A DNA stretch of 64,000 nucleotides. Source: Alternaria dauci (taxonomy: Eukaryota > Ascomycota > Dothideomycetes > Pleosporales > Pleosporaceae). The position numbers and the translations under genes are program-made. The stretch covers positions 2,542,001-2,606,000 of the forward strand of contig NC_091277.1 of the NCBI RefSeq assembly GCF_042100115.1, read 5' to 3'. Under the pieces are notes generated by a model, which worked only from the letters and a program-made list of their open reading frames with translations, did not search any database and was not told the origin of the DNA. This document shows positions 1 to 64,000 of the stretch, one piece after another (within the stretch, counting starts at the first letter, position 1; each line of letters opens with the position of its first letter).

Positions 1-414
1 GGTATCCAGGGACCGCAGAGAGTCAAGAGTGTCGAAGAGACTGTCTCTGTCGACACGGGAGTTGTAAGCCCGACCAAGAATGGCCTTTTGGAAGACGGTC
101 TTGCTCCTATTGCTGATGCCAAAGTCCAAGCCCAACCATCTTCCACGACTCCACGTGTCACTCGCACTGGTCAGCCTTCCAGACGTACAGAGTGGCTCCC
201 CTCTGGTATGAAGAAAAGAGATGCGAAGATACTGAGGCAGATGCGTGCGACGATTAAGCAGGTCGAGAAGATTGCAGCGGCGACATCCGAGCAAGCGGAA
301 AAGGACACTGACGTGGTTATGAAGGAGCTACAGAAAGCGAAGAGAGCAATAGAAAAGACCAAGAGAGAGGAAGAAGATGCTCGGAAAGGAAAGACGCGTC
401 ACAGGTGGAAGTGA
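1..414 (+). CDS. 3' end of an unrecognised coiled-coil protein (partial)
   Basis: The frame is open from base 1 to the TGA at 412-414, so this is the C-terminal 137 residues of a gene that starts outside the window. The visible part begins with a Ser/Thr/Pro/Val-rich low-complexity stretch. It ends in a highly charged Lys/Glu/Arg segment (about residues 70-135) that should form a coiled coil and finishes in a basic tail. No domain is recognisable, and I do not assign a function. It converges on the MYND pseudogene, with about 260 bp between the two stop positions. An ATG-based start is not expected here because the frame continues upstream. Confidence 0.6.
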   Translation, partial: GIQGPQRVKSVEETVSVDTGVVSPTKNGLLEDGLAPIADAKVQAQPSSTTPRVTRTGQPSRRTEWLPSGMKKRDAKILRQMRATIKQVEKIAAATSEQAEKDTDVVMKELQKAKRAIEKTKREEEDARKGKTRHRWK

Positions 415-674
415 TTGCTGCGTCGAAGCTCTTTCTCAAAGAGGAAGTCGACGTCGAGCAGTTGCGTTCTTGCACTGCTTTTTCGTAGATGAGATGGTTA
501 TCGGTAGACCATAGATGACTGTGTGCGTCGGCTCTTGCGACTTGCGCAGGGGATATGTCCATAGCCTTGTAGTATAATGACCAAAGATGTATATCAACAT
601 CAGCTCGAATTCGTCGTGCGTATCTCGTGCCACATGCATCAGTCGTAATAGCCGTAGATAGGTCTCTCCCACGC

Positions 675-1430
675 TCAACGACGACCGCCCATCAGGTTGC
701 TAACATCCATCATACTCATCACCTTTCTATCCCCAGGCCCACCCGACTCCATAGACCGCAACACCCTACGTATCCCCGTGCCATCCTGCCCCATCGACCC
801 CGCCCCATACACCGCCTCAGCCACCATCCTCAACTGCATCGGCGCCTTATCATCCCCATAATGCGCAATTATCTGTGCCTTTGTAACATTTTTCCGCACA
901 TTATTCTATTCCCCGCTCTCAGCAAACTTCTCGCATGCCGCCTAGTGCTCAGCGTCCTACCACGGCGGCAGTAAGCCCTTCCGTTGCTCCGCCTGGTCGA
1001 GAAACTTTTTGAAGGGCTCGATGCTTGATGGTTTGCTGGTGTAGATGCTGTTGGGCGTGGGCTTGTTCTCGAGCCTTATGTCGTCTTTGGAGCGCATGCG
1101 GAAGGCGTTGATGAGGAGCCTGTAAACGTCTTTCTCTGGACGGTCGTGCAGGTACTTGCCGTTATCTAGTCTTGTAAACGGATTTAGTACGTGTTTCTCG
1201 AGCGTCTTCGTGCGGGGCGCGGAGTAGTTAGTGCTGTGAGTTGTGTTTGGCGGGAAGCCGGAATTGGCATTGGCTTGTTGGGCGCAAATCTTCTTGTGTG
1301 TTTTCTAGTCTGCTTTCTGGCAGTCACGGCCACAGTATTCTGTGGTCTTGCATTTAGAGCATTGCTGGAGGTTTGCCAGGCCACAGTCCGCGGCTGTCTT
1401 CTTTCAGTTGGCACATGCCTTGGGCGTCAT
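675..1430 (-). pseudogene. MYND-type zinc finger protein, inactivated by five in-frame stops
   Basis: One continuous minus-strand frame from an ATG at 1430-1428 to a stop at 675 encodes a recognisable fungal MYND protein. The N-terminal finger has the Cys/His pattern C..., CSKC, YCGRDCQ, H and IC. A conserved C-terminal region follows, with FTRLDNG, DVYRLLINAFRMR, KGLLPPW and PMQLRMVAEAVYG. The frame holds five stops, at 1404-1406 (TGA where a zinc Cys is expected), 1305-1307, 957-959, 942-944 and 906-908. Four are TAG, mostly at positions where the family has Trp or Gln. Frame is otherwise preserved throughout, so point mutation rather than indels broke the gene. It is probably a recent pseudogene; read-through is unlikely with five stops. 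Confidence 0.8.
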
Positions 1431-2223
1431 GATGCGTATGGAGAAGAAGGATGCTATGAACTGGAAGATGTATGGGAGGGCGAAGAACAGAAGCACAAGT
1501 GCCGCGGAGATTTTATAAAAGCTAGCCATTGAATCATGGTAAATGTGGAGTTGGCGAGCAGGTGCCGTCTTATGTCGCGACGTGAAAGCGAGAAATCACA
1601 ATTGGCGTGATACGGTGGTGCTTTCTACAATGTACGCTAAAGGGAGGTGGGGACGAAGGTTCTAGCCGCTCACGTCCGCACCGCGAGGTCACGTGCTGTT
1701 GCAGCAGTCAACCCACCATCCGCGAAACTAGCAATATGCATATCAGAATACCGGATACTCTTCTCTCTGGGAAAGAGAACAGCCGAATCATGACAGCGTA
1801 ATCGCAGCTCTGCAATCAGCACCATTGCCATGGCAGCACGCCGTCTCGACTCGACGTGTCAGCCCCCACACATGATGATGACGTCATCTCTCTCACGCTG
1901 AACATTCCGAAACAAAAAGCATCGGAGTTGCAGTCCGCACCGAGTACACTCCTTACATGTCGCGGGATATGCGGGGGTGGGCAATGGAATCCAGGATGCG
2001 GGGAAGTTACACGCGTCTATGTCCCTTGTCCCCACTATGAGGCGTGTATTACGGTCGATAACGATCCTCACTGTAGGCCTGATATTTAGACAGCGTACAT
2101 ATAAGAGGTTCTCTGAGTTTGTTTCATCTACGTGTGTATCCGTCCTTGTTCGTGCATCCTGAACTGAATAGTGATTTCTCAAACTACACATCAAACACCG
2201 TTAATGCTCCTAGCAACCACATC
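1431..2223 (+). promoter_or_regulatory. Intergenic region and promoter of the xylitol dehydrogenase gene
   Basis: No coding signal is seen here. It contains a perfect palindromic CRE/ATF-type octamer TGACGTCA at 1879-1886. Two sites fit the CreA/Mig1 consensus SYGGRG (GCGGGG at 1971-1976 and 1998-2003), about 220-255 bp before the ATG at 2224. CreA sites in front of a pentose/polyol catabolic gene fit carbon catabolite repression, but binding is inferred from motif only. Confidence 0.35.
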
Positions 2224-3405
2224 ATGCAAAACCCATCCGTAGTCCTCTACGGCCCAAAGAACGCAAAAATCCAAGACACCACGATACCAGACCTAGTCGA
2301 CGCCCACGATGTAATAGTCCGCATCAACTACGTCGGCGTCTGCGGCAGCGATGTAAGACCACCAGCACCACCAATTCCATCCACGCCAACACCTCTCCAC
2401 TAAGCATCTCCTCACCAACCCCCTAACCCACCATCCCAGGTCCACTTCTGGCACCACGGCGGCATCGGCAAGATGATCAACCCCACCAACGGCATCACCA
2501 TGGGCCACGAAGCCTCCGGCACCATCCACGCCATCGGCCCATCCGTCACACGCGTCCGCCCCGGTGACCGCGTCGCCATCGAGCCCGGTATCCCCTGTCG
2601 CATATGCAAAGCATGCAAATCCGGTGTCTACAACATGTGTCGCCGCATGCGTTTCGCAGCCGCCCCCGGGCCCCCGGATACGCAAGGCACGTTGGCGAAA
2701 TACTTTCGTAGCGCGGAAGACTTTGTGTACAAGGTACCGGATGCGATGGGGTTGGAGGAGGCGGTGCTGGTCGAGCCGTTGGCAGTCGCGGTGCATGCGG
2801 TGAAGTTGGGGGATGTGAGGCCTGGGGAGACGGTGGTGGTGATGGGGAGTGGGACGATTGGGTTGTTTTGTGCGGCGGTGGCGCGGCAGTTTGGTGCGCA
2901 TCGCGTTATTGTTGTTGATATTTTGGAGAAGAAGTTGGAGTTTGCGGCTGCGTACCTGGGGTGCGAGACGTTTCGGTCGGCGGTTAATGCGAGTCCGGAG
3001 GAGAATGCGGAACGACTGTTGGAAAAGTTTGGTCTTGTGGAGGAGGGTATCGATACGACGGGTGGTCTTGTGGATACTGTTATCGAAGCCTCTGGTGCGA
3101 CGTCCAGCATTGACATGGGTATAAATGTTGTGCGGCCGGGTGGCAAGTACGTCCAGACTGGGCTTGGGAAGCCAAAGATTGAATTCCCGATTGTGGCCAT
3201 GGGCCAGAAAGAGCTCTTGGTGAGGGGGTGTTTCAGATATGGTGCTGGGGACTACGAGCTTGCAGTGGGGTTTTTGGAAAAGGGCTTGATCGATGTGAAG
3301 CCTTTGATCAGTTCGATTACGCCGTTTGAGAAGGCGACTGAGGCGTGGGAGAAGACGTCGAGGGGTGAGGGTATCAAGAATTTGATTCGAGGTGTGCAGG
3401 ATTAA
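2224..3405 (+). CDS. NAD-dependent xylitol (D-xylulose reductase type) dehydrogenase
   Basis: Two exons, 2224-2352 and 2440-3405, give 364 residues, the usual size for zinc-dependent medium-chain polyol dehydrogenases. The 87 bp intron has a GTAAGA donor, a CTAAC branch and a CAG acceptor, and it restores the motif CGSDVHFWHHGG. Visible motifs are GHEASG (catalytic zinc Glu), a structural-zinc cluster C-x2-C-x2-C-x7-C near residues 97-111, the Rossmann GSGTIG near 180 and an Asp after the next strand (VDILEKK), which favours NAD over NADP. The family oxidises xylitol to D-xylulose in pentose catabolism; sorbitol or L-arabinitol are other possible substrates. It converges on the GH43 gene, 133 bp away. 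The start is the first in-frame ATG. Confidence 0.88.
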
Positions 3406-3538
3406 TGGGATATGGACTTCTTTGTTCCTCGTGACGCGACAAAAGACGGATAGTGCTATCATCGAGTTTCAGTATCTACTAGATCAATCTACAGACCTTA
3501 ATCCATCACTCGACGAAGCTTTTGCCGTAACCATCCCA

Positions 3539-5099
3539 CTACTCCTCAGGCGGGTACACAACAATGCGATCGATATCCGCCCCCTTGACATCCTTTCCGT
3601 TGTTCAAGCCTCCAATAGTAATAGTATTGTGGCTTCCCTCCTCCAAGTTCAACATGAGCGGCGTGCTCAAGATGATGCCCTTGTGCGTATCCCTCTGGTA
3701 CAGCGACTCCACCTCCTCCGTCTTGTTGTTGACAATGACGCTCGCGATGCGGCGAAGCTGCCACGTGCCGTTGATACGATCAGGCGTGCCACCGGGCTGG
3801 TCGCCGAAGCCCATGTCATCCGTGTTCTGGTAGTAGAAAGAGACCCACTGGGGCTTGCCCGCGCCTTCGATGTTGGAGAAGGTGACCTTGCTGTCGTTGC
3901 CGTAAATGCCAGTTACGATGACACCGTCGCTGCCGAAATTGGCTTCTTGGTGGTACGCGTTGCCGGTGGTGGTGGCGTTTTTGCTGTAGTACGTGGTGCC
4001 GTTGATGGGAGTGACTTCTCCCGTCTTGACGTCGAGATCCCACACGTCGTACCACTTGAGTCCGAGAGACTTCTTTTCTTCGTCAATCTCAATGGGCAGC
4101 CAGATGTATCGGCTTTCCCAGAGACTGTTCGAGTCCCATTGGTCGCCCATGTAGATCCAAGTTGTCTTTTTGGTACCGTTAATCCGGAGGTTGAGGCCAG
4201 ATTGGGAGTTGAAGGTGCGGGTGTTCAATGGGGCGATGATGAAGGGTTGAGACCAGGGGCCTGCAAGGGAGTCGGCACGGAAGGCAACGACGTCTGAGAT
4301 CAGTCAGCATGTGTTATAGCTTCACGTGCAGCATATTTACTCACTGTTTGGGCGATAGCCCGTCTTGTGCGACATTAGCGCAAAGTAGCTCTTGTCAGTC
4401 TGCACGATCGTAGGTGCCTCCAGATCGTACTTGTCGAAGCGATGGATGACTTTCTCAAGAGCCGTAATGTTCTCGTTGAAGGAGGTCAGGTATACGTCGC
4501 GTCCTTCCCTGCGGTCGCCATTGGAGTACAGCGAGTATGCTCGGCCGTCTTTCTGGTCTACAAAAAGACCAAAATCTTGTGACCAGTTGCCAAGCGGTGC
4601 TGTAGCATCCACAAACTCGTACGGGCCGGTGATGTTGTCTGAGACAGCAAGGCCTTGGAGAAGCTCTCCGTAGGTGGAGTTATCGGCATGCCACCACATC
4701 TGTTCATGTTTAGCGCAATCAATGCAATTGATCACGGGGGTTTCTCACATGGTACTGGCCAGTGCCCTCGCTGTACACAACCTTTGGCCTTTGAATAATG
4801 TCCTCCGTGGAGATGTACGGGTGGCCCTCAATGGGCTCCAAAGCCAACCCGTGAGGCTCCCACGTCGCGAGATCATCGGAGCTGTATACGCTGATACCAC
4901 CACCCTCTTCCTGTCCCTCGACCTTGTACTCGCCAAACCAGAAGAACTTGCCCGTCTCTTGGTCAACAGTAATACCGCCAGCGTGCGCATTCACCAGAGT
5001 GCCATCGGTAGCTCTCCAACGCGCCCCCGGTACAATCCATTTAGCAGAAGCAGTTGCCGCAGCTAGCAAAAGCTGGCACGAAAGCGTATTGAAACCCAT
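3539..5099 (-). CDS. Secreted GH43 glycoside hydrolase, exo-beta-1,3-galactanase type
   Basis: Three exons (5099-4749, 4699-4345, 4293-3539) encode 486 residues. The introns are 49 and 51 bp with GTGAG donors; they join GQYH to MWWHAD and GYRPN to NVVAF. Residues 1-20 form a signal peptide (MGFNTLSCQLLLAAATASAK). A five-bladed beta-propeller GH43 region follows, with VNAHAGG, FWFGEYK, DIIQRPKVVY, SQDFGLF and YDLEAPT, which carry the family's acidic catalytic residues. The C-terminal 110 or so residues (KVTFSNIEG onward, GGLNNGKDVKGADIDRIVVY) look like a CBM35-type beta-sandwich. This layout matches GH43 galactan 1,3-beta-galactosidases acting on arabinogalactan side chains. Substrate is inferred from family resemblance. 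Confidence 0.85.
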
Positions 5100-6790
5100 T
5101 TTGACGTGAAGCAAAGAGCGAACTGGGATAACAAACACAATTTTTTTTCAGTCGATCCCTACACACCTCATATAGCCGGTTGCACACGCATGCACGTTTT
5201 ACCAGCCAAGCACCCCCCGGGAGTATTTCGCCCGAACCGCCAGGAACACTAAGCCCTGGATATCATCATGCGGGGCTCCGCACCAGCTCGCTTCCGCGAT
5301 CATCGCCCTTTCTCCAGGTTTTGGGACAACGCCGCTACCGCTTTCTGGCCTGGTCGACGCGGGTGTCGGAAAAACCAAGACTTTGCGCTGTCTGCCAATA
5401 GTGAGGGGGATGCCCGCTACACACTTGCGCACGGCAACGCTACTGCTTCGAGCATGCAAGCCGGCTGGAGATGGGCTGTCGTGTCTTCGGAGACACGGGC
5501 CAAGGGCTGGTGTTGAGATTGTTGGACGGTGAGCAGAGGAGCTTCGGGGTAGCTTGGGAGAGGATGGAGCGAGCTTGGGGAAGCTGGTGAGGTCACCCTG
5601 GTGCCTTGCTGCCGTGCCGCATCTAGGGAATCATCACCAACAGGCAGTACTCTGGGAAAATGAGAGTTTTGGAAAAGTACGGGTCGAAGTATTGTAATCA
5701 TTTCATGTCAATAGCGATGGCTCACAGATACCAGGGGAGTTTAAAGATCTTCTGCGGAGACTGACCCTGGTCTGTTCGAAAATCATGACAATTATTAGGC
5801 CCGCCACGGTACGAAGTGAAGCGTCAGAAAGGACCGAGGTAGCTGTCAGGACTGCAGCGCTTACCCACTTTTTGCCGTCTTGAATTCTTGCCTGAAGAGA
5901 AGCAAAGGAAAACTCAATGATTATCGCGATACAGTAGGCCGCCCAGAGACCGAAAAAGTGACTCCACACTCTCGTAGATCTGTGGCGACTCCATTCCGAT
6001 GAATGTGTAGCGGGTCGGAACAAGGCACGTAATGTACGCGATTCGCTAAACCTACGGATGCTTAACACAACATTAATTGTACTGCAGCCCTACTAAAACA
6101 ATATGTAGCACCGCATCTAGAATTATCTTAGTGTGATAGCCCGCACTAAATTCGGCTTCTTCGTATACCGCGTGCAGGTGCAAGAGTAAACTTTTTAGGA
6201 AATGCACTAGAATTACACTGACTCCGCAGAGTTACCCAGAAGCAGCACAGTAATCACAGAGTCCCATAAAACCCGTATACCTCCGTGCCTTAACTTCAGC
6301 GCCTCATTCATCGTGACGCGGTCTGCCCGGGTCGCACTCTGTTGTCTGTTATGATTAGAAATTCCTGCAAAAATTGTCAAGAACCAGACTCATCCAGTGC
6401 CTTCCAGTCCAGAACGAGCTGAGACAGACTTAAATACCCCTTCTACCGCTATCGTGGCTCGATAGCGATTCGTCTCTAGTCTACCTGAGAACAATACTAC
6501 TATTCACGCTGATTATTGTGCATCCAGTATCTTATAACCCTATTGTTTGACAAAAATACGAAATAAACTCAACACTACCAAAACGATCCAGTCAAATGGG
6601 TGACAACACCATTAGCATTGATCGCAGACCAACAGCCCGGCTAAGCAGGAAAGTATATACATGACAAAAAAATAAATATTCACAGAAGAATCACCGAAAA
6701 CTAATCCCAACCATTTTTGTTCCAGCCGCTCTTTAACATGCCAAAGTTGAATAGAAGAAAAGTGCGCATGTTGGATGCACAACACTCCCT
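5100..6790. other. Intergenic region without an intact gene
   Basis: About 1.7 kb between the starts/ends of two wall-enzyme genes. The only structure I can point to is a relict repeat at 5917-5982 (listed separately), inside a 121-codon minus-strand open frame (5703-6068) with a hydrophobic segment. The rest is AT-richer, has no splice-supported coding pattern and presumably holds the GH43 promoter and PL3 terminator. Confidence 0.5.
5917..5982 (-). repeat. Relict dispersed repeat, copy 1
   Basis: The stretch starting ATGATTATCGCGATACAG closely resembles 27399-27462, with about three quarters of positions matching and one small indel. On the minus strand both copies read as a hydrophobic peptide (FFGLWAAYCIAIIIEF here). 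This copy sits in an open frame, whereas copy 2 has a stop in it. It is probably a fragment of a decayed gene family or transposon-associated membrane protein. Confidence 0.45.
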
Positions 6791-7923
6791 CTACTGGCAC
6801 TGCGAGTACCACTCGTTGCTCTTGACGCACTTGCCAGAGGCACAAGCAGTGGGGCCCGAGTACCCGTTTCCACCACACTGTCCGTAAAGCTGAACGCTAC
6901 CGCTGCCGCTGCCCTCCTCGGACTCAACATCTCTAGAAGAAAAAAAAAACCAGATTAATCATCGTGGCCTCGTAGGTTTTTGGTGTGGCAAGAGAATATG
7001 AGTCAGGGATCTAAGCTTACTTGGTCGCAGTGGGCTTCTTGGAGGAAGAAGTCTTGGTCTTGGTGACAAGAGTGGAAGTAACCTTCTTGGTGGTGGTAGG
7101 CTTAGCAGTGGTGGTAGGAGCAGCACCGGAGCCAGCACCGCAAGCAGGAAGCTTGTCGAGCTTGCCCTGGGCACCCAGGCAGGCGTTCTTGGTGTCGAGC
7201 TTGGAGCTGGAACCGTTGCCCTTGTCAACACCCTTGTACTCAGCGCACACGTTCTTTGTGCTTCCGCAGGAGCCCGAGATGGTAGCCGAGTCGCCAAAGT
7301 TGGAGTTGATGCCGATGAGGTCCGAGGTGACACCATAGGCCTTGACGTTCTCGACGATGACCTTGCGGGGAGACTTCTTGGAGTTGTCGGTGCAGTCACC
7401 GCACGAGCGGTAGAGCTTGCCGGCGTTGACAATGGTGTAGTCCTTGATGGTGACGGTACCACGGCCGCTAGGTAAGGTTAGTCGGGGCTATCTGTAGGGT
7501 GTTGGGTGATACGTACTTGTGCTGGATGACCTTGTCCTTAGCCTCTGCGGCACCACCACCAATGATGGTGGCATCACCGGTACCGAGGACGGAGACGGCG
7601 TCCTCGCAGACGTCACGGAACCAGACGTTGAGCAGAGTGCAGGTACCCATGCAGTGGACACCCTCGAGGGCATTGGCACCGATGATGACGTTGGAGAGAG
7701 TGGCACCGTCCTGGAGGATGAAGACGGCGTTGTTGCTGCCAGTGTCCTCGTCAGAGTCACATGGCTGGCCACGGTCAAACTCCTTGTTGCCCAAGTCGAC
7801 CGTGCCAGTGATGGTGCTGGGCTCGGGGAGCGAGACGATGCTACCGACGCGGCTGGGGATGTTGAGGGTCTGCGCAGCGGCCATGCTGGCGACGAGGGAG
7901 AGGAGTGCGACCTTGGAAATCAT
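6791..7923 (-). CDS. Secreted pectate lyase PL3 with C-terminal CBM1 cellulose-binding module
   Basis: Three exons (7923-7517, 7467-7021, 6932-6791) encode 331 residues. The introns are 49 bp (GTACGT...TAG) and 88 bp (GTAAGC...TAG). A signal peptide ([18 protein letters not shown]) precedes a right-handed beta-helix PL3 domain. This has the family motifs [41 protein letters not shown] and the late Lys/Arg-rich strands. A Thr/Lys/Ser-rich linker (about residues 240-285) leads to a CBM1 ([15 protein letters not shown], then [12 protein letters not shown]) with four Cys and the aromatic binding face. The enzyme cleaves de-esterified pectate by beta-elimination with calcium. The CBM1 exon is missed if only long reading frames are considered. 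Confidence 0.93.
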
Positions 7924-9517
7924 GGTGAAGGATGAGAAGCGGGTAATTCAGCAAAGATGAGAGTGGATGAATGGAAGAGTTGATAGATCTCCTGGATCGT
8001 TGAAATAGGGAAGGAAGGAATGAGTGAGTGAGTTGGTTGTCCTGTAACTCTCGGGATGCTCCATCGCCTTTATACAAATGCTCCATACCCCCTATCGAAA
8101 ATGGCTGCATCGGCAACAGCATCTGGATTCCCAGGTACTCCGGGAATGCAATGGAAATTGCCACAGGATGCAAGAAACCCCCGGCATGTGGACTAGTCTG
8201 ACAGGCCAAGGCGCCGTGTGGTAATTGTGGAGAATTCTTTTCCGCCTGCGGTATGCTGTGCTGGGCGATGAACTGTGGCTGTTGTGGACTTAGTGGTGGC
8301 TAGAATGGTCATGCTCACCACAACAAACTCTCCGTTTCGATCTGCACTGCATGGCGGCGATGGTGTGGATTTTACTGTGATTCGCGGGATTTATATGGAG
8401 ACGTTCCTCCGCACGCCATATAGTGGAAGAAGTAGTATTTAGTCATGCTGTACGCCATATCATGGGGTTTTGGCGTTCTGCATATTAGGCAGACCTGGGG
8501 TGCATTAGCACACAGCCATAGTCCGGTACCTAATTCTCCGCGGTGTTTGGCAGGATTCCTGGGCATCGTTTTGTAAATAGCTTGGCGTTTCAGTCAAAAC
8601 ACGGGGAGTAGTCCTTGTCATGCAGCGCGTACCCGGTGCGATTGGCTCCCATTTTGGAACGGATGCCACCATGTTGGGTTTTGACAGCTGTGACAGAAGT
8701 TTACCTCTACGCAGATCCGCTGTCATCCTGAATAGACTTTGCATCCAACATATTGGAACGTCGTTCTCATCGGGGTCGTGTATCCTGGTGCTGCGCGACT
8801 CAGGGTGCCGTCGAGACCCCCTTGGCTGAGGCCAACAAATGGGTGTACCCGGTACATCTGTTGAGGTTGGGTGACTTGAGTCTGTGTCTCATTTCCGCGC
8901 CCTCCTGTATAGTACCATGACGGCACAGACCATCGGTGATTGGCTTGTTGCGATCGGGGAACGACGCATGGTAGCGTAAAACCCTTCAACGAGCCTAGAG
9001 CGCCTGAGAAATGGCGGCTAGTTGCAAGTACCCGATCCGACGGCCTTTGAAGGCGTGTACCGCGACTCGAGCAGGCGCCGACGGTATGCACAGCGTGGCA
9101 ACATGTTTATTGCGGCAGGGCGTATGCGCCGGTACTTCCACCAACCGGCTTTGTATCGACTGTACAACCCAGAGTCGCTCGAGCCCTGAATCGGCAATGT
9201 GGATGCGGTACAATTCTTGTGACCTTTTTGTTAAACAGAAGCGGCAATTGCCTGGAGACCGCAGTTCTGGGTGCAAGGCTAGCGGGGCAGCAATTCCGCG
9301 TTGGGATATGGCATTCGATATTAACTCGGTGATGAACAAGAACGATGAATAATCCTGGACAGCGGCACCGATGCGATGGAACAGAAGGGGTTTGCCAAGG
9401 CCCATGGCTTGTGCTAGCAGCGAAGCGGGTCGGCGCCTTGGCAGCAGCGGCCCACCGAAAAGTTTCGAGAACCTCTGCGCATCACCGCAAATATTCAAAC
9501 ACCGCAAACCGCCCACC
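7924..9517. other. Intergenic region; promoter of the pectate lyase
   Basis: No gene is supported in this 1.6 kb. A TATA box for the pectate lyase (TATAAA on the minus strand, 8069-8074) lies 146 bp upstream of its ATG. A 205-codon minus-strand open frame at 8995-9612 overlaps the UTP11 start, and its translation shows no family pattern. Confidence 0.5.
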
Positions 9518-10348
9518 ATGTCGTCGATGCGCAATGCCGTCCAGCGGCGCAACCACAAGGAGCGCGCGCAGCCCGTCGAACGCGAAAAATGGGGTCTCCT
9601 CGAGAAGCGCAAAGACTACAAGCTGCGGGCTGCAGACCACAAGCAGAAGAAGGCCAAGCTCAAGATCCTGAGCGAAAAGGCGCGGGACCGCAACCCGGAT
9701 GAGTTTTCCTTCAAGATGATGTCGTCGCAGGTCGACAAGTCGGGGAAGCGCGTGGTGGACCGGGGCAACAAGGCGCTGAGTATGGAGGTGGTGAAGCTGC
9801 TCAAGACGCAGGATGCGGGATACATCCGCACGATGCTGCAGCAGACGCGCAAAGAGCGCGAGGAGGTGGAGCAGCGGCTGATTATGGAGGAGCAGGGTGG
9901 GGTGCGCGCTGTAAGGGATGGCGAGAGGGCGAGGCACGGCAAGCACCGGGTGTTTGTGGAGAATGAGGAAGAGCAAGACGAGTTCGAGCCAGACACGTGG
10001 TTCGGACGCGGCGAGGACATTCCCGCCCGCAGTGAGTCGCCTACTTTTGGAGACCTGCAAGACGAGCAGTCGGACGACGACGAGCAACCTGTCCAGCGGC
10101 CAAACACGCTGTCGAAGAAACAGATGGAGGCGCAAGAACAGGCGCGGAGAGAAGCGAGGAAGTTCAGAAAGGACAGAGAGCGCGCGCAAGAGCGGCACAT
10201 GTCAAGGCTGCGAGCGCTCAAGAAGCGCGAGAGCGAACTTGTCGCCGCGGAAGAAGAGCTAGAGCTCCAGCGCGCAAAGATGAACAACACCGTCGGCGGC
10301 GTCAACAAGAACGGCGTCAAATTCAAGGTCCGGGAGCGCAAGCGCTGA
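9518..10348 (+). CDS. UTP11: U3 snoRNP (SSU processome) protein UTP11
   Basis: A single exon encodes 276 residues. The start is the ATG at 9518 ([19 protein letters not shown]), which has a good CACC context and matches the conserved family N-terminus; an in-frame ATG at 9371 would add 49 unconserved residues. Visible family motifs are [42 protein letters not shown] and a C-terminal basic coiled coil ending [12 protein letters not shown]. Utp11 is a nucleolar component of the U3 small-subunit processome, needed for 18S rRNA maturation. A short acidic insert (about residues 150-195) is variable in the family. Confidence 0.95.
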
Positions 10349-10388
10349 GACCCTCTTCCTCCATATCCTCGTAGAATACGAATACAAA

Positions 10389-11177
10389 CTACAGCCTCGC
10401 CGGCATCCTCATCGCGCCGTCCAACCTCAACACCGTCCCGTTCAGCATCTCGTTGCCCACACACTCCACCACCAACCTCGCAAACTCCTCGGGCAGCCCG
10501 GCCCTCTTCGGAAACTCCATGCTCTTCTCCAGGCTCGCCCTCACCTTGTCGCTCATCATCTTCGTCATGGCGCTGTCAAACATGCTCGGCGCAATCGTCA
10601 CAGCGCGGATACCATATTTGGACAGATCGCGCGCAAGTGGCAGGGTGAGACTGGCCACCGCGCCTTTACTCGCTGCATAAGCCACCTGGCCCATCTGTCC
10701 GTCAAACGCAGCGGAGGAGGCAATCATGACGATGACGCCACGGGAGCCATCAGGGCCGCAAGGCGCGGTCGTCGTCATATGCGGTACTGTTTGACGAATC
10801 AAATCCAACGTCCCTCTCAGATTAACATTGAGCACAAAATCAATACTCTCAATGCTCAGCGGCTCGTTCTGCTTGTCGATGATCAATCCGGGTATTCCTA
10901 CGCCTGCGCCTGCGACTACGCCGCCAATTTGCTTTCCTGTTTCTTTGGCCCAGGCGACTGTGCCGGCGACGGCTGCTGCGATGGCGGATGTGTCTGTTAC
11001 GTCGGTTTCGAAGAGTCGCGCGCGAGACCCTAGTTCGGCAGTGATTTTGGAGCCGTTGTCGCTGTTGAGGTCGAGCAGCGAGACGTATGCGCCTTGGGCG
11101 TGCAGGGCGCGGGCTGTTGCGAGGCCGAGACCTGAGACGCCGCCGCTGATGAGGAAGGTGCGGTCTGCGATCTTCAT
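10389..11177 (-). CDS. Short-chain dehydrogenase, 3-hydroxyacyl-CoA dehydrogenase type 2-like
   Basis: A single exon encodes 262 residues, starting at the first in-frame ATG (MKIADRTFLISGG). The classical SDR pattern is present: the nucleotide-binding GGVSGLGLA near residues 11-19, an Asp after strand 2 (LLDLNS) favouring NAD(H), GAGVG, and the catalytic Ser-Tyr-Lys in SSAAFDGQMGQVAYAASKGA. Overall similarity is to mitochondrial HSD17B10-type enzymes, which oxidise short-chain 3-hydroxyacyl-CoA. It is tail to tail with UTP11, with only 40 bp between stops. The substrate is inferred. Confidence 0.85.
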   Translation of the reverse strand: MKIADRTFLISGGVSGLGLATARALHAQGAYVSLLDLNSDNGSKITAELGSRARLFETDVTDTSAIAAAVAGTVAWAKETGKQIGGVVAGAGVGIPGLIIDKQNEPLSIESIDFVLNVNLRGTLDLIRQTVPHMTTTAPCGPDGSRGVIVMIASSAAFDGQMGQVAYAASKGAVASLTLPLARDLSKYGIRAVTIAPSMFDSAMTKMMSDKVRASLEKSMEFPKRAGLPEEFARLVVECVGNEMLNGTVLRLDGAMRMPARL

Positions 11178-11612
11178 TGTGTTGTGAGATGTGTGAGCCG
11201 TGTGAGGTTTGGAAGATGTAGTAGCTAGGGAATAAAACACTGTGACTCTGTGTATGTGGTTTTAGTGGAAGAGGAATCAAAATGCACCTCTGCATGTGAA
11301 GTCGAAGCCGCTAAAGCTACTCATGGATCTCATGCCTCGGCCCATGAACGTCGGTGCTGCATGACCAAAAACTCCGATGTCTGCTCCGTATCCATCTCCA
11401 TGTACACCAAGTATCCCCGCTCCCGATAATCTCAATCTGCGCATCTCGAACCATCACCGCCGGGAGTCCGCATCCAACGCACCACGCACGCCCATTGCAC
11501 GCCGCCATTCACCCAGCACCCGAAAACCACCACATAAACACGCCCACACGCCCACTCCCACTCCCCCAAACCCAACCAACCACCGCATGTCTCCATCCCC
11601 CCATCTCCAAAA

Positions 11613-12182
11613 ATGACCGACCGCACAATAATCGGCACCAACGCCTCCCCCACAAACCCAACACCTCTCTCCGCGCCCCAAGAACAACAAGTCAAAGACC
11701 TCTACTACAAAAACGTGCGCGCGAAATGCGCCCAAGAAATCGAAACCTTTGCCCAATGCGCCCTCGGCCGCACTTTCACCATGATTTACGCGTGCAGAGC
11801 GCCGCGGTTAGCCATGAACGCGTGTATGCTTCAGTACCAGAATCAGGAGGAGATGGATCGGGCGCGGGCGGAGTGGTTTAGGGGGGCGGAGGAGAGGAGA
11901 CAGGTATGTTATCTTATTTTCCCTTTAGGTTTACCTTTACGGGTGATGGAGAGGGGATGGGTGGGGGGGATGAAGCTGACAATGCGACAGGCGAGAATAG
12001 AGCATCAGAGGCGATTGGAGGATGCGAGGGAGAAACACAAGGAGTGGTGGAATTTGGATGATCAGGGACGGACGGTGGGGAGGGCGGCCGAGATGGTGAA
12101 TGAGAAGGGGTTGAGGAGGCGGGAGGAGAATAGGGTGGATGCGAGTGGGGTTACGAGGGGAGGGGTGTATGGGTCGAGATGA
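11613..12182 (+). CDS. CMC1-like twin CX9C mitochondrial protein
   Basis: Exons 11613-11903 and 11991-12182 give 160 residues. The conserved core is KCAQEIETFAQC followed by CRAPRLAMNAC, a twin C-x9-C coiled-coil-helix-coiled-coil-helix fold. Proteins of this type are oxidised by Mia40 in the intermembrane space, and Cmc1 supports cytochrome c oxidase (Cox1) assembly. The 87 bp intron (GTATGT...GACAG, branch GCTGAC) has no stop and is a multiple of three, so an unspliced reading adds 29 residues rich in hydrophobics. Splicing joins AEERRQ to ARIEHQRRLED smoothly, which I prefer. Confidence 0.82.
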   Translation: MTDRTIIGTNASPTNPTPLSAPQEQQVKDLYYKNVRAKCAQEIETFAQCALGRTFTMIYACRAPRLAMNACMLQYQNQEEMDRARAEWFRGAEERRQVCYLIFPLGLPLRVMERGWVGGMKLTMRQARIEHQRRLEDAREKHKEWWNLDDQGRTVGRAAEMVNEKGLRRREENRVDASGVTRGGVYGSR

Positions 12183-12509
12183 GGGGGCGGTAGGAAGAGG
12201 AGAAAGGAAAAAAGTAATGTGATATGAGGATATGCGAGGAAGATGCATGCTGGTTGCTGCACGTTCATAGCGGAAGCATATTGTATTATAACTGTAAATA
12301 CTCGCCCTCCGTTTCAAAGCAGAACAAGAGCTTTGCCAGCTCTGGTATACCCTTTTTGCCAGCTCCGACGCCCAACGCCGTTGCAAATGCTACAGACTAA
12401 AAAGAACCCTCCTCAACCAACCAAGACCAAACGCCCTTTTCTCCATCGTATCCTAGCTACTACCCCGTAAAGTCCGCGACTCCTCACTACTCCCCCGAGA
12501 ACCCCCCTC

Positions 12510-13370
12510 CTACGGATTATTCTCGCGATTCATCCCCATAGCCTCCTCAAACTCATCATCGTCCTCGTCCTCCTCACCATCCATACCCCCCATATCCGTA
12601 TCCTTGCCCTCCTCACCATTCACCACCGCACCCCCAACGGGCCCCCCACCAAACCCAACATTCTCTGCCGCACCACCACCATCAACTTCCATCTCATCCT
12701 CATCATCCCCCGCATTCTCCTCCTCCAGCAACTCCTCCTCCCACGCTCCCTTAACGCCCCACCCCACCCCCGTAAAACAATACCTCTCCGGCGGCAACCT
12801 CACCCCAAACTCCCTTTCCACCCTCGGCAACGCAATCCGGTTCCGTTCCTGCGCGACCTCGCTCATAAACTCTTTACCGAGCGTGGCCTGAAATGTACCC
12901 GCTGCGCGCGCACCGACCGCTGTTCGTAGCGCCGCGAGACTGACGCCTTCGTTCGCGTCGTCGCCGGCGGCGCCAGCGCGTTTCTTGGTAGAAGATGTGG
13001 TAGGCAGCGGCGGTTCATAGCTCAGTGCGTCGGAGAGGATGGAGGATGTGTAGCGGTATGCGAAGTCGAGGAGTTGGAGCGGGACCCGCTCCGTGTAGGC
13101 GTGTACGCCCATGTTGGCGAGGATGAGGTGGATGAGGCGGGCGTCGCGGGGGCGTTTGGAGGTCCCTGGGTCGGAGAGGGAAGTGGATGGGAAGGCGGGG
13201 TTCATGGATGGCGCGGTGGATGTGGATGTGGTTGTTGGGTTTGTGTTGCCGTTTGTTTGAGGTTGTTGCGAGGGTTGGGGTTGCGCTGGGGGACTGAGGG
13301 TTGGCGCGTTGGCGGTTGCGGGCGGGGTTGAGATGCCATTTTGCATCGTTTCGGCGGCGGGCGACGCCAT
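12510..13370 (-). CDS. TAF9: TFIID/SAGA subunit TAF9
   Basis: A single exon encodes 286 residues. After a Pro/Ser/Thr/Gln-rich leader, residues 70-190 carry the TAF9 histone fold (DARLIHLILANMGVHAYTE, VPLQLLDFAYRYTSSIL, then KEFMSEVAQERNRIALP). The conserved FGVRLPPERYCFTG ends the family domain. An acidic Asp/Glu/Gly-rich tail follows. TAF9 pairs with TAF6 in TFIID and SAGA. A short Lys-Arg insert (TTSSTKKRAGAAGDDANEG) splits the fold between helices, as is common in filamentous fungi. Confidence 0.95.
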   Translation of the reverse strand: MASPAAETMQNGISTPPATANAPTLSPPAQPQPSQQPQTNGNTNPTTTSTSTAPSMNPAFPSTSLSDPGTSKRPRDARLIHLILANMGVHAYTERVPLQLLDFAYRYTSSILSDALSYEPPLPTTSSTKKRAGAAGDDANEGVSLAALRTAVGARAAGTFQATLGKEFMSEVAQERNRIALPRVEREFGVRLPPERYCFTGVGWGVKGAWEEELLEEENAGDDEDEMEVDGGGAAENVGFGGGPVGGAVVNGEEGKDTDMGGMDGEEDEDDDEFEEAMGMNRENNP

Positions 13371-13985
13371 GGTGGAGTGAGAGTTGTGGTCGGGGTTGTG
13401 TGTGGATCGAGGTTGAGGTTGAGGTTGCGCGTGGTGAAGTTGCGAGGACGCGAAGGCTTGGCGTGCGCGTGCGGCTCAAGTGGCTAGCTAGAATCTGGGG
13501 CGAGCTAGCGTCACGCTAGCGAATTACGGATGGAGGTTGAGGGAACATGCTGCACGGGACATGATGCTACACTCACGGAGCTTGCAAGTCTAAGAACAAA
13601 ATAAGCAGGATTTCTCGAGATGCTGTTAAAGACTTGAGGTGAATGTTGAGCTGCATACACAAGTTAATCTCGCCACCTGCTCACAGTCAGACAGTCTGCA
13701 AACTACGTCAACAGATATCCAACACGGAAAGAGCGCATTAGCGTTCGTGCGACAGATGCATCGAACCAAGCATTAAGGCCAGGACAAGACTACCCGCATG
13801 TCTACTCTCGACTCCACGATCCTCACACCATTCTTAGCGTAGACGCAATGATTGAATGAGATAAAAACAATCATATCAATAAATTACACTCATAATCCCA
13901 CACAGAATCTTGACCTGTTCCATCCATCACCACCCAACGCCAATCCATGCCATGCTATGCAGTCAACACAAAAAAAAACCACCAC
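13371..13985. other. Intergenic region (TAF9 promoter side, PAH1 terminator side)
   Basis: About 600 bp between two minus-strand genes. I see no coding pattern or repeat here; it should hold the TAF9 promoter and the PAH1 3' UTR. Confidence 0.4.
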
Positions 13986-16298
13986 CTACCTCGCCCTCGG
14001 CGTCGGCGACCTCTCTCTGCCACTCAACTCCTTCATGCGCTCCACCGTCGTATCCAGCCCCATCTCAATCGACGGCGTAAGGCCCTCAATCTGCGTCCTC
14101 TCATCCTCATCCTCTTCATCATACACATCGCCCGCCTCTTCCCCATACCGCCTCTCATCGTCGTACTCGCCCCCCTCTATACTCTCCACAATCGAATCCT
14201 CCATGCCATCCCCCTCACCCTCACCCATCTCCTCCACCGACTCCCTACTCAAATAACTCGCCTCCAGATCCTCGCCAACATCGGATCCCATTTCATCCTC
14301 GCTCCTTATACTCTGTGCCTCCGTCTCTTCATCATCCTCCTCCTCCTGCTCACTCTCACTATCCGTAAAATCCGCAATATCCAACGGTTTCTCCCTCCAA
14401 TAATTAAAATCTGTATACGCCTCTCCACCCGCAGGCACCAACAACCCCACCGGCGGAAAAAAATGATCCACAATCTCCCTCATACTCGCGTATCCCGTTT
14501 TATAACTATTCAGCGACAACACATCCAAACTAACCTCTGCATTCGAATTAATCGTAAAGATGCGCGTCGACGGAATATTGACAGAGCGGTAGCTCAACGC
14601 ATCCGTAAACCTGTTTCCAAAGCCTGCATAAAACGGCGTCTGGTGCGCCGGTTTATCAAAGAGTTGCATGATATCCCTCAGACACGCCATCTTGAAGACT
14701 TCGGGCTTACGCAGATAGATCTCGCGGCGCAGCGCGGCGATAGTACGATCTGGACTCATTATCACCGGGCCTTTGGGGAGCCGGTAGTTGTCTTGGACCA
14801 CGCCGTTGAGATACGCGCGTGTCGTGTCTGCCTGGCCCACGGACCGGGATGTCAGGTAAAAGATATTGTATCCGTTGTTCACGATATCTGTGTACAGTTT
14901 CGCAACACCCTGATGCGTCCAGTCGCGTCCAATCATGTTGAGGACGTGGCCCAGGGCATCGGATTTGGTAATGGTGCCGTCAATGTCTGAGATTACGATT
15001 GGCACGTCGTGTTTCCAGTAGAACATGTAGGCCTCGCACTTGCTCCTGTTGACCGTAAACGACATGGTGTTCGCGCCGGGCTTGAGGTTCAGCGCACGCA
15101 GCTGCTCGGACGTGAGACGCAGCGTCTTGGCGTACGTCTTAGTCTCTGGCCGCGCTTTTGCCGTCTGGGTCGACGCGTTGGGGGAATGCGGCGCAGAAGA
15201 TCCCAGCGCGCTGTCCGAGTCTCGTCGTGTGGGAAACTGCGCTGTGTCGTCGCTGCGGCCGCTGTCGGACTGGTAGCCCGGGTCTGACAAGGCATCTGTC
15301 GACTGCAACGCGGCTTCGTTGAGGACGTTCATGCTCGTTTTTGCCATGGCGGCTGCTTTTGCTTCCTCGCTGCTGTAGATCCAGAGGTTGCCGTTCTCGT
15401 CGGCGCCAATGAGTGCGCCAATGTCGTAGTCGCCTGCGAGTTCGTCGGACAAGATGCGCCGGGCTATGACCTCTGCGCGCAGGGCATCCTCCTCGCTGCT
15501 CTTGTAGCCCGTCATGTCGAGCTCGAGGTCGCCCGTCTCGGTGACCTTGTTGGGGATGTTGGAGGTGAAGAGCTTCTTGGAGAGCTTGATGGCGCGGGCG
15601 AGTGCCTCGCTGGCGGACACGGGCGGCGGGCTCGCTGAGCGGGTTGACCTGTTCCAGGCCGTCGCATCCTCCTTGCTGATCTGTAGCGGCCCTCGCTCTG
15701 GCCCTGTGCCGTGTGCTTCTGTGCCCGCGAACGTCTTGGCGAAGCCGTCCTTCACTGACGGAACTGTCTCATCTGTGCTTGCCCGCTGCATGTGGAAGCC
15801 AGACCAGTCGCCCGACTTTGGCCGCCCGAACTCTGCCTCGGCGTGTATGCTGTCGGACGTGGGGACCGACATGGACATGCGCCCCCTCCGCCTGCTCATG
15901 CCGGCATTGTCCAGGTCAAAGGGCTCGGGCTCGTCAAAGGCGCGCTCCGACGGCATTTCGACGGGCTTCTGCTCTGGACTCGCGGCGGGCGAGGCAATGG
16001 GCGACGTCTGCATCTCGGCGGGGATGGAGCGCGTCGTTTCAAAGACAAAAAACGCCTCGCCGCCCTCGCCCAGCTTCATCGAGTAGTCCTGCAGCTCGCC
16101 ATTGACCCTGAACTCGACCTTCTTGTCCGAGGGCCGCAGGATCTGGTACTTGCCGAAGCGGACGTGGAAGGGCGAGCAGGCGAGGCTGCCGTCTTCGTGC
16201 TCGACGACGATGGTGTCGATGGCGCCGCTGAGCGTGGCGGGGTTGATGGAGTTCCAGCCCTTGGACACGCTGCCCGTGATGGATCGCACGTAGTTCAT
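13986..16298 (-). CDS. PAH1: Phosphatidate phosphatase PAH1 (lipin, Ned1/Smp2)
   Basis: A single exon encodes 770 residues. The N-terminal lipin domain begins MNYVRSITGSVSKGWNSINP and contains FHVRFGKYQILRPSDKKVEF. The C-terminal HAD phosphatase domain has the catalytic DIDGTITKSD (DxDGT), GRDWTHQG, YLTSRSVGQADTTR, LPKGPVIMSPD and GFGNRFTDALSY. The enzyme dephosphorylates phosphatidate to diacylglycerol at the ER and nuclear membrane and so balances storage lipid against phospholipid synthesis. The linker is Ser/Pro-rich with likely phosphorylation sites, and the tail is strongly acidic, as in the yeast protein. It is divergent from the FN3 gene. Confidence 0.96.
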   Translation of the reverse strand: MNYVRSITGSVSKGWNSINPATLSGAIDTIVVEHEDGSLACSPFHVRFGKYQILRPSDKKVEFRVNGELQDYSMKLGEGGEAFFVFETTRSIPAEMQTSPIASPAASPEQKPVEMPSERAFDEPEPFDLDNAGMSRRRGRMSMSVPTSDSIHAEAEFGRPKSGDWSGFHMQRASTDETVPSVKDGFAKTFAGTEAHGTGPERGPLQISKEDATAWNRSTRSASPPPVSASEALARAIKLSKKLFTSNIPNKVTETGDLELDMTGYKSSEEDALRAEVIARRILSDELAGDYDIGALIGADENGNLWIYSSEEAKAAAMAKTSMNVLNEAALQSTDALSDPGYQSDSGRSDDTAQFPTRRDSDSALGSSAPHSPNASTQTAKARPETKTYAKTLRLTSEQLRALNLKPGANTMSFTVNRSKCEAYMFYWKHDVPIVISDIDGTITKSDALGHVLNMIGRDWTHQGVAKLYTDIVNNGYNIFYLTSRSVGQADTTRAYLNGVVQDNYRLPKGPVIMSPDRTIAALRREIYLRKPEVFKMACLRDIMQLFDKPAHQTPFYAGFGNRFTDALSYRSVNIPSTRIFTINSNAEVSLDVLSLNSYKTGYASMREIVDHFFPPVGLLVPAGGEAYTDFNYWREKPLDIADFTDSESEQEEEDDEETEAQSIRSEDEMGSDVGEDLEASYLSRESVEEMGEGEGDGMEDSIVESIEGGEYDDERRYGEEAGDVYDEEDEDERTQIEGLTPSIEMGLDTTVERMKELSGRERSPTPRAR

Positions 16299-17131
16299 CG
16301 TAGCCGTCTATGGGCGCGGCGGCCCTCTTGCGCGATGCGGAGGAGATGAGTGTTGGAGATGTTTGTAGCGAGCGTTGGAATGTTCGTCAGAAGTGTTTTA
16401 CAGATCAAGTGGTGTGAGTGGGTGTCAGGAGTTTGCAGTCTTTCTTCACATGTCAGTGGGCTTGCACCGAGGGAAGGAACGGCGATGTGTGCGAGAGGAA
16501 TGGAAATCAGGAGTGAGGGTACTTTTGCGGTGATGTGCCTAGGCAAAGGGCAGCCTTGGGTTATGCTGTCACCGCGCGCGTCACGGGCCCGACGACGTCT
16601 GCCCGAGATCATGGGGTGCCATTGCCGGAGTAAGCGGCAGGCATTTGCAGAATCGAATCGAGCAGAATCGGGCACAATCGACCATGGAGCGCAGCGATGC
16701 GCGCATGTGCTCATGCAGAGTCGGGAGGATTATCTTTCACATGCTGCAGAGGCGCACGCAGATTGGAGACATTCGAGGCCGGCGTATATGTTGGGACGGC
16801 TACTGGCCCAACCGCTTTTGCGTCAACACATGTGAGCCATCCTAATCGCGATGCATATTTTCTAGACGACGCCACGCTTAAGCTTCCATGTCGGACAGCC
16901 ACTGCCCCGCTAGCTGGTAGGAGCAGGCTGCAAGTGAATGCGGAGGTGCAGGGTGGAGCAGCCAAGCCGCCGCATGGGCTTGCAGCTCGGCCATTTGCGG
17001 CCGTGGTGCACATGACGCCCGCTTGGATATCGCATTCTTCACCACTCGCATGGAGACGTCTGGCACCTGCCAACATGTTCTCGGAACCGTCTTCGTCGCT
17101 GTACTGGCCGCCAGATGTCGCTCGCTATGAC
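16299..17131. promoter_or_regulatory. Divergent promoter region of PAH1 and the FN3 gene
   Basis: No gene is supported. An exact match to the yeast inositol-response element WYTTCAYRTG (TCTTCACATG) lies at 16443-16452, 145 bp before the PAH1 ATG. A 9-of-10 match (CTTTCACATG) lies at 16734-16743. Whether filamentous fungi use this element is uncertain. Confidence 0.3.
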
Positions 17132-20100
17132 ATGGAGGCCCTCTTGTCCGCGTCGTCCGGGTGGCTGAGGACGGCGTGCATTGTCTCGGCGCTGTTCTGG
17201 TAGGAATTACTCATTAGCAGACAAGACGAGTAACGCGCAGATGTTAATGTCTCTCCAGGGTCGCCTTCCGCGCCTACCAGGTCCTCACGCAGCCCGTTGA
17301 GAAGCTGGTGCAGGTGCTCGGTCTCGAGGTGCCCGTCGCGCCCCTCGTCTCGCTCGCTGGCATCAAGGCCGACGGCGTGCTGCTGCACTGGAAGCCCCCA
17401 GACCAGCGGACGTCTGTCCTGAAATATGTGATTCGAATCAACGGCATAGACAGTACGTGTGTCGAGTTGTATCGTGGCATCACATCTGACAGGCACAGTT
17501 GGCGACATATCGCCCCAGGAATCCTCCATCACCATCGAGAACCTGCAGCCCGACCGCCACTACACCATCCGCATCGTCACGCTCAACTCGTCGAGCTTCC
17601 AGGCCCCCAGCGTGCCCATCCGCCTGCGCACCCTCCCCGCCGACTCGGATGACTTCTACGGCCCCCACCCGCCCAAAGACGCGCCCCTCCCCACCGACGA
17701 CAATGACTACACGCCCACGCCCGTCATCCGCCCCAACAAGGCCCTCGCCGAGGTCGTCACTTCTGTCGCCGCCCCGCCCATGACGCGCGAGCACAGCAAC
17801 AGCACCTCGCGCATGAGACGTCCGGATATCGGACGGAGGGTCTCGCCCGCATCGCAGTCGCAAGAGGGGAGGCAGGCGCAAGAGGCAGAGGGCCCAGACT
17901 CTATCCGCCAGCTGACTGAGAAGTTGGATGCGCTCCGACGCGAGCTGGACGACATGGAGCGTCAGATCCAGGACGAGGACCAGGAGTTTATCACTCAGAA
18001 AGCCATTTTGATCGACAAGCGCGACGAGAAAAAGGCCGCGTTGAAGGAAAAGGAAGACGCTAGTCGCGACCTGCGAAAAGAAGTGGCCAGTCTGGAGCGC
18101 CAAAACGCCGCTGCGCAGACCAGACGCATGCAGCAAGAACGAGTGCTACGCCAAAAAGAAACCGAGCGCAAGAAGCTCAAAGACGACGTCGCCAAGTGGA
18201 CGCGGGAGGCGGGCGAACTCCGCGACACGGCCGAGAAGATCAAGCAGGAGCAGGCTGAGTACCAGGCTGCCTCCGAGAAGCGCGTCCAGGACCTGAAAGA
18301 CAAGTATGCCGAAGAGACACAGGCGAACAAGGTGCTCGAGGACGCGATTCGCGAAAAGGGCATTCACATCAAGGCTCTGGAAGAAGAGAGGCACAAGCTG
18401 GAGGAGGGCCAGGAAGGTGCCGAAGCCGCAGATGGCCCTGACAACGCGGAGAGGGAAGAGGACAATCGCTGGAAGATGACGCTGGGGCTTTTGCAGCAGC
18501 AATATGCGCAAGCTTGGTCGCTATATGCCGAAGCTGAAAGAGCCCACCAGGACGCTACAAGCAGGTTGACGTACATGCAACAACGCCGTCTGAGCCAGCC
18601 CCAGCTCTTCTCCGGCCCGCCTGTCCCAGAGATGGGTCCTGTCAGAAGGAACAGCCAACGCGCTCGTCCTCTCAGCATGCGCGAAGGACTTCTCTCCCAA
18701 GCTACTGGCGGCTTCGTGCACACTTCGTCAGCTCCGTTCAACAGCATCCCCACGACTGTCTCGCCGTCCTTTGCAACAGCAACACCTTATTTCAACCCAG
18801 TGAACGGCATGGCTTTGCCGCCCCGTACATACAGTACGTCCTTTTCGCAGGCCGACTTTGAGTCGCTGACTGGCGGCGCGCCCATGAGTCCGACGGCTGG
18901 CGCGTTGCTCCCTGCCGGCCTCTTTGGCGACGACTTGGGTCTCACGGAAGACGAGGACGACGACCCAGGGCCGCCCCAAGCCCCCTCACTAGACCCTTCG
19001 CCCAACATGCGTCATGTTCTCCCCGGCCTCGGAGCGCCCGGGACCATGAATCCTACCATGCAGAGCGGAAGCTCGCCAGCCTCACCACAGAGCGGGTCGC
19101 CCAGTGCTCTCGCCAGTCCCCGGGATAGCGCGGGCGAACTACCCTTCTACCCCAACCCAAGCAAGAACGATGACAACGCAGACAACGACCGCCGCTCCAT
19201 ACACTCGACGTCGTCCTCCTTCCACATCAACACCAACCCCCAAGCCTCCCGCTTCGGCGGCCTCTTTGGCCTGAACCGCGCACGCGGCAAGACCTTTTCC
19301 GACGACGGGCCTGCGCTCGGCAGCCTGAAACCGAGTCAGAGCCAGAGCCTACCGCGACAAGACCACGGCCTCGATGGCCTGGGTAACGCGCATCGCCGGC
19401 GGGGCTCGCATTCTGAAGGCGGAGCGTGGTACGATACGTTTATCCGCACAAAGACGCAGCCGGTCGAGTCGCTGAGCTCGCCGAAACATGTGTCGACAAG
19501 AAAACGCCCGTTTAATATGTTTAGTAGCGTCAAGGGCGGGGGCGAGGATCCGTGGTTGAGGAATATTCTGGGCATGCAGCATCATCATCAGCAACAGCGT
19601 CCGTCGTCGCCGGGGCGTCAGGGGAGTACGAATTCTGGGGGTGGTGAAGGCATGGCGTTGCCGCGGCCGAGCACGGAGAGCCAGACAAGATTTGGATGGA
19701 ATGTGGATGCGTTTGGGGCGGCGCGGAGTAGTCCGTTGGGCGTGGATTGGAGCGTGGGGAATACGAATACGACGTCGTGGTCGAGGTTGGGGTCGAGGCG
19801 GCCGAGTATGCAGCACACTAGTAGCGCGACGCTGATTAACAATGGTGAGGATGGGGGTGCAGGTGGAGGAGATGGTGGGATCCACGACGATGTACTGGAT
19901 TTCCCGTCGAATACACGGAGTCCGACACAGGCGCCTATTGGGACGAGACCGCAGAGTAGTAGTGCTGCTGCTGCTGGTCATATGTCTTTTGGTCAACAGG
20001 GGACTGGTGCTTTACCGCCGATACCGCCGACGCCCCCGAAGCAGTTGAATCCCGCGGCGGCGAGTTTTACCATGTTCCAGCTCGGCAAGAAGACAACGGA

Positions 20101-20830
20101 CGAGGAAAAGGAACGCAAGGCGCGGGAAAAAGAAGCGAAGAAGGCGGAGAAGGCGGAGAAGAAGGAAAAGGAAAAAATGGAGAAGATGGAGAAGAAGGGA
20201 CAGAAGGATAAACATGCTGCTACAGCGTCGGAAACTGGCGATGCGACTGCGACGTCCCCTAGTATCGGCTATAACCCCAGAATGTCCCGCGATACACCGA
20301 GTCTGCTTTCTTCCACCGCGGACGCGAGTGAAGCTGCAACCAATAGTCCACGAGAGAGTCTTGAACGCCGCGTGAGTCATACAGCGGGCTCGGATATCAC
20401 GGCTAGTTCTTCGATTACGGGCAAAGAGAGCTTTATGCAGAAGTTGACGAGGAAGGGCAGTACGAATCAGTTTTTGTCGTTTGGGAAGAAGACAACTGGG
20501 GGGAGGGGTGGTAATACTGCGGGCGAGGGGTATGCGGTGCCTGAGACGCCGGATGAGGTTGAGGGGGCGGAGACGGGTAGTAGTAGTGGTGGATTTTTTG
20601 GACTGGGCGGGAGTATGAGTGTGAATGGGAGTCCGTTGATTGGTAGTGGGAGTACGGGGGCGGGGACGCCAAAGGATAGGACGGGTGGTGCGGGGGGCAT
20701 GTGGGGGAGTATTAAGAAGATTGGGAGGAAGGATAAGACGCCGAGTTTGCATGAGAGTATTGCTAGTGAGGCGACGGGGGAGGGTGGGGATGAGGATGAG
20801 GGGAAGGGGGTTGTTGGGCTGGGGGTGTGA
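17132..20830 (+). CDS. Membrane-anchored fibronectin type III / coiled-coil protein
   Basis: Three exons (17132-17199, 17259-17452, 17493-20830) give about 1,199 residues. The introns are 59 and 40 bp and join SALFW to VAFRAYQVL and NGIDS to TVGDISP. Residues 10-32 form one transmembrane segment. An FN3-like domain follows (residues 55-150: VSLAGIKADGVLLHWKPP, ITIENLQPDRHYTIRIVTLN), then a long coiled coil (about 224-450). The rest is a Ser/Pro/Gly-rich disordered region with a Lys/Glu block near residue 954. The start is uncertain: in-frame ATGs at 17075 and 17012 would lengthen the N-terminus. The family is widespread in ascomycetes, but its function is not known to me. Confidence 0.82.
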
Positions 20831-21310
20831 ACGGGTATTGTTTAGTTATGTATGCATGCGAAAAGAAGGTTGTTTGTTCTTGGTATAAGTGTTGTATTTC
20901 TGGGGTGATTAACTTGTGTTGAAGAGTTTGGGTTGGGATGGGGCTGTTGGTAAGATGCTAATATTAGTTTTGTGCTCTGGGAAAGATGATAGATGGGTGG
21001 TTGGTGGACTGTTTGCGAGTCTCTGCGCTCAGACTTGATGCGGCTGAACTTTGATACGTGCATTGAACACGGAAGGTCTGGTGAGTGTAACCAGGTAGTA
21101 TCAAGGTCAATATCTCTTTCAGACAGATAATCTCCTGTCTGCACAACGTTCATCTCGGAACTCATTCACTGCCTATCATGTCCATCATCGTTGTCTACTT
21201 CTTCCACATTTTCTCCATACATCCATCCATCCATACTCCTCCAGTGCTAGAAGCCAAACCATACAACTACCCCACCCATCCTTCTACCTTACAAACACAT
21301 CCACAGCACC
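20831..21310. other. Intergenic region between convergent genes
   Basis: Holds the 3' ends of the FN3 gene and of the small secreted protein gene on the opposite strand. No other feature is visible. Confidence 0.4.
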
Positions 21311-21696
21311 CTACGGCCACCCACACATCTTCTTACACGACACGCCATCAACATGCACACTTAAACAGATACGCTGACACGCAGAGCCGTGGCATGTCTA
21401 GCATAAATTAACACAGAATTAGCACTATCTTCTGAACGAACATACTTACTCACCTTTGTGCAGTTAATGAACGCCGTGGTGCACTTTTTACATGTAGTAC
21501 TGAGGACATTGGTGTGGATGCTCTGGTTGTGTTAGTATCGGGAGTAGAGCGGTGATGGGGGGTGGGGGCTTGCGGGAGCGGGAGCGGGAGCGGAGTCAAT
21601 GGTGGATAAAGGGGCGGCGATGGCGCGGGGGATGGCGCTGCCGAGTGTGGTGGTGGAGAGGGTTACGAGGAGGGCGAGGGGGGTGAAGGACTTCAT
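21311..21696 (-). CDS. Small secreted cysteine-rich protein, paralogue B
   Basis: Three exons (21696-21574, 21522-21454, 21397-21311) give 92 residues. A signal peptide (MKSFTPLALLVTLSTTTLGS) and an Ala/Pro-rich stretch precede eight cysteines arranged C-x2-C-x6-C-x3-C-x4-C-x3-C-x9-C-x3-C. Intron 2 (56 bp, GTGAGT...TAG) lies at exactly the position of the intron in paralogue A, just before the fourth Cys, in phase 0. Intron 1 (21523-21573, 51 bp) needs a GC donor (GCAAGC) but has a perfect TACTAAC branch and a CAG acceptor. Without it the frame would stop after 54 residues. The paralogy supports the spliced model. Effector or antimicrobial roles are possible but only inferred from type. Confidence 0.72.
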
Positions 21697-22073
21697 TTTG
21701 TTGAGGGTGTGATTGTTGAGGGTTCTGGATGTTTTGTTTAGTAAAAGTCTTGCTATATAGGAGTGTTTGGCGTATTTGTATATGAAGATGAGAGCGAACA
21801 TGACAGTCTGAGTGCTTCCATTATGTCCCTTACTGAGAAAGCTTGCGCCAAGACTGTAGGCTACCGCAGTGAGAGACTGCTACGCATATTGAAGTGACTT
21901 ACAGACTAAAAGGTCAGTGAAGGCGACCCGATCCACGACCGCTCTCATATCACGCATTCTCCTACTCGCTCTCTTACTTGTATATATACACCATCACCGC
22001 ATCACCACGATCAAATCTTCTCCGTCGCCCCAAACAATCACCTTCAAACGAACAACTCTTCCCTATCACCAAG
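21697..22073. promoter_or_regulatory. Shared bidirectional promoter of the cysteine-rich pair
   Basis: Only 377 bp separate the two ATGs. TATA-like boxes face both ways: TATATAG on the minus strand at 21753-21759 for paralogue B, and TATATATA at 21981-21988 on the plus strand for paralogue A. Co-expression is a reasonable inference from this layout. Confidence 0.5.
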
Positions 22074-22584
22074 ATGAAGCTCCTCACCACCCTCCTGACC
22101 CTCGCCGTCCTCTTCGCCGTCGCTCTCAGCGCCACCGTCCCCACAGCCTCTGACCGTCTCCGCGGCCCCCTCAAGCCCAAGCCATCCAACGTCCCTGATG
22201 CTATAGTCGAGCGCCTCGTCGCCGACGATGCAAACACCCAGCTTATTGCAGAGTACCTCCAGACCGACGACAACGACGTCCAGGCTGATGAGTCTACTAC
22301 TACTACCTGCCAAAAGTGCGCTCAAGTGTACAAAGACTGCAAGAATGTAAGTAAACCCTTTGCAGACAATGTTTAGCGTAGATTGCTTGAGCCAAAGAGG
22401 ATTGCTCAGTCTTTCTGGTGAACCGTTGGACAAGAGATTGTATTGATGATGCTGACATAAGAAATAGCGCTGCCATACAGATGCGAACGGTCAGAACTGC
22501 GATATTGTCTGTATCAACATCGCGTGCGATGCTTCCGTCGATGGCGGCCAGTGCGGTAATACTTGTCATTGGAAGATTTGCTAG
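22074..22584 (+). CDS. Small secreted cysteine-rich protein, paralogue A
   Basis: Exons 22074-22346 and 22468-22584 give 129 residues. A signal peptide (MKLLTTLLTLAVLFAVALSA) is followed by an acidic pro-like region of about 60 residues. The C-terminal domain has ten cysteines: C-x2-C-x6-C-x3-C-x8-C-x3-C-x4-C-x8-C-x3-C-x4-C, ending at the last Cys. The 121 bp intron has a GTAAGT donor, a GCTGAC branch and a TAG acceptor. It falls between CKN and RCH, as in paralogue B. Read without splicing, the gene would stop nine codons after the donor and lose seven cysteines. I recognise no named family. It is a candidate effector-type protein by size, secretion signal and Cys content only. Confidence 0.85.
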
Positions 22585-22858
22585 ATTCTCTCTCTTATTG
22601 AACAGGTGGGGGTTAGAGCAGCATGAGTTGAGGATGGCTGGGTATTCCTGGTTCCGTGATGTAGCTGTTTAGATTTGCGAAAATGGAGTCCATGGATAAT
22701 AGCCTAGGTACATGGTAGTATGTACCGTCATCTCACAATTTGCTGCATGGTAGATCTGACATCGGGTTCCGTAGTGCTGAGATAGCCGTACCTCCAGTAA
22801 TGGGAAAGTCATTTCTCTCTAGCGTCCTCATTCATTCCTCTTACATGCATAAAATCTA

Positions 22859-24469
22859 TCACCGCCCACTCCTCTCATTCAGCTCAAAGTCGCCCTCCTC
22901 CTCAATAGTCGGCAGCACCTGATACCTCCTCTTCTTTCCACCCACCCTCTTCAAGCACCGATCCGTATGCAACAAATGCCCCCTCTTCTGCCTCGTAAAC
23001 CCCGCAAAACACGCCGCACTCGTCGCAATTGCGCCCGCGCTAATATAAATCGGAATCGTAAAGTCGCGCGGCCGCCACCACACCATTGTGGTTGCAAAAG
23101 AGAGGAGCTCAAAGACGTTTTGCAGCGACATTTCGATGGCAGAAAAGGAGCCGCGGGACGCAGGCGGCGCGTCTTCTTGCACGAGGTACTGGACGCTGAG
23201 ATCGAAGCCCCAGAGCCCGAGGCGGGAGAGACAGACGCCGAGGACGAGCGCGGCGCCAGCTAGCATTGGTGCCGTACTCGTGGGAAAGATGTGGAAGAGG
23301 CCGATGGCTAGGGCGATGGCGAGGACTTGCTCGTTGATGAACCAGAGACCGGCTCGTACGGCGCCGATCTGGTGCATCAGCCACGGCGCCGCGACGGTGG
23401 CGCTGAGCTCGAGGATAACAGATACGAGGCGCATGATGGACACGTGTGTGCTCGTGAAGCCGAGAGTGAGCAAGTACGTCGTCATTTGCGATGCGAAGCT
23501 CAGGACAGTGAGGTAGAGGAGGGATAGGGAGAAGGAGGCGAGAAAGGCCGGGTTTTGGATATATGCGCGGTAGGGTTGCAGGTGCGCGGTTATATTGGCG
23601 AGGAGCGTGGAACGCCGGCTAGGCGTGTTTGACACGGCATTCCCGTGGGAAGAGTGTTGCGGTCGTGATTCCGTGGCAACATCTGTTTCAGACTGCGCGA
23701 CGACGCCTTTACCAGCACCCAGTTCCGGTATCGCGGCGTACACGTTCGCAATGGCAAAGTACTCGACTAGCACGCTGATTGCGTTTTGTGCGAAAACAGC
23801 CCAGATGGCGATTTTGGTCGAGTACCCGTCCACAAGGCCTATCCCCACGGGTGCAATAAGCTTGCACACCAGGTCAATCCTGCGCATGACGCTATTCAGC
23901 TCTTGACGATCGGCACCCAGGCTCTCGGAAACGACGACAATCCAGTCTCTCTCCACAGAAACCGTGTTGGCCACAAAAGCCAGTTTCTCAACGCACGCCA
24001 GAAGCGCGCTTACCACAAATAGCCCGTACGTTATGCTACCACCATCCTTCTCTTCCCCACCCAGACCCAACATGGCCACCAAAACCGCACAACTCCCCGC
24101 AACAGAAAGCCTCTGCCACAAGATACTCTGTCTCACGACATACAATCTATCCTTCGCATCGACCTGCGCGCCGATCCACGGCCCCAGCAGCGCAGCAGCA
24201 AGCGACCGGAAAAGCGCATAGCAACTTGCAAAGAAGAGGGTGCCCGGGAAGATTTTGGCCAGGAAGATGACGGCGCCAAATTCAAAGGTGCGCGCGTTCC
24301 ACGTGGACAGTATATGTGAGGTATAGAGTTTGTAGAGGAGTGGGCGGGGTGATGATAGTTTTGGTGCCGGCGTTGGAGATGACGATGATGCTGGGGCGGG
24401 GTAGGAGCGCGAGGAGGTGGTGCTACTTGTCGAGCTTGTCGACGACGAGCGCGGTGACGAAGGCGTCAT
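22859..24469 (-). CDS. Ferroportin-type (SLC40) metal transporter
   Basis: A single exon encodes 536 residues. The start at 24469 (MTPSSPRSSS) avoids a T-rich stretch upstream in the same frame. After a Ser-rich leader, LYKLYTSHILSTWNARTFEFG matches the first ferroportin helix region, followed by 10-12 hydrophobic helices, DRDWIVV-type loop (VERDWIVVVSE), NSVMRRIDLVCKLIAPV, and late motifs LGLWGFDLSVQYLVQED and RGSFSAIEMSLQNVFELLSF. Those late motifs are diagnostic of the SLC40 family. Family members export ferrous iron or related metals across the plasma or vacuolar membrane. The direction and metal used by this fungal protein are not known from sequence. Confidence 0.88.
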   Translation of the reverse strand: MTPSSPRSSSTSSTSSTTSSRSYPAPASSSSPTPAPKLSSPRPLLYKLYTSHILSTWNARTFEFGAVIFLAKIFPGTLFFASCYALFRSLAAALLGPWIGAQVDAKDRLYVVRQSILWQRLSVAGSCAVLVAMLGLGGEEKDGGSITYGLFVVSALLACVEKLAFVANTVSVERDWIVVVSESLGADRQELNSVMRRIDLVCKLIAPVGIGLVDGYSTKIAIWAVFAQNAISVLVEYFAIANVYAAIPELGAGKGVVAQSETDVATESRPQHSSHGNAVSNTPSRRSTLLANITAHLQPYRAYIQNPAFLASFSLSLLYLTVLSFASQMTTYLLTLGFTSTHVSIMRLVSVILELSATVAAPWLMHQIGAVRAGLWFINEQVLAIALAIGLFHIFPTSTAPMLAGAALVLGVCLSRLGLWGFDLSVQYLVQEDAPPASRGSFSAIEMSLQNVFELLSFATTMVWWRPRDFTIPIYISAGAIATSAACFAGFTRQKRGHLLHTDRCLKRVGGKKRRYQVLPTIEEEGDFELNERSGR

Positions 24470-25147
24470 TGCGTGTCGCAAAAAAAAAAAAAAAAGAGTG
24501 ATGTACTTGGAAACGGGGAAGGCACACAAACGCCTCAAAGGCGGAGAAAAGACGAAGAAGCTACATATTTGCTGCAAGGTTTCAAATGGTAAATGCCGTG
24601 ATGGTCATGAGACGGACGGCTTGGAGAAGCGGACGACTGGGCCTTCCGAGTCGCCTCATGGGTTGAGACGCACGTGTGGACCCTGTCGATCTTCTTAGGC
24701 TACATTAGGTTAGCGTCGCGAATATCGTTAGAAACGGGATAGGAGTAGGTCCGAGTGTATATTAACGACAAGTACGAGAGGGGATTCAGGCTGCAGGTTT
24801 TGGAGCGGGAGGTCCCACTGTAAGTTGCTGTGGAGGAGGAGAATATTCAAAGGGTGCGGTGAGACCATGTTGGGTTTGGAAGTGATGACGAGAAAATGCT
24901 GCCTAGGCAGGGTTGCTCTTGATGCGGAGTTTGCTTACTTTGCCGTCTTTACTCTACTGTGTCATCTGCATAAGAGACGGATAGTAGTCACCGGCTGCTT
25001 CAAAGTGCGCGTTGGAGGTTTGGAGTTCAGATTCTCGATTTATAGAATGTGTAGGCCTACATCGCGCTGCTACATAACACTTCGAAACCGACTCTCAAAT
25101 TAGACTTTCATCGCCAGGTTCGGAAATACCAGCTTCATATTCTCAAA
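24470..25147. other. Intergenic region
   Basis: About 680 bp with no supported gene. It contains a 15 bp poly-A run (24480-24494) just upstream of the transporter start. Confidence 0.4.
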
Positions 25148-27107
25148 CTAGGCCATTATGTCCTCCTCCGTGGAGCGCTCAGATTCATGGTAGTCTTCAT
25201 CGCCCTCACATTCGGGACACCAACGCTGGAATTCTACTGGATGGATGGTGCTAATGTGAACAAGTCAGCGTAAAGCTTCATCCGTGGGATTGTGGAAACT
25301 TACCGGCGAAACAAATAGCCGTCGTCGATATGGTAGACAAGGTACGCCATGATCTGGCTTAGATCTCGCTCGAACGGAAAGAGTTCTTTGCTATTCGCCC
25401 AGCAATCAGGATGAATACCTTTAGGTTGGTATTGCCTGTCGATAGGGTGCAGTTTGAGAACGTGGAATGATGAGTTCTCAGGCATGCCGAGGACATCTGA
25501 AGCAATCTCCCATGCTTCCCCTTCAACATCATCAACATCTTCGACCTGCACAACTTCTCCGAAGCCATTGATCCAGAATTCGGGTACAAGTTTTTTGGAC
25601 CCTAAATAGACAGACTTCATCAGGGCGGTGAGCACGTTGATGCGAAGCTCTCGGAGTTTGAATGTGTGTGAAGCAGTCATCGTATGGGCTCCGTCGCAAT
25701 CTGTACTCCAGACCTGGATCGTGAGCCAAGGTCCTTCCCTCGGATTGGATGTCGCCGTCTCCATGACAAAGGGCAATATGCTGATACGGATATCGCTCAA
25801 AGAGATCGGACCTTGTACTTCGAACTTGAGCGTGTAGTTCACCCTAGTTCGTGGATGTGGACCAGCGATTAGGGTCGTCAGGCCGTAGTTATACCGCGGA
25901 TGAGGATGATCGATGACGAAAGTCTTTCTCAACAGTTTTCGTAGTTTTTTGAACCCATCAAAATCAGTGTGTAAGCGGTCCGTCGTCAAGACCAGCTCAA
26001 ACCTGTTGTGCTCGAACCCGTAGGAACCGAAGAGGGAGGGCTCACGCCATTCGCGGTACAAGTCTTTATTAACGTGGACGATACCACATTTGAACTTTGT
26101 ATCCCGGTCCAGGTCGATCAGAAAGCCCTCGGCAGGACGCACGACCAGAGCGATGATTCGCTCGAGTATCCGCGGTGGTAGATTGAGTAGATTCAGGGCC
26201 GTTTCTCGCTTGCGCATTTGTAGTCGGGCGCCGCCATCTTCCGCAACAAAAGAAGACATATAATGTCGGTCGGGAAAGATAGGTCCAAACCGCCCAGGGG
26301 AGGACTCTGAGCAGCAAGGACTAGTAGTTCCCCAACTAATCTCGCCTCCGGAAGCGTCGCGGTTTATAGCGATTGCGCGCAGCAGCTGGCCATACTTTCG
26401 CAGCTGCAGCTGACCTCCTAGTATAGACTTGAAGACAGCGGTGATAGCCGGGAGATTGAATCCTCGATCCTTCAGACTACAATAGGAGGTCCAATTCGTA
26501 GTGTTGACAAAAGAAATATCGATATCGAGATCCATATTCCAGATAGTGTGCATAAGAGGTGTGATGTCGAATCGCCCCGGTGCGCCATCTTCTTCTTCTT
26601 CCCAATGTTTCAGGCTACGATGAAGACTCACGTGTCCAAGAAGCTCCGTGTCGAGTACGAGTTTCCGAAGCCAGTGCGCTTGCGTGCCTAGATAAGTGAA
26701 GAGAGCACACGGCAGTGAAGTAGCAATCGACCAATCGAAGCGGCCGTAATCCTGGAACTTGTGATAACTCGTGTCCTCAATGATGAAGATGTTGTTGGAA
26801 TAGAAGGCTGAACCTGCATCGTGATACAGTGTTCTACATGATGCGAAAAGGTTCATGAGGATCTGTCGCCTCGGATCTGAACGCTGGCGAGAAATTACGA
26901 ATTGCCAGGAATTGTAGCCGAGGCGGTGTATAACAATTGGCGTGGAATACTCGACCAAATAAGCTATAATTTGGTTGCGGATTTCCCCGGCAGGTCGCGA
27001 AGAATGAAAGGTTTGTTCGCGTCGACAGGCTTCGAGTCGCCGCGAGCAAGAGGCGGAATGGTCTTTTGAATGGCCATGGCAGAGGTGGAGGTCTGTTCAG
27101 TTGACAT
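25148..27107 (-). CDS. F-box-like (2EXR-type) fungal protein with an apparent 5' frameshift
   Basis: The main frame runs from about 26980 to 25304 and continues after a 53 bp intron (25303-25251, GTAAGT...TTAG) into a 34-codon last exon (25250-25148) encoding an acidic tail with CPEC. The best N-terminus starts at an ATG at 27107 (MSTEQTSTSAMAIQ) but lies in another frame. The motif RDLPGEIRNQIIAYLV is only complete if one G is added to the GGGG run at 26985-26988. The protein has two F-box-like units (LPGEIRNQII and LPPRILERIIALV), each followed by a region typical of ascomycete 2EXR proteins. Function unknown. The frameshift may be real or a sequencing indel. A minus-strand TATA box lies at 27173-27180. 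Confidence 0.7.
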
Positions 27108-27172
27108 TTTCGATGATCGCATGGAGTTTTATCGAGGTGGTGGTGGTGGTGGTTATACTGAAGGAGGCCAGG

Positions 27173-27180
27173 CTTATATA
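27173..27180 (-). promoter_or_regulatory. TATA box of the F-box-like gene
   Basis: TATATAAG on the minus strand, 66 bp before the proposed ATG at 27107. Its presence supports the upstream ATG and hence the frameshift reading. Confidence 0.45.
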
Positions 27181-27398
27181 GTCCCAAGGTTTCGTGATCA
27201 GCCAGGCAACAGGGTCCTGAGGGCAAAGTAGGCCTGAACCGATGGAATAAAGGTTCCAATACATAATGAATACTGGTGTATATAGAGTGAAACCTTAGTG
27301 CAGGGTAGTAGAAGAGGCAGATACTCGAGCAGCGGTGACTCAGACGAACCCAGCGAACCAAAGCAACACAATCAACCGTTCCCCAAAGCTCAAAACCA

Positions 27399-27462
27399 AT
27401 GATTATCGCGACACATTAGGCCTCCCAGGAGCCCGAAAAAGCGACCTTTACACTCTCGTGAC
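27399..27462 (-). repeat. Relict dispersed repeat, copy 2
   Basis: The stretch starting ATGATTATCGCGACACAT resembles 5917-5982. On the minus strand it reads ESVKVAFSGSWEA, a stop, then CVAIIIGFE, matching STRVWSHFFGLWAAYCIAII of copy 1. The flanks are not clearly alike beyond about 65 bp. Confidence 0.45.
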
Positions 27463-28051
27463 AGTTACTTGAGCCTTGGGGCTGTTCGCTCGAGCGTTCT
27501 AATTGGTCATAGCTACGCCAGGATCCAACGCGGTAGACGAGCAAGTATGAGTACCCGTCGATGAAAGATCGCAATTCGTGACATGAACTGGTTGCGTACA
27601 CAGTATTTGCCTGCAATCTGGCGGGATCATCTTGTCAGTCAGTCTTGCTGTGAAGTCATGGTGTGGAGTCCTGCCGAAGGGGCGACATCGCGAGCGTGTT
27701 TAGCGCGAACCCTGGATCACGGGATGACGCACTACAACAGGCGCCGCGCTCTCCATCACGATACCCTAATCGGTGCACACGATGCGCAGATGACGACACC
27801 CGGTTCAGTCGTTCATGAACGACTTTAGACCTCGTTTTCCTGTCCGATGAATATGGCCGGCTATACGGCACGCGGTCAAATGCTTGGCCGAGACGTGGTC
27901 GTGCTTCGACCGACATGACGCGTAACCTTTCCGATAATCCAGTAATCGACTTTCTCTGGTATAAGTCGAATGAGGCGCTCTATACAGCGTGCTAGGCGAG
28001 GTTTGACATCCCAATTGACCTTTGAGGTCTTGCACGGCTGACAATTGCAGC

Positions 28052-29627
28052 ATGGCTCGTCTTACCTCTCGGCAGACACCCCGCACGCTTTCAGCGCGCG
28101 CCCTTCCTCGTACAGACTTCGAATAACAACGCTCAACCCGCCAACTCGCAAAGAAACAATCCAAATGATGGAGACAGGCAGGAGAGAAGCAAGTTTGCGC
28201 GGAGTGTGCTTGAAGGCAGCACGGTAGCTCTAATATCGCTCTTCGGGCTAGGCCTTGGCGGCTATGCCTACAGCCTGTTCTACAAGCGAACCGTTGCGAA
28301 GAAGATTGAGAATGCCTTTGCGACAGGCTACAGCTCACAAGAGCGCGTTGCTTTGGGTCGCATCTCATACGGCACCGAGCGCGACAAGATCCAAGAGATT
28401 GTCGAGAGGGAATACTGGGTTCCACGCGCGGAACAGGAAGACATTGACAATATCGTCAGCGGAAAAGCGAGAGGAAGATACTACCTCGTCATCGGCGAAC
28501 GAGGCACCGGCAAGCGCGCGCTACTGCTAGAGGCCATGCGCAAGGTCAACGGCGACGGCATTGCCATGCTGGAAGCGCACAACGACCTCGAAGTCTTTCG
28601 GACCCGTCTCGGCAAGGCCATCGACTACGAATTCCACGAAGACTACATCGGCGGCCTGTTCAGCATCCGCGGACCAAGAGACAGCTCGCCTCTGCTAGAC
28701 ATCGAGCGGGCGCTCAACCAGATGGAAAAGGTCGCCCTCTCGCTACGCAAACGGCGCGGCAAACCTCTCCTCATGATCATCAACAACATCCACCTCTTCA
28801 AAGACGACGAAGCCGGAAAACATCTCCTCGAGATCCTGCAGCAGCGCGCCGAGATATGGGCCGGCAACGAGCTCGTCACAACCGTCTTCACGTCAGACGA
28901 ATTCTGGACGCTCGAGCGCCTCACACCCCACGCAACCAACATGAACGTCATCAGCGTCCGCGACGTTCGCAAAAACGTCGTCACAACAGCACTCAAACAG
29001 TACCGAGCGCGCTACCACAACGAAGACGTCCCACCGCACATCCTAGACCAAGTCTTTGCCCAAGTCGGCGGCCGCCTCATCTTCCTCAACCAAGTCGCAA
29101 AGGCGACCGACATGCTCGAAACCTGTGCGCAGATTAACCGGCGAGAGAAGATGTGGTTTCTGAACAATTGCTGGATACTGGGTGACTCCATGGACGACGA
29201 CGTCGAAGAACAACAAAAGTATTGCGCGGCGGCTATTATCCTAGCACGCGCCCTTGTACTCCGCGAACAAAAAGATGATGCTTCTACCACATCATCTGCT
29301 CCCGAGCGGCAGCAATTCTCGCTCCCAGAGATCCCATTGCACGAGGCGCGCCAGATCATTACGCGCGCGGACTTTGTGCATCCGTTTGATCATGTCAACG
29401 TAATTCATATCGATGCGCATGGCATGGTGCGCGCAGATTCTGTGCCCATGCAGAATGCGTTCAGGGACGTTGTGCAACAGCCGGGCTTCGAAGAGCATTT
29501 GAAAGCGACGCTGAATCGGTTGGATGAGTTGGAGAGTCTGGCGAGGACGAGGGAGGTTGCGTTGAGGGAGCCGCCGGATAGGAGTGGGGGGATTGTGCCG
29601 GTGCAGACGTATTGTGCTAAGCTTTGA
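28052..29627 (+). CDS. Mitochondrial membrane AAA/P-loop ATPase, with an apparent 5' frameshift
   Basis: The main frame (about 28101-29627) encodes a transmembrane segment (STVALISLFGLGLGGYAY), then a P-loop ATPase domain with Walker A GERGTGKR and Walker B-like LLMIINNIH. Conserved family blocks include GRISYGTERDKI, YEFHEDYIGGLFS and SVPMQNAFRDV. No in-frame ATG precedes the membrane segment. A mitochondrial presequence (MARLTSRQTPRTLSAR) starts at 28052 in another frame. Adding two bases (or removing one) in the GCGCGCG run at 28094-28100 would join it to APFLVQTSNNNAQ. An unseen upstream exon is the alternative. The family is an uncharacterised mitochondrial AAA-type protein of ascomycetes. 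Confidence 0.75.
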
Positions 29628-29893
29628 GGAGGGTAGGCGAGAAGTGGGTTGTTAAAGAGCCACAATGCGGTTCGTAGTGTGTGTGTGTGCTGCGACAAGT
29701 AGTGATTGTAGGTTTGTGGAAACCGGCACAAACATGGTGTGGTATGAAAGTTTATTCATGATCAAAAGAACCAACGCCCAGAACAAGACATGCACTCTAC
29801 TTTTGGTTTCACACCGAACCGACGAATGCAGATACAGACGCCAATGCTAACCTCCCAGAAAGAAACATCATTCTATATCCTTGAAACCAAACA

Positions 29894-32800
29894 TCACAAT
29901 CGCCCATCCACATTTCCATACTCAGCAATCTCCACCTCGTTCAAATAACTCTTCGTCCTCACACTACTCCTCGCACTATCCGGCGCGACCAAACTCTGAC
30001 GCACGAGCCCTGCTCTTCTCGGATCCAACATCGCATTCGCCGACGCAGGCCTAAAGACCCGATTACTTTCATGCCCGTAATAAGAATACCGCGCGGGCCG
30101 CTTGCCTCCTCTAGCAGAAGGCGATATTGCCCTCACATGGGCACCCGAGTACGATTTTGTTGGACGAGTGATTGCAGGAACTGGCCAGTCGTCTGTATCA
30201 GAATGTTCGTACTTGACTGACGATCCAGACGACTCGTGATGCGCATCCCACTCTTCGTGTTCCCAGATGGGGTCAGAGTATGTGGACGGCGAGCGTGAGG
30301 GTTCGTCAACGTAGACGGAAGAGAACGACGTTGTTGCCGATGTCCGCCTCGGCGCATAGGGGCGCGGGTGCATCATCTTCTCCATTTGCGGGTCGAACAT
30401 GAGACTCGATGCAGTGTCCCGCTGCTGCTGTGGCTGCGTACGACGGAGCGACAGCATGCGTGCCGGGTTCCGTGGTGGTGGCGTCCGCTTCTCTAGGTCA
30501 AGCATTTCGTAGCAAGCCTTGCCAATCCAGAGCATCTGCTCGTGCTCGCGCAGGTAGCGCTCTCCACCAAAAGACTTTTGAACGATGTCGCGTGCCATCA
30601 TGCCTAGCTTCCGTCGATGTTCAGACTTCTCGTACATGCGGCGCGTGATGATTTCCACGTCCTTGGGCGTTGGCTTGTGCGGCAAGATTGGCGCCGCTAC
30701 CCCAGGCCCATCGTCAGCATACTGTGCCCACTCATCCAGCATGGCCAACAGGTTGATTTGTGCGCGTGCCATGCCATATGCATCGTTGGGTGCCACAACT
30801 TCACTATAGCGTCTGCCATCATCGGGATCGGTAAGCACGCGAAGCGATGCACCGACATCAGTGCAAACAACTGGCGCTCCAGTCAGTGCCGCTTCTCCGA
30901 GCGCAAGCGGCAGTCCTTCTGAGACAGAGGAGTTGAGGAATAGCCAAGTGTTTGCGAGGACCATTGCTGGATCCGCTGTACCGCGCATTGCCACGTTCTG
31001 TCCAAGACCTTTGCATGCCAAGATTTCTTGACACTCAGACGAGTAGACGGGCGATTTGTTGAGAGCTCCATAGATGTCGAGTTTGTAGTCCTTGAAACCC
31101 CACTCGTTGGTGATGATGTCCGCCGCAAGAAGAGCGGTCTTGATATCTTTGGCAAACCAAACATGGGAGAGCATAGTCACGGTCGGCGTCTTCGTTTTGA
31201 TCTCAGTTACCGGGGCGAACTTCGTCATGTCGGTGATGCCATTGACAATCGGGTCGACCTTTCGGCGGAACACGTTGCGGTGTGTAAGTTGACCCTTGGC
31301 GCTACCGATCTCCACTTCCCAGCCGGGGTTGAAGAAATCTTGCCCATGGGGTTAGCAATACTGTTTGTAAGATCTGGAAAGATGTACATACCTGCGCAGG
31401 GAAGGATCTGATCGGCGTGATGCAAGATCAGGCAAGATGTCAGCTTCATCAGACCCAACAGCGAATTTCGAATGAACGGCGGCAGAGTGCACATCGCGGA
31501 CGAGAGGTAGAGATTGGTCTCGCGCCACGAGATGGCATGATCCCAAATCTGGAGCGTACAGTTGCGCTTCAGCTTGCAGACGATTCCATATGAGGCTGAA
31601 ACGCTGTGGTGCGAGGCCTGGAACACATGCGGGATCTTGTCTGGGATGGGAATGGAGAAGATAAATAGATCTGTGAAAGTCAGCTTAGTCGCCGTCTACG
31701 GAGAGTTCCAACTTACACCGAAACCACAGCTCTAGCGCCGTATCGAAGTGTCCAAGTGTCGGAAGCTCAGTGCGGAACCACTCTGATGGTGGCTGTGCGT
31801 TTGGCATATCATCAGCAAGCCAAAGGTTTCTCCAAGTATCCTTGACTATATCGCTCGTCCAGACCTCTTTCCAGTGACGCGAGTCTTGGAAGTAAGTATT
31901 CAGGTTGACCAAAGCACGCGTCGCTTGCTTGACATCTGCTGATGTCATCGTTGTAGCACGTGCGCCGCGGACGAGAGCGGTCAAGGTTGGAATGAAGTTT
32001 GTCTCGATATCCGATATCGTTGCAGCTTTGACCAGATGGTCGACCTCACTGTCTAGCTTGTTGGTGAACATGCCGTGGTTTGGATGCATAAAGTCCAGTC
32101 CCCATAACGGTATAATCTTTAGCGATTCGACGTTCTCTTCGGTCTGGTGCTTTGGTAAGCCAAAGTCGTTGGCTGATTCAACCACCATGTGCCATTTGAT
32201 TGTGCGCAGGTTGTTGATGAGATCTCGCCGACATGCTGAGACACCACCGCCTTCGTTTGGCCATGTACCAGTATCGACAGCGATGACGTGCAGGTTGCGA
32301 TCGGTGTCGCGCTGTAATGCTTTAGTCCTGGTGAAAATGACGGCATCTCCGCCCTGACCAAAACTAAACAAGTCGCTTATTCGTATGGCAAGAGGCGTCC
32401 ATGCGCTAATGTCGCTTGTTAGATCTGAGCTTGCCATAATGGCGTCTGCATGCAAGGCCAGATAATCCTCAGCCTTGATGAGACTACCACGATCTCTTCG
32501 TCTCCAGTATGGCCGTAGGAGAGCCTCTCTCCGAATCAGCTCCTCATCAACCCATCGAATGACAACGCCATCCAGATCGTTCCGCTTCTTCCAAGCTTTC
32601 CAGAGTTGTGATCGAGCTCTAGATGTGGAGATCTCTTGTTGTTTGACGTTTGTTCCGAGGAGTCGGCTGAAGAAAGTGGCAGTAGGAGACTTGAATGCAA
32701 GCAAAGGGTTCTCGTCGGCAAACGTACACCGAGTTGGCTTCTTCAGTACGCCGAGCCAATCGTGACGAATCATATCTGGGGTATCGACTGGCACACCGTT

Positions 32801-35800
32801 GAGCTTAGTGGTGATGGTTGGATGGAACTTGTGATCATAAAGCCATGAACATTCGTACACGTCGGCTCCTTGAACGAACGTCGCTTCATGAACGCGAGGA
32901 GTGGGTATCCAGCGCTCCATCTTTTCGGCATGACGAACGGGAGGCGCACACCAGCTGACGTTAGCCGACATGTGTGGAAGCACGAATTCTGCACGAAGAA
33001 GTTCGTCATCATACTTGGCGTTCTTTCGGTAATGGTACTTAAATCGGACCAAGTTGTCATGGCTGATGTAGCTTCCAGATTCAATGTGACCCTTGCGGTT
33101 GTATATGACCTTGGCGCCTTGGTTCTGGCCTTTGCGGCAGGTTCTTCCCAACGGCACCCTGCTTTTCTTGACTTTTGAGATCTTCCTCTTTTGTTCCGGC
33201 TGCTTCGATGCATACTCGTAAACAAACTCATTAGCCACAATGCCATTCTTGTACTCTTCACGTAACGTGATGCGCATCTCTTTGTCGTAGTATGTAACTC
33301 GGAGATGACCCCACGTTGGTTCCAGCTCCAGATTTCCCTGATAGAACATCAATTTGACTCCGCCATCTATGCCAGGGTGAATGAAGGCTGTCTCTGTGTC
33401 TCCGTAGCTCCGGATGACCAAGCGATTCTTCTTTTGAATGATCAAACTACCTTTTACGGTGCCGGCAAGACCTGCAATATCCTTGCGCCGATGGTACAAA
33501 AAGAAAGGTAGAGCGACTGACATCGCAGCCCGACTGTAGATCCACAAGCCTGTCAGAATGAAGGTAGCGAGTTTGGCTACTGGGCGTGGTGTACGTATCA
33601 AGGCTCCGTTCAATTCACGCTGATATTCAGGGTCGGCCATGCATGCGAGGAAGAAGAATTTGACCCAGGTCCCGGCAGAGTGGTAGACATAGGCGATTGG
33701 CAGACGTACATACTCGGTGAATATGCTAAGAATTGAACCCGCTGAGCGATTCAGAACGGGATGGTACGCTTCATGGATGTCCGCGGTCATTTGCTGATAC
33801 TCTTTTTTGGCGAGAGCCTGATCGCCTCGGTTCTTGAAGAAGCTGTGCTTGATAATGGCTAGGTACGCGCCCAGGTCATATCGTGCGATGCATGACAGGA
33901 TTGTACATGAGCTTTCCACTGGAACATTGGCATTGATCCATGCCATTTCCGTATTTGTATAGGGTGCTCGTATGCCAACGCACCGTCGGAGGAAGAGCCG
34001 ACGAATCTCTAGTGGAAGCTCGTCCCACTGCGTGTCGCAATCAAACCCCATGCACAGGTTTCGCAAGAGGTCTTTCTTGAAACCAAGTTCAAAGTCCAAA
34101 GCCTTGGGTCCTACAGTCAATTCCGGCATTGACCGCTTGCAACATTCGGATACGGCGTAAAAGCTAACGTCGTTCCCTCGGCAAGCAAGCATAGATTCCG
34201 TGAGCTGGGCTTGGTAGTGCGGCATACCGAACATGGTCTCTGAACAAGCGTGTAGCAATGTTTCTGCAATGATCGCACAGTTGCTGCTCACGTTCGTTTG
34301 CCTGGAGCCCTTTGCTTCCGAAGCTATGTAAAGAGTCAGACGTCCGCCTACGTAATGCGAAATTGCCCGAAGGTCGGTGTCCACTCCAGCCACAGTCTGC
34401 ATCGGAACGATGAAGATTTTGATGTTGTCGCTCTTCCAAGCCAGAACGATACGCTGTGCCAGAAAGGGCATAGTCGGAAATGCTTGCATTGCAAGCCTGG
34501 AGAGGTTCTCATGGGTACACGATAGTAGTATAGCGCAGATCTGATCGCCGGGTTGTCCAGTGGCACATACACGGAACCTGCTTTCCTTCGGGGCGGCTCG
34601 CAGCTTGCTGCAATAGGCGTGAAGCTCGCTTTGGCTGAATTCGGCATCACCACCAGTGCCGTTGTAGGCATGGTACCTTTCGTCGATGGTAGACTGATCT
34701 TCACCTCGAGATGCGATGCGGCTCAAGCTAGACGTTTCGGTCGAGCTCAGGGACTGCTTGCTCTGCTCATGGTTCGGAAAGAAGCTAGATAACCAGGTGC
34801 GCACACGGAGCAGATCAGGCATGCCTAGCTTGGCAGTTCGAAATGAAAGTAAGGCTGCTGTCCAGGTAGACACAGCAAGAGCAACGATCCTGTTATACAT
34901 AAAGCCCGGCAGCAGGGTGATGAGAATGTTACCGGTTACAAAACCTAGAATGACTGCTGCCAACAGTGGCATCAGTGCGTGTGGGCCTGAGAAAATCTTG
35001 TTGTACTGGTAAAGGAGTAGACCACTGTACGCGCCAACGTAGCTTATGAATACGACGAGGCCAACTGCTGAGCCGTTGAAGATCCACACCAGAGCAGCAC
35101 ATAGCGCCAGTGCCCAAACATGGACGCCAATAAACCTGCATAGAGTGCTGAGATACAGATGTCGCCTGAACTTCAAATCGTTGGCTTTGGCCTGCTTGAT
35201 CTCGTGCGCGTCCTTGATCGAGACTGGTGACATTTGCTCTGACATTGTGTGGAGGTGTTGAGCTTTGTAATCCAGTAGCACTGCTCCAATGAGGTAATAC
35301 GCCAGACCGAAACCGACTGACAAACGGAGTGTCTTGTCGTCTATAGATGATAGTAATCCCGCTAGTTCGCCGCCGGGTCGCTCGGTGCCGCGCAAAAGAT
35401 CGAGCCATCTATCCATGAGTGCGACGAGGAAGTAGAGAACCCCGCAGTAGATCTCATCTCCAGCAGTCCGCCAATGTATGAAGGAATTATGAAGTCGAAT
35501 GCCTTTTTGCGACTGTTGCATGCTTTCGAGAGCCACCTGCGTTTCGAGATTCCAAGTTGAACTGTATGGAATTGGTCGCCTAGTATCCGTAATGCGAGCA
35601 TACCAGTCCAATAAGAAGAGTGTCGAGTCCCAACAATCTGCAAGTCGTCTGACAAAGGTATCCTGCGTAGGCTTCTGCCAAATGGTGCGTCCTTTCTCCT
35701 TCATGACGGCGTCATGTAAGGCTGTGCGACAAAGCCCCAAGATCGCTGGCTCACTCATACCATGGAACATGTCTTTCTCGCTAGTGGTTGTCTCTGAAGG

Positions 35801-38800
35801 GGGAGCGTTAGATTCGCGGACACTCAACGCAGTACTGGGCCCTTTGCTGGAACGATCTACTGCGGCCCGGTTAGCGTCTGTCACCGAACCATGGTCTGTG
35901 TACGTACTGGCAGAATGCTGCCCCTTGACTGACCGCTCAACGTACCAAGCCTTGATGTCAGCGTCGTTGAGTGTCTTGATGTTGTGATACCAAGTCACCC
36001 ATTGAGTCGCTACGTGTCGGGTACCGAGAATCAGCAAAGTGACAAATATGTACAGGACCGCAGGATAAATGTAGATGTCGTAGCCAGGAACGAAGATCGT
36101 TAAAACCGGGGAGACTGTCAATGTCGGTACCACCATGATGATGATTTTACGACCATTCAAGAAACTGGACCCCGGAATCTGATAAGTGGAGAGAACAGCA
36201 AGCACTGTCAGATATGTCGTGAGTCCAAAAAGGTACAAGACAAACACCGCTCCAGGCCCTGGGCCTGCGACAGCTGAGATGACGATGAAGCCGAGGAAGC
36301 AGCCAGCAAGAGTGAATGCGAGACCACCGACCAGCCGAGTCAGCACGAACATGTTGGCGGCTGAGAATGCCATCGAGATGAGGTAATAGGTGCCGCCGAT
36401 AGAGATCCAGGTTCCAATTGCGCCAGAGAGGAGCAATGAACACATGAGCGCCAGCGTAGCATAGTATCGCTGCTCTTCTTCCATTCGTACACTGAGATAC
36501 AGCCCATGGCCAGTGGTTGATAGTAGAATGATGTCTGTCGTTGTTAGCAAGCGATCGAAACGGCCATAGCATCATATGCTCACCAACAAGTGCCGGGATT
36601 GCAAAGACGCTCAGGAAAGTGAAGCGACGGTATGCAGGCATTACCGAAGGCTTCTGATCCGGGTCGATGTCGGTTTGAGCTGCAGCGTAGGCGGAAGCGA
36701 ACGACGGCGCATTGAAAAGCCACATTGGAGGCTGATGTTCCTCCTGGTTGTAGTAGTTCCTGTGCTTCTGTGATAGCAGTATTCCAATGTCGCTGGGCTT
36801 GATGTCAAAGTACGCTTCGCATCTTGATCCTAACGCAAACAGCTCTGCAAAGGCTGCACTCTGGTCTGAGTACTGGTTGAAGAGCGGGTTCCGGTCCGAT
36901 ACCTCAATGTATAATTCTTCGAATCCAGCTTTCCTTGCGGCGCAAAAGATGCAGAAAAGTACAAAGTCAGCGGCTGAATCAAGAGTTCCCCGGTTGGTAA
37001 TATTGGCGATGGAAGAAGTAATGGCGTCTAGCTTCTCAAAGTCTCGGGACCACAGTATACTGTCAAGCACATGCGCGACTTCCCTGAAAAGACACAGCGC
37101 ATCGTGTCTGTTGAGAGTGGGTAGTCGAGATAGCCGGTACCATTTGAGTTTTGCGTTGACTAGTTGTTCGTCCGTGATGTCGCCGCTGATGTAGTCCACA
37201 TTGCTGAGCTTCTTCAATTGATGATATGTAGGTATGTCGATCAGCAACTCTTCGCAACGTTCACGAATGGCTGAAAGCAAAGAGCAATCCTGGTCCCATT
37301 CTGAGTATTGCAAGTGCTGCAAATACAGAAGCAGATCGGAAGAAGAGAGTAGATCCAGATCTTGTCGTAGCCTCTCAGGCAGTCGCTCTGGTGAAAAAGA
37401 CCCAGCGGTGAACTCCGTCAGGCCGTACTCTGCAAGGAAGCACTGGTATCTGGAAAAGCCTACCTTGCTCAGGTGTGTATGGAGCAAAACCGCGCCAATG
37501 TCTTGGACGGACTTGGACATGTAGATGATGACGGATTGGGTCCGCGGCTCCACTTCCCAGACTGCCCAGAACTGAGCACCGCTCGGTGTGTGAAACCCAG
37601 AATCAAGCGCAGAATATACTTGTAGCTGGTAGGCGTCCTCTGCATCGTCGTTGGTCCGAGCCAGTGCCTCTACGAGTTTTGAGATAGCGATTCTTGACGT
37701 TGGCAGGGAATCCAAAAAGTGACTACTGCTGTGACAATAACCACGAAGGGTTTCTGCGACAGAATGTAGTTGTGCCGTAGGGAGTCGACTCAGCAGTTTC
37801 AGATCCCGCAGACGTCGTTGTGAGTCGAGAACCCGAGAGAAGTCACCTCTTGACGCATCTAATCCAATCGGGAAGCATCCCAATGAATCGTACAGCGATC
37901 CGTTGAAGGAGCAAGACAGTGGGTTACTGGCATGCTTCTCCCTAGTCATTGTCCATTCCATCCCTGATGATGTTGATGATGTAGATGTCCGCGAAAGCAA
38001 TACTCCATTCTCATCAATCTCAGGGTAGTGTATGATGTCCGTGGATATGCTAGAGGCGTCGTCATCGTCCGAGTCTGTTGCGTCGAGCCCAGTGAGCGTA
38101 TCGGCGAGGAAAGGAAAGATCTCCTGCAACGGAAGATAGTCGTCGATGATACTCGAAAAGCCAGGAGAAAGCTATGGAGATTTAGCTCATGATTCGCAAG
38201 TCGAGGAAGCAAACTTACTGTGCGTGCGGCTCGATATTTTTCGTGAACGTCCATCACTCTTCGTTGCTTGAGCCATTGGAAAGCTGCCAAAGGCTCTTGA
38301 CAATGAACAATGGCGTCGATGGTGCGTAGGGCTCGTCGACGTGGGAAGTATGGGATGGCGCCATGGTAGCTACACCACATGTGCGCTCTTCTCACAACGG
38401 CGTGCGAAAGGTTGGCATCGTCTTCAACCGTGTCCCACATCATCGTCAGGAATGGCCGTTGGCAGGCTTGAGATACAAAGGATTTTGTTGTAGTCTTCAT
38501 CTTGTCCATGTTGAAGAAGTCTCGGCGCTCTCCGTTCAACATGATCGTCCCATTGCGAACCACGAAGCCAGCGAAGAGCCCAACATCAAGCTTCTCGATG
38601 CTATCCAGGAACTCTGGAGCTTCCACTTCCAGGTAGACTTCTAGACCATAGGCAATGAGAAGCTTGGTCAAGCCATTGAGTAAAGGCACGGCAATGCGGT
38701 CTCGCCATCCAGAAACAAGCACGCCAGTAAAGTATCTCCGCTGGTCCGGCTGTCGTATGGTTCGCTGGAGAGTCCACGAAAGGACGTACACTGCTCGCGC

Positions 38801-39334
38801 CATGTCCAGCTCACTCGTCGTGGCAAACGTGATGATCTGAGCGAGATCAAGCCGTGCAATGATATGAGGTCCCATAGGAACGCTATCGTCGCTAACAGCG
38901 TCCAAGATGCCAGGCTCGCAATAGTCCAACACTACAATCTCCCATTGCGACAATATCCGCGCTTCCTCTGGTGTGACCGGGGTGTTTAGAAGGCCCAGGT
39001 ATACGCCAAAGGACGAAGGTTTTTCGAGAAGAGTATGGGTTTTGCGGACGACGCTCGGGCTGTGCGATAGGAGATGGATCCGTTCTTGTACCGATCGCGG
39101 TAAACCATGCTCGTTGTTGTTCACCTAAGCATGTTGTAAGCGTGGACTGGGTAGTATATGTTCAGATCATACCTTCAACAACGTCCGGATGGCACGATAA
39201 GAATACCAAAGGAACGCAACAACTCCCACAAGCCCACTGACACCGACGATAGCAACGAGCGCCCATTGCCACCACTCCTGGAATACTGAACCACTATCAA
39301 AGGCTTGAATGCCTAGGATGTCCGGCGCCGGCAT
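29894..39334 (-). CDS. gtb3: Giant membrane GT4 glycosyltransferase, galactosaminogalactan synthase Gtb3
   Basis: Six exons (39334-39173, 39124-38219, 38171-36584, 36534-31717, 31670-31392, 31338-29894) give 3,065 residues. All five introns are 46-53 bp with GTRAG-type donors and keep frame. One helix lies at residues 25-48. A soluble region (80-345) follows, then helix clusters near 870-1090, 1297-1460 and 1844-1910. The C-terminal third is a PelF-like GT4 enzyme: FSFGQGGDAV and DTGTWPNEGGG near 2250-2300, FHHAD-type HHADQILPC, and the E-x7-E motif SEGLPLALGEA near 2729. Such proteins polymerise GalNAc/Gal chains in the GAG pathway. The tail is Ser/Arg-rich. It is divergent from agd3. Confidence 0.88.
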
Positions 39335-40867
39335 AGTGTCTGTGTGATCCTACCAAAGGCAGCTCTGATATCCTCAATAGCAACTCCACGCTCGACCGAA
39401 TACAGCAACGACTGCTCCTTGATAGAGAAAAGCTAATGAGAAATATGCCCAAGGGTCGTGTTCCGATCCATAACAAGGGCGTCAGAGTAGGGAGGATGTG
39501 ATATTCTGGCAAGACAATCAGTGACTAGGGAAAGATGCACTTAACCCCCATATGAGCTATCTCATCGGCTGTCAAAAAGCCACTTTGAACAAAACAAAGA
39601 ATTACAGCATATGCTGTGTTCATACAGTCATGTGTAAGCTGTTGATCTGCGAATCGCATTAGCATACACGGTTGGTTAGCCAGTGCGAGAGATCCACCAC
39701 TGCAAGACGAACGGCAGTGGAGAAGTGCAGCCATGCTTCGAGAATGCTGCAATCCAGCTCTTGGCCGCCACGAATAGCATTGGAGCGGCAATGACCAGCG
39801 AGTGAGTTGCAGCGCGAAGCCGTCTGGCCGGGCATTGGCAAAAGCGATGACAGGGAACGCTGGCCGCGTCCAGGAGCCAGTGGCCATCTATCCCGAACAG
39901 CGAAGCGTGACTATATTGAGACTAGATCAAAGACTATTCACATGTCGTCGATGAGGCAACGTCAGCGAAGGAGGGTGTCGTGATGATGCGACAAGAGTGG
40001 TGGATGAGGCAAGATGTGACGAGGCTGGAGTTCCGGGGGTTCGGCAGCAAGTGTCCGTGCATGCTCATCATCGCTGCCTCAACTGTGCCTCCTCCGGCAC
40101 CGCTTTTAGCCTAGCGTCTCCGATACTGCAGCTTTAATATCAGACTTCATTTATCACGGCATCTTCGTCGGCCTTGTCTCCGAGGCACATGCAATGCAAT
40201 GCACCTGCCGCAGATGAAGTCTGGGCCGGTAATTGCTTACTCAATATGGCCAGGCTGCGGGCAGACGCGTGCCAGGCTAGAAGACACCTGGCGCGCCACC
40301 CACAACAATATCCTTACACACTCTGGTATTTACGGCCCCCAATTCACGGCTGCCATGGTCTCCAGCCGTGCGCACTTGGAGGGTGCAGCGGCAGTGACTT
40401 TCGGCTCTACTTACGACGGGAACGACCAGTGGCTTAGTAGGCAAAAGGCGCGGCGAAGTCACGAGTCCGGTAATACTCTGAGATCGTTGCCATACATTGC
40501 TCTCACATGGCAAAAGTCACAGCACTACCACTCCTCGAGTACAAGGACCAGCCAAGACCCTGACTAACTATATGGCTATACGGGCATGTTACGTACGCGA
40601 AGTTGTCCAGAAGTACGGCAACCCGTATCCAAAGCCTCTGATCGCACTATGCACCGCGCCATGTTCTGCATCAAGCTGAGCTGAAGGTAGGATTCTGACT
40701 GCTGAGGCTAGGAAGGGAGAAAATCAATAGTCCCTTGATCATCTACTGCATCTGGGCCACCGCCCTCCCAGTGGCGTATGAGATGATATCTGCCGAGACT
40801 TCTTTATTAAGTCGTCCAGGTTCCTCAAAAAAGTCTCGTTAGCACGTTGTGCACTTCGCGTCTCGCC
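39335..40867. promoter_or_regulatory. Bidirectional promoter region between gtb3 and agd3
   Basis: 1.5 kb without a supported gene between the divergent starts of two genes of one pathway. Several short open frames on both strands show no family pattern. Shared control of the two genes is plausible from layout. Confidence 0.45.
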
Positions 40868-43134
40868 ATGGCGCCTTTCGGTCTATCGTCACTGCGAGCA
40901 TGCGCACTCACATGCCTCTTTTTCTTCTTGCAGCATGCTCTAGCGTACGTGGGAGGTGCTACGGTCTCTAGTACGATCTTGGTCATTGCACGGGACTCCA
41001 CATCGGCCATCAATAGTGCTGCACTCGGCCTTCAGGGTTACGGCATTCCTTATGAGATCTTCACTGTGCCTCAGGCTGGCATCGCGAATCTACCCCTACT
41101 CAATTCCTCGGCTACATATGGCAACTATGGTGGCATTGTTACCGTAAGCGAAGTGGGATACAACTACGGAGATTTCTATTACAGCGCCCTTACTAGGAGC
41201 CAATGGAATGATCTGTATGCATATCAGACCAACTTCGGTGTGCGCATGGTCCGTCTCGATGTATTCCCCACTACCGAATTTGGAGTCTTGAGCAACGGTG
41301 GCAATCTGAACGATGAGCCGGTATCCTTCACAAACACCACCGGATTTGCCACGGCCAACCTGAAGCCGTAAGTTTTGAAGCTCGCAACATTCAGATCCAT
41401 ACTGACTTGGACGACAGCAATGTAGACGTGAGCATTGCAAACATCTACCACACTCCTGCAACAATCGTAAATTCCTCGATTGCATGGGAATTTGCCAAGT
41501 TTTCGGGCAGTGGGACTGCTGCAGTCGTCAATCAGATAGGTTCTCGTCAACAGATGGTATGGTTTTTGCCCTTTGCCCTAGATTGGGCACCCTCGAGCAA
41601 TATCTTGCAACACGCATGGATTACCTGGCTCACAAGAGGTCTCTTCGTTGGCTTCAGAAGAATCTATTTCAGCACGCAGGTGGATGACATGTTCCTGGAG
41701 ACTACCCTATACCGACCTGCAGGCGTTAATTTCCGCACCAAGCCCGAAGATCTTTCCATGCATGTCACTTGGCAGGCCGAGTTGAATGCGAGGATGCCTG
41801 CAGGGTCCGAGTTCTTCATAGAGATTGGACACAACGGCAATGGCGATATAGAAGCCGCCACAAACACAGCTGAGGGTGAAAGCCTCTGTGATCCTTCAAA
41901 CGCGATTGAATACCGTGATCAACCGGATGGCAGCCCGGAATACAAGAAGCCTCCCGGTACTGGCACCAACATATGGCCTGCTACGCCTTCTCAGTATACA
42001 TGGAGCTTGGAGTGTGCGGAGTTGGATGAACTACAGAACTGGTTCGCTGATGAGGCGCAACGCGACGCCTTCGCGCACCTCTCGCATACCTTGTACGTCT
42101 CGTATATATTCAGTCTTTGCACCACTGACTCCAAACCAGTTCCCACGCCGATCTGACCAACGCGACGTACTCCGATGCATCAAAAGAGATTTCGTTCAAC
42201 CAAGCCTGGCTGAAACAGGTCGGCTTCGATGCCGCTCAGCGCTGGAGCGGGAAGGGCATTATCCCGCCTGCTATCACTGGTCTATACAACGCAGATGCCA
42301 TCAAGGGCTGGATGGATAACGGGATCACCAACGTGGTGGGCGACAATACGCGCCCACTGCTCCGCAATCAGCAAAACACCTTCTGGCCGTTGACCACCAC
42401 TGTTGAAAACAACGGCTACGCAGGGCTCAATGTCATGCCTCGTTGGGCGACACTGATATACTACAACTGCGATTCCCCGGCTTGTACATTGCAAGAGTGG
42501 ATCGACACATCAGCAGGCAGGGGGACATTTGACGATCTCATGAACAACTCTCGAGACACGGCAATGCGCAATCTCTTCGCTTTGCACTGGGACCCGTAAG
42601 CGCAGCACATCTCACGCAACACAGAGCCATACTGATTTGTAATCTAGGTACATGTTCCACCAGGCCAATATGCGCGTCAACGACGTTCCAACCACCACCG
42701 TGAATGGGAAAAGCGGACAGTATTCGCTACTCATGACGTGGATCGAGGTCATTTCCGCTGAGATGATGCGCTTGTATGTATATGTTGCTCAACCGGAAAA
42801 GCTCCGACTAACACGCCATAGAACTACCTGGCCCCTCAAGACACTCAAACATGATGATATCGCGCAGCAATTCATTAATCGACAAACTCGCGACTTATGC
42901 CGACCGAGCTTGACCTGGACAGCATCTGCCGACGGCGCCAATATTGAACATGTCAATGTATACACGGCAGGAGGCAACAGTTGCGGGACGACGATACCCA
43001 TCACTGTTCCAAGAGAGCTGGAAAGCACGACTGGTGCAACAAGAGAGCAGCTTGGAAGCGACCCACTTACACTATGGGTGTCGATGAGCGGCGCAAGCAG
43101 GCAGTACAAGTTCTCAGAGCCCATTCCCCTGTAA
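40868..43134 (+). CDS. agd3: Secreted galactosaminogalactan deacetylase Agd3 (CE18)
   Basis: Five exons (40868-41367, 41418-42092, 42140-42595, 42648-42773, 42822-43134) encode 689 residues. The introns are 47-52 bp; the last (48 bp) has no stop, but splicing joins EMMRL to TTWPLKTLKHDD. The start is the second ATG-type codon in the frame and the first true ATG (MAPFGLSSLRACAL). It begins a signal peptide. A metal-site Asp pair occurs in STQVDDMFLE near residue 256, and His residues in HLSHTFSHADL near 390, as in CE4/CE18 deacetylases. Known Agd3 removes N-acetyl groups from GalNAc in secreted GAG, making the polymer cationic and adhesive. Confidence 0.9.
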
Positions 43135-43957
43135 AGCTTAGCATAACTATTGAAAAGCATGGTCAAACCCGCCATCCCGTTTTTCATCTTCATTATTCAT
43201 CTTTTAGCGCTGGCCAAGCGTCTCTAACCTTAGGTACTTACCGCTTTTTTGTTTACTTTTACCCTGCCCTGCATACGTGCTCACCACTGAGAGCCTGCGG
43301 GATTCAGGCGGCCATTGCCGATGCCTGGTCGAACCCCACACTCGCATAGCCACATTCCCAATGAAGATGAATAAGGCAACCAACTTTGCGGGGCCACAGC
43401 GCCTCAGCTCGCTATACGGATTTTGTACCAACTTCCATATCATCGAAGCTACAGTGTGACCTCTTTTCTGATATATACACCTATACCATCTACTACGCTT
43501 ACCCTGTGCCCTAGATATATCACTTAGCTAGCGTCTATCAGTGATTATTTGCTCTCTACTACCTGATCTTCTAGTCGGTAGCATGTTCCCGCGGCACGCC
43601 ACACCCGCAATATTGCTGCATAGGCGCTACACCAGATGTAGCTACTGTCTGTACTAGACACAACAACTTTATATTAACTGCATATGCAACCCGGCACGAT
43701 GCGCTGCCCCGCTCGCAACGCGTCTTCTTGCGGAAGTTCTGGACTGTTGGACTTGGCATGGGTCTGGAGGCTGTTGCGCGCGAGTTATGGTCGCATTGAA
43801 GTCCACAGGTACGCCTTGCTTGGGTATACGAAGACTTTGTTGAAAGGAATCCTCGCGTCTGAGGTGCGTCGAGCAGCACCTCAGCTGGCGGGGCGTTCGT
43901 TACCTAGCAAACCCCGTTCTTTCCAATCCTTCCAGCGACCAATAACACACTCACGCC
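43135..43957. other. Intergenic region between agd3 and ega3
   Basis: About 820 bp; no gene or repeat seen. It should hold the agd3 terminator and the ega3 promoter. Confidence 0.4.
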
Positions 43958-45031
43958 ATGGACGCGAAACCCAAATCGCGCCGGCCGTGGCCTTTGCGAC
44001 GCAAGATTCTTTTCGCGGTTCTCATCGCGATCTTGATTCTCGCACTCGGTCTAGGACTAGGTCTGGGTCTTACCTTGGGACGTGGCGACGATAACGAAGA
44101 TGACAACACCTCTACTCCGACACCTCTCCCATCACCGAATACCACAGTACCATGGGCACCATCCGTATCGGATACCTGGCAGATTATCCTTTCACATCCG
44201 CCCGTTCTCTCATCCTCTGACACTAATACAACCCCCAACGTCAGCATCTTCGACATCGACCTGTTCGACACCCCAATCGAGACGATAAGACAGCTCCATG
44301 CTATGGGCAAGAGAGTGATATGTTACTTTAGCGCAGGAAGCTACGAAGACTGGCGGCCCGATGCTTCAGAATTCACGGAAGAAGATCTAGGACACGACCT
44401 CGACGGGTGGCCAGGCGAGAAATGGCTGAATTTAGGTAGTGAGAACGTGCGGAGGATTATGAAGAGTAGAATAGATCTGGCCAAGAGTAAAGAGTGCGAT
44501 GGTGTTGATCCAGATAATGTTGATGCTTATGTGAGTACCTCGTTTCACCATTGGAACTATAGTACCTACAACGCCGTCGCTGTGCTAATCGAGACGCAGC
44601 AAAACGACAACGGCCTCTCCCTCACTCAAAACGATTCAATCGCCTACATGCAGTTTCTCTCCGAGATAACAGCGCCTCTGAACCTCACACTTGGACTCAA
44701 AAACGCCGGAGACATCATACCAGCCATCCTCCCCATCGTACATTTTAGCGTCAACGAAGAATGTGTAAAGTACAGTGAGTGCACCACCTTCGCGCCCTTC
44801 ATCGCAGCGGGGAAGCCCGTGTTCCACATCGAGTATCCGGATGGAGCAGGTGCGGAACAAGGATTGCAAGATGATGCGGTGGCGCAGTCGTGTGACAGAA
44901 CGGGGAGTGGAGAAGGGAGCGATGGGTTTAGTACGGTGTTGAAGAAGATGGAGTTGGATGGGTGGGTGGAGTACTGTGATCGACAGGTTGAGGTTACAGA
45001 TGTAGATGAGAGGCTTGGCAATCACGATTAG
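43958..45031 (+). CDS. ega3: Endo-alpha-1,4-galactosaminidase Ega3 (GH114), type II membrane protein
   Basis: Exons 43958-44530 and 44600-45031 give 334 residues. The 69 bp intron (GTGAGT...GCAG) has no stop in frame; splicing restores VDPDNVDAYQNDNGLSL. A basic N-terminus (MDAKPKSRRPWPLRRK) and one helix (residues 16-38) make a signal anchor, followed by an Asp/Thr/Pro stalk. The GH114 TIM barrel shows VSIFDIDLFDT, GKRVICYFSAGSYEDWRPD, GWPGEKWLN, CDGVDPDNVDAY (catalytic Asp region) and a later acidic strand near NEECVKYSEC. The family cleaves de-N-acetylated galactosamine stretches in GAG and Pel-like polymers. Confidence 0.92.
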   Translation: MDAKPKSRRPWPLRRKILFAVLIAILILALGLGLGLGLTLGRGDDNEDDNTSTPTPLPSPNTTVPWAPSVSDTWQIILSHPPVLSSSDTNTTPNVSIFDIDLFDTPIETIRQLHAMGKRVICYFSAGSYEDWRPDASEFTEEDLGHDLDGWPGEKWLNLGSENVRRIMKSRIDLAKSKECDGVDPDNVDAYVSTSFHHWNYSTYNAVAVLIETQQNDNGLSLTQNDSIAYMQFLSEITAPLNLTLGLKNAGDIIPAILPIVHFSVNEECVKYSECTTFAPFIAAGKPVFHIEYPDGAGAEQGLQDDAVAQSCDRTGSGEGSDGFSTVLKKMELDGWVEYCDRQVEVTDVDERLGNHD

Positions 45032-48000
45032 AAGCTGAAAGCCATGCGCGATGTATAGAAAATTTTGATTCTCATGACTTGCAATGGTCCCTTCGAAGTG
45101 GCTGGACACTGCCTCGTGCGCGTCGGAGGCGAGTGATTGAAGTACCCAGGTAGTAGTCACGAGAGGACTTGCGAGGCTTGCTGATATAGCCTCGCTCCTA
45201 CTGCGGCACCCAGAGTGTGATGTAAGATCATCTCAGCACCAAATGGATCGGCATAAGTCTCAGAGATCTCGAACGTCGACATTCCGGTGAGCTGAACTCT
45301 AAGGCGAGGCTTCATTCCTGCATATCCTTCTTACCCCAGCCTTGCGGCCACGGGTTTGTGTAACACACAGTACAGGTAACCTCGGATCATCCGACTTGGC
45401 ATTTGGCCGCCACAAAATCTGGAGAAGCATTGCATATACTACTTCGTTGAACCTACGCGGAGACGAGTCATGGCCGGTGATCTGACATAGATGGCATGTG
45501 TTTGAGCATCACTAGCTCAGTGGTGGAATATGGCATCACCAGGTTCTGCCCTTTCGACCCATCAAGCAGGAATTATGCACTCAATCGCGGTACGGGTTCT
45601 GTATCCCAAGGTATAGCTACCGACCGGTTGAATACGATCTAATATCCAATGCTGTGTGAGGTAGAAAAGCTGGGGGTGGTTGCGGTAGCTATGCTCGGCA
45701 TTAAACTTGCTTATTCTTGTGGCCACAGTCGATATTGAATGTCTCCTGCCTGAGTGAGAATAGAGTTTTCTTCGAACCGGTTTACCATACAGCTGACGTG
45801 GCATCAAAAAAATGACGTGCTTGTGCCAGCTTCATGACTCAGTCTTCTCCCAAGATTCTGGTATGCAATGGTGCATTAGTCGCCAGATGCACAGCGCAAA
45901 AGTATTGCAGGCGCGTAGGTTCCCCATTTGTGGAAATCCCCGCTCCCAAGGCGCGAATGCACAACGTGGCCAGGATCGCAATGCACATTCGGTAGACGAC
46001 ACCAAAAACATGGTTTGCCAATGAGTCGCGTTTTTTTGGGGCCGTTTGGACCGACGTTGAAGACATTCGGGTCGATGCCGACCTTCTTGAACCAGCAGAC
46101 CCGAAGACGCGTCACATAATCCTTCCCTTGCGTGTAAGCCACAATAGGCGGCCGATCCGTGGTATCGGATACAATACGAGTTCTTGAAAATCTGGAGACG
46201 GATGTGTGTATGCGATCATGCACGTTCCTATTGCCTCTTCGGTAGCGGGGTCATGATGCACATGAAGGATCCGCTTTGTGTAACTGAAACATTAGCACGA
46301 GGCCGGAAAGACTCTGTGGCATACCGAGATGGTTGTCAAGCGATGAGTTTACTCGTGCGCATGATCTCGTTGGTTCCTTATACCAATACGAGTATACGAC
46401 TGGGTAAGCTAATGTCGTCATCCAGTGAGGCCGAATACTCAAAGACGCAATATTTTCCTGTCTCGCTGTACAGCGGTAAAATCTTGGCCTGCCGATATCT
46501 TGGAAATTTGTAAGTAGCTATGCATGTCAGACTTTGCATGACAGGAGTGGCCCTTCGCTTCCATGCGCCTCTGTCATTGGTGGTGAAATCTAGGACTTGG
46601 CATCTTCCCCGCGGACCTGGTCGATCGGAAACGTAGCGGAGGAGCCCTTCCAATACAACCAAAGCAAGATGACGTGATACAAGGCTTTAGTATACACTGC
46701 TGAAGTGAAGGATCGGGGGTGACATGGAAAGGTTGAAACTCCGCGGCACAAGAGTCATTGCGGAAATACCTCGGGCTTCCACCCGTTCGTGCAGCATGTA
46801 CAAGGTACTTCTACGCAGAGCCGCCGGCACTTAGCCTCTATTGTATCGCGAAGCACCCCCGGCATTTCTCCAAGGATGACATACCTCAAGGAAAGTGCCT
46901 CAAATTTCGCAGCTCGACACATTGCCTGCAAAGAGGCGGAGGACGGCATGGATCCATGCAAGGCGAAGCAGACATTGCATACCGAAATGAGGGCCAAGGT
47001 TGAAATAGAGTGTGCATGCAGCCCTAGTGCAGGATAAAAGGCTTAGCATTTCGATCCGGGGTGACGCGCAGGGATTGGACGAGCTAGATCTGCCGTCTAA
47101 AGCGGCAACAGAGTACGGGTCGGGGTAATGTTGAAGCCAACTATATTTGGACTTTTTAGTTCTCCGAATTAACAGGTCAGATTTGATGATGATCGTTGCT
47201 TGTTTAGAGGCGGCGTTGTTGTGTTGAAAAAGTGCTTCTTCGGCTGACCCTGGATTGAGCCGACGGCATGGCGGACCGCTTGAGTTAGAGGAGAAGCTTG
47301 TGCATTGCGTGTGTTACCTTTGGTAGTCTTCACTCGGACGCATTGGTCGGCCTTTCCCCGGGGAACTCACAGTGGTGCATGCTAGCGGTCAAAGACATAT
47401 GTGTCGTGCGTAAATGGGGCGATTGATCCCTTGTCCTCCGCTGTCTTCAGTACTAGAGCTGTCATCTTTAGTTCAACCAAGCAGCCAAGGCTTTGGCAAA
47501 CGCAGACATAACGCCATTAACCTCGACATAGTTTGAGCTAGCGCTCAGCTACATGCTACAGCCTACAGCTAGAAGTTGCAGTAGCGTGCTAGCTATGCCA
47601 GCGATTGTCAGATCTGGTACAGGATGCACAAGAAGTGCAAGTTTACCCGATCACACAATGCCATCCCCGCGAGGATCTCGGTACGCATAATTGTCCAATT
47701 GGAGAACGAATTTCCGACCACAATGGTCAAGTCCGATACCTTGAGTGATACTTCATCGAGATAAAGAGGCCCTGGAAGAGCGCCAGGATTATAAATCGAG
47801 GGCAAAGTCAGCCTTCTGCTCAAGCAACTGCCGCAGTTGGAGGTTGGGTATCTCGGTACGAGTAAGTTGCTCGGAAATTCGTGGTAGAGTGGATGGCACC
47901 GCAACAAGGATCCAGAAGAGCCAGCTTCCACATTGGTTCGTGCTACCGATGCATAGGAAGACGGACGCAGCTTACCAATATAACTGGCCTTTAGTCCGAG

Positions 48001-49080
48001 GCTGGCTTCAGCTGCTTGAGAGATACAGTCAAGATACACAGCATGCTCCGAAGAGTGCTGTGTAGGTCCCTCACCGACAGAGATGCCGCTCAACGCTAGT
48101 GAAGGATTACATGCCCCCTAGAACCAATAGGCAACGATGTCGCCGAGTACAGAATCCAAGTTGCTGGTAGACCACGTGGTTCCTACATAATCGATAGTGC
48201 GTACATTGCTGAGCAGGTTGAGCGCCTCGATGGCCGATGAGTACTCTGCGTTCGGCAATGCGCCGTCCCCGGCCCTTTATGTATGTTGCTTGTAGGTGCA
48301 CACTGTACTTGAGGGAACGAAAATGCTCTTGGGGTGGCGGATATCGCTAACCACGGCGTGACGGGTAACAACGACAGGACGGTACCGTATCATACACGTC
48401 GTGAGAGGGATCTCATGTGTCTGCTGAGGGGCAAACGTAGGGTTGAAGTATCACCAAGTCGTGCCCGTTCAGAGCTCAACTCTGAGCGCGGCCAACTAAA
48501 AGCCCATGACGGAATATTGGTCTCGGCGGAGATCATTCGATGAAGAATAGCACCTAGGGAGGTGCAGCGATCGGGTCCTGCCGGACGGCAATGTGTAATG
48601 AATCCTTCAGTGGTGTGTTTGGGGACCGAGAACCTGTTTGACGCATGCCGGGACCGGGTATCGAAAGAAGCCTCGCGGTATGCCCACGTTGGATCTCTTG
48701 TGGCCCAGATGATGGTGTTTTGGGAGATTAGAAGACGCGGCAATGCAACCCACACGGGTACGCATTGCGCACTCGGCCATGCAAATTGTACAGGGATAGT
48801 TAGCGACGCGGGAGTATATTTTGAGGGTGCTAGACCTGAGGAGACTCCGAAACTGATGAGTCGGGATGAAGAGGCTGCATCGTGCCAAGCAACGTAAACA
48901 ATATTGATGGCGCAGGAAAAGTCAGACTCTGGCGCCTTCTGCCTAATTCATCATAAGTTGAGGCTATTGTTGAGTGGTGGCGCGTATAAAGATTTTCGGA
49001 CGTATCGAGAAAGGTAGCGCCGTAGAGATCAACAGGTTCACTCTTCTTCGTCATTCGCCAAGCAACCGTGTTTGTGTAAA
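45032..49080. other. Gene-poor 4 kb between ega3 and uge3, possible decayed genes
   Basis: No intact gene is supported. The longest frames are 161 codons (47608-48093, minus) and 121 codons (48390-48755, minus). A minus-strand piece at 46755-46997 reads KFEALS...MPGVLRDTIEAKCRRL, faintly like a HET-domain core. In related clusters sph3 lies in this neighbourhood, but I cannot find GH135 motifs here. A TATA box for uge3 (TATAAA) is at 48985-48990. Confidence 0.45.
48985..48990 (+). promoter_or_regulatory. TATA box of uge3
   Basis: TATAAA, 91 bp before the uge3 ATG at 49081. Confidence 0.45.
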
Positions 49081-50572
49081 ATGTCGTCATTCTCTTCGCA
49101 ATATTCGCCGTCGCCTTCTGTAACACCAGAGGTACCCAACACACCAGCGACTGAGCGATCTGTGCTATTCGACGACGAACTAGGTGCGGATCCTTTGGAC
49201 ATCGATGGATCTAACTCTGCCTTCATCATGGTCGTTGGCGGATTGGGGTACATCGGCTCGCATACGGTATTGGAACTGCTCAAGGAAGGCTATAATGTCC
49301 TGGTTATCGATGACTTGAGTAACTCGTACGAAGACGTCTTGACAAGAGTACGATCCCTTGCCGCGGAACACTGCGCTACGGAGGAGCATCGAATGCCAGC
49401 ACTGCACTTCCGTCAGCTGGATTACCGGAGCGCGCAGATGAAAACCGTGCTGGCCGACTATTCATCCTATTCGATCACCAACAAGCCAGCACTCACTGCA
49501 GCACGCTTTCCATACGCAACACTGCACAGAACGGATTCCGGCATCGATATGGAAATGGATGACACGCCAGAGCCTGTCGTTGAGCGACAATCCAGGATAT
49601 CAGGCGTCATCCATTTCGCAGCGTACAAGTCGGTGGAAGAGAGCATCCGAATGCCTTTGCGATACTACAACAACAACGTTTGCGGACTCGTTGACTTTCT
49701 GGCCCTGCTGGAAGAGTTCAACATCAAGAATTTTGTGTTTTCGTCTTCCGCAACGGTGTATGGCGAGGGTGCTAACTGCGGGCTGCCTCTCCGCGAAGAA
49801 CTTTGCGTCCATCACCCGGAGTCATTTGTGGAGAAGGATGGAACAGAACGTCGAGTATTACCGGGCGTCTTAGGTCTCACATCGCCTTACGGACGGTCGA
49901 AGTTTATGTGTGAATCCATACTGGCAGATCTGGCACTGTCCGACCCCACATGGTCCATAACCGCTTTGCGATACTTCAACCCGGTGTGTATTATCAATGA
50001 TCGAGGTGCGAAGATGAAACTAATGGCTCCAGGTTGGTTGTCACGAGTCTGGTATCCTAGGTGAAGATCCGCGGCAGAAACCAAGCAACCTGATTCCGGT
50101 CATCGCAACGGTCTTGACCGGCACCAAGCCGGTCCTAGACATCTTTGGTACCGACTGGAACACCCCAGACGGAACAGCCGTTCGAGATTTCATCCACGTA
50201 GTAGATTTGGCACGAGGCCACATTGCAGCTCTGGCAGCATCGACAGCCGGGCGCATCATCGCGCCTTTCAGGACGTATAACCTTGGTAAGTAACAACTCT
50301 TGAAAAGCACAACCCACTGCAAGGTCTCATACTGACCCCACCCAGGGACAGGGCGAGGACACACCGTTCGTGAAGTACTCCAGAGCTTGGAAGATGTCTC
50401 TCAACGGAAAATCCCTGCCAGAGAAGTGGGCCGGAGGGCGGGTGACGTCGGCTTCTGCGTGGCGGAGGTGCGACGTGCAGAGACTGAGCTGCAGTGGAAG
50501 GCCGAGAGGTCACTGAACGACTGCTCCGGTGATGTATGGAACTTTACCAAGGCTCGATGTCCAGAGTTGTAG
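49081..50572 (+). CDS. uge3: UDP-glucose/GlcNAc 4-epimerase Uge3
   Basis: Three exons (49081-49983, 50033-50285, 50346-50572) encode 460 residues. The introns are 49 bp (GTGTGT...CAG) and 60 bp (GTAAGT...CAG) and restore YFNPVGCHESGILGEDPRQ and TYNLGTGRGHTVRE. Motifs are the Rossmann GGLGYIGSH (53-61), SSSATVYG, catalytic SPYGRSK (Y-x3-K) and VRDFIHVVDLARGH. An N-terminal extension of about 48 residues and inserts after strand 3 make it longer than housekeeping GALE enzymes. In the GAG pathway Uge3 makes UDP-Gal and UDP-GalNAc. The enzyme looks complete. Its cluster position supports the uge3 call over the general galactose-pathway paralogue. Confidence 0.9.
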
Positions 50573-51980
50573 TGCGGTGGCCTTTCGGGCCACGAGTGTG
50601 CAGAGCTGCTTTTGAATCTCCTGGTGGAGGTTTCGTATGGCAGTGGTCATTGATTGTGGCCTTTCGGGCGCCTCCGGACCTGTTTCCTCAACTTTCATTT
50701 TCTGCATGTTCTAGCATCGGCGGCATTCCAGCAAGATAGACACGATCTGAATGTAATACCCAATCTCCTCAACTGATCGATCAATGCGAATGTGACGATC
50801 TTGTATTAGGATGCCCGGCGAATCAGCGTTCTTCCGCACCAGCAGTGAGGTTTGCCAACCATCCAGAGTGACAACCCGAGGTTTCCACGACATGATCCAT
50901 CAGGTCCGAGCGCGAATTCCGAAAGACGGAGCCCTTTGGCGCGACACTCTCATGCTCTTGTTCGTTGCCGCCGCAAATTACCACGAGCCTAGTATTGTTC
51001 ACTAATATCGTTCAGGAAGTCGCATCCACGACCAGGAAGTGACAAAACCAAATTCGAGTTCTAACGAGCTCTAGAAGCTCCGAGCAGGTCCGCCTCCTTT
51101 CATACCCATCCAGCGTCTGAAAAACTCTCTTCCAACCAATCGAGACTGCTCTTGGATTGCTTTTGCTCCTCGTGTGTGTGGGTTCATTACTGGTATCGGA
51201 TAAGGCAAAGTCAGCATGGCGGGCCAAGGCGACCTTGCATCGAGCCGAGATCCTACAGGCAACACTCGGCTGCAACGCCGCAGATCCCATATCATCGACT
51301 CAAAAGACAGTCCAATCGCGTCAGGCAGATGCTGTGGCAAGCCCACAGCTTCAGCTGGGTCGCTACACTCAACCCTTTCCGCCGAACTGTGCGCAACGAC
51401 CACCGACCCCACGATAAGCTGCCAGAGCAAAGGGCGGATCGCAAGCTAGCAACACGGTGGTGACGGGAGTGCGTCCTAAACGGCCCAGTAGTCGACGACG
51501 GTATCTCCGAGTAGGCAGTTTGCGGGACCCGATTCGCCCGTCCCGCGTTTCAAGCCCGGCTGGCTTGCGTTGAATGGTGCAACCGAAGTACAGGCGACGG
51601 CAGGATCCAACGGTGCATCAGAGGCGACGGGGATGTCCGACGCCCTGTTGACGGTGCGACGAGGTTGCATAGTACAAGCTGAAGAGCTGAATGAGGGTGG
51701 TTGCAGAGGGCCCAACAAAGGAGGCTGAGGCTCCCTTTGCCTTGCGTCTTGGGTTTGGGCGGACGCGACCGATTGGATGGAAGACGCCTTGGAGAGTCGG
51801 AAGCTTTTTGGCGAGCGATTCAGCGCTAAGCCAAGAGCATCACGTGCCTGGGTTAACAGTCTTAGCAGCCCGCACCCGTTACGAACCTCAATGTCTCTAC
51901 CTTACGCACTGTCGCAAAGCCTCGCCGACCTGGAAACCTCGGACGACTGAAGCATTGCGATTAGACAGGCGCCAGATCAG
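50573..51980. other. Intergenic region and leader of the Zn2Cys6 gene, with a uORF
   Basis: No full gene is supported in 1.4 kb. A 19-codon upstream reading frame (51891-51950, MSLPYALSQSLADLETSDD) ends 30 bp before the main ATG at 51981 and could lower translation if transcribed. Other short frames have no family pattern. Confidence 0.45.
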
Positions 51981-54314
51981 ATGTCTCCCTCGGCCATGGC
52001 GATGCCTGGCCAGCACATGACGGGCAGCACGCCTTCCCACATCTCGGCTGGCGTAGATCCCGCGTTCTGGGGTCGTGGCCACCACGACTTCCACTCGCAA
52101 TCGGACTCCACATCGCCAGTATCGCCCTCGCTAGGGCTCCATCTGTCGCCAACAGCAAGCATCACCACGCAGAGCAGCATCAATGGAAGTACCCCGCCGG
52201 CGCAGACTCCGCAGTCGGAAAGCGGCAGCAAAGGGACGGGCGGGAAGGCCAGTCAGAAGCAGTCGCCTAACGACCAAACCAGAGCATCGGTCGCCGTCGC
52301 ATGCGTCCCGTGTCGCAGCAGACACTTGAAATGCGATGGCGGTGTACGGTGTTCCCGATGTAGGACCGACGATGTAGAGTGTACCTACATCAAGTCGCGA
52401 AGAGGCTGGAAAGGAAAGCGCAAGACCAAGGGAGACGCGACGACGACAGTTCCAAGTGGTGGGTAATCGCAACCGTTATATTTACACGTCTAACACGGCC
52501 AGGTGGAGCTCCGGTCAGCAATGGCCACATCTCCTCGCCAGAGTATTCGTACAATGGAGATGCTGGCTTGAACCAACTCAGCCCAACGCATGGCCTTGGC
52601 GTCCGACCTGTGGCCCCACCAGTTACGCAGCTCAACCTAAACGGAACCGCACGTGTGAACCGCTTTGGTCACTTGGGGCCAGAGACTGCTGTTCAAGCAT
52701 TCTACCACTTCTTCTACGAGTCACATCCCTTTTGTCTCCCGGAGCCCAGGCTAGTAGAGATCTTCAAGGAACGCCGTGCCCCGCTTTTAGAGTATGCCGT
52801 CCAGTTCATCGGGTCGAGTTTCATACCCGCCGTGCCCACGGCCATGTTCAAAGACGCTCTGGATCAGCAGATCGACAGCAACAACTACCCGAGAGACGCG
52901 TGGTCGGTACAAGCACTACTGCTCTTTGGCATTGGTCTCCATGCCCACAACGAGGTCCCGCGCTCAGCACACATCTTCACTATTGCGCAGAATCTTACGC
53001 TCGAGATTGGCCTCCACCGGATGGAGTTTGCGCTCATGCACGGAGAGAATGATCCGCAGTTGGAAGAGAGCTGGCGAAGAACGTGGTGGTCCATGTTCAC
53101 TGCCAACGGCATGATGACGGCAGTGAATCCAGGCGTGCAGTTCAGACTGAAAGATGTAGTGACTGACGTTCCGTTGCCATGTGAGCAAGAGCAGTACCTC
53201 TCAGGTGTAAGTCTCAAACCCCTGTTGTGACATTCTGACATGTGTCGGATCGGCTTGGCAATGTTTCCTTCTTAGTGCGATCGCATACCCTTGCCGCGGT
53301 AGACGAGACTGTCTGACTTGCACGTCATACTTGTCAGAGTTATGACTTGCATATCAAATATCTACGCCACAGATTGCATACATGCTCTCCAGGGAAAGGC
53401 AAGAAAACTAACACCCACCAGCAAATCCCATACCCTTCGACCCTCCAAGACTACGACGACTCCTCCTTCCTCGCCCACGGCTTCACCTTCTCCTCCTTCG
53501 CCTACCTGATAGACGCCATCCGCATCCTCGGCAAAGTCTTTGAAACCGCGCGCCTCGACAGCACCTTTGAGTACCACGCCGTCGATGTCGTCGACCAATA
53601 CCAATGCAACTGGCGTCTGCACCTGCCCGCCTCCAAAATGGAAATCGTGTCCAACGACGGCCACATCGACGAAGTGCTCTTCCAGGCACACATGGTCAAC
53701 GCAGGCAGCACAATCATGTTGCACCGGCCGCGCAGCAATCTCGGATTCGGCCGCGTCGAAGGCGTAAATATATGTGTGCAGCCGGGCCAAGTGCTGTTAC
53801 CGACGCAGACGCGAGAGATCCACACAGCGAAATGTCTCACCGCCGCAGAAAACATATCAGCGCTTATCCGCCTCCCAGGAAACCTAATCAAACACACCCC
53901 CCTCTTTACCTGCGTCGTCGTCATGGCGTCCGTGGTCCACCTCTCATACTGGTCTTTCCTCGTCCCCGACGGCCAAGATGACATCATCAAGCAATCTATC
54001 CGTCTCGATGTCGGAACGCTGCAATCGTATAGCAGTACATGGCCGATATCGAATGTAGTCCTCGGCCAAGTCAGGGGCGTGGCGCATACGCTGTTTAATA
54101 GCAAAAAGGCCATGTCGATGCATTTGTGGAGTAATTTGCAGCAGGGGGATGTGATTAGGGAGGTGATTGAGTTGGGGAGGGAGGTGCCGACGCAGCAGTA
54201 TGCGCAGTTGATTGCGCCGTGAGTTTTTCCCCCCCCTTTTTCGTTATTTCTGATGATGGTGTTTGAGGATTGGAGAGTGCTAACTGTTTCTTTTCTAGGA
54301 TGTTGAAGTCGTAG
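51981..54314 (+). CDS. Zn(2)Cys(6) fungal-specific transcription factor
   Basis: Four exons (51981-52458, 52503-53206, 53422-54218, 54299-54314) give 664 residues. The introns are 44, 215 and 80 bp. The last exon encodes only MLKS after the split Pro codon. The binuclear cluster C-x2-C-x6-C-x5-C-x2-C-x6-C lies near residues 109-136 (CVPCRSRHLKC, then CSRCRTDDVEC), with a basic linker after it. The middle domain (FYHFFYESHPFCLPEP, LEIGLHRME, WRRTWWSMF) is the fungal-specific regulatory domain. The N-terminus is Ser/Thr/Gln-rich. Targets cannot be read from sequence. It follows uge3 in the same orientation, but I have no evidence that it controls the GAG genes. Confidence 0.88.
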
Positions 54315-54354
54315 ACGTGGATTCGTCTTGCCCTCTGTTCCCCCCCTTCTTCTT

Positions 54355-54358
<4 letters not shown>

Positions 54359-54386
<28 letters not shown>
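54359..54386. repeat. (CT)14 microsatellite
   Basis: Fourteen uninterrupted CT units in the 3' region of the Zn2Cys6 gene, preceded by further pyrimidine-rich sequence. Confidence 0.9.
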
Positions 54387-54388
<2 letters not shown>

Positions 54389-54756
54389 CTCTATTTTGCC
54401 CATTTTCGCGCCGATATCATCCATCGTCTTGGTATTCCTCCTCGCGTTCGTTGACAAAAACACGTCCGTCTCTCAGCACTCAGCAGCTACAAACAGCGAG
54501 CCAACATCTTCTTCGTCTTATCTGTCGATCAATCTTTATCGCTGCAAATGTCTTTAAGGCGCTTTCATGCAACCAACCCTCTTTGTTTGTTATCATGAGC
54601 ACGTCGGATATGACTGTATCGCATCTTTCATTCGGAACTTGGTTGGCGCATTTGCAAAATTTCTCTCGCAGCACTGAAATATCACGGTGGTGTTGGGACA
54701 AGGATCTAATGAGGCCATGACGCATGCTGTTGTAGTAGTAATAGTCGCGCCGACGA

Positions 54757-54893
54757 GCGTGTTAATCGTAGAATCAAAAAACAAAGCCTTGCTGATCGTC
54801 AATCGTAGAATCAAAACAAGTCTTCCTGGTCGTCAATCGTGTTAATCATAGAATCAGAAGTCTGCCTAATCATCAATCGTGTCTGAGTCATTC
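54757..54893. repeat. Imperfect tandem repeat, about 35-45 bp unit
   Basis: Three to four degenerate copies of a unit with the shared words ATCGTAGAATCA and GTCGTCAATCG. The first two start near 54763 and 54801 and the third near 54836. Non-coding, between the Zn2Cys6 and Ran genes. Confidence 0.6.
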
Positions 54894-55112
54894 ATGCAGA
54901 ACGTCTAGTTTGTTCATTCGTCGAAACGCCGGCTAGTCCAGCGCTTCATGTCGGATACCTCCGCCCATTTCCTCCTCCTCGTCATGCCCAATTTTCACTA
55001 AAAAACATGCCTTGGTCGCACATTTGTTTCCCATTCCAACTAAAATCTCATGCCATGTCGTATACCCATTAGAGCCCTAGCCGTGGCCTAGAGCAGCGCT
55101 CATGACCGCCAT

Positions 55113-55996
55113 CTACAAATCGGCATCGTCCTCGTCGGGCAGAGGCATCTGGGCGGCGTTCTCCATCTCCTGTCGGTACTGGTCGAGCACGGCCTGGTCG
55201 ACCTGGACCTCGGGGGGCGCGAGAGCGGGGGCGGCGACAAAGTCGAGAGACTGGTTGCCGACGAGTTTCCGGGCGAGCCAGAGGAAGGGCTTCTCAAAGT
55301 TGTAGTTGGACTTGGCGGAGATGTCGTAGTACTGGAGGTTCTTCTTTCGGTGGAAGGTGATGGACTTTGCCTTGACCTTGCGCTCCTTGACGTCGACCTT
55401 GTTGCCGGTGAGGACGATGGGGATGTTCTCGCAGACACGGACCAGGTCGCCTGGAGATGTTAGTGGTTGCGAAAAATTGTAAAAGTGGTGCAGACGTACG
55501 GTGCCAGTTGGGGACGTTCTTGTATGTGATACGCGAGGTGACGTCAAACATGATGATGCCGCACTGGCCGTTGATGTAGTAGCCATCGCGGAGACCGCCA
55601 AACTTCTCCTGACCAGCGGTGTCCCAGACGTCGAACTGGATGGGTCCGAGGTTCTGTCATCGTGTTAGTGTCGTATCGTGCGGGTGGAAAAGACGGGACA
55701 GCGATCGGGCAACGTACGGTGGTGAAGCCGAGAGGGTGGACCTCTACTCCGAGCGTCGCAATGTACTTCTTCTCAAACTCTCCGGTCAAATGGCGCTTGA
55801 CGAAGGTGGTCTGTGGTGGGGGTGTTAGCAATCTTCTGCCGCGGTTTGCGCAGCCTCGAATCGCGCAGGCGTCTCAATCAAGTGACGCTTATCGCGAGAG
55901 CGGCTGCAAAGGGCGTCATACCTTTCCGGTACCACCATCACCGACAAGCACGAGCTTGAAGGTTGGGACTGAGTCTTGTGCGGCAGTCTCGGCCAT
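55113..55996 (-). CDS. gsp1: Ran GTPase (Gsp1)
   Basis: Four exons (55996-55922, 55810-55718, 55653-55500, 55450-55113) encode 219 residues. The introns are 111, 64 and 49 bp. All GTPase motifs are present: P-loop GDGGTGKT (split by intron 1), LGVEVHPL switch [14 protein letters not shown] switch II, TGNKVD and YDISAKSN. The Ran-specific acidic C-terminus DEDDADL ends the protein. Ran drives nuclear import and export and mitotic spindle assembly. The gene order is minus, in tandem with Nas2. Confidence 0.97.
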
Positions 55997-56579
55997 GGTG
56001 TCGACTGTTGTGGCGGGGTTGTGTGTGTCTGAGTGAGGAGGGGTGCGCAGAAGCTGAGCAAAAAGATGTCAGTCGAGGTCGCGCGGTTTTATTGAGCAAA
56101 AGGCGGTGGTGCAGACTTACAGGTGATAAAGAGTGGGGAAAGTAGCGGGCGTGAAGTGGGCAGGAAGAGGTTTTGTTGTGCTCGAGTGTTGGCGCCCGGG
56201 CGGTGTAAATCTCTTGGCGCTTTCCGCAATTTTGACTGACCTCACAGGCAGAGGCAGCCACCAGGCAGCTTAGGCAGCAGAGGGAGCTATACGCACGACG
56301 TTCTTTGTCCCGACACTGCGCAATCACGGGGATTGCTCATCATGGATTGCTATCAATCAATTGACACGTCTTTGACGTTTCCATTTGGTCTCGAGCAATT
56401 AACGCCGGGTATCATGCTATGCTTTGTCACCATGTTTGTTGGCCCAACCAGTGCGCCACCCACGCTGCCATCTGCCCGCCCACCAGCCTTGCCGTCACCT
56501 ACCCGACTGCCTGTAGCCAGCCCAAGAAACGTCGAGCATTGTCAAGCGCCATGTCGAGGGCTGAAGCATTTCTAATCCC

Positions 56580-57418
56580 CTACATGGGCAGCAGATGACA
56601 GCCCAACAGCCCTCGTCCGCCCCAGTTCCTGCGTGGTGTGAGCTGCATCTGCACCGTCTCTGCCGGGCCGCCCGCTGGGTTGGGTCGCAGCGCCTTGACG
56701 GTAATGGGAATCTGCATCATGTAAGCCCCGTGTCGTGTGCAGCAGCGATGCGACGTACCCCTTCGTTCTGCGCCACAGCCTCTGCCACGCGCGCCAGCCT
56801 CTCGTGGTTTGTCCAGTCGACCCAGCCAAACTTTGTTATCGTGTCGCCGACCTGCAGGCCCGCCGTGGCTGCCGGGCTGTCTGCCACGACGCTGTTGACC
56901 TTTGCAAAGGGCGCCTCGATGGCGGCGGGCGGTGCGCTCAGCTCTGCCGGTGCGCCGTCGGCAGGCGCAGAAGCACTCGCCTGCGCCTGTAGGCGGGCGT
57001 GGTGCTCGTGGAGGCCCTTTTCGATGCGCGACATGAGGTCCTTGTAGTCATTCTTGAGGCGGATGATGCGCGCGCGCGTTGTCCGTACTGCGACCGTCAG
57101 CGACCTGTGGCATGACGCAGGCTCCTGCAGCGCTCACTCTGGGGGACGTCAATGTCGCTGCGAGGGAAGCCGTCGAGCGTCGTCAGGCCGGTGCTCATGC
57201 GCACGCCATGCTGCAACCAGACGTTAACTGCCCATGCCCGCCTACAGCCCTGATTTGCGTACCGAATCTAGCACCTGCCCTAATGCCTTCAACTCTGTCT
57301 CTACTCGGTCCTTTTCCGCCATGAGCTCCTGGAGCGTCAGCTGCTCTTTCGGGACGCCATTCGAGTAGCCCGATGACGTAGGCCCGGACGCGACAGTCGG
57401 CGCGTGAATGTCATCCAT
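56580..57418 (-). CDS. nas2: 26S proteasome assembly chaperone Nas2 (PSMD9/p27)
   Basis: Four exons (57418-57263, 57210-57138, 57087-56759, 56711-56580) encode 229 residues. The introns are 47-52 bp. The N-terminal helical part has LTLQELMAEKDRVETELKAL and DGFPRSDIDVPQIR, followed by RIIRLKNDYKDLM. The C-terminal PDZ domain has FAKVNSVVADSPAATAGLQVGD and ends RNWGGRGLLGCHLLPM. Nas2 binds the Rpt5 tail during assembly of the 19S base. An Ala/Pro-rich linker joins the two domains. The last exon is too short to be found as a long open frame. Confidence 0.93.
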
Positions 57419-58128
57419 TGTGTGGGTGCTGTCGCGAAGATGTCGCAGGGCGGTTGGATTGCTTGCTTGCTTACCACAGCTTGCCCAGCTGCCTGGTGTG
57501 GGGTAAGAGAGCTCGAGTGGCCAATGGTGCGGGGCAAAAGTGCCGGAACAGTCGGCGTTGCTTCTTTCACCCCTTCACTTCTCTACCAGACTTCTGCCAT
57601 TGTCAGGACGCGCGCGTGACATGTGCGCATCGCGAATGGCCTTGCAGGACACGTGCATCTGATTCAGCTCCCTCGCTACCAACATCCAAATGCCTCAGAG
57701 ACGGCCGTTTCACGCACTCACCAGTCGCTCTTGCCGTCATAGCGAGTTGCGACTACCAAAATATGCTCAACACAACGCGGCCGCCATGTTAGCTGCTCCC
57801 CGTCGATGGCTCACCACTCGCCCCTAACGAAACTCCGCCCATGGCTCCCGATACCCTGCGCTTTACCATGCGCCGTCGGGACCCTTGCCCTCCAAATGCC
57901 GCCATCACGCTCTGGAGAGTTTGCGCGCTGTGCGCTTTCCTTCGTGCCTCTTTTGGGCTGCGTGCTCAGTAGTCCTATCCAACATGCTTTGTCCGGCGTC
58001 CTTGTTGCTCTGCACTTCTCAAGTCTCTCCTTAAGCCATCGCCGTTGGATGCAGTAGTATTTATCTCATGCCGCAACAAGCCTTCGTACACGTCCTATCA
58101 TAGAGTCGACTGCTCGCCCTGCGCCGAC
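57419..58128. promoter_or_regulatory. Divergent promoter region of Nas2 and the RhoGEF gene
   Basis: About 710 bp between the two ATGs; no coding pattern. No motif stood out. Confidence 0.4.
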
Positions 58129-61100
58129 ATGGCCTATGTATTGTCGCTCCGGCCTCAGAGCCCGCTCAAGCGTTCCTTCAGCGACAGTCCATACCTCAAC
58201 TCCTGCTCCCCCCAGAAAGACACACTGCTTGCACCGCTGAGCGACATCACTGCTCGCAATGGCTCCGCGTGCTCCTTGTATTCCCTTGGTGCGACGAGAG
58301 CCGACTGGTCTCGCAGTAATGAAAACACACCACTACTTACTTCTCAGTCGCTGCTGGATCTTGTGCCCGAGAAGCCCGGCTTTCCTTTCAGTACCAGACA
58401 TGTCGTCGAAGAACCGCGCAAGCGGAACTGTGGGCCTGATCGACCACCGCCGTCTTTCTCGCGCCTTACAGCCCTTCCTAAGCCACTCCCGAGAGGATAC
58501 CACAAGTCGCAGCAGGTAGCCGAGTCTTCCTCAGATGACGAAGACTCGGCTGACGACATGGACGTTGATGATAACAACTTTGACGAAACACACCTGTTCA
58601 ACCTCTACGAAGCCATCCATGTGCCACTACCGGAAGGTCGCTTTACCAACGATGACGGCAACGAGCCACAGGAAGAGTACGAGGAACCTGTTACGATTAC
58701 AATTTCCTCACAGCCCTTTCGGCGGTGGATGAGTACGCTAAGACGTCGGCATGCTCAGCGATGGAGAGAAAACTTCCCCGACGCACCACGGTTATCTTTC
58801 GACACCACCGATGGCCTGTCAACCCTCTCTCGGCCGCTAGGGAGACTATCTGAGTCGGCGCGTCGGACGTCAGAGTCTATGACGTCTTCAATGGATTACG
58901 TGACAGCAATCAAGTCGGCTTCGATGACCACCGGCACCAAGAGTCTTGCGCCTCGCTCGGAGGCAGGCAGGGTTCGCTTGGGCAACAGGAGCAGCAACTA
59001 CTCCGACGCACGTAGATCGCTCGAGAGCCATCGCGGTGCATTAGGGCCTGTGCTCGACGAGAATACTTGGCTTCGATCACTGCAGCGTCGCAAAGTTGTT
59101 GAAGAACTAATATCGTCGGAAGAGAGCTACATTGCAGACCTCAAGGTTTTGATCAACGTATGTTTTCTGAAAAAGGCGCCCTTGTAATTACTAACCTTTT
59201 AGGACTATTTCATGATCCTCACTGCCCTTCCCACTCTATCAGGCCAGACACGATCATCTATACAACACAACATTTCGCAGATCCTACAGCTCCACGAAGA
59301 CTTGCTCGCCGAACTTCACCAGGTTGTGCCTCAGGCAGATTTCACAAGAAGCGCGTACCAAGAGACGTATCCCGTGACCAAAGCCAAACACATACGCTTC
59401 CATAGCGCAGACATCGTTCCAGGGCGCCTTGCAGAACACCTAACAACCAGAAGACTCAGGCATTCTTTGGAAATTGGGCGGTCGCCGGATCGAAGACCCA
59501 GAGGCTTAGTGACTGACACGAAGACGGCAGGGAATGTTGCCAAGATCTTCAACAAACACATGAGACGCTTCTTCACGTACGAGGAGTATGGTGCGCATTG
59601 GACGACAATGTCTCAGGACCTGACCACCATGTGCAAAGGACTGCATGGCTGGCAAGAGTACGAGCGGGGCGTCGAAGCGTTGCAGAAGGTGGTTGCATCT
59701 GAGAATAACCGAGAAGCGGGTTGCAAGAAGGCGCTCAGTTTTCCCGATCTCTTGATCAAGCCGATCCAGCGCGTCTGCAAGTATCCTCTGTTGTTTGACG
59801 ACCTCTGTCGCCACACGCCCGTATACGACGACCCAGAAGCGCACGCCGAGCTTGAAAAGGCTCTTTTCCGTTTACAAGAGACCATCCGCGAAGTCAACAA
59901 AGCCAAAGACGACCCCCAGACCCGGCGCCTCATTGAGATTACTTGGCAGCTGCAAGACCGACTAGCTTTCTCGGACCAGAAGATATCTCGAGCTCTGGTC
60001 TTTCGCCTTCTTGGACATGTCCTCCTTTGTGGCGCTCTACATGTCACGTACCAGACGCCTGATCGTATCAAAGGCTCGTACATGGTATGCGTCCTGTACA
60101 AGTCTTGCCTTGTGCTTGCAACAGCAAGCCGGTTCCACACCCCTTACACCGTGGTCGCTTCTATCGGACTTGCCAACGCCAGCATCGAGGAATCCGATAA
60201 CGGCCGCGGTATCCAGTGCCACACCGCCCCACATACCTGGAAGTTTGTCTTCGAACACGGCCACCGCCTGCACGAACTCATCTTCAGCGCCTGCAGCTCC
60301 CAGGAGGAGGAAGTATGGAAGAAGCAGCTACGCGAGCGCATCGTCTACGAGACGCACGATTTCGTCGAAGGCCAATCTACCATGCAAGACATGTATACCT
60401 CCCTTTCGCTAGGCCTCAAGTCTCTCGGCCCCGTCTTCGGCCACGCAAACACTCTCGTACGACGCATGTCTGTCCACCGCGCAGCGACTCTCGGCGCAAA
60501 GCCAAACATGAGTCAAGTCATCATCAAGAACACGCAAGCGCAGAGGCTACCAGACACACCTCCCACCTTCTCACCCAGCATAGTAACACGCTCGCAATCG
60601 CACCTCTCCTCCAACCACATCCCCACGCTCGCGCCCCGCCGAGCCGAGCGCGTCCGTCTCGAAGGCGCCCTCGAAGACGTGTGGACAAAGGACATGCTGC
60701 CCTTTCCCGGCATGTCGAACCGGCGCATGGAAAACCAGATCCGCGCTTCGGCAAACTCGGTCATGCGCAAACTGAGCATGGCGAGCATTGCTAGCAATTT
60801 CTCGCGCAGATCGCCCAGCCTGTCTAATACGAGTCACACGCGCTCGGAGGACTCGGGTGGTAGTCGCGTGCACAAGATGTCGAATGGGAATTTGCGCGCG
60901 CACTCTGTGGCGACGGAGAGACGGCCTGGTGGTGTTGTTACACAGCCTGTTGTGGATTTTCATAGCGCACCTGCGGCGTTTTTGCCGGAGGATTTTGAAG
61001 TTAAGGATGCGAGGTCGGGGAGTTGTAGTAGGCGGAGGAGGCTGGCTCATCGTGCTATTGGCGTTGAGCGGCCTGCGGCGAATACGACGACATCGACGAC

Positions 61101-61482
61101 GACGGCGAATGATAAGATGGTGGTGATGGGTAAGCCGAAGAAGGTTAGGCGGCTGTCGACGCACTTGATTAGTCTTCCTCGATCGGAGTCGAGTGCGAGG
61201 ATGATGGGGGAGAGGAAGGCGAGTAAGGAGTCGTCGACTGCGACTGCGACTGCGACGACAACGAGGGGTGGTGCTGTTGTGGTGCCACCGGATAACAGGG
61301 TGGATACTGCGAAGAAGGAGGGGGAGAGTAGGAGGCAGATGGTCAAGAAGAAGAGACGGGATGAGTGTTGTGGTAATAGCGATGCGATGGGGGAGGCGAG
61401 ACCGGCGTCTGCGGGTGTGGCGAGTGTGGCTTCGAATAAGTTTGCGAAGAGCAAGAGTCGGATTTTTAATTTTTTTAGATGA
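58129..61482 (+). CDS. DH-domain Rho guanine nucleotide exchange factor
   Basis: Two exons (58129-59157, 59203-61482) give 1,102 residues. The 45 bp intron (GTATGT, branch ACTAAC, TAG) joins LKVLIN to DYFMILTAL inside the Dbl homology domain. The DH domain (about 330-590) starts KVVEELISSEESYIADLKVL and includes KALSFPDLLIKPIQRVCKYPLL, the diagnostic helix. A PH-like region follows (KGSYMVCVLYKSCLVLATAS, TWKFVFEHGH). The N-terminus is Ser/Pro-rich with an acidic patch, and the C-terminus is Ser/Arg/Lys-rich and disordered. Such proteins activate Rho/Cdc42 GTPases in polarised growth; the target GTPase is not evident. The start is the first in-frame ATG. Confidence 0.92.
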
Positions 61483-61594
61483 GTGTGGCCATGGATTGCA
61501 GACAGAGTGGGTGGAGGAGGTGTGGATGGGAACATTGGGAGAAGATGTTTTTCTTCTTTGGCACTTGACGACTGTTACGATCACGAAACCACGG

Positions 61595-61687
61595 ACACTA
61601 CGACACTACGACACTACGAAGACGACTATCCTTGCGCTTGAAAACAAAAACAGCAAGTTTATGAGAATTATGAGAATTATGAGAATA
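61595..61687. repeat. Two short tandem repeats downstream of the RhoGEF gene
   Basis: Three perfect copies of ACACTACG (61595-61618) and nearly three copies of the 9-mer ATGAGAATT (61661-61687). Non-coding. Confidence 0.85.
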
Positions 61688-62254
61688 GAATACTTATGAA
61701 TTGGAAAGCTCCATCATCGCCGACAACGATGACGATGACGACGATGATAGTATCAACAATAGGAAAAAGGGTTGATAGAAAGGGAACGTTGTATGGCAGT
61801 GATGATGATCAGATCAGCAGAAAAAGTGTTATTTACAGTACAGTACTGCAAGGTACACCCGTCCCCTCGTTTGACACGCATTGAGACTCTTGGGGGTGGG
61901 GAGGGAGATGGGGTATGGTGGTATGACGTCATTGTACTAGCTTGTTGGCAGAACGCGCGATGGATCGCGTGATGTAGTGGGGTGGGTTAGCCATGGCAGA
62001 TTAGGGGAAAGGGAAAAAGGACATGGGTACTTGGGTAGCTGGTGAGAATGAGAAAGTTTGATTCGTATTGTCTGTTTTTCCTATGGGGAGTGAGGGGTTG
62101 TGGGTGGTATGTTTTGTTGTGGTTGTGGTTGTGATCGAGGTTGGGTGCTGGTGCCGTTTGAGCCGCATCGCAATGTACTGTACATCAGGGAACGCGCGCA
62201 ATTATCGAGCTAGAACGTTCTATGCGGATGGGGAAGCTGTAGCTAGCAGTCTCA

Positions 62255-62598
62255 CCCCTTGTTTCCTGGACGCGTGTAGAACAGGTGAGACACCCAGTAA
62301 AGCTATTCTCGCACCGTGAGGGGCAACGGCACGCCCATTGCCGCCTCGTTTCCGCAAGAGCCGCAATGCAGCCCTATGTACACAAACCCAACAAGGGCTT
62401 ACGTAGCAAATTACCATGATACTTGGTCTTTCCCATGCAACATGCAGCCTGCAGCCAGCTTCCTGGACATGAGAGATGGTGGGGTGGGGAGCTGGCTGCA
62501 CATCCTTGGCAATGACGTAGCGGCTACCCGGTCATAGCTCAGAAGCTGTTGCGTCGTGTCTAAATAGCTAGCCCCTCCATAGCTCTCCCTTTTCCCCT
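62255..62598. promoter_or_regulatory. Cluster of stress-response elements upstream of RTC3
   Basis: Four CCCCT/AGGGG pentamers lie at 62255-62259, 62319-62323, 62572-62576 and 62594-62598, within 435 bp of the RTC3 ATG. Msn2/4-type factors bind this element in yeast. The rest of 61483-62689 shows no gene. Confidence 0.4.
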
Positions 62599-62689
62599 CT
62601 GTTACATTACGAGTGCACTTCTCTCTCTCACACACTACAAACGACACTACAAACTACTACGTATTTCAGAATACACAAACGCAGACACC

Positions 62690-63268
62690 ATGGCCCGCGG
62701 CAACTCACCCCAGACTCAAGTCTTTTACAAGGGCAGCTCCGGCGACATCTTTACCATTTTCGTCGAGAGCGCAGAGGCGGTGCAGAAGTGGAAGGCGGAT
62801 AGCAGTATCCCCATGGTCGATGTTGTTGCTGGGTGGAAGGTCATGGTACCTGAGTAAGTTCTCTCCCGTGCGCTGGCTGGATGGCGGGAATGAAGGGGGA
62901 GATGGAGGATGGAGGATTGTGTGTGGCAGAAGGCTAATATGTGGATGGCAGACATGGCAAGCAGGGTGTGCTCAACACGGCGTCGAAGCAGCAGCTAGAG
63001 AATGAGTTTGGTGCGGGCGTAAAGGAGGATGATGTTTTTAAGAAGATTCTGCAGGAGGGTGAGGTGCAGTCGAGTGAGGTATGTGTATTCGCTTTTGCAT
63101 CCCCGCCCTGCTCTCCAACATTATCCTTCTTACCCGGCTCGCCCGCAACCCCACTTCCTTCTCCGCGTACATTCTGTAATGGATAGTCGCTAACCAACCA
63201 TTTCTAAACAGAACCCTGAGCGCATCGGTATCACCAACGAGACCCAGGGCGGACGTCAAGCCCACTAA
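62690..63268 (+). CDS. rtc3: SBDS-fold protein RTC3 (restriction of telomere capping 3)
   Basis: Three exons (62690-62853, 62952-63078, 63212-63268) encode 115 residues. The introns are 98 and 133 bp. The single SBDS N-terminal-type domain is seen in QVFYKGSSGDIFTIFVES, KWKADSSIPMVDVV, HGKQGVLNTASKQQLENEFG and VFKKILQEGE, ending NPERIGITNETQGGRQAH. The yeast relative Rtc3/Hgi1 is a small stress-induced protein linked to RNA metabolism. The first and last exons are short, so no single long frame covers the gene. Confidence 0.93.
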
Positions 63269-63477
63269 GCGACACGACCGAGTTTGTGGCTACGGTGTGA
63301 CGACAGACAGTCTTTTTTTATGACTTTCGATATGATATCATGACTTGGGAAGGGAGGGATGGGTACAGCTAGTATGCGAGAGCTGCTAGCTTGCAAGGAG
63401 GGATTGGGGTGATACCTTTTCCTGCATCCTGCATGGTTTGATAGGCATTGGAATGGAATGAATGTGTACAATGAGGA

Positions 63478-64000
63478 CTACTTGAATGCTAGCTTCAAAC
63501 CGCCTCCTCCTTTGTATACGCAGGGATAATACCCCTCCGAGTCCAATCGCCCTTGAGTTCGTGGTCTTATCAGTTCAATCCAGAACGCCAGCGGAATACG
63601 CACAGTACATGACGCAGGTTTGTCGTAGATCACCCACAGGTCGTCAGGCCAGTGCCGAATCTCGAAATTCAACCTCTTTTCGACTCTTTCGACCATGGAC
63701 GGAATGTTACCCTGAAAGCCGTTGGACATGCCCGGTAGGTGATAATAGTCGAATCCGTCGCTATCAGAGTTCACACACAAGACTAGGTACCAGTCGCCGT
63801 CCCAGCCATTCTTGGTGCAGATCCGGCTGGTTGGAATAAAGTACGACGTCGTGTAGGAGCCCTTTGGCCTCTTGTCCCAAGATATATCGTTTTCTCCAGC
63901 GGACTTACGGGTAGTGGCTGAAAAGACGCGTGGAAAGAAGACGTCGTTTCCCCTTTGTATAACCCTCGTCGTCCGCACTTCTGCGTAACGCGTTCGCAGG
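63478..64000 (-). CDS. Unrecognised protein, 3' part (5' end outside window)
   Basis: The frame is open from the right edge to a stop at 63478, giving at least 173 residues. The visible part has TSYFIPTSRICTKNGWDGDW, then WYLVLCVNSDSDGFDYYH and a Trp/Tyr-rich C-terminal half (EIRHWPDDLWVIYDK, FWIELIRP). I see no known domain, signal peptide or membrane segment. It converges on RTC3 with about 210 bp between stops. Confidence 0.6.
   Translation of the reverse strand, partial: LRTRYAEVRTTRVIQRGNDVFFPRVFSATTRKSAGENDISWDKRPKGSYTTSYFIPTSRICTKNGWDGDWYLVLCVNSDSDGFDYYHLPGMSNGFQGNIPSMVERVEKRLNFEIRHWPDDLWVIYDKPASCTVRIPLAFWIELIRPRTQGRLDSEGYYPCVYKGGGGLKLAFK

What the first reader, a model, noticed from the sequence alone, without database searches (positions are those of the whole stretch)
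29894..50572. Galactosaminogalactan cluster with sph3 not visible
gtb3, agd3, ega3 and uge3 lie together and look intact. The fifth characterised member, the GH135 hydrolase sph3, needed for GAG production in Aspergillus fumigatus, is not found. Between ega3 and uge3 there are 4 kb without an intact gene. Either sph3 has moved, or it was lost and Ega3 alone supplies the hydrolase step.
Basis: partly seen in the sequence, partly recalled or inferred. Interest (0 to 1): 0.75.

Follow-up and report, generated by a model that had tools for sequence, protein, structure and literature searches.

The report
Decayed sph3 gene inside GAG cluster
In this fungus (probably an Alternaria) the gene for one of two enzymes that cut a sticky surface sugar polymer has rotted away in its old place while the four partner genes stay whole, a natural test of whether that enzyme is really needed.

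Summary
The four genes are real: gtb3, agd3, ega3 and uge3 all have open models. The sph3 that was 'not visible' appears with a profile search: a decayed GH135/sph3 relic on the minus strand, about 47,600-48,350 (perhaps to 48,454), between ega3 and uge3 as sph3 is in Aspergillus fumigatus. It has an in-frame stop, a change of reading frame and no acid at the catalytic positions. A relative's 149-aa GH135 protein (P0227), apparently on one contig with an Ega3 relative, is 74% identical to the relic's best piece and matches the relic best in this genome (64%). So sph3 was lost in place. It did not move: the two intact GH135 genes elsewhere are distant paralogues (39% and 31% to P0227) and seem to lack a membrane anchor. 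At the relic's rate of lesions the other four genes should carry about 60; none was seen, so they seem to have stayed under selection. Best reading: the polymer is still made without Sph3, Ega3 being the only anchored GH114/GH135 enzyme seen. That step is inference; nothing here measures polymer. A. fumigatus and Metarhizium need Sph3; Neurospora hyphae without it still adhere.

The parts
29894..39334 (-). gtb3: large glycosyltransferase with GT4-type C-terminal part, intact
   Evidence: open minimum-intron path of 3038 aa, 5 GT-AG introns; Glyco_trans_1_4 and Glycos_transf_1 in 29894-31315; its other ORFs scanned have no Pfam match
40868..43134 (+). agd3: GAG deacetylase, intact
   Evidence: 689 aa, 4 introns; 241 bits to Agd3 6nwz from one exon; that exon has one match in the genome
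43958..45031 (+). ega3: GH114 endo-galactosaminidase with an N-terminal hydrophobic anchor (my reading), intact
   Evidence: 334 aa, intron 44531-44599; PF03537; 279 bits to Ega3 6oj1, motifs DPDN and SVNE kept
48401..48454 (-). possible remnant of the sph3 first exon (family start motif), interrupted by a stop codon
   Evidence: best score in the gap (29.4, next 18.5), second of 127,894 positions in the window, the first (32.3) being elsewhere and presumably chance; moderate evidence only
48267..48344 (-). sph3 relic, piece in a different reading frame from the next one
   Evidence: 50% identity over 26 aa to P0227 residues 2-27
48121..48276 (-). sph3 relic, best preserved piece; ends at an in-frame stop at 48118-48120
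   Evidence: GH135 profile positions 44-89, E 2.6e-9; PF12138 34.5 bits; 74% to P0227
47611..48117 (-). sph3 relic, second piece: profile positions 100-141 and 142-182 with about 180 nt between them, just before the H-N-P-G motif
   Evidence: two stretches, 8.9 and 9.6 bits; PF12138 14.5 bits, under the cut-off; 60% over 72 aa to P0227
47552..47650 (-). possible remnant of the sph3 C-terminal part, in another frame; within noise
   Evidence: profile positions 198-214, 3.8 bits, E 0.27; colinear
49081..50572 (+). uge3: UDP-glucose/GlcNAc 4-epimerase, intact
   Evidence: about 460 aa, 2 introns, one of 24 open models; PF01370 Epimerase

Best explanation
The gap between ega3 and uge3 holds the rotted remains of sph3, lost in place by mutation. 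Shown: the relic is GH135, colinear with the family, broken by a stop codon and a frame change, without acidic residues at the catalytic positions, and by place and similarity the counterpart of a relative's GH135 protein. Shown by reading the sequence: the other four genes have open models over about 13.6 kb of coding sequence. Inferred: these four have been kept by selection after sph3 died, so the cluster still makes a Gal/GalNAc polymer. Uge3 makes the sugar nucleotides, Gtb3 polymerises and exports, Agd3 deacetylates, and Ega3 is the one membrane-anchored GH114/GH135 hydrolase seen. Sph3's cleavage of acetylated polymer is then either dispensable in this lineage or covered by Ega3.
For: PF12138 hit in the gap; colinear pieces, with reversed control. 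P0227 matches the relic at 64%, and the two intact GH135 genes at 39% and 31%. P0227 is closer to Aspergillus clavatus Sph3 5c5g (45.7%) than to the own L002 (38.1%, first part) and L001 (31.7%). Sph3 lies between uge3 and ega3 by A. fumigatus locus numbers (PMC4817252 passage). Open models of the four genes. Two lesions in the at most 447 nt of relic aligned to P0227 scale to about 61 in 13.6 kb; none seen. Sph3 is predicted to be membrane anchored (PMC8647848 passage), while L002 starts MSQFSQSKVLLPLYVYP and L001 is read as MSVLVPLYVYP with no leader; 4 of the 6 relatives printed start MSILLPLY. The N. crassa GH135 deletion stays adherent (PMC11356417 section 3.4).
Against: In A. fumigatus (passage) and Metarhizium robertsii loss of Sph3 abolishes GAG, so a dead sph3 could mean a dead pathway; the N. 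crassa paper's discussion itself calls the GH135 needed for GAG synthesis. No expression, staining or dN/dS was available. The tree does not resolve the relic and P0227 with 5c5g (65/30), so orthology rests on place and pairwise identity. One contig for P0227 and P0179 is inferred from equal lengths. The rate argument rests on two lesions, and a lesion hidden in one of the 12 assumed introns is not excluded.
Confidence: 0.75

Rival explanations
1. The whole pathway is dead or dying: sph3 was the first gene to go, no GAG is made, and the other four have not yet collected lesions.
For: Sph3 is needed for GAG in A. fumigatus (PMC8647848 passage) and Metarhizium (PMC8224951).
Against: The relic is far gone (two lesions in at most 447 nt and 35% protein difference from P0227 over 123 aa), while about 13.6 kb of the other genes can be read without any; Ega3 keeps its catalytic motifs.
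Confidence: 0.17
2. The sph3 function moved: one of the two intact GH135 genes elsewhere (C6:1359881-1360681 or C2:2022604-2023311) does the work.
For: Both are over the PF12138 cut-off (229 and 203 bits) and match Sph3 5c5g (151 and 104 bits); L001 keeps the acidic residues aligned with those of 5c5g.
Against: Neither is the gene that left the cluster (31% and 39% to P0227 against 64% for the relic). Neither shows a leader or membrane anchor in the frames printed. The L001 family is found in many named species of Pleosporales (the order of the species from my own knowledge). An unseen upstream exon is not excluded.
Confidence: 0.08

Closest known systems
Five-gene galactosaminogalactan cluster of Aspergillus fumigatus (uge3, sph3, ega3, agd3, gtb3)
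   Same: Four of five genes, with the sph3 remains between ega3 and uge3 as in A. fumigatus (locus numbers in the passage).
   Different: sph3 is a pseudogene; of the two anchored hydrolases only Ega3 remains.
GH135 hydrolase Sph3 (A. clavatus structure 5c5g)
   Same: The relic matches the GH135 profile, and P0227 is 45.7% identical to 5c5g over 116 aa.
   Different: The relic has a stop, a frame change and no acidic residue at the catalytic positions.
Neurospora crassa with GH135-1 (NCU05135) deleted (PMC11356417)
   Same: A GAG cluster still giving adhesion without its GH135 enzyme (section 3.4).
   Different: A laboratory deletion, not a natural loss; in the sections read (3.4 and the discussion) the polymer of that mutant was not analysed.

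Membership tests
Galactosaminogalactan biosynthetic cluster | glycosyltransferase gtb3, deacetylase agd3 and epimerase uge3 at one locus | tested here: met
Galactosaminogalactan biosynthetic cluster | either the hydrolase or the spherulin-like protein, the survey criterion of Lee et al. 2016 (PMC4817252 passage) | tested here: met
   Ega3 intact
Galactosaminogalactan biosynthetic cluster | all five genes, sph3 included, intact | tested here: not met
   sph3 is a relic
Galactosaminogalactan biosynthetic cluster | makes a Gal/GalNAc/GalN polymer | not testable with these tools
   needs staining and sugar analysis
GH135 Sph3 (the relic) | GH135 sequence profile | tested here: met
   PF12138 51 bits, cut-off 30.2; 34.5 bits for one piece alone, 14.5 for the other
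GH135 Sph3 (the relic) | acidic catalytic residues (Asp196/Glu222 of Sph3, passage of PMC12054363) | tested here: not met
   neither position is acidic in the relic; placed through the alignment, the numbering offset being my inference
GH135 Sph3 (the relic) | open reading frame | tested here: not met
   in-frame stop and frame change
Sph3 orthologue (L001, L002) | membrane anchor near the N terminus | tested here: not met
   no leader in the frames printed; no anchor-prediction program was run and upstream exons are not excluded
Sph3 orthologue (L001, L002) | best match in this genome to the GH135 of a relative that is apparently cluster-borne (P0227) | tested here: not met
   relic 64%, L002 39%, L001 31%

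The most novel reading that the evidence does not exclude
A lineage of Alternaria makes a galactosaminogalactan-type polymer without any anchored GH135 hydrolase: the step held to be essential in Aspergillus and Metarhizium has been bypassed naturally, by Ega3 or by a synthase that no longer needs trimming, and the loss is shared well beyond this strain.
Probability: 0.45. Interest if true: 0.7.

Novelty: new variant of a known kind. Interest (0 to 1): 0.5.

Why it matters
Why a polymer-cutting enzyme should be needed to make the polymer is open (PMC8647848 passage). A fungus that lost sph3 but kept the other four genes is a natural knockout that makes the question testable: if it still makes GAG, Sph3 is not a universal requirement, in line with the adhesive N. 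crassa mutant and against A. fumigatus and Metarhizium. It also warns that a gene counted as absent from a cluster may lie there as a relic, which tells loss from relocation.

Tried and rejected
Repeat-induced mutation as the cause of decay: not supported but not fully excluded. The first dinucleotide index (TpA/ApT) is 0.90 in the relic and 0.73 in the gap against 0.67 for the window, borderline in the relic by the usual limit of 0.89 (recalled); the second index is 1.28 and 1.25 against 1.20, not of that kind. No second copy of the gap was found. Other lost genes in the gap: of five further ORFs scanned with Pfam, four gave nothing and one a zinc-finger match under its cut-off (18.2 bits, cut-off 23.4), which I take as chance. 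Retrocopy: unlikely, as the relic has about 180 nt extra just before the H-N-P-G motif, where I read an intron in L002 (sequence printed, splice sites not tested) and where two relatives' models printed carry extra residues. Tree for orthology: relic piece with P0227 100/99, their place against 5c5g unresolved (65/30), L002 a long branch. Ega3 tree: window Ega3 groups with P0107 (named A. tenuissima) and P0160 at 94/91; no branch reached the program's star and most are open. Intact sph3 in other Alternaria: the piece search gave 1 protein from 4 candidates, without NCBI source, although Ega3 of A. tenuissima (84%), A. rosae (76%) and A. ethzedia (75%) is in the database; suggestive only, as the search needs shared exact words. 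Literature: searches (27 of 27 listed; 20 of 36; 6 of 6; 6 of 6; 7 of 7; 2 of 2; 12 of 1,435) listed no title or abstract start that reports natural sph3 loss or the Alternaria cluster. A Curvularia genome paper names only Agd3 of the GAG genes (PMC9259613, one passage). The library lacks most subscription papers; Bamford 2015 was not held. One search also gave agd3 and uge3 models with starts one base off and ega3 without its intron; one search replaced these three, with intron windows that I chose.

Full report
What is there. The window is part of contig C6 of a 34.9 Mb, 10-contig genome. The closest named proteins are from Alternaria: the GH135 at locus L001 is 91% identical to A. infectoria and 89% to A. 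rosae, and Ega3 is 84% identical to A. tenuissima. The species is not known. The 334-aa Ega3 model is as long as the A. tenuissima protein. Agd3 and Ega3 find their Aspergillus counterparts in the PDB. Ega3 has a hydrophobic N-terminal stretch and keeps the two motifs that I take to hold the Asp189 and Glu247 named in PMC12054363 (passage).

The missing gene is not missing but dead. A whole-genome search with the GH135 family PF12138 gave three places. One, 51 bits against a cut-off of 30.2, is window 47692-48270 minus, inside the supposed empty 4 kb. A profile built of intact GH135 proteins places the pieces in order along the minus strand: positions 44-89 at 48276-48121, and 100-141 and 142-182 within 48117-47611; positions 198-214 at 47650-47552 are colinear but within noise. 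Reversed pieces, as a control, scored no better than E 3; one forward plus-strand piece reached E 0.037. Upstream, 48344-48267 continues the similarity in another frame, and the family's start motif may survive at 48454-48401 with a stop in it (moderate evidence). About 180 nt separate the two halves of the second piece just before the H-N-P-G motif, where I read an intron in the paralogue L002 (sequence, untested). The positions of the two catalytic acids of Sph3 (Asp196/Glu222, passage) are no longer acidic.

Why it is sph3. In A. fumigatus the locus numbers run uge3 07910, sph3 07900, ega3 07890 (PMC4817252 passage), so the relic lies where sph3 belongs. A search with the best relic piece alone (52 residues) gave one protein from four candidates: P0227, 149 aa, 74% identical. 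It is only a part: it keeps the acidic residues it covers, and the catalytic Glu lies beyond its end. Its longest contig, 146,379 bases, and its sources equal those of P0179, a GH114 relative 77% identical to 59% of this Ega3; I infer one contig. In this genome P0227 matches the relic at 64%, then L002 at 39% and L001 at 31%. Among the six intact proteins that it matched locally, P0227 is nearest to Aspergillus Sph3 5c5g, 45.7%. A tree joins relic and P0227 (100/99) but leaves their place against 5c5g unresolved (65/30).

Did it move? The two intact GH135 genes, C6:1359881-1360681 and C2:2022604-2023311, are not the missing gene. The first belongs to a family found in many named species (106 proteins listed, fragments and unnamed proteins included). 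Both seem to start at the barrel's first strand with no leader (the first exon of L001 is my reading), whereas Sph3 is predicted to be membrane anchored (PMC8647848 passage). No anchor-prediction program was run, and an unseen upstream exon is not excluded.

What it means. Over the 447 nt of relic aligned to P0227, part of which may be intron, there are two lesions, one stop and one frame change. The four intact genes have about 4,520 codons, so at that rate about 61 lesions would be expected if they had been free of selection for as long; none was seen. This is a rough estimate from two events, and a lesion could hide inside one of the 12 assumed introns, but the contrast is large. I infer that the cluster stayed useful after sph3 died. 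Published deletions disagree on whether that is possible: A. fumigatus and Metarhizium mutants without Sph3 make no GAG (passages, section), while N. crassa hyphae without GH135-1 stay adherent (section 3.4), although that paper's discussion still calls the enzyme needed. Lee et al. (2016) accepted clusters with either the hydrolase or the spherulin (passage), so clusters short of one were allowed for. Ega3-type enzymes cut deacetylated and Sph3 acetylated polymer (passages), so if Ega3 substitutes it must act after Agd3. A second GH114 gene, which looks secreted, is a further candidate.

How far the loss extends is open. No protein with an NCBI name answered the relic search, although Ega3 proteins of A. 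tenuissima, A. rosae and A. ethzedia, as close as P0179 or closer over the first exon (88.0, 82.6 and 81.5% against 80.7%), are in the database. This hints at a loss shared by several Alternaria, but the search depends on exact shared words and cannot show absence.

Noticed in passing
G000:C6:562023-562807 (L005, L007): A second GH114 gene with an apparent signal peptide and a cysteine-rich, CBM1-like tail (my reading of the sequence; no domain search run), so probably a secreted, polymer-binding galactosaminidase outside the cluster.
   Followed up: partly
G000:C6:1359881-1360681 (L001) and G000:C2:2022604-2023311 (L002): Two intact GH135 genes whose products seem to lack an export signal; the L001 family is found in many named species, so an intracellular GH135 of unknown task may be common.
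   Followed up: partly
G000:C7:2214217-2214975 (L014): A second UDP-glucose 4-epimerase-like gene, up to 56% identical to uge3 in its best stretch.
   Followed up: no
P0078 and P0081 (Zopfia, Pleomassaria): Each of these two species has a second GH135, 45% and 42% identical to L001, besides its L001-type protein.
   Followed up: partly
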